Of a DNA stretch of 64,000 nt, positions 1-64,000 are shown one piece after another. Below the pieces are notes generated by a model. It made no database searches. It saw only the letters and a program-made list of their open reading frames with translations, and was not told the origin of the DNA. Position numbers and translations under genes: made by a program. Within the stretch, counting starts at the first letter, position 1. Each line of letters begins with the position of its first letter. This DNA comes from Patellaria atrata CBS 101060 (lineage: Eukaryota > Ascomycota > Dothideomycetes > Patellariales > Patellariaceae), in NCBI GenBank assembly GCA_010093705.1, contig MU006096.1:1235908-1299907 (forward strand). Reading direction: 5' to 3'.

Positions 1-1356
1 TCGGGCAGAAGCGTCAAGCGTGGACAAGGGCGTTGAGATTGAGGAAAGAATAAGAGAAGGTAACGATTTGATCACGAACCAGGAACGGTTCACAGCGCGA
101 CGGTTGCTTTGACTTGGAAGCCTCGAAGAAATCTCCGATGCCAAAAATTGGAAGTTCTGTATTGCAGTTCATAAGCAGATATGACGATTTTGATGATAAG
201 ACGATGACAGACAAGGTTTTGAGGCAAGAGAAGAGAGGAAGATGGTTCTACGAGGGTTGCGAAGGGGACGGGAAGATGAGTTAACAGTCTAACTCAGCTA
301 AGCCCAAGTTCATGCCGTCAGAGGCCCTCGAGTTATGCCTATAATAGTTCTACTTGACTTACGCAATGCATGGAACAATAAATGCGATAATGATTATTTA
401 AAAGCCCTACAAGTACGTTATAGGTATACATCAATGATCAAGGTAGAGGCAATATATGTTACGCAACTTAAAATGCTTTTAGAACTAAACAATAAAGCAC
501 CCAGTATTTCCCTTGCGAGGAGACCTGGACGGAATCTGGCAGCTGTCAATCCCTACCTTACCGTACGCCTTTCCCACGACTGACATCAACATAGAATTAG
601 GTTACGACATATAGAGGTGGCGATTTAAAATCCAGTTCTCCAACCGAGGACACAAAAGAAGCAAGTAGATAGTTCTAGTAATTCATTCTATCTGTTCAGT
701 ATCTCTCAGGGTCCACCTGAATATAGCTTCTGAGTGATCTTTCCAATAAGATAGAACTAACCTGATGCCAGGTACACAAAAAGAGGTTTCCACGACAGCA
801 GTACGAGTACAGTACGCCTACGAAAACGTTACAGTAGTAACAGTGCAGTGTTTTAAGGCTAGAATTCCACCTGAAACATGAATATGGCCGGTTAGCTACC
901 CCTAGTTCTATATCATGTACAATTCGCTTCGATTTGCTCTACCACCATCACTGCGCATCTTCGGCATCCTGCAGAAGGCTAACAATTAACCACCCTATCT
1001 TCAATCCTTAGTTGCACCACATTAATCTCCTCGTGTTCTTGTTCCAATGTCAGCTTAAGAATACGGTCACGATAAGAGTATTCCGTATAGCTCTACTGCG
1101 TCTCTACCTGAAGGACTTTGAGGTCTAAAAACATTAGAGCAGTGAAACACCAGCAAAAGAATCTCAACAAGACTTCCATTCTTCAACACACAGCACATTC
1201 CCGCTCGCCATCGGCCTTAAATTATAAATGAGCACAAACTCCTGCAAAGGACGTCCGTGTGCCAAATCCTTGGATCCTACTCTATCGCGGATCTAACGCA
1301 ACCAATATCCAAGCTTGCGGATATTGTAGCTCGGACCCATATTCTATCTCAACTCC
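1..1356. other. Left-edge intergenic region, no confident gene
   Basis: I see no recognisable gene here. A 66-codon ATG frame on the minus strand (214 down to 14) could be the first exon of a gene leaving the window on the left, but it ends in a stop before the edge and resembles nothing I know. The plus-strand frame at 335-583 is also unrecognised. A GTACAGTAC motif lies at about 807-815. The last few hundred bases presumably hold the promoter and 5' UTR of the Asa1 gene. Confidence 0.5.
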
Positions 1357-3392
1357 ATGTCGTCGATCACGCATGCATCTAAACGCCATCAACCCCAGAC
1401 TCAAGCGCAGACCTCAAATTTACCTCCAGCTCAACCGACATACATCTTGCGTGGTCACAACGCCCAGATCCATAGCTTGACATTTCTCAGACGCAACAGC
1501 CGCTTACTCACCGGAGACGCAGACGGCTGGGTTGTCCTTTGGGGTGTCGCTTCGAAGAGACCTGTTGCTGTATGGCGCGCTCATGAAGGATCCATCCTAG
1601 GAATCGCAGAATGGAGTAAAGATCAGATTATCACGTAGGTTCTGTTTTCCAATTTCCTAAAAGAACATCACGTCTAGTGCTTTATAAACGGTTATTTCAC
1701 AACCGTTTCCGCTATCATCATTTACCTTTCATTCTTGATACTATCATCCGTGAGGTGAGAAACAGTATTCTGAGGAGTTATATCCCCTTGTATGAAGAAG
1801 TAAGTAGATACTAAATCTGCTATAGACATGGGCGCGACACTACCCTCAAAGTTTGGCAGTTAAAGCCTTCCGAGGAAGACACATTCTCAAAGGTGCTTCC
1901 TGTAGATGACACAGCACATCGAAAGCAGCCGTGGCTCTTGCACTCGCTAAGAGTAAATACATTGAATTTCTGCTCCTTTTCGATATGCTCAGCCCCTTCA
2001 TTAATAATTCAATCGCTCTCAGGGTATGAGCGATCGGCCGAGCAAACCGAATCATTGAATGATTCTGCTCTGATTGCAGTCCCTGGCGCGATCGAGTCAA
2101 ATGTAGATATATTTCACCTTCCATCGGAAAAATTGCTGTCTATAGTGAAGCGACCGGAGTATGGATCCCACGCAGACAAGACTCAAATAGGTAAGTAAGC
2201 AATCACATATGTTCTCACCACTCAATTCACGGCCCATATTCTTGTTTCATCATAATCGAACTGTTTCCTTGATACGCTGGTATTCTCTCAAGATGCTTCC
2301 CAAGTATTAGAGATGATTCTCTATGCGCTGAGCTAGAAGGAGAATGTCACTCCGCGCAAATATCGCCCAGATATCCCACAAATAACTCGATTTCCATATC
2401 CAGTTATTTTCTGGAACCCTTCGTCCCGTTTGTCTATTATCCCGGCGTCCAATCCTCATCCCATGCTTTCCTATTCACATCCCTCTCAAAGTTCATCGCA
2501 TCTCCCTTTCCTTCTATTCCGACGATCATCTCTCTCCCTATCGAGTCTTTTTCCAATACTCCTCACCTTCCACTCTACCCCAATACCCGCAATAATCCCA
2601 CCTCCACTCCATCAGCACCTTACCTCCCCTCCCACCTCTTCACCCCACCCAAACTAAGAAACAACAGACACCCTAATGTCCCTGCACCTGCAGCACCTCC
2701 AATCAACCCTCCTCCTCCTCACCGCCCACGAATCCGGCACAACAACCCTGCACCTCTTCTCTGCCTCCCACGACTGGACACCCCTCTACATCTCAACCCC
2801 GCACACGCAACCTATCCTGTCCCTCTGCCCGCACCCCTCCTACTCCGTCTACTACACCTCCGCCGCTGATGACATCATCGCCGTCCATTCCATCCCACAT
2901 GATCTCGCACACACTCAAACCCCCAGAGTATTGAAAACGAAACACCACGGCCAACAATCCCTCGTCGTACGCAGCGACGGACGTATCTTCGCTACCGCCG
3001 GCTGGGATGGACGGGTCAGAGTTTATTCTACGAAGACGCTGAAGGAAGTTGCGGTGTTGAAGTGGCATGGCGGGGCCGTGGGTGCTGTGGGGTTTGCTGA
3101 GATCCTCACTCCTGATGACGGGGATGGGAACACAGATGCGGAAGTGGCTGTGCGTGTGGGAGTGGAAGGGAGAGTAGAGGACAGGATCATAGGGGGCGGT
3201 AAGGATGCTCACGGGCCTAGTAGTGTGGGGCACGGGAAAGGCGACGGTCGGGGAAAGGGAGAAGCAAAGGGGGAAATAGAACGGAGGAAACCTCCCGGCG
3301 CGGAAGAGCGCCGAGAACGGAAAGCGCAGGAGACGCATTGGCTCGGGGCCGGGGGAAAGGATGGGAAGGTCTCTTTATGGGAGATTTATTAG
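1357..3392 (+). CDS. ASA1: ASTRA-associated protein Asa1, WD40 repeat protein
   Basis: This is a WD40 protein of the Asa1/GNB1L family. In fungi Asa1 belongs to the ASTRA (Tel2-Tti1-Tti2) complex, which helps mature PIKK kinases. Likely exons are 1357-1634, 1826-2190 and about 2668-3392, giving 455 aa. The first two junctions use GTAGGT and GTAAGT donors. The 477-nt second intron is unusually long and its acceptor is tentative. Visible family hallmarks are the first WD repeat (YILRGHNAQIHSLTFLRR, then TGDADGWVVLW), then HGRDTTLKVWQLK across the first splice, QPWLLHSLRVNTLNFC in exon 2, and RSDGRIFATAGWDGRVRVYS in exon 3. A Gly/Lys/Glu-rich low-complexity insert follows around residue 375, before the final WGAGGKDGKVSLWEIY-like blade. 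The ATG at 1357 gives the expected short N-terminal lead. The family call is firm; the 3' half of the splice model is less so. Confidence 0.85.
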
Positions 3393-3816
3393 TTCTGAAG
3401 TGTGTTATATGATCTGATGACCTCTCTTCGGTGAAAATGCCTCGGAAAGGCGTAATGAGATTTGCATGCAAACCCATAACATATAGCCACCCCGCTCATG
3501 ACCGCTCAAACCGACTGGAGAAGTTCCAAGCTCAAGAAAACAGGATGGAGGGGGTATATGTAAAGAGCAAACCGTCCACCAGGACCATTCCCGCCAAATA
3601 GAGGGGGCCCAAAGACAAAAGCCCCCAATACCAGTTAAGCAAGATTCGCAAACCCAGCTCTGAGCAAAGAAGAAAAAGGGGACAGTAGAAAGGAAAACAT
3701 GCACAAACGTTCAAACCACTTTTTACTCTCAAACTCACACCACAGTGTCCATGAGAACATATCCAGGCCAACGTGCAGATCTCCTTAGCCGAAAATATCG
3801 CTAATGTTAAAAATCT
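3393..3816. other. Convergent 3' region
   Basis: About 420 nt separate the Asa1 stop from the stop of the minus-strand gene. No gene is seen. The interval presumably carries both 3' UTRs. Confidence 0.5.
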
Positions 3817-6031
3817 CTAAGTCTTCTTCCGCTTCCTCTTCACCGGTGCACCATCATCATCTTGACCCTTCCGCTTCCCGTCAGCATTACCCTCATCCTC
3901 ATCCTCATCTTCATTTTCATCCTCGTCCCGTGTACGCTTCTTGCCTTTACCTCTGCCATTGCCCGCACCCGCACTCGCGCCCGTCGCAGTAGAGGCAGTA
4001 GCAGCCCCGGTAGCCGTATTAGCAGCACGCGGCGCGATACGCCTAGACGCCCTCGTAGCTTAAGCCGGAGCCACAACGATTGGAGTCCCTAAAACCGGGG
4101 CCAGATTAGTCAGAGGAGCAGTTGTACGACGAATAAAATCGGCGAAAGAAGCGAGAACGGATCTAGCTGGTGGATTTGGGGCCGTAGTAACATTCGTAGC
4201 AGTAGAGCCAGAAGGAACGATAGCAGTAGACTCGGCGGCAGCTTCCATAGGAGTGTTCGTGCTGCCTAGGATGGCTGCTGCTATGCGAGGGATTGTGATG
4301 GCGGCTATGGTCTCCGCGGCTGTCATTGTGCGGTCGTTTGCGACATCAGGCCGGGTGATGTTGATACCAGAACCAGTTGGGGGAGCAAAAGTTCCGGTAG
4401 CAGCAACGGAAGTGGTGGTGATGGAATTGGAGGAGCAATCATATGTGCTGCCCTCCCAGGTCCCATTCCAGTTTTAGTGCCAAGAGAACGGCCAGTGGCG
4501 GAAGCAGTCCTATTTGTGAACTGAACCCCTTATCTATTTGCTTGCACGCCAGCAGCACCACTCCGGACGGCTCTACCATATGCGATGATATCAGTCCGGC
4601 GAGTCAGACCATCCCCATTGCCGTCATCGAGAGCACTGACAGCCATGAACACCTCGTCCGCACCATTGTCTATACGCCTAGAACGAGCATCGGTTATAAT
4701 GGCACCGGAAGGGTCATTCGAAGGTCCTTGATGCAAATAAGAATCCGGAGTGACAGTATCAGGGGCTGGGGCCGTGGACTGGTTCAGTGCGAAATTCAAT
4801 GGTATCGCTGTATTAGACCCAGTAACATTCGATGGCCGCCTACTTTGATGTGTAGAAGCTCGAGTACAACCCCTAGGACCGTTGTCAGTCGACGTGGCTC
4901 CCGTTGTATCTCTCAAAGCCGGATTTATAGCTGCCAGATCTACCTGTACCCCACATGCGGGATGCTGCGTAGTAAGACGAAGTATACGGGAGAGATATGC
5001 ATTACGTCCACCGATAGAGGCTGGATCGACGAAATGTTACTGGAACTGGTGACTTACTTGGGCAATAGCTGTGGTATACTCCTCCATGGGGTTTCTAGAG
5101 AGAGGGAGGTTAGCAGGTGCTATGCTTGCCGCTGCTACTTGCACAGATGGAACATACGCCTGTCTTGTGGGTGCTTGACGATCTGAATTCGAGCCCCTGT
5201 TTGTCCCGGCTGATGGTTGAACCCCACCAGTAGGGGCAGCACTTGCTCCTGTACCAGCTGTCAAATCCGATCGAGTAGTATTAGCTTCTCTTAACAAACG
5301 TTGATTGAACGTAGTTGAGAGATTTCTAGCATTAGAGAAAGGACGGGGCAAACTAGATTCCTGAAGGGAGGGACGCACACGAGAGCGACTACCAGCAGAG
5401 CGAAAAGAATTGCGTCCAATACTAGGCGTGAAGGTAGGTGTTTCACCGCTGGAGCGCAATGGACGACCCTCCGTAGAGCGCGAGGGTGGACATGGTGTGT
5501 CGACGGCTTGATCTTCATCGTCCTCCATAGGAGAGTCTAATAATGTAGAAATCAGTTTATCAGTTACTATGGTATGGGTAGTTTGGCGCTCTATTTGGCA
5601 CTCTTCATGCTGAGATAGAGCGAGCTCAGATAAATTACATACCCTCATTTGTATACATGGCTGTGGTCGATTCTCCAAGGTTTGGAGTCGACTGGTCAGC
5701 TGCTACACTGCTGGTCAGATTTGAGCTCCCATATAGGCTTCTTACGAGAGATGCAGTACAATTAAGCTTGTAACACTCACCTTGATTGACGGGGCGTGTT
5801 GATAGCCGCAGCTGCGCTATCGTCTATAGTGCCACCCGCCACAGTTTCCTGAGGTGGAACGGAGAAGTCCCGTTCCCCGCGATTGTGTCTGGCTCTGGCT
5901 TCAGCTCCAGCTCTATCCCGTTCTTTCCAGGAGGCGTCCTCGGCAATTTCGCTGGATGCACGATGATGGGTAGGATGAGGTTCGACAAACTTGAAATTAG
6001 GAGCCACAATTTTGCTGGTTTCAGAGCACAA
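3817..6031 (-). CDS. Ala/Thr/Ser-rich probable nuclear protein, multi-exon, possibly interrupted
   Basis: I do not recognise this gene. Several minus-strand frames join through good splice sites. A segment (6031 to about 5783) ends at a GTGAGT donor. A short exon ends in GTATGT, and its intron closes with TTATTAG just before residues SPMEDDEDQAVDTP. A long Ser/Arg/Thr-rich exon ends at GTAAGT near 5053 and resumes at about 4960 after CGCAG. A further splice is needed near 4530. The frame then runs through an Ala/Thr/Pro-rich stretch to a TAA at 4060-4062. The same frame stays open for another 81 codons to a TAG at 3817-3819. That tail is strongly nuclear in character: basic (GRGKGKKRTR), then acidic (DEDENEDEDEDE), then a basic end (PVKRKRKKT). 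Either the TAA is a recent nonsense change or the gene stops there. The first coding ATG was not found. Confidence 0.45.
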
Positions 6032-6485
6032 AGACAGCGAAAACGAGACAGGAGTGCTTGTCTACATCAATCACCGAAGCAAATAGAGAATGAAAAGTCC
6101 TGCATGAGTATCAATTATTGAAGAGAGAATAGTAAGCGGGGATGTAGAAGTTCAGTCCAATGGTTTAGCAAGTGATGGACGTAAACAAAATTTGATGGGT
6201 TAGGTTAGGGGTCAGTGCCGACGCACATGTCTGAAAAGAATCGAACAACCATCGCCTCTCTTTGCAAAACCACAACACCTTACACATAAGCCATACATAA
6301 ACATACGCAAACCCACTCAACAATACAAATAACGACTTTCCAAAGGTAAGAGAGAATCTCTCCGTGTAGGGTTCTACGCACCACAGAAAATGTGCCGTCA
6401 ACAGGATTCCGGCACTACCTGTCCCTCCGTAAGCCCCAATATCCGGATTCGCTGCATTTGCAACTACCATAAGGAGGAGGTGCTG

Positions 6486-6795
6486 CTATGGTGCGCGTGG
6501 TACTTCCACAAACCCTTCCACTGTCGAGAATGCTGGTACTGGGTCGCCTAGTCCCATAGTTGCAAATGCGGCAAATCCATCCTGAGAGGGGTGATCTGGC
6601 AAGTAAAGAGCTGGGGCGCTCTGGTACCAGGCGCTTTGGGAATTCTCTTAAGGCTAGAGCTTGTCGGAGGCGTAAATTCAATAACCGGAGTCTCTTACCA
6701 CAACAGCAAGCTTCTGGGTGGAATGGATATGGTCCAGGGCCTGGATCGGTAACCTCAGGTTCCAGGTTTCCCAGACCGAAGATGACAATCTAGAC
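6486..6795 (-). CDS. Possible 3' portion of a small gene
   Basis: An open minus-strand stretch reads IVIFGLGNLEPEVTD and then PGPGPYPFHPEACC up to a GTAAGA donor near 6704. After a possible 56-nt intron it resumes and ends FVEVPRAP followed by TAG at 6486-6488. It looks like protein (Pro/Gly/Ala-rich, no bias toward rare codons), but I know no family and no convincing start exon was found upstream. A neighbouring minus-strand ATG frame (6470 to 6165) with one hydrophobic stretch may be its 3' UTR or a separate short frame. Confidence 0.25.
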
Positions 6796-9510
6796 TTGTT
6801 ATACGTAAAAAGTAGTCTTCATCCTGAACGCCCTTAACGTATAATCCTGCTAGTGACTTCAAGGGCGGACCCTACCAGAAAGCGTGAGCGAAATATGAGA
6901 TTCCAGTACAGCAGACCGCTTCAGGGTGCAAACACTGATGACATAGAGTTCTTCAGCAAATCTACAGTCAAACTTCAAGTAGATAAACGTCCTGAACTTC
7001 CTAGATCCAGGAAGATAGCAATCCTCTTAGCGAATGAGCTGGCGCTGAGATCCTCCGGATCATCGGATAGCTCGAGATCACAATGCTCCTTGCAATCCGA
7101 TCTCAAGTCGACTATACGCGTAATAGAAACAAATGGCAACTTCACTGGTGTATAGCGCTCATCAGTCGATCGGATATTCCCGGAAACAATCAAGCAAATC
7201 GACAAGATTTTCCAGTATAGTAGCAAACTGGTGCTAAGAGTGCCCAATCCGCAAGGTCTTTCGACATATTTAAGGTCAGACCCCCTTTAGAAGACCATGG
7301 CTGAGTCCTGGGAGTACATAGATACCAAGCATCCTGAGAATGATTGAAACCAGCCAATGGTGCTTTTCGATATTTGCAAAAGCAAAAAGTATAAGAGGTG
7401 TAGGTCAAGAAAGCTACTGGCTTGAGCATAAAGGAAATGTTTGAGCAACGGGATGCAAACATGGTAGAAGTAAATGTCGATAATGATCAAGACTGATGCA
7501 CATAATGGAACCATGAGAGGCCAAGAAGAGTTGATATAGGAGATAATTTAACAGGTAGGCAACTGAAAGACAGAGACTGAAATTTTTTCGATGAATGCGA
7601 CTTTAACTCATATCATCCAGCTCAGCTATGGAGAAATCTAGGAATTATATCCTTATACCTACTGCCTTAGTACTCACAAAGAAAGATATCCTACGATTTG
7701 TTAAACAAAAAGATGGGATGCTAAGACAGAACCGGACATGCTCATGAGGACGGATCGACCCCCAACACTACCCCTACAGAACTCAGGAAGAGAACATGAA
7801 CTTCTGTATGTCTGTGGACGGAAGAGATACATAAAATGGACTCTGGAATGCTTAAAAAAGGGGTTTGTGGTACCAGTCCGAACGTTGAATGTCAAAAGCT
7901 CCGGTAGTGCTCAGAAAGAGAAGAACAATAGGAATTTTGAACAGGAAAGGAATGTCGAGACAGAACATGGAATGCACAAGAGTAGGAAGCGGTTCCGAAT
8001 GCTATCCTAGTAACACTCTTGAAGAAAATACAGTTTACAGGGTGTGGTTGAACGGATCAGAATGTAATAATAGACTTTGAAGTGTTCAAGAGGAGGAAAT
8101 TCAATATCGATCCCTACGTTGAGCATAGGGAGACACTCTAGTAGTGTGAAGACAATTATAACTCTTAACCAAGCTCATTGAACACTGACATACAGTTACA
8201 TAAAACACATTGAAATAGCTCAAAGGGAGATCCCTTTGTATAAATCAAAGGGGCAGGTCCCTAAATTTGTGATCCAACTAACCGAAAGAGAACAGAGACT
8301 GAAGCGGTGCCGAGCCTATGGTTAATTGACTATGATATAGGGAATTTTCAAAATATTAAGATGTAGTGAAACCTACTCTAAAGCTCCCAACGAGTATTTA
8401 TCGAACTCCTGTTGTGGGGGACACACCTGCATCCGAATACGTGTCCCCTAAAGAAGAAGTGATAATTAGGGAAATGGATCAGTCCCTCACTCGGTTAAGA
8501 CGTCTGTTCCTTTAGCGTAGCTTAAAATGATACCGTCAGGGGAAACAACTAAATCCCCGGAAAAAGGAGAATGACCAAATAAACGGACCGAAGGATTGAG
8601 GCACTCTATATTGTCTACTCTGACCGAATTCGTTGGGAGGTTGCTTCCCTAGTGATGGGAAAGCCTGGCATTGATATGGACAAAAGAATTCCCGTCCATG
8701 AGATACTCCAACTGCAATGCGTCTTCGATCCACAGGAAAATCTCAATGGCCGGTCTCCTGATCAACTTCTCTTGCATGTACGGTTAAGACTTCTCGATTA
8801 CTATACGCTTGCTATACTTCCCCGATCAACAAAGCTCACACCTAGATTGTAATAGCTGCGCCGGAATATGCATAGTGTATATATGTCACAGCTCATGGTC
8901 GGTTGTACAATTCGACAAAGTCATTTACAAAAGAGTCATGGAGGCCATTTTTGAAACAAGCGTACGATATCCTGGATGTTCAACGGCAATGGAAGGATTC
9001 CACCAGCTCAAACGGCCACTCCAGCAGTATCTAGAAACGAAGCATTTGTAAAATGCACCAAGCCGTTGATTGAACACCTGGAGAAGTCCTGAAATGCGCA
9101 AAGAGGACGTAATGGTTCATTTATACCCAGGTCAGACGTACGAGCTACTCCGGTAGCGCTCAAGGGAAAGCCGGTCTGGCTTGTTTCACGAGCGGAGGAG
9201 AAAACCGTTTGAATAGCTGCCGAATCTCCAGATGTTGGATATGTGCGCTTCTCATGCACAACACCGATATAACTTCCAGCGCTTTGTTTCGAAAGACATT
9301 CAGCGGTTGTTCCAAATATGATGTCACCATCTCAGGTTGAACTTCCACAGACCTGCAAATGCTAAGGTATCGAATGCGGAACGGGGAATCGGCGAGGAAA
9401 CGAGCCCAGCTTTCGCGCTCCAGCATCGAATATACTGTTAGGATACTCAACTTCCAACAAACTAGTGACCATCATCATGGTTGTGTAAGAGGGGTGTCAT
9501 GCCGTCTGTT
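6796..9510. other. Gene-poor region
   Basis: No gene is recognised over about 2.7 kb. Open stretches of 60-100 codons occur on both strands (for example 6853-7155 plus, 7738-8010 plus and 9160-9450 minus), but none has a recognisable domain or a consistent splice pattern. The composition and scattered stops suggest decayed sequence. No terminal repeats or transposase-like motifs were seen. Confidence 0.4.
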
Positions 9511-9911
9511 TTATAGCCGTTTCCTCCCCTCGTAATGCCAGTAACAGTATATGGCAAGAATTTCATCTGGATCGCAGCTTATATCAATCCCACTTCGAGT
9601 GGTAATCGTGTAATCCATCCGCAAGGGTAAATTGCGAGTTCGGTGCACATCAAAGGTCTGGCTATACTTATAGGACCGATCCGAGCTTCTTCGGGAGGGA
9701 ATATAATTCTCTTCAAGCTCTGACAGTGCTCTAAATGCCTCCATAGCTCAGATTCCAGATGCACAGTACCCTCCATTGATCTTGGAGCATTAGAGTCCCT
9801 TAGAGCACCACCCGCTTGTATGTCCAGTGGTAACTCGAAGTCGCCGGCTCGAAAGAGTATGGACGGCGTAGGCGGCCGCTTTTCAGGTCCAGACGTGTCG
9901 CACGTCATAAC
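9511..9911 (-). pseudogene. Decayed coding remnant of unknown family
   Basis: Two overlapping minus-strand frames each look protein-like in different halves. The first reads RPPTPSILFRAGDFELPLDI and LWRHLEHCQSLKRIIF. The second reads YKYSQTFDVHRTRNLPL and then DEILAIYCYWHYEGRKRL before the stop at 9511. The switch of frame in the middle, with no good intron signal, suggests a frameshifted remnant of a fungal accessory gene. Its position next to a 2EXR and an F-box gene hints at that class, but no diagnostic motif is visible. Confidence 0.3.
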
Positions 9912-10401
9912 TAGCACTCATCAACGCTCTCAATCTGCAGTTTCCTGCTTCGGGGCACGTTAGACCTAGTTCAGAAGCAAAGTCTCTTCAGCCAGTAGGG
10001 AAAAATTGGGATGGTGCTTTCGTGGTGAGTGCCTGGGGTATGGACAGTACTGCGGGAGTCTAAAATGGGTTTCGGATGGATTCTACTGAGCTCTACAACA
10101 TCCGAGGAGCAGTAAAGAGATTGTAGAAATGTTGTATAACTGTATTGTGTGAAGATAGAGAGGGAAAACAAGAGTTGTTGGTGGTGAAGCGTTGGGGCCC
10201 TCTGAGCAGCACTGGAATTTCGGGCCCTGCTGGCAGTCAAACATTGGCTTTTTACACACAAAACCTACCACCAAGCGAGCTAGGAACCAAATCCCGGTAA
10301 GGTACCGCACCATCACCCATCAGCAACAATAAACGAGCATACCAATCCCTTATCAGCAATGGCCCCTCTCGGTACCACCACCCCCAAGCGGCCGCTCATG
10401 A
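9912..10401. other. Intergenic, possible 5' part of the 2EXR gene
   Basis: No independent gene is seen. An ATG at 10359 opens a frame of 35 codons ending in TAA. It lies just upstream of the 2EXR frame but in a different phase, so it may be the original start of that gene displaced by a frameshift, or an upstream ORF. Confidence 0.35.
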
Positions 10402-11226
10402 GCCCAAGCTGCCCTCTACACCTGCAGCTCCCCATCTCCGCAACACCACAGCAAACTTCCAGATAACGAATTCAATAACCGATTCTTCGCCCTTCCCCGC
10501 GAGTTGCGCGACAGGATCTATCAATTCCTCGTCGTCCAACCCGAGACCATCGTCCCCTTCTCTGTCCACCACCAACCCATAAAAGTCCAAGCAATTGAGA
10601 GCAAAAACAACGAAGGGAAAGACACCCCACCGACCTCGCAGCCCGCCGTCACGCGCGTGAACCGCCGCCAACTGCGCCGAGAAGCCCTCCAGATCTACTA
10701 TAAAGAGAACTCGTTCCACCTTGACATCTCAAACTTCGCACCCCTCCGCACCTTCCACAAATGGCGTATAACTATACGACCGGAGCACCTTGTCAACCTC
10801 CGCTATATAAGCGTGCCACTTTGCATTGTGCGGCCTTTCAACTCATTTGAGTTCGAGAGACTCGACAATGTACAGCATTCGGTGCAGTTGGTACGAAACC
10901 GAACAGCTTTTCTCGTACGTGGGCGTTTTCATCAGACGGCGCTGGGTCAGAATCAGCTTGCGGACTACTTCGAGGCGGCGGATGCCTTGAGTTTGAAGCG
11001 TCTGCATGACGGCAAGCTGACGGGCATCGATCTAATGAACTTCATCATCCAGCTGTTTTGGAGTCCGCTCGGCTGCACCACTGGACCGGTACAGATGCCG
11101 GAGCTGATGGAGGTGTTCAATACGCAGGAGGTGGGGGAACTTATACCAGCAGCTTTTCCGTTATGCTTCGAATATATAGTAGACGGAAGCGGAACTCGGT
11201 GTTCTAGCGTCATCCGGCGTATTTGA
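10402..11226 (+). CDS. 2EXR-domain fungal protein (F-box-like), start unresolved
   Basis: The frame is open from 10402 to a TGA at 11224-11226. It carries the signature of fungal 2EXR proteins: FFALPRELRDRIYQFLV, then about 50 residues later RVNRRQLRREALQIYYKEN with SFHLDI. These domains are common in large Pezizomycotina families of unknown function, often with F-box-like helices. No ATG opens the frame before the domain. An in-frame TGA lies at 10399-10401, and the nearest ATG (10359) is in another phase. The gene therefore has an unrecognised 5' exon, or has lost its start through a frameshift. The rest of the frame has no repeats or membrane segments. It is convergent with the F-box gene downstream. 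Confidence 0.6.
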   Translation, partial: AQAALYTCSSPSPQHHSKLPDNEFNNRFFALPRELRDRIYQFLVVQPETIVPFSVHHQPIKVQAIESKNNEGKDTPPTSQPAVTRVNRRQLRREALQIYYKENSFHLDISNFAPLRTFHKWRITIRPEHLVNLRYISVPLCIVRPFNSFEFERLDNVQHSVQLVRNRTAFLVRGRFHQTALGQNQLADYFEAADALSLKRLHDGKLTGIDLMNFIIQLFWSPLGCTTGPVQMPELMEVFNTQEVGELIPAAFPLCFEYIVDGSGTRCSSVIRRI

Positions 11227-11939
11227 ATCGACGGAACGGATGCGGGTACTGATGGCGAACACAGGTCGAAGGTGGTGATGAATATCGCCGCCGGTTGCTG
11301 GGCTGCATTTGGAGACATCATATACAGCAGTGGAGATCAATTGGGCGTGGAATCATTAGCATAGGATGACGAATTACGATTTTATGATTTACGAGAACTG
11401 GTTTTACGAGATTACGAAAATGGGAGGATCCTCGTTGGGATTGTACTGTGTAATAGATTATTAGGTTCAGAATATGGTAAAAACATTGCTTCAGGCTGTA
11501 TAAAACTCCATAGTTTCGCTGATACTATCAAAACAACAAACTGGTATCATAGTAAAAGATTGCAAAAATGACATGATCTTCTTCCCATCCAAGACCAAAC
11601 ACCCAAAACGAATTCGTTTCTTTCCCTGCTATGCCGTTCTGTGATACCTATCTTACGACCTATCTCAAGACTCCTGGTACAGAAATTGGATCGCTAAAAA
11701 CTGCAACAGAAGGACCCAAACGCCTGAACTAAACCAACAGAGCGAACTATCCTAAATCAACAGACCAATTCATTGACCGTTGCCCTGGTACGGTTCGTGG
11801 TAGCTCCAGATGTACGGACTCTCCATGAGCTGCTCCTCGGGGGGGGAAAAGAGCAACAGCTCAGATATTGATCCAGATATACGCTTAGTATGATTATTTC
11901 GCGAACTTAGTGGTTCCAACCAATGGATTCTTCTAGCTC
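11227..11939. other. Convergent intergenic region
   Basis: About 710 nt lie between two convergent genes. No coding signal is seen. A GGGGGGGG run lies near 11839-11846. The sequence is otherwise plain and presumably holds both 3' UTRs. Confidence 0.5.
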
Positions 11940-13205
11940 CTATGGTCTGGGAGGTGGTCGCCAGCGAGCTGTATATACGTTCTCAGCTAAGTCATCCACA
12001 AATGAAGTCATATGCTTCCCCTGATAATAAGCAGCGGCGTTGCTAATTTGTCTTAAATCTCGTCCATAGTCGCGAGACCGCTTTTTGAGTATCACTATAG
12101 CTGGACTGTTGCCAACCTGCAAGGAACGGACCTCGATACTGTTCAAGGTTCGAAGGCTGTTCGAGCGTTGAAATACGGATTTCCACGAGCCCGATACCAG
12201 GTCTACGTTCTCCAGGCGTAGATGTTTTACCGAGGGTGTAAATTCGGTCAGGAAGGTTACGAGGTCGTCTTCTGTGGTGTTCAAGTATGACAAATCCAAA
12301 TCGGTGACTGAGTCCAAGATCTGGCCATCTTCGACGAGGTCTGTGAAGGATTTGAGAATCGGATAGCATGTAGAAGCAAATGCTTTAGAGGGGAAATTGA
12401 TCTTTAATGATGTGAGTTTGGGAACAGAGGACAATAATGTTGACAAAAGCGTATAATCAAAATCACGTCTGGTGGACCATAGATCGAGTCCCTCAACCAA
12501 ATTCAGGACTTTCAACTCGTTAAGAAACGGGCGAAGAGATTCAATGTTGCTTATTGGGAGGTAAAATCCGTCCGCGTAATTGAAATGACAGAACACTTTC
12601 ATGTCCATAACGAGCTGGATATCCCGTATACTCTTTAACGCATTCCGTGCAGCTAGTAGAGGAAGGGCGAAACTCTCGTACGGTCGTATGATGATTTCCA
12701 GGGCCTCTAGGATGTAATCTGGATGGAATCCAACTTCACGAAAGATTTGATTTGCGCCAAAACTACGCTTTGGGTTGTAGCCCCTGTTTTGAGCTTTGAC
12801 GCCGGCGGTGTGGCAGTTATCGAAAGCATTTAAAGCTTTTGTTAGTAAACGAGTATCATCTCCTGATGAAACCAGCGAGTTTTGTTCATTCACAAGACGT
12901 TTGCAATTGCTTTCCTCGACACTCTCCATGAGCATCTCCCCTAGTTTCTGGTCGTAGATCCATTCTGTCCCGATGTATAGCTCCCGAACGTATGGGGCAA
13001 GTCGAGATTGTGATATCTGAACAAGACTTTCTAGACTGTATCTTGATATCATGTGTTGACGAATTTTGAAGTATTTTTGACCAAAGATATATATGGATGC
13101 ATCAGCGATGGACTTATTCGCTAGACGCAAGTTTGAGAAAGCGTCGAGGGGGAGAAAGGAGGTGACTCGCTCTAAGAGCTCAACAGGCAAAGATGAGAGA
13201 GACAT
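11940..13205 (-). CDS. F-box protein
   Basis: This is an intact single-exon gene of 421 aa starting with ATG at 13205. Residues 3 to about 45 form an F-box (SSLPVELLERVTSFLP, then FSNLRLANKSIADASI), the Skp1-binding module of SCF ubiquitin ligases. The rest resembles the leucine-rich C-terminal halves of ascomycete F-box proteins: repeated VLNLVEGLDLW, LTSLKINFPSK, LDLSYLNTTEDDL and VKHLRLENVDLV elements suggest an irregular LRR-type substrate surface. No known target can be assigned. Such genes are strongly expanded and fast evolving in Pezizomycotina. The reading frame is uninterrupted, and the ATG sits immediately before the domain, as usual for this class. Confidence 0.85.
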   Translation of the reverse strand: MSLSSLPVELLERVTSFLPLDAFSNLRLANKSIADASIYIFGQKYFKIRQHMISRYSLESLVQISQSRLAPYVRELYIGTEWIYDQKLGEMLMESVEESNCKRLVNEQNSLVSSGDDTRLLTKALNAFDNCHTAGVKAQNRGYNPKRSFGANQIFREVGFHPDYILEALEIIIRPYESFALPLLAARNALKSIRDIQLVMDMKVFCHFNYADGFYLPISNIESLRPFLNELKVLNLVEGLDLWSTRRDFDYTLLSTLLSSVPKLTSLKINFPSKAFASTCYPILKSFTDLVEDGQILDSVTDLDLSYLNTTEDDLVTFLTEFTPSVKHLRLENVDLVSGSWKSVFQRSNSLRTLNSIEVRSLQVGNSPAIVILKKRSRDYGRDLRQISNAAAYYQGKHMTSFVDDLAENVYTARWRPPPRP

Positions 13206-16200
13206 GTTTGATAGAGAATAATAGTTTGGATTCGAAGTACAGTACCCCTCTTCACTGGGAAATCGGGGAAAGATAAAGCTCTCTCGTGCTTTGTGAATTA
13301 GTAAACATAGCTTGAGGTGGAAGATGGAAAAAGGTATCTCCGGGCACGTCTAGATCCACCCGGAGTCGTCCGAGCATCAAAAGATTCCCCAACGGCCAAG
13401 AAAGAAAGAAACCAGTGCATAGAGAAACACCAAAAAGTAGGCACTGTAGGGAACTGATAGGGCCATCTCAAGTCTCGTCTCTTCGAGACTTGCATCCTTA
13501 CATCCTCCAAGCGGTATCCTTCTGTTCTAGATGGCCCAAAAGGTGTGCTGTCGTTTTAGCTCCCGATATTCGCATCCTTCTCGATCCTAAGATCGTCTCC
13601 CTCACACGCCTTTCGAGTTACAATTCGACCTTTGCTGACGATCTATTCTAGATTTACTCAACATCCTTACCTCCGCTGCGCTGGAGACCTGCATGTCTTA
13701 CACTACAAAGGTATTTTCGTCCAATAGTACAAGAGCTAAATGTCCTTCACTGCCTTATGAGAAGCATATCATGTGCTTGTTACTGGATCCTTACCTGATT
13801 GTCGTCGGAAGACGGATAGTAAGATCATTATTTTCTCATCCTAACGCGACACAGCAGTCCTGAGAAGCTGCGGCCGATTATTGAACTCACCCCAGGCTTT
13901 ACTTTCGGTGGGAACGAAAATATCAAATACGCAAACTCATACAAACCGAAAGTTGACCATATATAGGGACGTGAAAGAGTACAGGTACAGTACAAGAACG
14001 CGCTCCGGGGACTTTGCTCGTCTTGACCTTTAGGGTTAGTACCCGCCCGGTAATAAGTAAAACGGTTCAGTCGCCACAGTGCCCTCTTTGGCCAATTTGA
14101 CTTGTCATTCAACGCTCTTTTTTGCTCGGGGATGGTGGACCAAATATCAGGAGGCGTAGTAGAGTGGCGAACCATGTCCGGAAAATTTGCGGTCTGGGGT
14201 TGCTGGCACACTGGGCTAGCAATATATCATCTCTTCTAGCCCTTGATATGCGTAACACACCTTCTTCTCCATGGGGGATACTCGACCACTACTGTGTTTG
14301 GAATATCGTACAGCCAGACAAGGGCATCATGAAGGGATTGGAGATGGGGGGGTGGAGCCAAGACGTCATGAAAATGACAATCTTTCTTTCTGTCTGTCAA
14401 CCCAGCAATTTTTTGATTTTTGATTCCAAAGCTCTCCTTCGATATCGGACCGTACATCAACAGAAACCCATAGATGTACTACCACAGACAAGCATTTCTG
14501 ATCTCATCAAGGTCGGACATCAATCCGGGCACTGTTGACTGCAAAGCGGACTCAGCACCCGGTATCTGAGGGCGGTTTGTGGAGACACTACATACACTTA
14601 GTGTATTGAAGGGTCATTATCGTCAGTAGTTCAAACCGACAAATACTTGGAACATGTGCTTCAGAAGCCCAAGATTAAACACGGCGAGCTTGTATCCAGG
14701 TATGTTCATGTACCGTACAGTACAATTCGGCCCTGCATCTCCATCCTAAGGTACAAGAGTACATTAGGTCGAAAGATCTGTATGGAGATCTTCAACACGT
14801 GAGAGCACAACTGATAATACTATTGGTTAGAAGATGCGATATCGCCGGGCATAAAGGCCAACGTATTCAATGTATTCTTCACTTACCGTAAGTCTTAACT
14901 GACTTAGCACCGATTATATAGTTGTGGGGTGCAGAGAGGGGCCTTGGGGTACTATACCGTATCTGCTGTCTTACCCTCATTGACCAGTCAACGACTCGGC
15001 TTAAATTGGGTAAATTCTCGTACATGTACACATTGAGACTTGGCCTCTCTATTCTTCCCTGCAACCTCTCTGCTAACATCACCAGACAGCAATCTTCTCC
15101 ATCAGAATGCCTGAGTATATCATCATCCCTTTCCTCGTTTTGGAAGGCCTTTTGTTAAATGTCAATTGTATCGATTTATTTTCCGCCTTACATTCGAGAT
15201 GGCTTCATGGCTCCATCTTAACCAGGGGCTTGACACAGCCTCTCCCAAGATTGCACATATTGCGATCTCATAGTTGCGCCCACTTTCCCGGTTCCCTTGG
15301 AGCCACATATTAACTCACAAGGTCACGCCGGTAACAATCCATGTCGTAGTGTATCATAGGGACAAATTGCAAACTGTTCGCGGAAGAAAAATGTAATGGA
15401 GAGATGGGAGAGTCTCTAGAGGTCTGTTATGACTCTTCCTCACATAAATGTTACTGTTCATGGTACTCCATTCGATTATGACGTTGTCTTGGTATCTGTC
15501 TATCGATATTGATATCATTGAATACTCGGCGTTTTCTTCTTTCAATCTTTTCAGCCCTGAATCAGCTCGGTCCAGATGTTTAATCCCAATATGATCTTCC
15601 AGTCAGGAACGGTATATTAACGTTCATCCTCTACCTGAAGCAGCTAAGACCCTCCATCTAGATCGGTAATAGCGCTTGCGGAGCTCTTTATTATCATTTG
15701 AGGGAATTTTCTAGACGCCTTCTACGCATCTGTAGCATCCCGGGGTCAACTGCTTTTCCCCAAGGGGATCCAAGAGTAATGAAGATTCTTTTCCCGCATG
15801 CCAAGTCACATTCTTGAAACAAGTACCCACTATTGACGAGGTCGCCGCATGAAAGTCCGAATTCAACCGCATGATTGGTCTCTGCACTGTTTATGAGAGA
15901 TCTCATAGAGTGTCCTAAGATTGATCAAGCATCTCGGTACACATGACAAGCCGAGTGCAAGACCGTTTTCCCCAGAGTATCCACTCTTTGAGGCGCCCTG
16001 TGCTCTTGCCCAGCCAGATTTCAGCCGTCTTGGATGAAGAGGACAATTACTGATATATAGTAGAGAATGTCAATCTCATCTATAGAAGTTTCCATTGCTC
16101 ACGCGGTCATTGGTACCGCCCTTGGCCCCTTTATTCGAATCTGGAGATACAATATGTTTTCCCCTAGTGTTACCCCAGTTGGACATCCCAACCCTGGAGG

Positions 16201-16385
16201 AGGCTCAAATGAATTACAGGACTTATACAATATTTTGCTCATCTGACGTTGTAAAGAGTTGCCCGTCGTTCCGACGCTCCCAGAGTGCCGATAGAGAGAT
16301 CCGTTGTGTCTGGACAAGTGTGGAGTAGTACAGAAACTTCCCCAGAATTGCTCCAGATGTATGGTTCCGCGGCTGGAAGATGGAG
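13206..16385. other. 3.2-kb gene-poor region upstream of the cellulase
   Basis: No gene is recognised. GTACAGTAC motifs lie at about 13237, 13985 and 14715. Short ATG frames (for example 15107-15313 plus and 14122-14538 plus) have no domain and no splice continuation. The last few hundred bases contain two CTGGAG elements near 16141 and 16194. These match the SYGGRG consensus for carbon-catabolite repressor CreA/Cre1, which fits a cellulase promoter. That reading is inference from a short motif. Confidence 0.4.
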
Positions 16386-16392
16386 TATAAAG
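16386..16392 (+). promoter_or_regulatory. TATA box of the GH7 gene
   Basis: TATAAAG lies 65-71 nt upstream of the GH7 start codon, a normal spacing for a strongly induced fungal cellulase gene. No other TATA-like element sits as well in this promoter. Confidence 0.55.
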
Positions 16393-16456
16393 AGACTCGC
16401 ACGCCAAACAGTTCGAGTCGACAGTAGCCCTCAGCAACCCATACAATCATTACAAG

Positions 16457-17865
16457 ATGTACAAATCAGCAGTCCTCGCTTCCCTTTCCCTCCTTTCGCT
16501 CGTCTCCGGCCAGCAAGCCGGTACGTCGACGTCTGAAACTCACCCCAGGCTCACCTGGCAAGACTGCAGCGGCGGTAGCTGCAAGAACGTCAACGGCGAG
16601 GTCGTGCTCGACTCCAACTGGCGATGGGCCCACGTCAAAGACGGCTACACCAACTGCTACACCGGTAGCGAGTGGAACGCAACTGTCTGCCCTGACAACG
16701 CCTCCTGCGCGAAGAACTGCGCCATTGATGGTACGGACTCATCACTGAAAGTTGATAAGAGGAATTGAAACTGACTGTCCACATAGGTGCTGATTATGGC
16801 GGGACTTACGGTATCTCCACCAGCGGCAACTCCCTCACCTTGAAGCTAGTCCAGAAGCATGAGTATGGCACCAACGTTGGTTCCCGTGTCTACCTCATGG
16901 AGAGCTCCAGCAAATACAAGATGTTCAACCTCATCAACAAGGAGTTCACCTTCGACGTCGATGTCAGCAAGGTTCCTTGCGGTGTCAACGGTGCCCTTTA
17001 CTTCGTCGAGATGACCGCTGATGGTGGCATGAACAAGGGCCAGAACAAGGCAGGCGCCAAGTACGGAACTGGCTACTGCGATGCTCAGTGCCCCCACGAC
17101 ATCAAGTGGATCGCAGGTGAGGGTAATGTCGACGGCTGGCAGCCTTCCTCCGATGACGAGAACGCCGGTGTCGGCAAGTACGGAACCTGCTGCCCAGAGA
17201 TGGATATCTGGGAGGCCAACTCCATGGGTGCTGCCTACACTCCTCATCCTTGCTCCACCTCAGGTGGCCCGTACCGCTGCGAAGGTACCGAGTGCGGTGA
17301 TGTTGGTGGTGACCGTTATGCAGGTGTCTGCGACAAGGACGGCTGTGATTACTCCCACTACCGTCTCGGTGACCAGGCCTACTATGGCTCAACCGTGAAC
17401 GTCCAATCCAAGTTCACCGTCGTGACTCAATTCCTCGGATCGGGCAGCAACCTCAACGAGATCCGCCGCCTCTATAAGCAGGGCGGTTCCGTTATTGAGA
17501 ACTCCGTCGTTGCCGTCGACGGTGTCGAAGCCTACGACTCCATCACCGACCAGATGTGCGAGGATGTCAAGGTCGCCTTCGGAGACAACAACCACTTCAA
17601 GCAGCTCGGCGGCTTGAACGAGATGGGTGCCTCGCTCGCTCGCGGCCACGTCCTCGTCATGTCCATCTGGGTCGACTTCTACGCCCACATGCTCTGGCTC
17701 GATTCCACCTACCCCACCGACGCCGACCCGAGCAAGCCCGGTGCGGCCCGTGGTGCTTGCGACACCAGCTCCGGAGACCCCGTTGACGTCATCGCCAACC
17801 AGCCCGACTCCACCGTCACCTTCTCCAACATCAAGTTCGGTGCCATTGGTTCCACCTACAAGTAA
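16457..17865 (+). CDS. cbh1: GH7 cellobiohydrolase (reducing-end acting, no CBM)
   Basis: Secreted family GH7 cellulase that hydrolyses crystalline cellulose with retention, releasing cellobiose. Exons are 16457-16730 and 16787-17865 (450 aa), with a 56-nt GTACGG...CATAG intron joining IDG to ADYGGTYGI. Residues 1-18 are a signal peptide (cut before [12 protein letters not shown]). The catalytic motif EMDIWEAN lies at 229-236: E229 nucleophile, D231 assisting, E234 acid/base, equivalent to the 212/214/217 triad of the Trichoderma enzyme. Tunnel-loop regions ([44 protein letters not shown]) favour cellobiohydrolase over endoglucanase. The protein ends at FGAIGSTYK with no linker or CBM1. One oddity is the usual SLWDD core, which here reads SIWVD. 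The gene is intact with strongly GC-biased third positions, typical of high expression. Confidence 0.95.
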
Positions 17866-19193
17866 GCGATTCGCCGCTTCGAGGCGCCTGGGGATGAGTG
17901 GGAAGTTGATGAGGGGATTCCTTCAATCTGTACAGTCTTGACGATAGGATAGAATTTTTCTTTCTTTTTTCTTCTCTTTTTGCATGAAAAGGGGTGCTAT
18001 CTGACGATGAGATGTACAGGGGCTGTTGGGGCTGCGCACTTTTTTCTGTCGTTCGCTCGCTTTGAGATTTTTGTCAAAAAATTTGTATGTATTGAGCAGA
18101 CGTGAAAAGAAATGCGACTTTGGCAGATCCCTGTCATCAATTTTGAAAAAAAAAAAAAAAATTAGTTCACCGTGCCGCATGAGCGTGCTTGTTGTGACTG
18201 GTCTAATTCAAACAGATAACCCCTTTTTGGTGAGTTATTTACTTCTTCTAATCCGGATATACAGTACACCAGAGCACAACTTCCCTCTACGACAAACTCC
18301 CGATCATTTACGAGCCTCAATGCTGAATCCCGCTCCATCGCTTTCACACTACAGCACCCTCGCCGACACCCGCACTCTCGAATTCCTGGGCATCGGGCTC
18401 GGCCTGGTCTCCGGACAGAATACCCCTCAACTGTAGCTGATAACTCTGCGGTATCGAGTACAGCCGCCATCTTTTTTGGTACGGAGTCGTTTGCGCTGGT
18501 ACGGTTTCCAACTCTTCTCTACTGTACTTTTGGACGTTCGAACCCGTCCTGGTGGAGATGGACTCATGCGTCCCTGACATCAGAACGCTACACGATCGAC
18601 CGGCTACCTTGCAGTATACTGTACTTTCGGTCCTACTCGAGTTCCTGGGACAATATAGAGGTGTACTTTTCGTCCATCCGATTCCATATCATAGACGAAA
18701 CTATAATGTACTGTACTGTACGATTTGACATAAGAGAGTACAGGGTAAGTGACAGCGATATATAGTAAGGGAACATTAGGGTGGAGACTGTACAGTACCC
18801 TCGAGTGAACAAGATGTCTCACCGCTACTGTACTGTACTGTACTGTACTGTACTATACTGTACGGGGCAGAATACACCCACCTCCCCGATCTATGGATTC
18901 CCCCATCATCAAAGTTGAGCTCCGGTGCGGTAACACACTCGCCACGCCACGATTATCTGGACTCCATGTACTGTACTGTACAGAAAACTGGTTCGCCCGG
19001 GAGGGGGGTGCTGTATATACTGTACAGTGGCTGTACACACGACCCAGGCTCACCCGACCCTCCCACCTAACATCTCCCATTCGCACCATATGGACAAGAT
19101 CACGTGGATACATTCATCATACATTCATTATACATTACATACCTAGTACACTACACTACATAGCCTCTCGTAAAGTAGCTTTCTATTAGATAT
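17866..19193. repeat. Intergenic region with dense TACTGTAC motifs and a (TACTG)n tract
   Basis: No gene is seen. The first part is the 3' region of the GH7 gene, with a poly-A run near 18145. From about 18525 to 19035 the motif TACTGTAC or its complement occurs about nine times. It includes an array of seven TACTG pentamers (one variant, TACTA) at 18826-18863. Because TACTGTAC and its complement GTACAGTA differ at only the centre, neighbouring copies could pair into hairpins. The same motif is scattered elsewhere in the window. Confidence 0.6.
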
Positions 19194-20593
19194 CTACGAG
19201 CCCCTTCTATTCTTCTTCGCAAACGCGTTTTGCTCGTAAATGACATCTTGCAGTTTGCGCTCCGCCCTTGCGTCGGCCTCATCTAGGGGTTTGTCGAAGT
19301 AGTCGTATAGCACGCGGTGGGAGTCTAGTTGGTTATGTTAGTTTATTGTGGTTATTCTCCCCCCTCCCCCTAATATACCATCCGCATCCCAGAACTAGTC
19401 TACCCATCTCCAAGAAGAAACGCCTTCAACTTCTTAGAAGGGAAAGATATGAGACAACAAGAGCATAAACTCACTGGCATGCGCTGCACTAAACCCCACA
19501 CCCTCCCCACCCCTCGCCTCGACCAACTTCACCGCCTCCTCCAACAACCCCGTCCCAACCCCCTTCCCCCTATACCTCCTCCGTACAGTCCACGCCCTAA
19601 TCTCTCCCCTAACAGCCTTCTTCCTCCTCCCCTTGCCCCCTTCCGCCACCATCCCCAGCACCAACGCCCCAACAACCCTCTCCCCGAACCTGGCAACCAA
19701 AATCTCATCCCCGCCAATCCACTCGAAATCCATCCCCTCAGCAAGCGCAACATACTCCGCGGTGAAGTAGCGAATGAGCACGAACAGCGCCATCGTAGCC
19801 CCCGCGCACGTCGTCAGCACGAGCGGCACATCCCCACTGCTCTTCCAAAGTACCTTGCCAACGACGCTATACACGACCACCATGCCGGCCCACGTGACCC
19901 AGTGCGCCAGCAGCAGTTTCGCCGCCGTCCCTTTCATCTCGGCCACGCTGTCGACGACCAGTTTGAGGCCGTCGATGCGGTCGTTTTCAGAGGCGCTGGG
20001 GCCGATGACGAGGTCCGGGATGCCGGATAAGGGGGAGAAGGGGGGGTCGGAGGGTGGCATGGAGGCGAAGGCGAGGGGGGAGGGAGGGGGGAGCGGGTGG
20101 CCGAAGTCGGTGGAGTGGGCGAGGGAGGGGGGGGTGGAGATCGGGGAGGGGAGCTCGTCTGGGAGGCGGAGGTTTGCGCTTAGGGAGGTGAGGAAGGCTG
20201 TTGAGGGGTTTGTTAGTTTTGTGTATAGATGCTTGAGGAGGGGAGGTTTTAGGGTGGAGAATGAGACGTTGGAGAGAGAGATGTATATAGAGAGCGTGTG
20301 TGGTGAATAGATAAGAGAACGATGAGATGGTGGGATAAGGATGTTTGGTTTCAGAATGGATTCCCCCTCCCCCGCCTACCTGACGCGAGCAAAAAGGAAA
20401 AAAAAAACAAAAAAACAAAAAAACAAAAAAAAAAAGAGAGAGGAAAAGAAAGAGACATACCAGCACTCGTCTTGAAGCCCGGAATTGAAGGTATCGAAGG
20501 TATCCTCTCGTGAACGGCAAAGGTCGTGGTAGTGGTAGTTGAAGAAGTGGAAGATCTAATGTCCGGATGATGATGATGTATCTGACGGACCAT
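19194..20593 (-). CDS. Membrane-anchored GNAT acetyltransferase
   Basis: GNAT-fold N-acetyltransferase of 328 aa. Exons are 20593-20461, 20197-19475 and 19324-19194; donors are GTATGT and GTGAGT, and phases close exactly. The N-terminal half holds a Ser/Pro-rich cytosolic segment, then two hydrophobic helices: LLLAHWVTWAGMVVVYSVVG at about 160-180 and VPLVLTTCAGATMALFVLI at about 188-208. The acetyl-CoA motif A follows (RRRYRGKGVGTGLL, matching R-x-x-G-x-G). The last motif is split by an intron: VGFSAAHA in exon 2, then NSHRVLYDYF in exon 3. The helix pair before the catalytic domain recalls ER-membrane NAT8-type enzymes, so a membrane location is inferred. The substrate is unknown. The first intron contains a long run of A tracts on the plus strand, a polypyrimidine tract on the sense strand. 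Confidence 0.8.
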
Positions 20594-21608
20594 GTTTCAA
20601 TTTAAATATAAAGAAAGGCGTATCCAATAGAAATAATTCCTTCTTAGTTGTATTCTTCACTTCGCCTCTCGTTTACTAGCGAAATAATCGGGGAGAATAA
20701 GAAGAATTGTGAAAACAGAGCGAGCGTGGAGCGGAAAGTTCGTCGAGATAGATATCGGCCCCTTCTGCACATGCTATCTACCGTTCCGCCATTGGTTGGA
20801 TAATGCCCGGATCAGTTGTTTGGTCCAGATGACGCCTCTGACGCCTTTGACGCCTTTTTCGCCTTTTTCGCCTTTTTCTGCTTCTCCTTTGCCAGAGATA
20901 AAGTGCTTGAACATCGTGATAAACCTCCATTTCGTCCGTATTTTTGCTGATCTTAGGGAAGGCGGTGCGCTGCGAGGTAACAGAAACCAACAAGAGGAGA
21001 ATAATAATAGAGGGAATGCATATTATAAAGTATGAATGCAACAACCAAGGACCAAGGCATTGGGCTCCGCAATATATCTTTATCTTTGTCTTCCTCTTCC
21101 AACCTCTCGTGGGCCTTGTCACTCACTCGCAATTGTCCCGAATCATACCCACCATCATCCATAAATAAGCAGGGATTTAAACAACTTCTTTTGCATCGTA
21201 TTAGTCCACGAATCTACAGGGTACCTAAGGTATTTCCCTCCAGTGAGTCCAGTCTATTGACACAAACATGCCGTAAAGGGAATGCCGGTCTTGCCATAGC
21301 TGCACCATCATAAAGAATCGCCTGTAGTAAAGTAAACGGTAGAAAAGTAATCGGTAGAAAAGTAAGCCGTAGAAAAGTAAACGGTAGACAAGTAAACGGT
21401 AGTAAAGTAACCGCCTGCCAACTTGCGTCTACTACTGATCCCACCATCTACAGTGAATACGCCGATCCTGTGAGTCTAAATTACATCCTAGGAAATTTGT
21501 TCAAGGAAAAGCCAATTTTCCGATCCAGCCTCTATACCTCTAGTTTTGACATCTAATTCGTGTTTCAGGCAGGGTTTGATAACACCTTCATCTTCGCAGA
21601 ATTGGAGT
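20594..21608. other. Intergenic region between GNAT and kinase genes
   Basis: No gene is seen in about 1 kb. It contains a short imperfect repeat of GACGCCTTT-like units near 20830-20880 and the 15-bp tandem array described separately. It carries the GNAT promoter and the kinase 3' UTR. Confidence 0.5.
21324..21413. repeat. Six-copy 15-bp tandem repeat
   Basis: Six contiguous units close to GTAGAAAAGTAAACG, each with one to three differences, span exactly 90 bp with no spacer. The units differ mainly at positions 5, 13, 14 and 15. It lies about 200 bp downstream of the kinase stop, in the presumed 3' region. The minus-strand frame across it translates to a five-residue Leu-Pro-Phe-Thr repeat, but I see no gene there. 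Confidence 0.85.
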
Positions 21609-24073
21609 CTACTTCTTGATGGGTGCTGGCGCAGCTCCCGATCCTGGTTCCAGGGTGTGTTCATGGCCTGGTGCCCTTACAACTGCGCCCCCTTCTTCTT
21701 GTCTGCAGACACTGCCGTTCGAAACCCATGGATCTGCAAGGACCTCAGCCAATGTAGCACGCTTCTTGGGATCGATTTCCAACATCCGTCCGATGATGTG
21801 CCTGCTCTCGCGCGGTAGCAACCTCAACAGACGTGTCGGACCCTTAATAACCTGTTGTTGCTGAGAACGTTCCTCTTTGCTTGATCCAGACGTACGTGGC
21901 CGTCCATCATCGGTACGGCTTGTTGGATCAGAGTGCTCTTGACGGCCATTAGAATGATGGTGATGATGACCACCATTCGCTTCATGCGATACGGGCTCCG
22001 AATGTGGACCTGGATGTTTTTCATCCTTAACCGCAACTGATGTGTCTGACTGAGATTTCGATGGGTTCTCTGATGTACGTCGCGGAGAAGGGTCGTCCGG
22101 AGGTGACACAAAGAGCTTGTACGAGTTGTCCGAAACTCGAGGTGCTTTCCAGGGAAATCTCCGAAGAGTCATACAACAGAAAATAATTGCAAGAGACCAG
22201 ATATCTGTGGGTTGAGGGTCATATTTTGCGAGATCATACACTTCAGGTGCAAGATATGGGTCGGATCCAACAATGCCTAAACACTTCAGCAACGATCCTT
22301 TTCAGGATTGAGTTTCGTCAACTTACCGCTAGCAAGCACAATATCGTTCTCAAAAGGATAGCGGAAGACAGCTGCGCTACCAAAGTCAATGATTTTCATG
22401 ATACCATGCTCATTAACAACGACATTATCCAACTTCATATCGCGATGGGCAAGACCCATTCCATGGAGGTACTCAACGCCAGCGAGGATCTGGAACGTGC
22501 AGCAAGTGACCTCTTCTCGACTCATTTTGCCAGTCATGACAATAGCAAAGAGATCATATGGTGCGAATTCCATCACAACATACCAGTTGCCCTTTTCATG
22601 TACGAGGTCCATAGTCTCTATGATGTTCCCATGATGCAGAGTTGAACCAACACAGAATTCAGCAGTGACTTTTTTGTTATATTCTTTTTCTGATTCGTAC
22701 GAGTGACGAGCGCGGAACTGCTTCACAGCGAATGTGGTTCCGTCGCTGCTTCTCTTCATCAGACGAACTGAACCTCCAGCACCAGATCCGAGCACTTTGC
22801 CGAATTTGCCGTATTTACTTTCAAGACCGTGGTCGTCAGCGAATGGGACAGCCACGGAATTGATAGAACCACGAGTAGGAGGTGTCCTGGTACCGGATTT
22901 ATGGGGGGCTTTGGTCGACCCTTTGATGGAGGGAGAGGGAGACTGCGCTCGCTTTTCCTTATGTTTGTGTCCGCCCAACTTGAAGAACCGTTTCAGTTCA
23001 GACATGGACCCGTGTGACTTACCCTCAATCCCCTTCTTAGCTATACCAGTGTCACTATCATTGTCATGTTTCTTACTCGAGAAGAAGCTATGCCTCTTGC
23101 TCTCTTCCGGCGCTTTCAGATTGCCTAGACTTGGTCGAGGATGGTGCGGTAAAGACGTGGGCGTGTTTCTGAACTTAGCATCGATTGCGTCTGCAATTCT
23201 AGGTTGAGGTGGCTTCTTAGAACGAACTTGCTGATCGTCCCGGTCTCCGACTGGCGTAAACGGTCGGCTAGTGGGAGTAGCAGTGCCAGGTGTACCTGTT
23301 CCGGGAGTCCCGCTTGGAGAATGTTCGCGGGATGCGGGCAAAGAGTCACCTGAAGGACCAATGGTGAAATGTGGTGTGTGTTTCGGATGGGTTGCGACCA
23401 CACCGGATAGCTCGGATACCGACTTTGGACGCGGAAATGGGTTTGGCATTGAGGGTGACCATTGCTCAATTTCAGCCGATCCCTTTTCATGCGTGTTAGA
23501 AGACGACATTGACGTGGGTGGTTGTTCGTGTGGAGGAGATGTTTGTGGTGTCATCGTCGCGGGGTCCGGATAAGGCTTCCCATGACTCACTCCTAAGCCA
23601 GAGGCGGAGCAGCCCATGTTTCCTTTACCCTCACGAGATTGAGATCCAGCGGGAGTCAATGGGGGAGATTGTAAGGAAGTTGGTGGAGGTGATGGGCGGG
23701 GCGATGGTCTATTTATTCCACGCATGCTAGGCGAGCGTTGACCCCGTGTGTCTGAACCTGGAGATGGAGCCTGACGCGAATATAAGTAAACAAAACAAAC
23801 GGCTGAAGGCGCGTGACGTACTCTAGATGTAGGTAGAGAGACAGGTTCGAATGTGAAGTTCTCCATTCGTTTGCACTGCATTCGTGACTTCTGGAGATTA
23901 ATAGCCAGATGACGCAACTCCTCTCTAGCTTCCGGACATAACTCTTCTACCTCCTTCTTTTTCTCCATAAGTGATTCAAGACGCTTCACAGTTTCCGAAT
24001 CTGGTTCAATCTCTTCGTCTACGGCACTAAATCGCACATGCTGTGGGGGAGCGCTATCCTCTGATGCGCTCAT
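21609..24073 (-). CDS. SAT4: SAT4/HAL4-type serine/threonine kinase
   Basis: Kinase of the fungal HAL/NPR1 group. In yeast, Sat4/Hal4 stabilises plasma-membrane transporters such as the Trk1 potassium carrier and supports salt tolerance. Exons are 24073-23822, 23770-22327 and 22276-21609, 787 aa. Residues 1 to about 395 are Ser/Pro/Thr-rich and disordered after a short coiled segment. The kinase domain spans about 400 to 745: glycine loop GSGAGGSV (411-418), FAVKQF lysine, catalytic loop [10 protein letters not shown] (about 525), DFGSA (545), then [12 protein letters not shown] in exon 3. A His/Ser-rich insert splits the C-lobe before [16 protein letters not shown]. The family-specific stretch [18 protein letters not shown] is present. 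The first intron is only 51 nt, a multiple of three and without a stop, so its retention would add 17 residues. All catalytic residues are intact. Confidence 0.88.
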
Positions 24074-25566
24074 GTTGGAGGTGGGTGGGGAGTATTCTAC
24101 ACAAAGACAGAGTTAGAATCGGATCCAATGGGACAGAGAACGATGGCAATGGGTCAAGAACATACAAGTCGAATCGAAGTACTATTAAAAGGTTGTTCCC
24201 TCCCCGGCCTCTCCAGGTAGTTGTATTATTTTTAAGGCACTGACGGTGATCGACGCGGACGAAAAGAGACAAGATGTATGCACCGATCGACGCTTGCAAC
24301 GAATGGACGTCTAAAGGACAAGACGGAAAGTGAGGTAAGGGCAAATGCTAAGCAATGTCAGGGCAATGCTATGCAATAGTGCTATGGTATAGAACGATAG
24401 TAAAACAAAGTGGAGGAAGAAAAAATACAGATTAAGGGTGGGAGCGTACGTACGGCCCGAGGAGGTTCCCCAGAAGCGGATAGGCTCGGGCGTTTGCGGC
24501 AATGCTTGAAAGGTTGGATGAGTAAAAACGGGCGGAGCGCCGTCCGTAAAAGGGATATACAGCAATACAAGCGATCAATAGTAGTCAGAACTGCCAGAAA
24601 GGCTGACTCTTTAGTTCTCTAAGGCGAATTTGCAAGTCTCCAAAGTATAGAACTTACATCTTAGGCAAAGGGGGGAGATGGCGGGATAATGGGATATAAT
24701 CAAAGAAAAGGAGGGGCAGAAGACGGGATGTATTGGATGGTGATTACAGATTACAGCGACGTCGATTAGGATATCAGGCCTAGCCTAATACACTGTGAGC
24801 TTAGCATGGCTGGAGATAAAGTCGTCCCGTCAACAATTGAACATGTCATAGGTACTGTAGCGGGGAAAACTGCATAGGTTACTTGGACGATTGGCGGCGG
24901 CGTATGGCGGCACTGGTGGGGGCGTTTTGGCATTGCTTGATGCCTGAGGTGGGCTGTATGGAACCCCGAACACCGCAAAACTCGCACTCACCACCATCAT
25001 CATTGGGTACATCCAGCGCTTACTCAACACCAACGCTCACCCACCATAACACTACTCGTTACTGGATTTTTCTTACGACCAAAAGCTCGCTCCTTTTCAT
25101 CACCGATTTCATAACAAGACCGCATCTTTGAAGGGATTACCCGATCAGATCCGCCCACAGTACGCCATAGCTCCTCTACCATCCATCCACCTCAATTGCG
25201 CTTGACCTTATTATAACTCCTCAGTCGATCGCCAGAGGAAGCGGCTGTCCTGTACACGCGACAGTTACACCACTCTTGACTTTTGATCGATAACTTAGTC
25301 CTCTGGAGCAGCGTTCTTGTCTACATACTTACTTCAGAGCCGGACTCTTAACAAAACACTACCTTCGTGCAGACGAAAACAAGGACCCATTACTGTACTA
25401 ATTATCACCGCTACACCGCAATATCGATTACCTACCCTACCTACACCTGTACTAGCTCTAATCTAGAGCTAGTATTACACCCTCCATCTCAGTACTGTAT
25501 TCCTAATTGTAGCACATATCCTGCAGGTCTCACAATACTGTATTTCTTCTACAGTCGTCCATTACA
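24074..25566. other. Divergent intergenic region (SAT4 / SVF1)
   Basis: About 1.5 kb separate two divergent genes. No coding gene is seen; short frames on either strand lack domains. Upstream of SVF1 the DNA is rich in C/T and contains TACTGT elements near 25393, 25491 and 25539, so both promoters and 5' UTRs probably lie here. Confidence 0.5.
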
Positions 25567-26914
25567 ATGCTCAACTGGGCAAAGGCAACGTGAGAAATCT
25601 TTTCCTTTTTCGAATCATCATGTATTAACTCCCCTACCATCTAGTCTAGCCAATGTTGCTGGCACACAAGAACCAATATACGGCCCGGACGCCATCCAAA
25701 CGGTCACCAAGCAAGCCAAGGAAGTCCCATACACTGAGCTGGTGAAGGATGATCTGCGATGGATCACCATGGAATCAACCTGCGTTGAAACCCAGACTTT
25801 CTATGTCATGGCGGATGGTGGACCCATTGGCATAGCGCAGGTCATTTACAACAATGTAGCGTGAGAACAGTTCGAAATCACCGTTGGAGATTAGCGACTA
25901 ACGTGCGCATCATAGTGGCCTTAGGACCACAGTTCAATTCACTAGCAAACTATTCTACCAGGACGGCAAAAATTCAAATAGTTGGGCATCCGATGCATTG
26001 GAGAATTATGGATTCGACTCGGAACGCTACTCCCTTCATGCCGACAATTGTTCCGTTGAACTTTCAGAAGATGGCTCGTCATATACGATCAAATCCACGA
26101 CAAGCTCGCATAGCGTAGTCAATCTGAAGTTCACTAGGATTTCCCTAGGATTTGTTGTGGGGAAGAATGGTACGACTTCCTATGGGACAGATCCTGCGAA
26201 TCCCTGGGGCAAGATGCGCCATGCCTTTTGGCCGCGTTGCAAGGTGGAGGGTAGCATTATCACGCAAGCCGGAGACGTAGACATGACCGGGCGGGGTTTC
26301 TTCGTTCATGCTCTGCAAGGCATGAAGCCACATCACGCAGGTAAGGATCTACTTATTATCGCATTGTCACTTCACCTCTGATTAGCTATCACTAGCTGCT
26401 CGTTGGGATTTTGCGAATTTCCAGTCACCCAACTACTCCGCGTTCCAGATGTCTTTCACTACTCCACCCTCATACGGGTCGACCGTCGTCAATGTTGGGG
26501 GTCTTGCAATCGATGACGAGATTGTATTTGCTGGGGCAAGAAATTCAGCAACGCACCTAAAAGTCAAGAGCGATGCGGACAACGATTGGCCTGAACCGAC
26601 CGCAGCTAAATATGTCTGGGACGGGAAGACGAAAGATGGCAAGGACGTTCACCTCGAGCTTGCGGGCAACCTGGGCGAAAGAGTGGATCGGGTCGATGTC
26701 ATGGCTGAAGTCCCTGGTTTCATCAAAGCCATCGTAGCAAGTGCTGCAGGTACCAAGCCCTACGTATATCAGGTATGTCAATTTAGAACACTTGAGAGAA
26801 CGGCATTAACCATCTTCACAGTTTGCTTCTAAGCTCACTCTATCTGTCAAAATTGGAGAAGAAGTGAAAGAAGAAGATGGTCTACTCTTCGCTGAGGCTA
26901 CCTTCATCTCTTAA
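25567..26914 (+). CDS. svf1: Svf1-family ceramide-binding survival factor
   Basis: Svf1 homologue of 377 aa. The yeast protein aids survival under oxidative and diauxic stress and is known as a lipocalin-fold ceramide-binding protein working between ER and Golgi. Five exons: 25567-25589, 25645-25860, 25916-26340, 26396-26772 and 26822-26914. The 23-nt first exon encodes MLNWAKA and joins [15 protein letters not shown], rebuilding the amphipathic N-terminal helix typical of the family. Other conserved blocks are [71 protein letters not shown], and [17 protein letters not shown] near the C-terminus, the last preceding [15 protein letters not shown]. All introns are 49-55 nt with standard borders. 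The gene appears intact. The tiny first exon would be missed by simple ORF calling. Confidence 0.93.
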
Positions 26915-27608
26915 GTCCGTCAGTCTACGCTCACTACGCATGATCAAGTCATCGTATCACTCTGCAGGGCAGAGTAGATTCGATATCCTATAATACCTCT
27001 CATAGTTTGGACACGCAACTTCTGGCCGGCTGATGGGCTTGTTCCCTCTCTATGAATGCATGATAGAGATGTAAATAGTTACGATTGTGGGAGATGATAG
27101 ATCACAATTGACGTTTGGATACCTACAATTCTACGTCCGTACTCGTACCTATGCTCAACCTAAGTAGTCTTTGACGTATCACTTTCTGTGCCTCTCACGT
27201 GCAACCGCGTTAAGTGAATATTTTAATATACAGGTTTTTATCTGCCGTGTCCGTTTACACAAGTAGTTTTAAAACCTCACCTCTTGCCTCTTTCCTCTCA
27301 CCTTTCTCAATTCTCGTTTTGCTTCAACTTTAATTCCCCCGTACATCCAGCTGTAAGCCATATAGCTCAAAATCGTCGCTCCATCACGTGCCCACGCACC
27401 CCCCACGCGTTCGAGCCCAAATCCTACCCCGCGCACGCGTCCGCCGCACTCATCCGCTCCGAAAACGCACTTAGCGCAGCCTCGTAAGTCTACCTAAACA
27501 AAACATCTGCCATCGAATTTCTACCTCCCTTCATCCCATCTGTTCTTGCTCCTAGCAATTGTTTATCGTTTGTTTACCTTTGGTTTTCTGTTCTGAGGAG
27601 TAAGAATC
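26915..27608. other. Intergenic, promoter of the H4 variant
   Basis: About 690 nt without a recognised gene. Two CACGTG E-boxes (near 27197 and 27385) lie upstream of the H4-variant start codon. A C/T-rich stretch follows from about 27270. No canonical histone promoter arrangement or divergent histone partner is seen. Confidence 0.45.
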
Positions 27609-28561
27609 ATGGCTAAATTGGCGGACCGCCAGTCTGTGGTTTCGCCGATGGGTCCGGGGATTGCGAGATACGGGCCCCGTGGCGCTGGGTTGGGGTCGGG
27701 GGGGAAGGGGAAGAAGGGGTTTAAACGGCATAGGTGAGTATATGATATATCTGGTTTGAGATGAATAAAGTTTTGATTGAGGGGGGAGATGTGGTGATGG
27801 GGAGTGAGATGGGAATGTAGAAGCTGATCTGATGGATTCTAGGAAGATTCTGAGAGATACGATTGATGGCGTCACTCGTGGCAATATCAGGTGAGTCTAC
27901 GTTGTGAAGGTTTGCATTTTTAGGTTTACTGATTGAGATGAATAGGCGTATGGCGAGGCGCGGTGGGGTTAAGCGTATCTCAGGAGCTATCTACTCTGAT
28001 GTTCGCAGTGTGTTGAAAAGTCGTGAGTCGTTTCCTTGATATTGTAATTTTGGAACTGGATGTACTAACATTGAGGAGGTCTCGAGCTTGTATGATACAC
28101 TAGGTCTGAACTGGGTATGGATGAGCTAAGTTGGAGTGTAGATTCTTAGGGACATCGTTACGGTTGTTGGTGAGTTGGATAAAAAAAACAATTGAAACAG
28201 AAAAGCAGAATGTATTTCGAGCACCGGCTAATGATCGATGTTGCAGAACAGTACGGACGCCGAACCATCACTGTTGCGGATGTAAGTTACCTGTCCTTCC
28301 GCTTTGAAAGCGTGATATCTTTTACATATGCTAACTGGTTCTGCCAGGTTGTTTTTGCCCTTCGCCGTGTAAGTAACATGATCTGCAGTCTATTGGTCGA
28401 TCCCCTAAGCTAATTCATTCCTCTACGAAAGCTTGGTCAAACCATATATGTGAGTTCGAATCGTGTGTATCCTTCGCTGCACTTGCTGATGATGGCAGGG
28501 TTTCGGAAATGCAACCACTGGTGCGGGTAACCGCTCCACTGAACGCCCACCGGGCCTCTGA
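27609..28561 (+). CDS. hH4v: Divergent histone H4 variant
   Basis: Encodes a 141-aa H4-like histone in nine exons: 27609-27733, 27843-27890, 27946-28022, 28079-28089, 28142-28169, 28247-28281, 28348-28368, 28432-28449 and 28499-28561. All junctions have GT/AG and phases close. The core is clearly H4: KRHRKILRDTIDGVT, IRRMARRGGVKRISGAIY, then R-L-E-L-I-L-R-D-I-V across exons 4-5, RRTITVADVVFALRR and TIYGFG. The tail is rewritten: about 28 residues (MAKLADRQSVVSPMG...) precede a Gly/Lys-rich part in which K5 and K8 equivalents are lost, while K12, K16 and K20 positions keep Lys. After YGFG come 17 extra residues (NATTGAGNRSTERPPGL). Canonical fungal H4 has 103 aa and few introns. A divergent H4 variant gene is known from Neurospora; this may be its counterpart. 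It may act as a specialised nucleosome component. It is not a replication-type H4, and no H3 partner sits next to it. Confidence 0.88.
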
Positions 28562-28963
28562 CCGCGCTTGCGAAAAAATTGATGTCTACATTAACAGTAC
28601 CGTGGGCAAACTACATGTGTTGTTTCGAATCGACACTCTAAGCATATGTCATGAACGTCAGTCTTGTCTCAAGGCAGTTTTAAGCACGATGCTTGATATG
28701 TTATCCTAGAGAGATACCCGGTGTTCAGGAGTCATGGATCCGTCATTGAAGTCTGATTGGGAAGGGTCAGACGGTGGCCGAACAGCTTTCGAATTTAATG
28801 TATAGATGAATTCTGGAATTTCTGCGCATCCCATGTTCATGTTCAGAGTTAAAACTAGTTCCGTAGCCACGAATTCACACAAGTCTAATTTCTATCATAA
28901 CGTCCCAAATCAAAAATCACTCTCACACTAACCGACCCCCCTCCTCCCTTTCTTCCCCACCCC
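28562..28963. other. Convergent 3' region
   Basis: About 400 nt between the convergent H4-variant and DUF4188-type genes. Nothing else is seen. Confidence 0.5.
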
Positions 28964-30071
28964 TTAAACCTTCCCCCCAACGTCCCCAACATACTCATAC
29001 CCCCTATACCCCTCATGCTCCAGCGCCCTACTAACCCCCATCCTCCCCCTTGACGTCCTAAGCGGGCCCCTCGTCGCATCCACCAGCGGCCTCATCCACC
29101 GCTTCTCCGTTCCGTCCGAGGTAGCGGACTTGGTCACGATCGGCACCCGACACCCGCCCAGCAGCGTCGGCGACGAGTTCGCGTAGATGGTCTCCCAGCG
29201 CTGCGCCGGCACGTGGTAGATCTCGTGCCAGATGCTGATGTGCGGGTGCGAGGCGATGGTGCGGTTCCACCAGTCCCAGCCGGCGCGGTGGGTCGGGCCG
29301 TGGGCGAATTTATGGAGGCCTCTGTTGGGGGGGGGTTGGTTTAGTGCGATGATGGGGGATGAGGGGTGAATGGGAATAAGGTACTTACTCGGCGTTCTTG
29401 AAATAACAGACTTGCAGGATCTCGTTGCCGGTGGGTCGCTCGTTCGCGGTCCATTCTGTTATTCCGAGCATGCCGTACGTGTCGAATTCGTGTTCGAGCT
29501 CTTTGCTCATCCTGTTGAAGTAGGTGCCGATTTCTTGGACGCCAGGCCCAATGATGCCGAGGGGGCTGGATGGGTGGAGTGTGAGGTTAGTGTTTGGGTG
29601 TGGGATAGGGGTTTTTCAGGCGTAGAGAAAAAAGAGGTTATGCTATACGTACTGGTTGATACGTGTTCCGATCAATAGGACACAGATCTCCTCTCTCGAA
29701 GCCTGGGCGCCGAAATCACCGTTCTCGTCGGGCAGTTGAGCGGAGAATTTGGTGAGGATTACGTCTTTCATCATGGGATTGGATTTCCATCCAGCGGCTT
29801 GGAGGAAGGCGTCAGCGGTTCGATAGAAGAGGAGGAAACCTGCTGGGAGGAATGCTAGGCGGCCGAAGAGGAGATAGGCCAGGCCTTGGAAACAAGCTCC
29901 CAGCGCAAGCCATGACGAGATCGTAAGTTGATCGCGAAAGGTGTTTAGGTCGTTCACGCTGAAATTGAAAGGAGGGAGCCAGCCAGACTTGGTCCTGAAC
30001 GATTCCCAGCGTTGAGTGTTGTGACGTTTGTCCTGGGGTGCTGAGGCTTGGAGGGGTTTGAAGGCACTCAT
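28964..30071 (-). CDS. DUF4188-type fungal protein (dimeric alpha-beta barrel fold likely)
   Basis: Protein of 317 aa from three exons: 30071-29653, 29565-29389 and 29321-28964. Donors are GTACGT and GTAAGT, and phases close. The N-terminal part has a hydrophobic segment (ISSWLALGACFQGLAYLLFG to about residue 70, then LAFLPAGFLLFY) that may form a membrane hairpin. The conserved domain follows: VLLIGTRINHPLGIIGPG, YGMLGITEWTANERPTGNE, LQVCYFKNAEGLHKFAHG and HRAGWDWWN, then IWHEIYHVPAQRWETIYAN. This pattern matches fungal proteins annotated as DUF4188 or monooxygenase-like. They are thought to share the ferredoxin-like fold of ABM-type monooxygenases, but no cofactor or substrate is established. 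The ATG at 30071 was chosen because upstream in-frame sequence contains no ATG. Confidence 0.75.
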
Positions 30072-31143
30072 GTCTATTTCACGATCAATGGATGTTATAC
30101 TTTGTGGGACATGAGACAAACTGGTGGTTATTATCTCAGTTGAATATGTGTTGAGAAGACCAGTGCGTGTATGAGCATGGTGGGACAAATCTAATATATA
30201 TCCTTCTACTGGCAATCTGGTTACATCTAGTCTTAGAATCCAAACTAAATCCTTTCTTTAAGGGCGTAAGGAATTGGCTGGCTTGGAAGTTGGAAAGTTA
30301 TGTGCAGTGTAGTACATGATTTTGATTAGGCGCCCAACTTCATGCTTGGAGATCTGCTGTACTGTACAGCCTTCACAGCTCATACGGCCGAGTACAAGGT
30401 AGCTGGAGGGATTCGGGACCGCTTCCACAGCTTCCGTGCCTCGGTATTGCATCCATGTTACATTCAGAGATTTAGTCATTTGGATGAAACTTTTCATAGT
30501 CTCAAATCCATCACTTCGCAAGTATATCCTAAAACAAGGTCGTGATCTCATCGCTTGAACAGAATCAAGAGATATCTATGAGGTGATTGATGTTAGAACT
30601 AGCTCGCTTTTGATCCTTAGTTCCTTCATAGTTCTGCTTCTAGCATTAATTTGTCCTAGGAGGACTTTTCTCCCAACAAATTTAGGAAATCCTCCATAAG
30701 ATGCTATAGAATCCTTTGGAGCTTCAACTGCACACGTTGATGTGAGTATGTAAACTATGGTTTCAATTTTATCCTACCAGACTCCTTCTTTCTAAGTATA
30801 CTGTTAGAACACGAGAACAACTGACGGAAGGTATTCTCAATTGTACAAGTAGAACTATCGCTCTATTACCTGGAAAGGGAGCCACAACCTACAAGCGAAC
30901 AATACCCCGTATAAAAGGATCTTTTTTCATAAAGTCTACTGGAGGAAATCCTGATTTTGAAGACTCTTTCTTAACGCTCTTATGAATCTCGTATAAAGTT
31001 CAAACAGTCATTCTTTATCTTCCAAAATACAACGACGGAAATTGATCATCAATATGATTTTCAGCAGATTTACTTCGCTTGCATATATCCCCAAAATCAA
31101 CCCAAAGAGAGGAAATGTCCGTCCACCGAAGTCTTTCAGCTAG
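30072..31143. other. Intergenic region
   Basis: About 1.07 kb without a recognised gene. A CTGTACTGTACAG element lies near 30357. A short imperfect palindrome, TCCTAGGAGGA, lies near 30654. The sequence is rather AT-rich and looks non-coding. Confidence 0.45.
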
Positions 31144-31767
31144 ATGGACTTGCCGACTGCGATCCGTCTCGAGGTCTTCCATCATCTTTTGGAAAGCATA
31201 GACACCGGTTTTTATTATACTGCCTACTCCTCGACTCCTCACAGGCCCTTGAAGGAAAACGAAAGGGATCACGGCATGCTTCTTGTCAATCATCAACTAA
31301 GCACGGAATATCTTGAAGTAATATACTCGCACGCGAAAGTTCGTTTTTTACTTTACTTCAACCGCCGGATACCTCGAGCCTAATCTTTGGCAAATCCCTC
31401 CACTAGCCCTCTTAGCCCTTCGTCATTGTAAGCTCCTCATTGACTGGCACGGTCCGGAAGACGGGACAGAACGAAACATATGGCTCATAACTGGGCCCTC
31501 AAAGATATTTGATCGCGTGAAGGCGTTTTTGCTAGAGATGAAACATCTCGAACAGATCTACATTCTCTGGCATACTTATGACGCGCGCTACGGAACGCCT
31601 GGATTACCTATTCTTAGAGATCCGAAGCCGATAAAGTAGGTGACGTTGCCTACAATTCGAAAGTTACTGGGAGCTTGCAAAGCATATTGCAAGAACATAA
31701 CACGCCGAGGAAAATCACGTTGACAGTTGACACAGAACGCGTCACGATGTCGGGACATTCTTGACAC
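31144..31767 (+). pseudogene. Decayed 2EXR/F-box-like gene
   Basis: The frame opens with ATG at 31144 (MDLPTAIRLEVFHHLLE) and contains LLVNHQLSTEYLEVIYSHAK, the pattern of small ascomycete 2EXR or F-box-like proteins, before a stop at 31381-31383. Homologous-looking coding continues in the next frame: EPNLWQIPPLALLALRHCK, then FLLEMKHLEQIYILW, to a stop near 31637. It resumes in the third frame (DVAYNSKVTGSLQSILQEHN) to about 31767. There is no room for introns at the frame changes, so at least two frameshifts are the simplest explanation. The reading frames are otherwise clean, suggesting recent decay. Confidence 0.6.
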
Positions 31768-32747
31768 TGGAAGGATGCTCAACGTCTTGACTTCTCTGAA
31801 TACTAAAAAGCACGTTAATTGAGTTGTTAAGGTAACAGCATCTATCTATACTCCTTCCTTCTAGGAGACTGTTTTAAGGATCGCATGCTCAGTGAAAATG
31901 CTGGTTGAAAGGGAAATAAATATCCATCATCCAATCATCAATCAATCGCATCGACAAAATCAACCAACTCTCCGCAGATATCTATCATCGATCGACTCTA
32001 AAAAGAAAGGGCTAATAAATAAATAAATGCTAGAAGGATTTCAAAACCCAAATAAGATTGAAAAATAAAAACAGTTCCCCCCGCCGAAACGAAGGTACTC
32101 TGTCTATATCGAACTTAGGTTGACAGTAAGGTAGCGGCACTACAGGTGGACGAGGCACTTGCTTACTCAGCTACATCCTCACCAGGTTCGATGAAAATAA
32201 GATTGGTTGTTAGTGCCTATAACTTACAACTTTAGCTAGCACGTGGTTTCCGCGTTGGGTAGGTGCGCCCGATATCAGATGAGATATGTACCTCCCTTAC
32301 GCAATTGATTTATTATAATGAACTAACTATATCTATCTATAGAACACGCCGACTACCTCGTTCAACCAATACCTCATGAAGTTCAAGACCACGGCAAATA
32401 TCAAACAAGAATCAAAGCAATCCAGGAGAAGTTCAATGTTAATGATATATTTGTCTCAAACTAGATAGTGAAGCCCAGATATACATACACTTGTCATAAC
32501 AGTCGCTGAATAGCGGAACGCTTTTGGATAATTTTCATCAAGCGTGAATGAAGAGAAAGCATATTTTCAACAGATCATAATAAGAAGGAAACAGATATAC
32601 AAATGATTCAGAAGAGATGGGGAACAAGCACTATGTCAAAACCAAACCAGGAGGCACAAACTATAATTAGGGATGGATATAAGGAAGAACACACATGCGA
32701 TCTAGAGGAAGTTATAAGACTTTAACTAATATAACCTAACAAAAACC
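31768..32747. other. Intergenic region, AT-rich
   Basis: About 980 nt with no gene seen. The DNA is AT-rich with short AAATAAAT runs. It presumably includes the promoter of the 345-aa gene that follows. Confidence 0.45.
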
Positions 32748-33785
32748 ATGAACCATAATAACATCGCTCATGAGCCATATAGGGGTATCTTCCGAGATTT
32801 CCAACAGGCTAAGAACGAAGCACCAATATTCCAACCGCGCTGGAAGCCCCCTCTTTCTCCCTTTGACGATACAACCTTTCCTTTTACCGCAGAGAGCTAT
32901 AATAACTGTGTGAAACTCCTCTACAACGCAATGATCAACATCGAAAGGGTAGCCGAACACCCAGACGACAACGCACACAAACGCTGGACCAACCCCCGAT
33001 TCTACGACAATAAAGACATCGAAGCCATGGCGCATGAACTGGTGAGTCTGACCATCCAGCTCCACAACACGGGCGCACAGGTTCCCGAACACATGGACCG
33101 TACCAGCCCGACCTCCGCGTGCCGGTCCTGGGACTTCGGAACTAGACTCCAGAAGTTGGCGAAACTGCTGGAGCAGCGGAAACGGTCGTGCGAGGAGATT
33201 ATGGCGAGGCAGAAACTGTGGAAGAATATCATCGACCCCGATGCCTGTGCGCAGACTGCGAGGTCGAATAAGAAGACCAATGCGGTCAAGGGGACGCAGC
33301 TGAAGTATTTCCGACAACTCGAGAGGGAAGGCCGGTTGCCGGGTGGTGCACCTATTCAGGTTTTGAGCCAAGGGCCTACTTTTGATGATCGGGAGACACC
33401 TCGGAGTTTGGTTTCTGCACACGGGACGGATGTGTACCAGGTCGATATCTCCCATGACTTTGAACACCTTGCTCGGGGGCATTATCAGGTTCCTCAGCAG
33501 AAAATCGGGACAGTGAACGCACATAGTGTAGGTCAAGGATACGTTCTTCCTCCATCGGGCCAGAATCTACTCTTTAGTGAGAGATTCCGTGGAGCTCAAA
33601 GGCCGCTTCCATCCGATCAAACGGCCGTTCAGGATGGAACATTCTGGACTACGTTTCCAGATGTACATGGATCGATGCTGGCTGGCTCGAATTCAACTAT
33701 GTTAGAGGATGGTTCAGCTTTACTTGCGCCGGCTATGGGGAACTCTGATTTCAATGGATACCCCCAAACGTTCAAAGGATCCTAG
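32748..33785 (+). CDS. Unrecognised 345-aa protein, single exon
   Basis: An uninterrupted 345-codon frame starts at an ATG with a favourable context (AAAACCATGA). I do not recognise the protein. The first two thirds are helical and charged: YNNCVKLLYNAMINIERV, then ELVSLTIQLHNTGAQVPEHM, then FGTRLQKLAKLLEQRKRSCEE. The last third is Gln/Ser/Gly-rich and looks disordered. No signal peptide, membrane segment or metal motif is visible. The opposite strand carries a 266-codon frame over the same bases that I regard as a shadow. A likely polyadenylation signal, AATAAA, lies near 33886. It has the features of a lineage-restricted fungal gene. Confidence 0.6.
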   Translation: MNHNNIAHEPYRGIFRDFQQAKNEAPIFQPRWKPPLSPFDDTTFPFTAESYNNCVKLLYNAMINIERVAEHPDDNAHKRWTNPRFYDNKDIEAMAHELVSLTIQLHNTGAQVPEHMDRTSPTSACRSWDFGTRLQKLAKLLEQRKRSCEEIMARQKLWKNIIDPDACAQTARSNKKTNAVKGTQLKYFRQLEREGRLPGGAPIQVLSQGPTFDDRETPRSLVSAHGTDVYQVDISHDFEHLARGHYQVPQQKIGTVNAHSVGQGYVLPPSGQNLLFSERFRGAQRPLPSDQTAVQDGTFWTTFPDVHGSMLAGSNSTMLEDGSALLAPAMGNSDFNGYPQTFKGS

Positions 33786-34155
33786 AAGGATATGGTTATG
33801 ATATTGAGAGAGTCTATCTATCGGAACTATAGGTCTTGAGTGTAGGAAAACTATAGTTAGGGAATATTGCCATGCTTATGAATGAAATAAATAGCATTGA
33901 GGTCTGTGATTATTGTCACTGACATGTTTGTGGTCAGCTTTAGCGGAAAGAGGCGAGGGGCGGGGAGAAGTGCCAAGGAGGAGCATCTCCGCCCCATGCT
34001 CACCTTATCGATAACCCACCTATCGTTACATCAGATTTCTAATCAGCGATGCCGCTCTCCCTTTCCTTTATGAATATTGAATTTACGCTTTGCTCGATCT
34101 CCCATTGCACATATCCTTCGTGACGATAGTATTCCTGATCCACACACCCTCAAGA
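33786..34155. other. Intergenic, NBP35 promoter
   Basis: About 370 nt with the AATAAA signal near 33886 belonging to the upstream gene. No coding feature. The NBP35 5' region follows. Confidence 0.5.
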
Positions 34156-35237
34156 ATGTCTCCCTCTCTCGAAGAACCAACCCAAGTCGAGCTAAACGCA
34201 CCTCTCAAATCCGCACCCAAACTCGTCGCTCCCGAACCAGGTAACCTACCCCTCCCCTCCCCTATTTCCACTCCAAATGCCCCTAACATACACTCCCAGA
34301 ACACTGTCCCGGCCCCGAATCTAACCAAGCTGGCAAATCCGACGCCTGCGCCGGCTGCCCCAACCAACAAATCTGCGCCACCGCACCCAAGGGTCCCGAC
34401 CCAGACATCCCGCTCATAACCGCGCGTCTCTCAGGGGTAAAACACAAGATCCTCGTGCTCTCGGGAAAAGGCGGGGTGGGCAAATCGACGTTCTCGAGCA
34501 TGCTCGCGCACGGGTTCGCCAGCTCGGGGGAGAAGATGGTCGGGCTCATGGACACGGACATCTGCGGGCCGAGCATACCCAAGATGATGGGCGTGGAGGA
34601 GGAGACGATCCATGTGTCAGCCGACGGGTGGAGTCCCGTGTGGGTGGCGGATAATCTGGGAGTGATGAGCGTGCAGTTCATGCTGCCGAATCGGGACGAT
34701 GCGGTTATCTGGCGTGGTCCGAAGAAGAATGGGTTGATTAAGACGTTTTTGAAGGATGTGGAGTGGGGTGAGCTGGACTTCTTGGTCGTGGATACGCCGC
34801 CTGGGACGTCGGATGAGCATCTTAGCGTCAATAGCTTTTTGAAGGAGGCAGGGGTTGATGGTGCGGTGTTGGTTACGACGCCGCAGGAGGTCAGCTTGCT
34901 GGATGTGCGGAAGGAGGTTGATTTTTGTAAGAAGGCGGGGATTAGGATACTGGGCGTTGTGGAAAATATGTCAGGCTTCGTGTGTCCGAAATGTACGCAC
35001 GAGAGTCAGATATTTAGGGCTACGACGGGCGGTGCGAGGAAGTTGGCGGATGAGTATGATGTTCCGTTTCTTGGAGCTGTGCCGCTGGATCCTAGGATTG
35101 GCATGGCGTGTGATTATGGCGAGAGCTTTTTGGATAATTTTCCGGATAGTCCGGCGTGTAAGGCGTTAAAGGGGGTGGTGAGAAGAGTAGGTGAGGAGAT
35201 AGGGTTGGGACGTCATGAGCTCTTGGGTGAGGACTGA
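34156..35237 (+). CDS. nbp35: Cytosolic Fe-S cluster assembly ATPase Nbp35
   Basis: P-loop NTPase scaffold of the cytosolic iron-sulfur assembly (CIA) pathway. Together with Cfd1 it builds and transfers [4Fe-4S] clusters to cytosolic and nuclear proteins. Exons are 34156-34240 and 34300-35237, 340 aa, with a 59-nt intron after APEP. The N-terminal ferredoxin-like cysteine motif is complete once spliced ([20 protein letters not shown], then PNQQIC), which distinguishes Nbp35 from Cfd1. The deviant Walker [10 protein letters not shown] lies at about residues 84-92, followed by MDTDICGPS and [15 protein letters not shown]. The bridging cluster motif CPKC follows, within [12 protein letters not shown]. 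All key residues are present. The length matches the family. Confidence 0.95.
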
Positions 35238-35806
35238 AGGATTGGTTTCTATGGCGAAACATTTCTGCATTTTCTTGGAGCGATGCATGGAATGGCGTTT
35301 GGGAACTTAAGAAAAATCGTTCCAATTACACATGTAACAGAGTTGGAGTGTGGGGCGCAAAGGGGTATTTAGGTTTATGATCTCTATATGAGTCCATATA
35401 ATGCAGAAGAATTTGACATCGTCTTCTATGTCCCAGCCTGCAATTTATGGCTCAATTAAAAGAAAAACCCCTAATCGGCGAATCTTCATATTGAGATGCA
35501 CTACTCTGCTGAGTACTCCTCTTAAACGTGGGTTCTCTCCATATCTGGACTATAGTTTCTTCTGAATAATCTTAGTGTCAAAAGAAATGACTAGAGAGTT
35601 TTTGGGAGAACAAGTTATCCGGAACGTATCCGCACCGTAATATGGCCACTACAGATTGTCATCTCAATTAGTTAGGATTTTGAAGATGTAAAGCAAACAG
35701 ATTCTGCTCTCGTGTTTTTTTAGAGCTTGACCTTGGAAATGTGCATACAAGTCTCAGCTATAACTTTGAACGGTCCGTATGATGAATGAGAATTGTGAGA
35801 AGTTTC
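35238..35806. other. Convergent intergenic region
   Basis: About 570 nt between the convergent Nbp35 and YwbE-type genes. No coding feature is seen. Confidence 0.5.
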
Positions 35807-36487
35807 TCATCCGGCAAAATGGGAGTCAACATGATGTGCGACGGCTGCTTCATCTCCTTGGAATGAGCACATGGGGCAAGTGACAGTATCTAAACCTTGG
35901 GTTTGAGCGACCGTGGGCTCCGGGTTACCACTTGCCGCTCTGGACTGGTCCTTATTCCTACGTTTTTTCTGTTTCGGAGCCTTGATGTACTCTACTAGGC
36001 TATGACTGGGCTCTGCAGGAGGATTGTAGGTGTGTTCCGATTCTCTAACATCCCCGTACTTCCAAACGGTCTCGTATCTCCTCGTAGGTAACTCTCGTTG
36101 AGTACTATGACCCAGGGCTTCTCCATTTCTTCCAAGAGAGTTAGCATCTCCCGAGCCATTCCTGGCCTCTTCCTCGCTCGCCATCCTCTGTACTCTGCCT
36201 ACGCGGCCATCTTGCAATCGTACCTTTATACCTCTCGGATGGTTTCCGCTAGTGAGGACTTCAGCTATTGTTCCTTGGACCTGTCGTCCTGTTGGCTGGT
36301 CGACTTTGAGGACGATGGAGACGTGCGCGCCGGAGACGACTTGTTGGATTGTGGGTAGGATTTGAGGATAACCCGGACGGTTGAAGTAAGGTCTTCCTCC
36401 TCTTGGTGAGCCGCGATAGCCTCGATAACCCTGACCGCGTCCCCGAGTGAATGATACTGTCTCGTGGTTACGTCCAACATTCCTCAT
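35807..36487 (-). CDS. YwbE-domain protein with RG-rich head and C2H2/UBZ-like zinc finger
   Basis: Protein of 226 aa from a single exon. Order of parts: an Arg/Gly-rich N-terminus (FTRGRGQGYRGYRGSPRGG, residues about 13-31), a YwbE/DUF2196 domain, then a basic linker and a C-terminal zinc finger. The YwbE domain shows IQQVVSGAHVSIVLKVDQ, GTIAEVLTSGNHPRGIKVRL and GRVGRVQRM at about 45-105. The linker contains PKQKKRRNK, a likely nuclear signal. The finger shows CPMCSFQGDEAAVAHHVDSH with C-x2-C and two His, like UBZ4 or C2H2 modules. YwbE is a small bacterial family of unknown function; in fungi it occurs fused in this way. RG repeats plus a finger suggest RNA or ubiquitin binding, which is inference. 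The start at 36487 was chosen because it is the only ATG near the frame's beginning. Confidence 0.7.
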   Translation of the reverse strand: MRNVGRNHETVSFTRGRGQGYRGYRGSPRGGRPYFNRPGYPQILPTIQQVVSGAHVSIVLKVDQPTGRQVQGTIAEVLTSGNHPRGIKVRLQDGRVGRVQRMASEEEARNGSGDANSLGRNGEALGHSTQRELPTRRYETVWKYGDVRESEHTYNPPAEPSHSLVEYIKAPKQKKRRNKDQSRAASGNPEPTVAQTQGLDTVTCPMCSFQGDEAAVAHHVDSHFAG

Positions 36488-37307
36488 TGTGTCGGTCTTG
36501 CTATGGCTTGTATCCTCGAATTTTATGACAGTAAGAAGGGGGACTAAGTTAAAAGTAAGGTAATGACTCCTTAACCCCAAGGTAACTTTAAGGTATTAAA
36601 TCAGGGTCAAATCGTGTATGCCAAGGCCCTGTTTGTACTACAACAAACTCTCAATTAACCTCATTAAATCCTTAAATCTCAAAGTCAGCAGTTCTGAGGT
36701 CAAATGCCCTACTAACAAGAGTAAATGAAGCTATTACTTTTACTCTAATAGGTCCACGTCGAGGACTAGGGCTACAAGAGATATGAGGCACTGCAGGGGC
36801 ATGCTGGGGTCACTTTGGTGGGCACTTTGGGGCGGGGATCTTTTACCGTGACAGATTCGAAAACATATAGTAAGTAGGGGATCGATCACTACTAAAATCG
36901 CCATAGATACAAGGGCCAAGGAGGATCGAGTTGTCGACCAAAAAAATCTACAGATATGACTGAAGAGCGTTGAACTTCAATCCAATTCCCCTTTTATATA
37001 AGAGCTGAGATTCAAAAGACAATCATGGCCCCCAAGTGTTGTTCAAGCAAGCCTGACTCTGGATGGCCGCGGAGGAGTTCAACTAGCCGTCAGTAATACT
37101 ACATGAGAGCAACGAAGAGCAAGGCTGAAGATGCCGCAGCCTCCTCATTGACCTCCCATCAGATACGCGGCTAGCTGCTCTCGCCTCCTCACTCTCTAGA
37201 AACTTGAATGTTTAATCTACAATAGCTATGCATAGCTACCTACGCCTTTTGTAATCTATCGATAGAGCACTCAATAGCTATGCCTTTCAGGCTCTCTCAG
37301 AGTTGTA
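36488..37307. other. Intergenic region
   Basis: About 820 nt between divergent genes. No gene is seen. The sequence is AT-rich with several short direct duplications such as TAGCTATGCATAGCTACC near 37220. Confidence 0.45.
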
Positions 37308-40300
37308 GTGATGTCTTCCACGCAGCCTGGTTACAGACAACCGTCTGAGCTTCTCGAACCTTTCTCTGAACAAACAGATACGAGCATAGAGCGGTCGTAT
37401 GATGATGTTGATGTGCAACAGATTGCTACTCTCCTACAGCATATCAACCTCGCATGGAGCAGAGTCCCTCGAACATATATAGTCCTGCGCAAGATAAACC
37501 GCCTCGATACTCTTGCAGACCTCATCGCCTTTGGATTTACCGACTATAGCATACCAATTACTCCGAGATCTTTACCAAGACCCCTTGATATTACACTACG
37601 AGGTGAGTTCGAGCGCGCCCAACCATGCGTATTAACGCAGTTGTTCAATCTGGAAAGGGGAGTCCATGGGTCACATGTACACTTCCCACCAGATGCTGCC
37701 ATACCGCTTCTTCACCAAGGAACTCTTGGTACGGGAGGTTATGGGGTGGTCGATAAAGTCCAAAGTCTGATAAGCTACAAAACATACGCAAGGAAACAAG
37801 TACCCCGGAAGTTCATTATAGCACCAAAGGGAAAAAAAGCTCTGCAATTGTTGGAAAACGAAACCGAAGTCATCAAGGGTTTAAACCATCACCATATTGT
37901 CAGTTTCATCGACAGCTACACTGACTCTGATTTCTTTGCCCTTATCATGTCTCCTGTGGGGAGATGGATTTAGCGGCTTATATGGAGATGGATGATACCA
38001 AGCTTCCTACTAAGAAAGCAACAATACGGACATTCTTCGGTTGCCTTGCAAAAGGTCTGGAATATCTTCACATGTGTGGCGTTCGCCATAAGGATATTAA
38101 ACCTCGCAATATTCTTGTCCACGAATCTCGCATTTTGTTGACAGATTTTGGACTCTCGAGGGTCGCAGGCGAGACTGGAAACAATACAACAAGTGGACCC
38201 ACCATTATGACCCGTCGCTATTGTGCACCAGAAGTTGGACAATATACCAGTAGGAACCTATCAAGTGATATTTGGTCTCTCGGTTGTGTCTACCTAGAAC
38301 TATTAGGACAACTGGTCGGCTGGGAGTCAAAGTTCATTGAATCATTTCTGCAAAGCAATGGGAACCACGAAACCGCCTTTTGGGCAAACAATTCTGCCAC
38401 AGAACAGATCATTGAAAACCTAGATAAGTGCTGCTCGTCATTGGATAAAGAGTCTCTGGAATGCACGAGAGCAATGCTCAGTACGAGGGCTAAAGATCGA
38501 CCGGACATATATCAAACTGTCAATATGATTACTGGAATCAACACAGCAGCTGGTGGACTATCTCCATTCATCGGTATATGTTGTGTAGCACGCATTAACT
38601 TGTCCGAATCTGTCGAGATGGCTCAGCTACGACTTCTTGAGCAGACACCAATAGACACGCCCCTAAGTCCTAACGAACAGTCATATATTCTACAAGAATC
38701 AAGTACAAAATCTTCAAGGACCAACATTACCCCTGATTCACAGCATAATTCTCCTCAAGTACCACGAACCCGGCAACATAAAAGTGGTAGCAATTTAACA
38801 TCGAGCAGACTCGAAGTGAGTCGTAATGCCGTCCCTTGGCTTCATAAAAGGGATATCGATAACCGTCGTGCTTAGGACGAAGTAGAGAAAAGCAAGGGTC
38901 TCTTCCTTGGTGTCGCCTATGCTCATTTCTCTGTCGTTGAGTATTCCTTATATGAAGGAGCGGACATCAACTACAAGACTACTTTGAAATATTATTCCAC
39001 CGAAGACGAGAAAGTCTCCGTTGATCTAACCGGTACTGCAATACTCCTAGCTGACATTAATGGACATTCATCCATGGTTTAATTTCTCCTAGAACATGGT
39101 GCTGATATAAGTAAGGATGCAAATATCCTCTTCTACGCAGCTTCGACTGGCAAAGAAATTTTTAGTCTGCTTATAGCACCTAATGGTGCTAATATCGATT
39201 ATGTGGATACCACCGGCCGAGGACTCTTACACCATACCATCATCAACGGTAATTCAAATATGATCGGCATCCTACTTGATCATGTTGGTCCAGGAATCAA
39301 CCTTCGAGATTCTAATGGTGACACGCGTTTACATTATGCTGCAAGGGCAGGGCAAACAGACATAGCCGCAGGATTGGTGATGAGTCCGAGCATCGACCCT
39401 GATATGATGAATTCGAATTATGCGACTCCCTTGTTGTTTGCTTGCTCTGGGGGCTACGTGGACATAGTCCGCCTATTACTTGCAAGAGATGATGTGGATG
39501 CTCTTTCAGTATGTGGTCCTGATAAAGACGAAACTCCGATATCTGCAGCGATTTATGGCGGTCACACAGTTGTCGTGGATGCACTAATTAAACATCACTT
39601 AACAATCGGTACGAAAATCTTCTCCGTGCACCTGGGTTTCCTGAGGATATTCTTGAAAGCAGTCTCTCAATGCTCATCCAAGGCTGTCATTGAGCTTCTG
39701 TTAGAGCAAGGGTTAATCACTGCAAATTTAAACTTACGTGAGTTCGAAAACGACCTCTCAAGTTCTGAAGGATTGGTAGATTATTGGACATTGTTCTCGA
39801 ACGCTTTATCCAAAAATTTCAAAGACGTTGTCGACCTTTTACTTCAGCAGCAAAATCGTCCATAACTTACTTGGGGCAAGTCTGGAAACATTATCAAGAT
39901 CATTGACATGGGACTCTTCGCTAGGATCACTGAAATGGACCTTCGCCAAACCTCGTACAATGAACAAGGAATGTCGTGGGTGAAAATACTGGTCAATATA
40001 CTCATCGTAAGGAATTGGCACTATATCTCAGCTTAAGGCGTTACTCAATCACGAAGGGTTTCACCAGTCTTCTCTCAAATTCCCTGGCCGGCTGCTAGAC
40101 GTTTCCTTCACCCTAGGAAACGCGGTCCTTGTGCATTTGCTCCTTCAAATGCATTTTGAAGAAGTCGATTTGCTCTATTCTAAATATAAGAATGACCAAT
40201 TGCTAACATGGTTTACAGAAGTCAATTCGCTGTTGTTAGTACTCAAGGATATTCCAACTGCAACACAATTTACCGAGCTCGTCTTTATAAAATACAGGAA

Positions 40301-41986
40301 TAGTCTATCACCAGAAATCCTAGGTAGCATTGCGGGTATTACGAGAGTTAAGCTGGATGGAGCAACTGAAGATGTAACACCATTGTCAATTTTGAAACTC
40401 GCAGTTGCTCGTCAATTTACCCCTCTAGCTCGACTGGCCTTCTCGCGGTTTTGGGATAATATCGCTTCTCGAACTGAGATGATATGCTTTTTGATTCTCT
40501 GTCTTGACTCTGGCCGAGACAGATTCTGCAAGTCCTTACTCCGTACAGTGCACTTTTCGACGCAAGACTATGATACGCGACAAATTCTCTACAAAGTATT
40601 CGCCAGGGGAAACGCGCAAAGTATAAACTCTCTAATCGATTGTATAGATACCGATTTCTGTAATCTAAGGCCCGAAAGGCCGCCATTTCGCAACGTCATA
40701 GGCATCCTAAGTTCTAGGGGCTTGAGTGAAGGTGTACTCAAAGTCGTACAAATGGATGGCGTCGATCTCAACCTTGCATTTAGTTGTATCCGAATGATGG
40801 ATAGTTCAGTTACTCTTTTGAATTTCTTTATAAGACATAAAACCTTTGATGTCAACAGCCTTGACTCTACACAAACATCTATGCTAGAATACGCCGTATT
40901 CAAAGACAATGTCCAGCTTGCGCAGAGCCTGTTGTCTAGGCCAGAGATCAATGTAAATACCGTCCTGGGATATAACGAAACTCCACTTTCTATTGCGGTG
41001 TCTGGTGGTTTCGGCGATATGATCAAGATTCTACTCTCAAGAGAAGATTTGGAAATTGATGCACACGATAGACGACGTAGCTTGTTGAAGTTAGCAATAG
41101 ACGCAGACCGTGCTGACATCGTGGAATCACTGATTCGTCGCCAAGACCTGGATATCAACAGAAATATTTCAGGATTTCCTGTGCTCCTATACGCTATACA
41201 AGCACGGCGACCATTGGACGAGCAGCGGGAGATCGTATCTACCCTCTTGTCCAGGCGGGATCCAGACGTTAATAGACTCCGAAAGTACAGAGGAAATACT
41301 CCAGAACATGTGCTCTGCACTGCAATTCGGCGTGGCGGATCTGACAGGATCCTTCGTCTACTTCTCGAAAGATCCGACATAGACGTTAACTTTTAGGATG
41401 CAGATGGGCGTACCGCTCTCTGGCACGCTGCATTTGTCGGAAATTGTGCTTGTGTCAAGGCTCTCCTCCGTTCAACACACCGTGTTCAAACCAATATAGC
41501 AGGATCTTTCGAGAATACATACGAGACCCCTTTGAGTATTGCGCGAAAGATGGACCACCGTAATGTAGTAAAGCTCTTGAAAATCCTGACCGAACCCCGG
41601 AAGCTCACCTATTTGGCGATATAGATGATTCAAATACACTAAGTCTAAATCGGAATTACCAACTATCAGCGGAGATAGCTGAGGATGAAAGGAGCCGCTG
41701 AAGTCCTCCTCTCCCCGAGTTGACGAGCAAACCTTCACGGCCAAGAGAACATTCTGAACGTTTGAGGATAATGGAGTATCCTGTTCACAGTAAAACTACG
41801 GTAGAAAGTCCACACTCGAGAAAGCGTCTTGCCAATCGGAGATCGGAAACGGAACGCTCGCGCTCAAAAGACCGTTCTACTTTATTTCGCCCATTCTCAA
41901 GCCTCTACGCTCATAGACGTAGAACAATCGCAGGGAATAGCTTTATAAGTCAGGGCAGCTCTACGGCAAGCGATAGAGGCGAATGA
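37308..41986 (+). pseudogene. Broken protein kinase-ankyrin repeat gene
   Basis: About 4.7 kb of nearly continuous coding sequence on one strand, interrupted. The first part encodes a Ser/Thr kinase domain: LGTGGYGVV, ARKQV lysine, then after a frame change HKDIKPRNILV, LLTDFGLSRV and RRYCAPEVG. A long ankyrin-type array follows (for example GDTRLHYAARAGQTDIA, ATPLLFACSGGYVDIVRLLL, ETPLSIAVSGGFGDMIKILL, GRTALWHAAFVG). A basic tail (RKRLANRRSETERSRSKDR) ends at TGA in 41984-41986. Breaks: a frameshift near 37955-37970 in a GGGG run, TAG at 38873, TAA at 39080, TAA at 39863 with a frame change, TAG at 41394, a frame change near 41590, and TGA at 41699. Kinase-ankyrin fusions are common fast-evolving fungal accessory genes. 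An intact gene with many unusual introns is less likely. Confidence 0.72.
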
Positions 41987-43076
41987 GGATGTCGCTGGGT
42001 GTGGGAACGGTCGACCTTTTGAACAAGCAAACACAGCGCCGCTACGCTCAGAGAACAATCGATCATTCTCTAACGGTCGCAGTTTAATCTTATCGGTTAT
42101 AGTAGACTTCCTGTCGGTTATCGTAGAATTGCCGTGCGAGTACTGGTGTTCCATCAAGTTCGGCGCCGTATGAGATTTCACCTTCCCTTCTAAGACTTCT
42201 AAGTCAAGAGATCACTTGCTCTTGAACTAATAGAGGAGAATATTTATCCTTTACTATACTGCTACTACCTACGTATGGATAAAAAATGCTTCAGTAATCC
42301 TCCTCACATGACTTCTTAAAGACTAAATGCATCTAGTGTTTCCTGACCGAAATTAGGTTGACCTCACCTTATCTACAAAAAGGGATAGAACTACAGATGA
42401 CTTCACGTAGTAGACAATCTGATATCTGGGCTGAAAGACCGAGATTTCCCCCTCACAATAGCGGCAAGAGGGGGGATTATATATATCATTGTTGAGTGTT
42501 GATATAAAAAGATGGTAGAGGAATTAAAGGGGATTTTAAGCGAGAAGGTGCGGAATATCCGTTTCATCGTGGCGCTTCCTCCTCGTGATAGGCCCAGAGT
42601 GTTTCTGATTTTACCTTGGCACATATTCAGCCTCGTGCATGTTTTGAACAACTTTACTCAGAGCAGATCGAGTACCCAAGCATTTTACAATCTTCAAGGA
42701 TTATGATGATCATCCGGAAATTTGGGAGGTTATGTAGTCCTGAATATGAAAGAGCGGGAAGAAACGTGCGTCGTGTTGACGCCAACATCTGTACTGTACC
42801 GCCCTGCAATATCACTACTCGCAGGTCATGTAATGTTTATAAACAGAGAATATTGACCCACAATAGACTATCCCTACTTTTCCTAACCTTCTGCTCCTGC
42901 TCTTCTCGTTGATCTAAGATTCTTTTCTTTCCTACCGCTGTCATTCATTCAGCCCTAGCGGCCTCTACATTCACTTTGACATTGATACCTTAGCAATTGT
43001 TATCTTAAGGGACTGTGTCTCAAACTTATATCATCGTCACTCTTAAATACATTTCTACACGTCTAAATCCCTGAAC
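41987..43076. other. Intergenic region, AA9 promoter
   Basis: About 1.1 kb without a gene. Short frames lack domains. A TGTACTGTACC element lies near 42791. The last part is C/T-rich and should hold the LPMO promoter; no confident TATA box was picked. Confidence 0.45.
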
Positions 43077-44536
43077 ATGGACTTCCTAAAGAAGAGTACT
43101 GCTCTATGGGCTCTCGCCACAGTTCCGATTATCCACGCTCACACGCTTTTCACCAACTTTTTCGTCGATGGAGTTGGTCAAGTATGTGCCCATCCCGATT
43201 ATCACACCCAATCCTAATCACCTAAACCAGGGCAATGGCACCTGTATCCGCATGAACGACAATCCCTCCCAAGCCAGCTTCCCTATCCCCAACATCGAAA
43301 GCAACGACATGGCCTGCGGTACTCCCCTCCCCTTCTTTTCCAATTCTCCCACATACTTACCCTTCGAGGCATCCACGGCATGCACGGCGTCTCCCGCGTC
43401 TGCCCCATCCCCGCTGGCTCCCTCCTAACCTTTGAATTCCGCTCCTGGGCCGCCGACCGCACGAAACCGCGCCTCGACTCCTCCCACAAGGGCCCCTGCG
43501 CCGTCTACATGAAAAAAGTCTCCTCCGCGGTCTCCGACACCGCGACCGGCGCCGGCTGGTTCAAGATCTGGGATCAGGGCTTCGACGCCGCGAGCGGGAA
43601 ATGGTGCACGGAGACCCTCATCGCGAACGGCGGATTACTGTCCGTCAACATCCCCCAAGGGGTGCAGAGAGGTTATTATCTGCTGAGACCGGAGTTGCTG
43701 GCCCTGCATAATGCGGGGAATCGCGACCCGCAGTTTTACGTCGGCTGTGCGCAGGTGTTTGTGGAGGGTGGTGGGGATATGGTGCCTGTGGATATGGTCA
43801 GCATACCGGGATATGTGACGTACGGCGAGCCGGCCGTCGCGTTCAATATCTGGAAGCAACCCATGGACCTGCCCTACCCGATTCCGGGGCCGCGGGTCGC
43901 GAGGTTCGAGCACGCCGGTGCCGTCGCGAACACGGTCCAGGACGAGGGGCTCCGGCCTGACGGCTGTATCATGGAGAACGGGAATTGGTGCGGGTTCGAG
44001 GTCGACGATTATAGCGATGAAGCGGGATGTTGGGCCGTATGTCTTCCCACCTACATCAAATCCGACATCGCGAGACTGATCTTATGTAGGCGGGCGAACA
44101 GTGCTGGGACCAGAACCAGGACTGCTGGGATTCCGCGCCCCCAACCGGCGGGCGCGGCTGTGAGCTCTGGGCCCAGAAGTGCAAGGCGCTGAATGCGGCG
44201 TGCAAGGCGCGGAATTTCAACGGGCCGCCGAATAGGGGGAGGTATTTGACGCCCGAGAGGGAGACGATCGCGCCGCCGGTGCCGAGGGCGACGGGTGGAG
44301 GGAGTGAGGTGTTTCCGTCTGAAAGATCGGGTCTGGCTTCGGTCTCGGTTTCACGGGGGTATCAAGGTCCTGATCCCGTGGCTACCGCTGGACCTACTTC
44401 TGCGGGATATACTCACGAGATCTCGGAGCTTGCGCCTGAGGCGACGAGGGCGCCGGTTAGGGTTGTGACGGTGTATGAGACGGATGTTGAGACGGACTGG
44501 GTGACCGTTACGGTTCGGAGGGGCCTGCGTGCTTGA
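43077..44536 (+). CDS. AA9 lytic polysaccharide monooxygenase
   Basis: Secreted copper enzyme that oxidatively cleaves cellulose chains and boosts cellulases. Exons are 43077-43181, 43231-43318, 43369-44036 and 44090-44536 (435 aa). The signal peptide ends ...VPIIHA, exposing His22 (HTLFTNFFVDG) as the N-terminal copper ligand. The second ligand is His104 in LDSSHKGPCAVYM. His178, Gln186 and Tyr188 (LLALHNAG, DPQFYVGCAQV) complete the active site. The first intron lies right after DGVGQ. After the catalytic domain come the conserved Cys-rich region (EQCWDQNQDCWDSAPPTG, then CELWAQKCKALNAACKA) and NFNGPPNRGRYL. A Ser/Thr/Pro-rich tail then ends RRGLRA, with no CBM1. Substrate is inferred as cellulose or xyloglucan. 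The gene appears intact and pairs functionally with the GH7 enzyme. Confidence 0.93.
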
Positions 44537-44793
44537 AAAGAAAGCAGAGCAAAGGACATGGGTAGGAGTGATTAAAAGCGGAATGTTCTCATTTTTCGAG
44601 GGGCTGAGGTTGAACCTTCCTTGGATATTGATGTGCAAGCGACTTTAATTGAAGATGTAAATATTCGATTCTTTTTACATTTACATGGAGTGACAACCGA
44701 ACTACATAGACGCCCTCTACACCTTTGGTTCGGGTATCGTTACATTCATGCGCGTCACACTCGATATTCCGGGCACAGCTCGCCAGGGGATTT

Positions 44794-47044
44794 CTAACAC
44801 CGTTCGAAAACCCTGTACAGCCCCTTCAAATCAGCCACCTCCACGACCCCTTTCAGTAAACCCTTGGTAGCAACCAGTCTGGCCTTCAAGGCGGGAAATA
44901 TAACGTTCTCCAAAGCCCGCAAAACGTGCTTCCGTCGCGCCGCTAACTCTCCGTGCTCTTCAGCGTCTTCCTCACCTTGCATTTGCCCAAGGACGGATTC
45001 AGGTGGAAGCGGTTCGGGGACATAAAACGCGGCTAGCTCGACGAGGAAGGTGTGAAAGCATTCCTTCTCGCTCGACCAATTCACCTTCGGGCCCAACCTC
45101 AGCAGAAACTGTGGGAGTTTAGCAAGAGAAGGCGTATACCCCTTCATCATCAACGGAATACTAAGCAGCTCCCCTTCCTCTGAGATTTCCAGCGCAAAGT
45201 ATTCCTCCAACATGTTCCGTCTGCCCATAAGCTGATCCCTCACCAACGTCACGACCTCATCCCAATCGAGAGCATCCTCGCCAGTCACAGCCTTCTCCTG
45301 CTCCGCGGCTACGGTTAATAGTTCGGTGAGATTCAGCACCGGGTTGAACCTGATGCTGCCGAAATTGCCAAAATCGGTGAGCCCGAGCTGGTAGAAGTAC
45401 TCGTTGCACAGCATGCCGTAGTCGACAAGGTACAGCTTGACGCCGCCCTGGATCGCGGCGATGCGCTTGCGGGCGTCGACGATGCCGACGAAGGTGTGGC
45501 TGGCGAAGACGTCGGTGAGGGCGGAGTGCATTTCATCGCGCACGGCGGCGCGGAGTTCTCTGATCGTGGTGAGGCGGCAGGATACGTGTTCTTTGTCGGA
45601 GTACTCGTATTCGATGTCTTTGAGGGGTTGGGACTCTTCGCCATTGGCTTCGTTGGAGGGACGAGTGGTGGGTGGGAGCATGGAGGTGATTTTTCGAACC
45701 CGGGAATCGGTTCGCACCAAGGCGTTTTCGTACGGTCTTTGGGAGTTTGATTTCTGGGTTGTGGATTTTTGAGTGGTTCTGGGGTCTCTTTGTGGAGTCG
45801 AGGGCTGCGAGTCTTTGGAGGGAGTCAAAGGTATTGTTGGTATACTGACACCGGGGAGTAGGCTTTGCGTTAGGAATGTCCGGCTTGTATCTACTTTGGT
45901 TAAGCCCCCACGTATCTCGTCACAGATAGTCTCGATGATCTCGTCTTCATTCAAGAAGTTAACTTCCCTCTTTGTAGGATGGACATTGACATCCACACGT
46001 TGGGGGTCAATCTCTAAACTCAGGTATATAAAAGGATGGCCACCTTTGGGGAGGAATATCGTGTAGATTTGTTCGAATGCTTTCTTGATAGCCGACGACT
46101 CCACCGAACGATGATTGATAAACAGGAGAAGAGTAGTTCTCTTCACGCTATAATTTGCGTTACTCACCCAACCCGAAGCAGTGAAGCCCCAACGGTCACT
46201 TGAAACCTTGACCTCAACCAGTTCATTTGCAACGGAACTTCCATGAATTTGACGGATTCTATCGATAGTAGAGGCATTAACTGGTACGAAGATCCCCATT
46301 GACGAGTCTCCCTGTTTCTTGCAGGAAAATGCAACTCCTTCGCAATGGACAGCGTATCGGCCGACCATATCCAATATCTTAGCATATTCTTCGCTACCAG
46401 ATCGGAATGCACGTCTTCGAGTAGGTATGTTATAAAAGAGATCCTCAACCGTGATTCGAGTGCCTATTTGGCCTGCCGCTGGTTTCGGATCCGCACTCTG
46501 GCCAGGTTTGGCCGGTACCAGCTTGCCATCCGCATATTGAGCTTTGTATGCACAACTTGACTCCTTGGTCCTAGTTATGATACTCAAGTGAGCAATATGG
46601 CTGATGCTGGCAAGAGCTTCGCCCCTGAAGCCATACGTAGCGATAGAAGTTAGATCTTCGAACGCTTTCAACTTAGATGTTGTGAAACGCTCGCAGAGAA
46701 TCGGAAGGTCATCTCGCTGCAATTTCAACATTAGTGCTCTCTTATTTCCTCATTCATGGTGTCCTAGCTCTTACGTTGATCCCATGTCCATTATCACTGA
46801 TCTGCAGAAGCTTTAGCCCGCCGTCTTTCGCAATGATTTCAAGAGATGTAGATCCAGCATCCACGGAATTTTCCAAAAGCTCTTTGAGAGCATGAACAGG
46901 TGCAACTATTATCTCTCCCGCTGCAATCTTGTTCACCACATCTTGGGACAGAGCTCTTATTCGCCCAAGAGCATCAGTCTGGGTTGGTGTCTTCTTAATC
47001 TTTGAGGAATCCGGTGATGGATTCAACTCCATTTCGTTCCCCAT
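44794..47044 (-). CDS. mlh1: DNA mismatch repair protein Mlh1 (MutL homologue)
   Basis: MutL-family ATPase that pairs with Pms1 or Mlh3 to act in mismatch repair and meiotic crossing-over, in the nucleus. Exons are 47044-46775 and 46716-44794, 730 aa, with a 58-nt intron directly after DNGHGIN. GHKL ATPase motifs are complete: [19 protein letters not shown], then [15 protein letters not shown]. The transducer domain includes [14 protein letters not shown] Ser/Thr/Gln-rich linker covers about residues 345-440, where Mlh1 proteins normally have a disordered linker. The C-terminal dimerisation domain ends in ...YRVFERC, the invariant FERC end that contributes to the Pms1 endonuclease site. Length matches the family. 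Its start codon lies only 172 nt from that of the divergent radical SAM gene, so they probably share a promoter. Confidence 0.96.
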
Positions 47045-47216
47045 TATTGGTTTAGTATACCATCAGTAAAGGGCTATTGATATCGATCACTGTCGAAGTG
47101 CAACCTCGGGAAAATCTCGACGTTGAACGCGTCCTCGCGTTGGGAAACTTTCATCTCCACCCGCACTCACGTGCTGATAAGCTTATCGCTCTGCATGATG
47201 TCAACCTTCCAATTCA

Positions 47217-48482
47217 ATGTCAACCTCAACTTCTCTCTGGATAACCTCCAAAGAACCGCGCAATGCCACAATTACGATGCGCAGACTCCCGCTTGTACTT
47301 GCGAAAAGATCAACCTCAAGGAGATCTCCCACACATTACCCCCTGAATTCGCCGTACTCCCGTCGCAACCTAAGACTCGCTCCACCTTTCCTCCTAGATG
47401 ATTATACACCTCGGTATCAACTTCTCTCATCAGTTGATGCCGCGAAGAAGCGCTCTTTATCCTATGCGCATCTGCGGAACTGTAATCTATGCCCACGACT
47501 ATGCGGTGTAAACCGATATGAGAAGACGGGTGTCTGTCTCATCGGGGCAGAGACTGTAAAGGTCAACACAATTGCCCCGCATTTTGGAGAAGGTTAGTAC
47601 AAAGACTACGGCAGGAGTCCAATTTCGAAGAATGAGAAGTAACATGATGTGTTCTCAGAACCATGCATCCAAGGCCACAATGGCAGCGGCGCTGTCTTCT
47701 TCTCCGGCTGCAACCTGCGCTGCGTTTTCTGCCAAAATCATGACATTGCACACCAGCGCAATGGCTTCGATCTCACGCCCGAGCAACTAGCAGAATGGTT
47801 CATTAAGCTTCAAGAAGTCGGTATGGTTCATAATATCAATCTCGTTACGCCGGAACATGTGGTACCGCAGTGTGCATTGGCGATATTGCATGCAAGAGAC
47901 TTGGGGCTTAAAATACCAATCATATACAACACATCTAGTTTTGATAGCTTGGAGAGCATCAAGCTGATGGACGGGCTAGTAGATATCTATTTGCCGGATT
48001 TTAAAGTTTGGAGGGATAGCACGTCGAAGAGGCTTTTGAAAGCTGATAGGTATGCGGAGATTGCGATGGAGAGTATCAAGGCTATGCATGACCAGGTCGG
48101 TGATGCTTGTTTCACACCTGATGGCATCATCAGAAAGGGCGTGTTAGTCAGGCATCTTGTGATGCCAGGAAAGGAAAATGAAGGTCAGGAGATTGTTAAG
48201 TGGCTTGCTGAGAATGTGTCAAAGGACATTATGGTGCATATCATGGAGCAATACTTCCCGAGAGCTCATGTGGGAAAGAAGGCAAGTAGGTCAAGAAATG
48301 TAGATACCGTGGTTGATCCTGGCGGCGTTGAAGCGTCGAAAAAAGAAAAAGAAAAGGTCAAGTATGAAGATATCAACCGCGCGGTAACAATGGGTGAGGT
48401 TTCATCTGTCCGGGAAGCTGCCGCAAAAGCTGGATTGTGGAGGTTTGTAGAGGCTGCTGAACATGGTGGCTTTAACATTTGA
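47217..48482 (+). CDS. Radical SAM protein, PflA/PflX-like (COG1313 type)
   Basis: Radical S-adenosylmethionine protein of 399 aa. Exons are 47217-47592 and 47659-48482, with a GTTAGT...CTCAG intron joining HFGE to EPCIQGHNGSG. The cluster-binding motif is C143-N-L-R-C147-V-F-C150 (CxxxCxxC) in SGCNLRCVFCQNHDIAH. An upstream Cys set (NCNLCPRLCGVNR, about residues 88-100) resembles the extra motif of the PflX branch. Later blocks typical of this group are INLVTPEHVVPQ, NTSSFDSLE, LPDFKVW and VLVRHLVMPG. Bacterial relatives are annotated as glycyl-radical activating enzyme homologues, but no glycyl-radical partner is seen here and the fungal role is unknown. The first 60 residues are rich in Arg, Ser and Thr with almost no acids, consistent with a mitochondrial presequence (inference). 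The gene is divergent from MLH1. Confidence 0.85.
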
Positions 48483-48790
48483 GGCTGTTGGTTACTCTTT
48501 CAGGGACCTTCCTATCGTAAGGGTAAATTCAATCCAATAACATGGTTTCTTCCCCGCAATAGATATATTGCAAAATGCTCACTTTTTGATCTCATAGTAG
48601 AGGAAGCTTCAATAACATGGGTACCTGTACGGCGACCGGGCACTGTCTGAATTTTTGTTGTCCACAAATAGTCAAACGACCTCGTAACAATCACATCGTA
48701 GATCGAGACTTTTCCAACCAATAACTCCGCGTTCGTAGCAGTGATTCCGTCCAAACAAACCGAATCATCTTCACATCTCTTTTCACGGCC
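48483..48790. other. Convergent 3' region
   Basis: About 310 nt between the convergent radical SAM and U2A' genes. Nothing is seen besides presumed 3' UTRs. Confidence 0.5.
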
Positions 48791-49841
48791 TTACACATCA
48801 GTCATCGTCTCATCGCGGATGATTCCAGCAGGAATTCTGCCCTCGTTTAACTCCTTTTCAAGCCTGGCTATCTCATCCAAGCTCTTCGCATTCTTGATCC
48901 GTTCCTGTACTCGCTTCTTCTCCTCATCTGTAAGTTGCACGCGATATGACTTGCCGGAGGAAATGCCGTTCTCGGACGGGACGTCGAATGTGCGGGACTT
49001 GATGCCCATGATCTAAAACCGTCAATACAAACAGCTTCGGAGATGGAAAATAGCAACCTTTGCGGCTAGTGAAGTGGGAGCATCTTTTGTCCCAAATAGC
49101 TCCTTCGCTTTTTTCTTCTCAGAATCTTTCACCTTCTGAAAGTCTAGGAATCGTACGGAAGGGCATCTCCATAGGACCCAGTATCTATAGTTCTAATCTT
49201 CTTTAATATAGCAACTCATCATTTTCCTTCCGAGAGATACATTTTACATACCTCTCGCGCCGTGACCGGGTTTTCGAGCAGCACCAGGTGTGTGAGCTTG
49301 GGGAATCCAGCAAGTACATCAAGATCGGCAAGTTCGGATAACTGATTGTGCTGCAACACAAGTGTGGCCAGGTTCGGTATTGACTGCTTAAGCGAGGGAT
49401 GTATGCTCGCAATGCGGTTGCGGGCGAGGAGAAGAGTCTGGAGACGGGGACTGAGGGGGAAGTTGGTGAGGACGCTAATGTCATTGTCGGTGAGATCTAT
49501 GCTATCCTGGGCCTGAATCGCGAGTTTGTCGATCAGTATCTCGGACATCCACTATATTGGAAACGTAAGGTAAGACATACACCAGCAACACCTAGATTCT
49601 CGATAGCGGTGATCTTGTGTCCTGTAGTGGGGCAAAGTTTGATATCAATTGAGCTCTTTCATCAAAGTGTAGTATCTGTTCTTCTTAGGCGTACCTCGGA
49701 GATCTAACTGACGTTCGTGAAGTGGATCAATATAGCTACGCGACGCAGGTGATTAGTAGATGTTATAGAATCAGGCATAAGCTGAAGGTGGGCTGCATGG
49801 TACCTCAAGGAGCTTTGGATGAGCTCCGGTGTGAGTCTCAT
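48791..49841 (-). CDS. lea1: U2 snRNP protein A' (Lea1)
   Basis: Leucine-rich repeat protein that binds U2 snRNA together with U2B'' and is needed for branch-site recognition. Six exons: 49841-49804, 49735-49695, 49621-49581, 49512-49252, 49192-49058 and 49012-48791, giving 245 aa with all phases closing. The spliced start is MRLTPELIQSSL, followed by SYIDPLHERQLDLRG, HKITAIENLGVAG, then AQDSIDLTDNDISVL and the LRRs (LQTLLLARNRIASI, LATLVLQHNQLSELADL, LTHLVLLENPVT). The U2A' signature NYRYWVLWRCPSVRFLDFQK and KKKAKELFG follow. The C-terminal helix has TDEEKKRVQERIKNAKS. Intron-rich, as usual for this gene in ascomycetes; two exons are only 41 nt. Branch-like TACTAAT is visible in intron 1. 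Confidence 0.93.
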
Positions 49842-49947
49842 TGTGGAATTTGAATATCCTTTCAAAGAGTAAGACGGATGTTGGTATAATTCGGCTCGAT
49901 ATCGGCCCTATTCGAGTTCAGGATAGCACTCAGTAGTGGATGTGAGG

Positions 49948-50400
49948 CTAGTGGAGTTGGTGATGGGAGTTTAGGTTCGCTTGATGGGGTATCAAATTTC
50001 GCCAAGACGGCCAAATTCTGATGTTTTGAAAAGGAGGGACCACGCGACCCAACTTTTTTAAAAAAAATTCCTCCCCTAAGGTACCTCCCCCCTGGCTCCT
50101 ACCACCGCAACCACCAGAAGCTACACCCGCTTCACCGTCTCCACGTATCTGAATATCCTCAACCTCGGGAATAAACAGGGTAAGATCATGCAGGGTGGGC
50201 CATTCTACGCTGTGCATGCTCGGGTCTGTGAGTATCTGTTTGTCAAGCCACAGCGATCCGAGTTTAAGGTTAACTTAACCCACAGAATGTCTCGCATGTC
50301 ACGCATATCCCAACCCCTTTTCGTAGGTTTCTATCCGAGCCACGAGGTGGAAGAGCTCGTTGTCGACAACGACCCTCTTCGGATGGACCTACCTCAACAT
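49948..50400 (-). pseudogene. Decayed minus-strand coding, F-box-like C-terminus
   Basis: Two minus-strand stretches look like protein. One around 50268-50130 contains LKLGSLWLDKQILTDPS, then MHSVEWPTLHDLTLFIPEVE. The other, upstream around 50395-50310, reads RVVVDNELFHLVARIETYE and lies in a different frame. Style and length resemble C-terminal parts of fungal F-box or 2EXR proteins, but no diagnostic domain remains. A 238-codon plus-strand frame overlaps here and seems less protein-like. The remnant lies directly upstream of the U2A' gene, on the same strand. Confidence 0.25.
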
Positions 50401-52680
50401 CAATTACGTGCATATCGTGTCTACCAGCCTTACCCGCTACATGGGACAAATGGGCTGCCAAATGCTTATTTCTCCTTGCGCAGGGCTATAAATTGTAATC
50501 CAAACGTTATTGGCTTATGCACCCCTTCCGGATCTCCCCTTTTCCGTCGCTCATTTCCACACTTAGTTGAACGACCCTCTATTTGTAACCTGCCTGCTAG
50601 GCTGATTGTACAGATGAGCACTATACTGGGGTTGCGTATGACTTCCCATAGCGTTCATTTGCAATTTGTAGAAAACCCTCTTTTATCCGAAAAGGGCATG
50701 TTTCGGGTGAATACCGTTCGAAAGCATGTTCATTACTTATCATTGAATGTGGAGTTATTTCGTTCCCTATTAGATGGCTTTCTTTGTGCCCTCATCTGTA
50801 CCTGTTCAATACATTCGAGCAGGAAGATTTTTGTCAAAGATAAACGGTCTTGCCCTTTTGAAACTGTAAACAGCGGCATAGACAAGAAAATATTTGGTAT
50901 ATGATCCCGCAGTCTACATAGTGAGGTTATCATTACTTCCCAGGACAGAAGAACTATCAGATGTTGTCATTGATAAGGTGAGAAGAGAGACGAGTTTCTG
51001 CCAGTCATCAAAGAGAATGATAATTGTTCGAATTCTTTCAGTTTATTGTAATTATTCTACCCCTGATATCTGCTCCTTTACAGCTCCGCGAAGAACATCA
51101 CAGTAGGTAAGGTACATTACAAGAGTTTTCATTTCACGTTCAATTTCGGTCTAGTTGAGAAAGCAATTGCCTTCAGGAAACATAAGAGCTTTGTCACAGA
51201 TTGAGTATAGAATAAAATAATCAGTTGTGCTAGTCGTATATTCGATCTATAATTCTTTATAGGTGCGTTCTGGGCTATATGTTCTCTTTAACAGGAGAGG
51301 AAATGCTTTGTCAAGACGGCAAAGATAATCAAAGTCATGATTTGTCACTTACAGATCGTCCTCTCAATCGTTCTATAGTCTAGATAAAGCATTGTACTGT
51401 ATTGAGGTGGTTTCCGCGTGAGCAATGTCGCATCTGATCATCCGATCCGTTGATACTACCCACCCCTTGTGGTTCAATATATTCGAACTACTGGATGCAA
51501 TACCAATACCACGGGAAGAATGATCAATGAGAATATATTTGAAACAAGGCATTCTGGTAGTGTACCTTATTCCTTAAGATCCCACGTGGTCCGTACAAGC
51601 AAGGTGAGGTGCTTCTACAAGCCCCTTCGGCACGAGCCATAGCTAAATTCAGCCTTATAGGGCTCTCCGGGACGGGCCGAGACCGTTGCCGTTGCAAGCT
51701 GTTGACAAAGGACCCGCGACAGAGGAAGTCATGAGCGGGAGGGAGAGAGCACCCGATATCACACACGGAAGCAGCATTGCTGCCGATGTATGCGCGGTTG
51801 CAGCAGATATCCGACTCGGTGCAACACCCGACAATGCACTCCATCGAAGATCTACTTGCGGTGGACAATCCAGGTATGTTGCCACCACCGCTCCGCCCGG
51901 CATCTCGATCAAAAGTATTGACTAACAACAATATCCTACCTTACCAATGCCATCAATCATAGCAATCCTGCGAACAATCAGCGGTTATCGCTGCACGCGC
52001 GGGTCCGCTGGATGCGGCTAGTGGCGGGCTTGGGGGTAACTCCAGCCACTCACAACCCTCACCGGGAGAAACGGAATTTCACCAGCTTGGAAGCGGCTGA
52101 GGGAAGGAATGGAGGGGGAGGGGGAGGGGTGTCACCTGCTTCTATTGTGCTAATCTCCCTGCATGCACATGTGCAGTTTTACCCGAAGGTTGTCGTTTCA
52201 ACAACGCCTGCACTTTCTGCATGATGCGCACTCTGTGGGTTGCGTTAAGCGAGGCAACCCGGAAACAGTTAACGTCCTGGTATCGGGTCGTGGGGTGTCT
52301 GTGGGTACGGGGAATATGGAGTATAGTGTCTAAATTTACCTGCCTAAACTATCACTCTTGTCGTAGGCACTATCGGATCGAACAACGTCGCATCGTATAA
52401 ACTTCCCCAGCTGATTCTAACAAACTCGTTGCACGACATTCGGTAGGTTTTAAAACTGGTACGCCGTGCAATACTCTGCAGTCGTTCAACCTATCCATAT
52501 GCTCGCATACTTGAAGGCGTGGAAACGGAAACACGAGACTCGTTTCTTCACGTAGAAACTCAAAATGAATAGAATTCTGCACCGAGAAACACCGAAGCGC
52601 CTTCTATATGCTTCATATCAGAAAGGAATCCCTTCGTGGGCTTCATAGGCAAAAAACAAAGAGGGTATAGCTCCCCGTAT
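50401..52680. other. Gene-poor region
   Basis: About 2.3 kb without a recognised gene. A 238-codon plus-strand ATG frame (50188-50904) has no recognisable domain and may be chance. TTGTACTGTATTG lies near 51392. Overlapping Ser/Ala-rich frames at 51524-51931 on both strands reflect composition rather than a gene. A G-rich stretch (GGGGGAGGGGGAGGGG type) lies near 52110-52130. Confidence 0.4.
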
Positions 52681-52684
52681 ACTC

Positions 52685-54245
52685 TACCCTATCTCCATCC
52701 ATGTTGATAGGGGAGGTGTGGATCCGGACGACCTCAGCAGGCCATTTACTGGGAGATTGGAGTTTTCAATGTAATGAAATCCGATCGTGACATTGACGGA
52801 AGCACAGTACCAGGGCGGGGGTGATATTTGCCGACGTGGCTCGCCGGGAAGACCGATCATCAGACAAAAGAGAAACCATGCTTGACTTTGTGGCATCTAC
52901 ACCCTCGCATAAACTCGCAAGACCTGAGAGGGGCGGAAGCTCGTCGGTGACGTAGGTTAAATTGCAGCTGCTCAACCGACTCACAAGTCTATGTCATGGA
53001 GAACTGATGAGTCGGATCAGATCGGCCCGAGCGATAATGCCGATATTCAACATTGTCGATCATGACATTGCGGCTGGTTTACTCTGAATGAAGTCCTTCA
53101 GGTTTCGCTTCTGTCGCATTCAGCGTCAAGAATTCACAAGAAACGGTCTCCTTGGTGAAACAGATGATCCTAGTGACCCGTCCAACCGCGCTCGTATAAG
53201 GCATTTGCAGGACGTGAGGATGAATGTAGACTGTATCACTTGAAATCTGATCTTATGACTGGAAACAGGCATGACGTGGTGGGATACCTCAAGCCAGGCC
53301 TATTCAGGAACAAATTCTCTTGGCTACTAGAAGCTCCGACGACGCCGATGGTGCAGAATGAATATTCGTAGTATTGAGTCATCAACGTGGCCTCTCTACC
53401 CTAGGCATCTCTACAGATCCACCCAGGGTTTTAGGTTGAAGTATACATATCGAATCGACGGTACTTTGAGCTCTCTCGTCAGAATGATGGCATGTTGGGA
53501 TTTTTTGGGGAAAGCTCGTCAAGGTGTCTGCAATCGTAGACGTGCCTCTGGATCGACGTGCGTTCACTACATCTCGAATATTGCCCCAGCAATAACTGAG
53601 AGTCATGTACTGAGCTGTATCACGTGCCTCGTACGTAATATCAGCGGAGTGTACGAACCTTGTGCCTAATATTTCTTGGACCAACAGCAATTAGATGGGT
53701 GGGCAAAGTGTCGACGATTCGTGGTGGAAGACATCTATGAACAATCATCATGACCTCGAACACTCTGAATCCATGCTCTTGCGATTGTGGCGAACGAAAC
53801 GACACCCTGGTTAGAATCGGTCGGACTTGAATCTGCATGGTTAGTTTGGGGCGAAAGCTGTGATCATGTTAAGACGGCATGAAGAGATACAAACGAGTCC
53901 AGTGAATATTAGTGGAAATCCACTGAGTCGCCACTGTCCAGATAAGCCCATAGTGGACAGCTGGCTGCGGCGTGTAACATCCCCCAACCCGCACGGCTAG
54001 AGCTTTACTTGACCTTCAAAGGTTGAACGTGTTGGTGGAATGAAGCAGGAAAGTGTACGATGTGACATTGTGGATAGTGTTTGTCGAAGTATGCAGCACA
54101 GGTCACATCCACCGCGGCTGAAAGTTCGAAAGCAGGAGAGTTGGCGTGGTGATCGATGATTGAGGCAGATAAGTTCCTTTCCGGTGTCCGTGCCAGGTCT
54201 GCTGTGATACTTGCACAGTTTGGCACATATGGATGCCTCTTTCAA
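52685..54245 (-). pseudogene. HET-domain gene fossil
   Basis: Remains of a heterokaryon-incompatibility (HET) domain gene on the minus strand, clearly broken, with several breaks. Recognisable parts in order are an N-terminal segment, a linker-like LPTHLIAVGP region, the HET signature YMTLSYCWG near 53600, an LPPLSGLASL segment near 52940, and a region near 52790 ending VNVTIGFHY as in family C-terminal halves. HET genes control non-self recognition in fungi and turn over fast. The level of decay suggests it is not very recent. No other gene lies within it. Confidence 0.6.
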
Positions 54246-57200
54246 CGCTCGCCAGAGACATTGTTTATGATAAAAACTAAAGCTTTTACATTCCGCTAGT
54301 TGTGAGTAGGAATCCCAAGCTCGTAGATGAAGGAGTGTAGAGTCAGCTCTAAACCCTTGGAAGATAGGAGATCTATTCTGAAGTGCATAGGTTTCATACT
54401 ACTTCACATGTCGGGGAGGCGACGTTGAACGGAGTTGACTGGCTCTAGCTGAATATTGCTAGATCGAACTCGGATCAGACGATCGATCTCTCCAGGTTTC
54501 CAAAATCCTGCAGGCTTCTTGATATATTTTTCGAAGACATTTGAGCGACTTGATAAAGAGAAATTTACCTTCTTGATCAACACCTAGTCTACAGTATCCC
54601 AAATATAACGTCCCTTATTCTTCTTTGTGTTTAATGTCAATGGTAGATTTCTCAACAACTACCTTATAGCTCATGTTGAAGATGTTTTTTTTGAAGTTAG
54701 CTGATTATCGACGATCGGTGGTACGTCCGTTTCGTTTTGTCCCCCCCTGGTGCTTGCGATGCCGGCTATTTGACGTCAGACGGAACTCGTCTTCTTGCGG
54801 TCCGTCGAGCCTTTTTCATGTCTAAGATAAGGGAGAGCCCAGTAATGAGCCCATGAAGCGTACTTACCTCTACTATCTATGTATGGTACAGTACCTATAC
54901 TCTTACCGTAAAGTTGAGTCGGAGACAAGGCCCAGCTACATGTAGGTGACTTATTCCCTAGGTCTTTCATATTGCCGTATGAAAGGTCTTTTATGCGCCC
55001 GCATGAGAGTTACTGTGCAGAAAGATAGTTGTAGTAATAATAACATAATAGGTAGGTGTGCTGCATTTTCGGTTTTTCGATTTGCCGAAACTGCGATGTG
55101 GGAACATGTGGTGAAGTTGACAAGTTGGGCAGCATAAGCGAGGGCCAGAGCTTGGACCCCGCCTGAAAAGCGCCCTTGCCGATAAAGGTAATTGTCGATA
55201 CCTCGGGGTAAGTGTAAGTAAGTCGAGGACCCTAAGTCCCCAATTCCCTTAATCCCAACGCGTTCTGTTTCTATTCTTCTGGAGGAATAGCCGGTAGGGT
55301 TATTGTAAGCAGGGTCCTAATGCGAATTCCCACATTTCCACGATAAAATCCTCCTAGATTTGTGGTATCCATGCCCCCTCAACTCGATGTGTCCTGTGCA
55401 CTCAAGGCCCCCTTGGGCTATCCTGCCACCACTCCTCCTTAGGGTCTTCCACCCTCATATCGATAGCTATCCGTTGATCGGCCGCCTTGCGCACACCTCT
55501 CACACATCTCACATCGAAGGGTCTACATCGTGGATTCGAAGGGTCCAAGGTCCTTGATCCCTATCGAGGGTCCTTTTTTTTTTTTTTTCCAATTGATAGA
55601 TATCATTGGTGAACTTTTCGTTTTGATCGATCTGGAAGCATCAGAAGGAGCATACTCGGCTGCAGAGCTGTGCTGGATAGCTATGGGTTAATCACATCTG
55701 CGCCAAAAGTGCAATTGATAACGATAGTTCTATCCCACAAACCCTCATTCCTTCCCTCCTTTGCAGCTGTCTTTCCGCTCCTCCCAAACGGCCCCCGATC
55801 GATCAATGATCATTCCCGCTTCCTCTCAAACACGGTGAAAGGGAAGATCTAACAACGGAATCAACTTGGAAAATATCGATCTTTCGATCATTCGATCCGA
55901 CCATTCTGGTTGGAGAAATCGGAAGCGAAGACGTTTCGGCTTCCCCAGCATCCCTTACCCAGGGCCACGCAGCGCACGCACTCTGAAGAGGCAGCAGTCT
56001 CGCAAAATAGCAAGCAACCCGGTCTTTGCTCTGTACCGCTGTACGGCTTGTACGGCTTGTAAGGAGCTATGCTGGACATGGGGATTGATGATTGCTGGGA
56101 AGGATTTGGGGGGAAGGGTTCTTGTCTTTGCCTGTCTTTGCTCGACACGGCTACAGTACGGCTAAGGAACAGCTAAGGAAGATCAGGGTTATACCGTAGT
56201 TCAGGGTAAACAGCTGGTGGACTTTAGTTTACTTAAGACGCACTTACAGAGCGCACTACTGCGCAGATGCGTTTAAAGTGCGTTTCCTGCAGAAGAATGC
56301 CTACCTTACGCTGCCTACCTATGCCCTTCTATTGCCCTACACACTTTGCGATTATTCCTACCGCCCACTACCGGTCCACTACTGCAGTTTTACTGCAGTT
56401 TGTGGGGACAAGGGGAGCAATGAATGGGAGAAAACAGACCACAGGGCACATCGTGCTAGACTTGCCCTCCGCTGATTTTCACGCTTTGGGATACCTCAAC
56501 AGGTCTTTAACACTCCGTTTATCGTCGTCATCAGGTAACCCGCCACGTCTAAAATGGTACAAGCAGGCACCGTAGCTCTTGACACCGCTGTTACAAGCCT
56601 CTTACTAGCGTTTCGACCACAGTGCCTTCGTGTCGGTGACAATATACACCAGCATACAATCACCGTAGATGGTAGATGGTCAATTTTCCCCGCTGCCGCC
56701 GGAAAGCAGCCAACCCAAACCCAACACACTCGAACACACAAACCGAAAAAGAGATATATATCAGCCATGTTTTGCCTCCCCCTCTGCCGTGAATTCACTT
56801 TGCATCGTAAAGCGGGAACTCGCCTTCAGACTAATACCTTTACTGGGTTGACGTCTGACTCTTCCGTCTTCCCCCCTCCCAATCCTCCACTAGAACTACT
56901 CCACCTGACTACCTCGACGGTATCGACATATCGTTTGCTCGTTGCAGCTGGTCTCCATCAAATCGGGCCCCACTCCCACGACGATAATACACAACTAGTT
57001 TTAATTGCTAGCTTCCGGCTGCGCCAAGGAAGTAAATCGTCTGCTATCTTTGATCTTTCGGCCAGTCCTACGGTCTTGTGACATATTCGCTCCAAGAAAA
57101 ACAAAGACTCGTCACCACAATCAAACCCCTTCATACATTCGCTGGGAACGAGAATCCGCCAACCGCATTTAATCGAACACCGCGCCTCTCTGCGAACACT

Positions 57201-57745
57201 GCAGCATCACAAATCAGTATCATTGATCACTGACCTGTACGAGCCGCATCGAGCACATCCAATTCACACGGATCGCCCGATTCTACACAAACCGTTTATC
57301 CAACTTCTTCCAACTTCTTCCCCCCCGCCATCTATCGGCTTTATACATCAGTCTTACACCTTGATGTCGGTTGACCTGCGCCAAGAATTCACATATCTTC
57401 GTTACCCGTCTCGAGTTGAATCATTCTCGAGATACCAACTTTCGATAAGACCTCGCAAAAGGAAATTTAGTAATTGGACCTGTCCTTCATTGCTTGCAAG
57501 AACTGTTTGTCTACCCTGTTCACCATTTGGAAAAAAAAACATCCAGCTAAGAGTCTATAGTGTCTGAGCAACCTCGATAGTTCTACTCTTCTTCCAGTAC
57601 AACCATCTACTCTAGGCGATTGTGCCTCTCCTTGAATAACAGCTATCACGCTGGCTTGCTATCTGACGATCCGCATAAACAAACGATACGGCCGCTCCCA
57701 TAGTAATTTAAGTAGTAATAATAGACTAAGTAAAAAGTCGAAATC
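54246..57745. other. 3.5-kb gene-poor region, upstream of a GNAT gene
   Basis: No gene is recognised. A GGTACAGTACC palindrome lies at about 54887, a poly-T run near 55573-55588, and a small TGTACGGCT tandem near 56040. From about 56860 the DNA becomes C/T-rich and probably contains the promoter and a long 5' UTR of the downstream GNAT gene. That stretch includes short upstream ATG frames, such as one near 57364. None of the 60-175-codon frames here has a domain. Confidence 0.45.
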
Positions 57746-58619
57746 ATGGAGAAAGCAATTGCTACCGCCACGATTGCAATTGTCGAAGACAAACCAACCA
57801 TGCCTCCCAGCATGTCTCCTTACCCTCCCAATGTGGATGATGAGATCCGCGTTGTTGGGCTAAACGAGTACAAGGAGGCTGCTAGGAGCTTGGCCGAAGC
57901 TTTCGCGGTTGACGACACTTGCCGCTACTTCCTCGATACACCCGATCGTGCCCACTGGACCGAGCAGCAGAAATGGGAACTTCATGTCGCAATTCTAGAG
58001 TACATAACGTATTCCCATATTCTGAAGGGCTTGGTTACCACTGTTGGGCCAAATTATGGTGCAGTCGCTCTTTGGTAAGTGAGACCTAAAAAATTTCCCA
58101 ATTGGGAAGTTATAGCAGACCTGAGACATATCAGCTAACAGCCATTCAAGGATGCCACCAAATACAACCAATGACGATTGGCTTACACTTTTGCGCTCTG
58201 GTCTCTGGCGTCTTCAATATAAGCTCTCCGCAGAGGGCAAGAAGCGCTTCTTCCAGGAGTTCCTTCCGCTCCTGCACGACACTAAGCATGCCGCTCTCGG
58301 CGCACGCGAAGACGACGCGTGGTACCTGGTCTACATCGGAACCCGCCCACAGTCGCGCGGCCGCGGCTACGCGCGCAAGCTCATCGAGCAAATCACCGCT
58401 CAAGCGGATAAGGAGGGCCGTCCCTGCTACCTCGAGAGCAGCAACGCGATCAACCCGAAGATCTATCGCAAGATGGGCTTCCAAGAGGTGCGCCGCATCC
58501 ACCTGCAGCGCGCGGAGCGCAACATCTGCCTCGACATCATGATCAGGGAGCCAGGAGCCGGGCCCCAGCCTGAACCGGAGAAGCCGGAACAGCTAGAGAT
58601 CTCGGTCATGGCCACGTGA
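57746..58619 (+). CDS. Soluble GNAT-family N-acetyltransferase
   Basis: GNAT acetyltransferase of 265 aa. Exons are 57746-58074 and 58151-58619, with a 76-nt intron interrupting the Trp codon in VALW-MPP. The N-terminal part (IRVVGLNEYKEAARSLAEAF, then YFLDTPDRAHWTEQQKWELH) is the typical first helix region of fungal GNATs. Acetyl-CoA motif A is clear: YLVYIGTRPQSRGRGYARKL, with Q-S-R-G-R-G-Y-A as Q/R-x-x-G-x-G/A. It is followed by CYLESSNAINPKIYRKMGF. No membrane helix is seen. Similar fungal genes are of unknown substrate. Codon use shifts to strongly GC-ending in exon 2. The gene is intact. Confidence 0.85.
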
Positions 58620-59459
58620 TTACACATGATCACACTTTTCAGAGGGTCGAGGCCTAGGCGGTGAACCAGAGCAAGAAAGTTTGGAAAGGCACGGGTTGTA
58701 CGATGGCTTTGATTAGTCGACATACCTCCGATGCATGAGTACGGCTGCTGCTGCTACACCGCTTGATCCGTGCGCGGATAGAGGGAGACATATGTGAATG
58801 TCACGATTATGACCTTAGTAATTTTTACGAGGGACGGAATTGATGATGGGTGAATATGGAAACTGGGATCTTCAAAATCCAGTTGTTTACTGCTTTGTAA
58901 TGCCTCGTCTGAGATGAGCTATTTTGGTCTTCGTGTCCATTATATTTTGGGTCGGGCTGTTTGCTGCTGAATATTTTTTTTTTATCGTCTCTTACGCTGC
59001 CGATCTTGATGATTGATTGCAGTTCAAAATTATCTGCATTTAGGGTTTATGACGGTTTACAAAAATTACTTTACGAGCATTAGTTAGACGATTGAAATGA
59101 GTTATGACTTTCTTCTTTTTGCAAAAACTTGGGAATTTTTCGTGTGTGTGTGTATGTTCCTGTAACTCTGTGGGGTATATTATCATGCATCATTTTGCTT
59201 TGATGTGGCTGCAGAAACTCAATTGCTTACTCTCTTTTTTCGGAAACGATTAGCAAGGGTGATCCTAGACATTGATATGCTGCTGCAAACACTTGATCGA
59301 TCGCCGATTGTCGAGCTGATAATATGATATCTTATGATGTATTGGTTACAAGTGACTCTACGCCGATGACAGTCTACTCCCTCAATGTTAATAGGATACC
59401 CCTCACTCGGAATTACCGTTCGTTAGTATCTGCATATGAATTATCTCACCGACCTTCAG
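58620..59459. other. Convergent intergenic region
   Basis: About 840 nt between two convergent genes. No coding signal. There is a GTGTGTGTGTGT tract near 59140 and T-rich runs near 58975. Confidence 0.5.
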
Positions 59460-60421
<962 letters not shown>

Positions 60422-61641
60422 AGCGAAACTATTCTATAGAGATATGAGAGGAACTGAGGAAGACGCGACAGTGAAGGAGGTGGTGTTGAGAATTTATTAG
60501 AAGGGACTTGTGTTGAAAGCGGGAGGGGATCTGCAGGGACTGAGGAAACCTGGTCAAAGCTCGGACTTTAAAACCGAACCACGATTTTGATATCGTCTGT
60601 ATTCAGTTTGCTTCGGAATTCTTGTTCATATGTGTAAAGACGAGAAGGTCTAATGGAAGCCTTCGGGTCTCACCTAATGATCACAATGGATGAGAACTAC
60701 CGTTTAGCTGGTTGTGTGTCACTGAGGCAACCTGACCAAAATAGCCGTACTACAACTGAACTATTTGTATCTCCTGATGATGAAGATATGAAACTGTCCC
60801 TGAGTGACCTGTGCCAATCGTTCATTGTCTACACGATTGAACTAGTTTCTTGGTAAATGCACTTCAGCTAGGAGAGAGCTCACATCGGGATATCGATAGT
60901 CAGTTCGGACTGATAGTCAGCATCCATGCCGTATCATATCACTTAAATGGTGGAATGCTACAGAACTTTTACTTCGCACGGTGAGGTGTATAGAACGCGA
61001 ACATGCTGTCAAGATGTTCGTCTCTCCTGTCAGATGCCGTACGATAATGGAGTCAGACTGTTGGTTCCTCGTGCAACCACAAATTCGCCCTTCTCCGTTA
61101 CCGCCCCAGTTTCACCTTCATCTGAAAGGACGATCAGATTGAATTAGCTAAAACCTTTGTGAGAATATACCTGACTGCTATCGCTGCCGGTATCTTATAG
61201 ACAATCTAACATAATAGAGGACAGAGCTAGGGAACTACCAGTCCCAATCATGATAAATGAAGTTATTGAGAAGACTAGACAAACCATTCCTATGGGCGAA
61301 CATCTTGTAGCGGCAATTGAGCAATCGTCATTTTATATTGGAACTGTGTTGTGGTTGTGATAAGGTATGAGGTTGGCGGGCAGAACCTGAAGTATTATGC
61401 AGGAGAAGGACGGAGATCACACCGAAATTTAACCGGCAAGTTAGCAACCCCGAGCGGGACGTGTCTACGCGACTTTAAGATTATTGAGTGAACGGACATT
61501 TGCAAAACACTGAAAACAACATACACGGGAACGATTCCAAGCCGCAACTGAACGCCCGATCCTCCTATCATCCGGTTATTGACATCTTCCTCTCCGGCTA
61601 GGCCACATGTCTTTCCTATCGATCTTGCGATAAATCAACAC
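60422..61641. other. Divergent intergenic region (IDI1 / dynein)
   Basis: About 1.2 kb between divergent start codons. No gene is recognised. A 68-codon plus-strand frame at 60653-60856 has no domain. Both promoters should lie here. Confidence 0.5.
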
Positions 61642-64000
61642 ATGGAGGGCCCGCTGCTCTCCCCAGGGGCGAACGGGGTCCAGTCCCCAAACCCTCCAAC
61701 GCCTACTATAGATCCTCAGTTAATTGTGGATCATCTAATAGGAGTTTTACATGTAACATTTGGAGCGTCAGAGCAAGACTTACAAGCTCCCGGAAGCTTG
61801 TTGTCGAAATCGAGACTCCCAGATACACTACAACGGTGCACCCGATTTGCGTTAGAGACACAACCAGCCTTGTACATACAGAAGGACGTCGTGGAGACAA
61901 ATGGAACTGTGACTTCTGGGGATGGAGCAGGTAATCATCCGGATTTGCGGTTCCCTTAACATTTGCTTACTATTATTTAGTTAACGCTCCTCATTTTTCA
62001 TATACCCTCTCTTCGGAGCTCTCTTACTCGCCGACTTGCATAGCTACCTTGGTTATATTTAAAGTCACGCCGACTATCGATCCCTCCCTTCCAATCACCT
62101 CGCAAGTACATGTTATCAATCTTCCTGGAATTAGTGCCGCAAGCACTTCTTCGGCTCAGATTCCTGGTGCTTCGCCTTCTGCGCTTATACATTCACTCCT
62201 TCGTTTGGCTATCTCACCATATTTTGACGCATATACTAGAAATCAAGATGGGACACAGACAGGATGGTCGAAAGGGGACGTGGATGCGCGAACGGGGATC
62301 CCAAGTACTAAGAAGAAGATTGCGGAGCTCGAACTAAGTCTTCTTCATCTGCAGCAGAACATTGAGATACCGGAACTCTCCCTATCAATGCATCCTGTGA
62401 TCCAATCTGCACTTGATGCTGCTGAGGCCCGCGGAGTGAGACCTTCGACGGATTTAATCCCAGCAGAATTACTAGCGGATAGTACTTTTCTGAACAATCT
62501 TCAGTCCACGGTTAACAACTGGATCAAGTCTATCCAAACAATTACGAAGACGAGTCGGGATCCCTCAACTGGTACAGCAACCCAAGAGATCAACTTCTGG
62601 CTATCAATGGAATCTGCTTTGGAATCAATAGAAGCACAGCTACGTAGTGATGGAGTCCAACTGACTATGGAGGTGCTCCGACATGCTAAGCGTTTCCAAG
62701 CTACTGTCAGTTTTAGCGCTGACACTGGCCTAAAAGAGACTACGGACCTTGTCCAGAAGTATAATCAGCTTATGCGAGACTTCCCCTTGGATGACCTTCT
62801 TTCCGCTACATCTTTGCAGAAAATACTAGAGGCGATTGTCCAGATATTTGCCCACCTGAACAAGAAGCTCCGTATCTGTCCCTATCCCGTTCGTCGGGCG
62901 CTTCTACTTGTCGAGGCCATCTCCGGAGACCTGGATGCGCAGCTACATAAACTCCTACACGGAAGGTCTTTAATGCACCTCGACTATCAAGAATTCGAGT
63001 CGATAATGGTAATTGCGGACCGTATATGGCAGACTTGGGAGGATAATGTCAAAGAATTTACTACCGTGGCACGTGAGGCAATTCGGCGAAGAAACGAAAA
63101 ACTTATCCCTATTAAGATTACTGCGCGTCACCTTCAAACTAGAAACCGTCTTTCTTACGTAAGGACTTTCCGAGCTAACCATGAGCAACTTCAGCATACT
63201 ATCATCAACGTTCTTGGGGCGGAATCTGCGCCTAGAGATTCTAAGGATGCAGCAAATGGTGGTGGTCCTATTGTAATAGAAGAGATTGGCGATGTAGATG
63301 CTGTAGAGGAAGTTGCGCAAGCTTATACGGCCCTTAAAGATGTTGATATTCTTGATGTCTCGCCTGAGGGTACTCGGATATGGGCTCAAGCAGAGGAGAC
63401 TTATAATGAACGAACATCCAGAGTTGAAAATTCAATCATCGCTCGACTACGGGATCGTTTGGCGACTGCCAAAGCCGCGAACGAGATGTTTCGCGTCTTT
63501 TCTAAATTCAACGCCCTCTTTGTGAGGCCAAAGATCAGAAGCGCTATCGCCGAATACCAAGTACAGTTGATTGACAGCGTTAAGAATGATATATCTGGGC
63601 TCCACGAGAGATTCAAGCAACAATATGGCCACTCAGAGGCACATGCCATGGCTCAGTTACGGGACCTGCCTCCAGTGTCTGGCGCAATCATTTGGGTTAG
63701 ACAAATTGAGCGACAACTTGATGCTTACATGGGAAAGGTGGAAGATGTCTTGGGTAGGGACTGGATTCTACACGCCGAAGGTCAGAAACTCCAAAATGAA
63801 AGTAACATGTTTCGAAAGAAATTACAAACAAGGCCGATTTACGATGCTTGGTTGCAAGAAGTTGCGAGGAGAAATCTTTCCATCGCGGGACGACTATTTG
63901 CTATTAATCGTAACCGTGCTGCAGGCAATTCCTTGGAACTCAATGTTAACTTTGATCCTCAGATTATTGCATTATTCAAGGAAGTAAGGAATCTCCTTTG
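61642..64000 (+). CDS. dhc1: Cytoplasmic dynein heavy chain, N-terminal tail (runs off the right edge)
   Basis: First about 769 codons of cytoplasmic dynein heavy chain, the minus-end motor that moves nuclei and endosomes in hyphae (nudA in Aspergillus, ro-1 in Neurospora). Exon 1 is 61642-61930; exon 2 starts at 61981 and is still open at the window end. The ATG at 61642 was chosen because the frame upstream starts only with TTG, and [12 protein letters not shown] leads into [20 protein letters not shown] as in fungal orthologues. Tail features are [29 protein letters not shown] and [11 protein letters not shown], then [19 protein letters not shown]. Next come [18 protein letters not shown] and [17 protein letters not shown], the heavy-chain dimerisation and intermediate-chain binding region. 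The AAA+ motor lies outside the window. The frame has no breaks. Confidence 0.93.

Follow-up and report, generated by a model that had tools for sequence, protein, structure and literature searches.

An intron-rich histone H4 gene of Patellaria atrata, very probably a member of the H4E variant family

The closest described relatives of the gene analysed here belong to H4E, a histone-H4 variant occurring across the Pezizomycotina and distinguished, according to those portions of the text of Flipphi et al. (2024; PMC10878826) on which we draw throughout, by N- and C-terminal extensions and by changed lysine and arginine sites in the tails. The H4v of Neurospora crassa (hH4v), which PMC6703697 mentions as well, is named as an H4E orthologue, and the authors infer that the canonical H4 is not replaceable by it. 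The type gene has a phase-2 first intron (i1), exons of 29–32 and 16 nt, a phase-2 third intron (i3), an 88-nt exon, and phase-0 introns thereafter; for the last exons the figure legend gives 60, 18, and 21 nt, while the body text speaks of a 63-nt exon. A further intron appears, from the text, to lie beyond the last shared phase-0 intron, at 19 nt in the early-diverging classes and the Lecanoromycetes and at 18 nt in the Dothideomycetes, in which latter class intron gains are considered possible; the Eurotiomycete genes possess a class-specific intron (45|18), usually along with added codons. In the Eurotiomycetes and the Dothideomycetes the gene is located between svf1 and nudA, and certain lineages, such as Penicillium, have lost it. 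Many of the proteins, that of Aspergillus nidulans included, carry a changed K16 (PMC10878826).

With respect to function, the A. nidulans H4E (hheA, AN12228) is nuclear, interacts with H3 in BiFC, and is expressed more strongly during nitrogen starvation at 37 °C; the protein level is low, and overexpressed H4E-GFP overlaps histone H1 in the nuclei. This H4E cannot replace H4.1. No phenotype was detected upon either deletion or inducible (alcA) overexpression, and the expression of hheA from the H4.1 promoter caused a mild growth phenotype, which effect the authors tie to a possible cell-cycle incorporation (PMC10878826, in the portions indicated). In the open-access literature searched we found nothing newer on H4E function than this study, no further paper carrying its title, and no papers on the H4–H2B contact tyrosines. 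The variant family is already described; what is new here is the P. atrata copy, with a corrected exon map containing two small exons, and with long arms.

The window, by which we mean the whole stretch of 64,000 nucleotides of P. atrata CBS 101060 DNA analysed (contig MU006096.1), contains at 27609-28561 on the forward strand a nine-exon gene for a divergent H4 of 141 amino acids, modelled by hand and checked by script, with both strands being read. The limits proposed in an earlier, sequence-only reading were retained: the ATG is at 27609, and the stop codon ends at 28561. All eight introns, of 49–109 nt, are GT-AG, and the joined exons form an open frame without a stop. The exons are the following:

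27609..27733, + strand: exon 1, 125 nt; codes for the lengthened N-terminal tail up to and including R19; the ATG has A at -3 and G at +4, and the donor, GTGAGT, is phase 2.
27843..27890, + strand: exon 2, 48 nt; KILRDTIDGVTRGNI; equal to the published exons 2 and 3 summed (32+16 nt).
27946..28022, + strand: exon 3, 77 nt; RMARRGGVKRISGAIYSDVRSVLKS; opens the 88-nt block.
28079..28089, + strand: micro-exon 4, 11 nt; RLEL; ends the 88-nt block, with a phase-0 intron next; part of the best of 1049 in-frame models.
28142..28169, + strand: exon 5, 28 nt; ILRDIVTVV; opens the 63-nt block.
28247..28281, + strand: exon 6, 35 nt; EQYGRRTITVAD; closes the 63-nt block.
28348..28368, + strand: exon 7, 21 nt; VVFALRR.
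28432..28449, + strand: exon 8, 18 nt; LGQTIY; phase-0 introns on both sides; spacing as given for Dothideomycetes in the available text of PMC10878826.
28499..28561, + strand: exon 9, 63 nt; GFG, the 17-residue C-terminal extension, and the stop.

For the interval from exon 3 to exon 6 (27946-28281) we enumerated all combinations of up to three GT-AG introns of 40–130 nt, which enumeration yielded 1049 in-frame models. The best of these, containing the 11-nt and 28-nt exons, scored 140, with the runner-up at 135, and aligned without gaps to R36–D85 of the canonical H4. When the span comprising both small exons (28023-28246) was shuffled with dinucleotide composition preserved and four bases at each end kept, none of the 150 shuffles attained 140, the highest scoring 124. 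An exon at 28198-28281 (KSRMYFEHRLMIDVAEQYGRRTITVAD) had also been considered as the source of the fold's second half and was rejected because it needs both a gap and an insertion, the three-intron model being the best of the 1049. Automatic annotation could well overlook a gene so rich in introns and with an exon of 11 nt. The GC3 of the gene (0.528) falls between those of the two canonical H4 copies (0.471 and 0.74), so that codon composition says little.

Those canonical genes, H4.1 (contig C24) and H4.2 (contig C3), were also modelled here and encode 103 amino acids with two introns each; H4.1 is oriented divergently to an H3 gene: a histone match lies on the opposite strand, and the reverse-strand reading there begins with MARTKQTA. 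Contig C3 contains in addition, at C3:1006275-1006646, a divergent H3-like gene split into two or more exons (QQRKKHRYKPGTLALKEIRKYQ... and ...KDIQLARRIRGAWGGLG), which may be the centromeric H3 (CENP-A); it came from a set of ten translated histone-fold loci, of which the five read on the correct strand were used. A second copy of the variant was not found in the genome by searches that scored the best candidates only; nor were any relatives confirmed among 89 pattern matches in prokaryote genomes and 9 in viral contigs.

The spliced product contains the H4 blocks KRHRKILRD, ARRGGVKRISG, and TIYGFG picked out in the sequence-only reading, and phmmer aligned it to H4 chains of the PDB at a best E of 8.8e-34, though no Pfam model matched it at E <= 0.001; PF15511 recognises each canonical H4 gene by its last exon and misses the variant. 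Over the core from K16 to G101 the protein is identical to the two canonical H4s at 53/86 and 54/86 positions, without gaps, whereas H4.1 and H4.2 agree with each other at 85/86; 32 of the 86 sites differ from both copies, in keeping with the divergent variant, altered at many core sites and in both tails, that had been proposed. What the canonical proteins have in common with it is the histone-fold core and an identical basic patch, residues 16–20 and 23 being unchanged (6/6); what separates them, apart from length and intron sites, is the lysine that H4.1 and H4.2 possess at positions 5, 8, 31, 77, 79, and 91. In the variant K31, K79, and K91 are arginine and K77 is glycine, so that the core contains 4 lysines versus 8 and 16 arginines versus 13.

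Regarding the tails, the N-terminal one is indeed longer than the canonical, as had been claimed, but the excess amounts to 22 residues and not to 28, since 38 residues precede K16 compared to 16 in the canonical H4; in A. nidulans the excess is 5 (PMC10878826, in part). Read without gaps back from K16, the tail has leucine at position 5 and glycine at position 8 and keeps K12, K16, and K20, which pattern the earlier reading had described correctly; nevertheless, with lysines also at positions 10 and 13, there are six up to K20 versus the canonical five, and the tail is therefore not lysine-poor. K16, kept here, is changed in the A. nidulans H4E (PMC10878826, in part). After YGFG come 17 residues (NATTGAGNRSTERPPGL), with the two arginines and two prolines already noted, versus a single residue in the canonical H4—an excess of 16, compared to 7 in A. 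nidulans (same source and extent).

Within the core, F61 is replaced by arginine. At positions which we take to face H2A-H2B, the changes are Y72V, H75Q, Y88F, K91R, and R95Q, while the residues that we presume to contact the DNA are kept at 8 of 10 sites. With these contact lists being background assumptions and not derived from a structure, the changes were not significantly enriched at the H2A-H2B contacts (5/10 versus 27/76 elsewhere, p 0.49); nor were they in the C-terminal half (19/41 versus 13/45, p 0.12).

Set against the published H4E model, the gene structure agrees in phase and block length at i1, i3, i4, i5, i6, and i7, a correspondence established by length and not by alignment to H4E genes. 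The blocks measure 48 nt, 88 nt (77+11), and 63 nt (28+35), followed by 21 and 18 nt; as the 48-nt exon equals 32+16, i2 is missing, and two extra phase-1 introns are present. The final order of 63, 21, and 18 nt differs from the 60, 18, and 21 of the figure legend in PMC10878826 (as far as that source was available). With the genes of A. nidulans and other Pezizomycotina this one shares the density of introns, the phase-2 introns, the 88-nt and 63-nt blocks, the phase-0 introns, and the svf1/nudA neighbours, and with their proteins the conserved core, the longer tails, and the changed lysine and arginine sites (PMC10878826, same extent). It differs from them in that i2 is missing and the two phase-1 introns are added, and from the Eurotiomycete kind in that the 63-nt block, which has no added codons or other insertion, is split 28|35 instead of 45|18 in the best model. 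An 18-nt exon before the last intron and two extra introns correspond to what the text of PMC10878826 describes for the Dothideomycetes; from that spacing and those introns we infer a Dothideomycete origin. None of the eight introns is at either canonical H4 intron site (0/8).

The published neighbours are both in the window:

25784..26914, + strand: svf1 orthologue, delimited in part; Pfam detects the Svf1 N-terminal domain over two exons, and the remaining exons, like the stop at 26914, were read by eye.
61935..63998, + strand: open frame with the beginning of a nudA-type dynein heavy chain gene; DHC_N1 E 2.8e-111; continues past the window end.

The svf1 locus is the only one with an Svf1 N-domain that was found in the genome, and the H4 variant sits 0.7 kb downstream of it. 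An AAA_6 match, the sole one above cut-off in the genome, lies further on in the same contig as the dynein start. In P. atrata, as a difference from A. nidulans and the Pezizomycotina genes, 33 kb with other genes separate the variant from the downstream nudA-type gene: the svf1/nudA neighbourhood persists in a form expanded by about 33 kb. The next gene downstream, at 28967-29458 on the reverse strand and convergent with the variant, is Monooxy_af470-like (PF13826, E 2.9e-19) and belongs to that intervening group. The window also contains a GH7 glycoside hydrolase (16759-17862, + strand) and an AA9 gene, formerly GH61 (43218-44189, + strand), which two genes suggest a fungus that degrades plant biomass, and an MLH1 mismatch-repair gene at 44797-46749 on the reverse strand (Mlh1_C E 2.1e-98).

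On the basis of the gapless H4 core, the intron phases and block lengths, the absence of introns at canonical sites, and the svf1 and dynein neighbours, we consider with high confidence that this is the orthologue of H4E (hheA/H4v) in a filamentous ascomycete that most likely belongs to the Dothideomycetes, the family having been compared through its published description. The traits of H4E—a histone-fold core, longer tails with changed lysine and arginine sites, the gene structure, and the svf1–nudA location—are all present, and the kinship with the Neurospora variant that the sequence-only reading had suspected is borne out in that H4v is a named H4E orthologue (PMC10878826, in part).

As to what such a protein might do, we tentatively favour a mechanism to which we would nonetheless give somewhat less than an even chance. 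H4E would fold as H4, pair with H3, as the interaction in A. nidulans suggests, and enter a minor and conditional set of nucleosomes. Because the basic patch and 8 of 10 presumed DNA contacts are kept, H4E should still bind the DNA and the neighbour's acidic patch. To judge by the replacement of K31, K79, and K91 by arginine and of K77 by glycine, those nucleosomes would not be acetylatable at most core lysines. The 17-residue arm, with its two prolines, would be placed at the site of contact between the canonical H4 and the docking domain of H2A, an effect on the H2A-H2B contact, as earlier proposed, being plausible; H2A-H2B might be held less firmly, and such nucleosomes could be used under stress, for example during nitrogen starvation. 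Counting against this mechanism, at the level of sequence, are the nonsignificant enrichments at the presumed H2A-H2B contacts and in the C-terminal half, together with a tail that is not lysine-poor.

Published work bears on the same mechanism from both sides. Succinylation at K77 of H4 increased the proportion of tetrasomes, in a section whose title states that the modification promotes H2A-H2B release (PMC7515725, in part), and by analogy the loss of charge at K77 in H4E may act in that direction; the yeast K77Q and K77R mutations, in contrast, had little effect on telomere silencing (same source and extent), which result argues against it. H4 R92, which contacts E76 of H2B (PMC8235166, in part), is kept in the P. 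atrata H4E. In A. nidulans the lack of a detected phenotype upon deletion or inducible overexpression weighs against the mechanism, whereas the mild phenotype from the H4.1 promoter weighs for it (PMC10878826, in part).

If, alternatively, the protein were H4-like but not nucleosomal—a question of mechanism and not of identity—H4E would pair with H3 and yet act mainly as a buffer, in soluble form or bound to a chaperone, or as a transient deposition partner, and not as a stable component of nucleosomes. That possibility, which we regard as improbable though deserving of some weight, would accommodate F61R, the length of the C-terminal arm, and the changes where contact with H2A-H2B is presumed, but fits poorly with the 8 of 10 presumed DNA contacts and the basic patch (6/6) being kept. 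The A. nidulans data are divided: the scarcity of the protein and the absence of a phenotype upon deletion would suit it, but the overlap of overexpressed H4E-GFP with histone H1 in the nuclei does not (PMC10878826, in part).

That the gene is instead a relic of H4, a decaying duplicate no longer functional in P. atrata, appears to us very unlikely. The substitution of 32 of 86 core sites, the lack of a detected deletion phenotype in A. nidulans, and losses of the Penicillium type (PMC10878826, in part) could be read in that sense, but nine exons joined in frame and without a stop across eight GT-AG introns, the kept lengths of the published blocks, and the kept svf1/nudA neighbourhood speak against it. 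In comparison with the two canonical copies, moreover, pN was 0.316 and 0.315, far below the pS of 0.735 and 0.779, the comparison being between paralogues with synonymous sites close to or past saturation. The open frame and this difference argue that the protein has been under constraint ever since the duplication, a view with which a recent relaxation would be compatible. Among the outcomes that the sequence-only reading had named as fatal, a decaying copy is not suggested by the intact frame and the comparison with the paralogues, and a lack of orthologues is countered by the reports of them in print across the Pezizomycotina (PMC10878826, in part). An independent, lineage-specific duplication of the canonical H4 outside the H4E family is hardly credible, since the two extra phase-1 introns, the lack of one intron that the published type possesses, and arms longer than those in A. 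nidulans (PMC10878826, in part) are outweighed by the fit of i1, i3, i4, i5, i6, and i7 and of the svf1/nudA neighbourhood to H4E, and by the absence of any intron common to H4E and the canonical H4 genes of the same genome.

Returning to a nucleosomal H4E, we can conceive of a more specific version, though a doubtful one, in which the protein is a 'modification-locked' H4, with arginine at K31, K79, and K91, glycine at K77, an intact acidic-patch contact, and the C-terminal arm intruding on H2A docking. Were that version true, the nucleosomes would be compactable yet prone to H2A-H2B loss, a chromatin state for starvation or dormancy. H4 ranks with the most conserved proteins of eukaryotes, and an entire subphylum has retained H4E; the substitutions listed here, above all those that remove core lysines, make the question of its function testable by nucleosome reconstitution.
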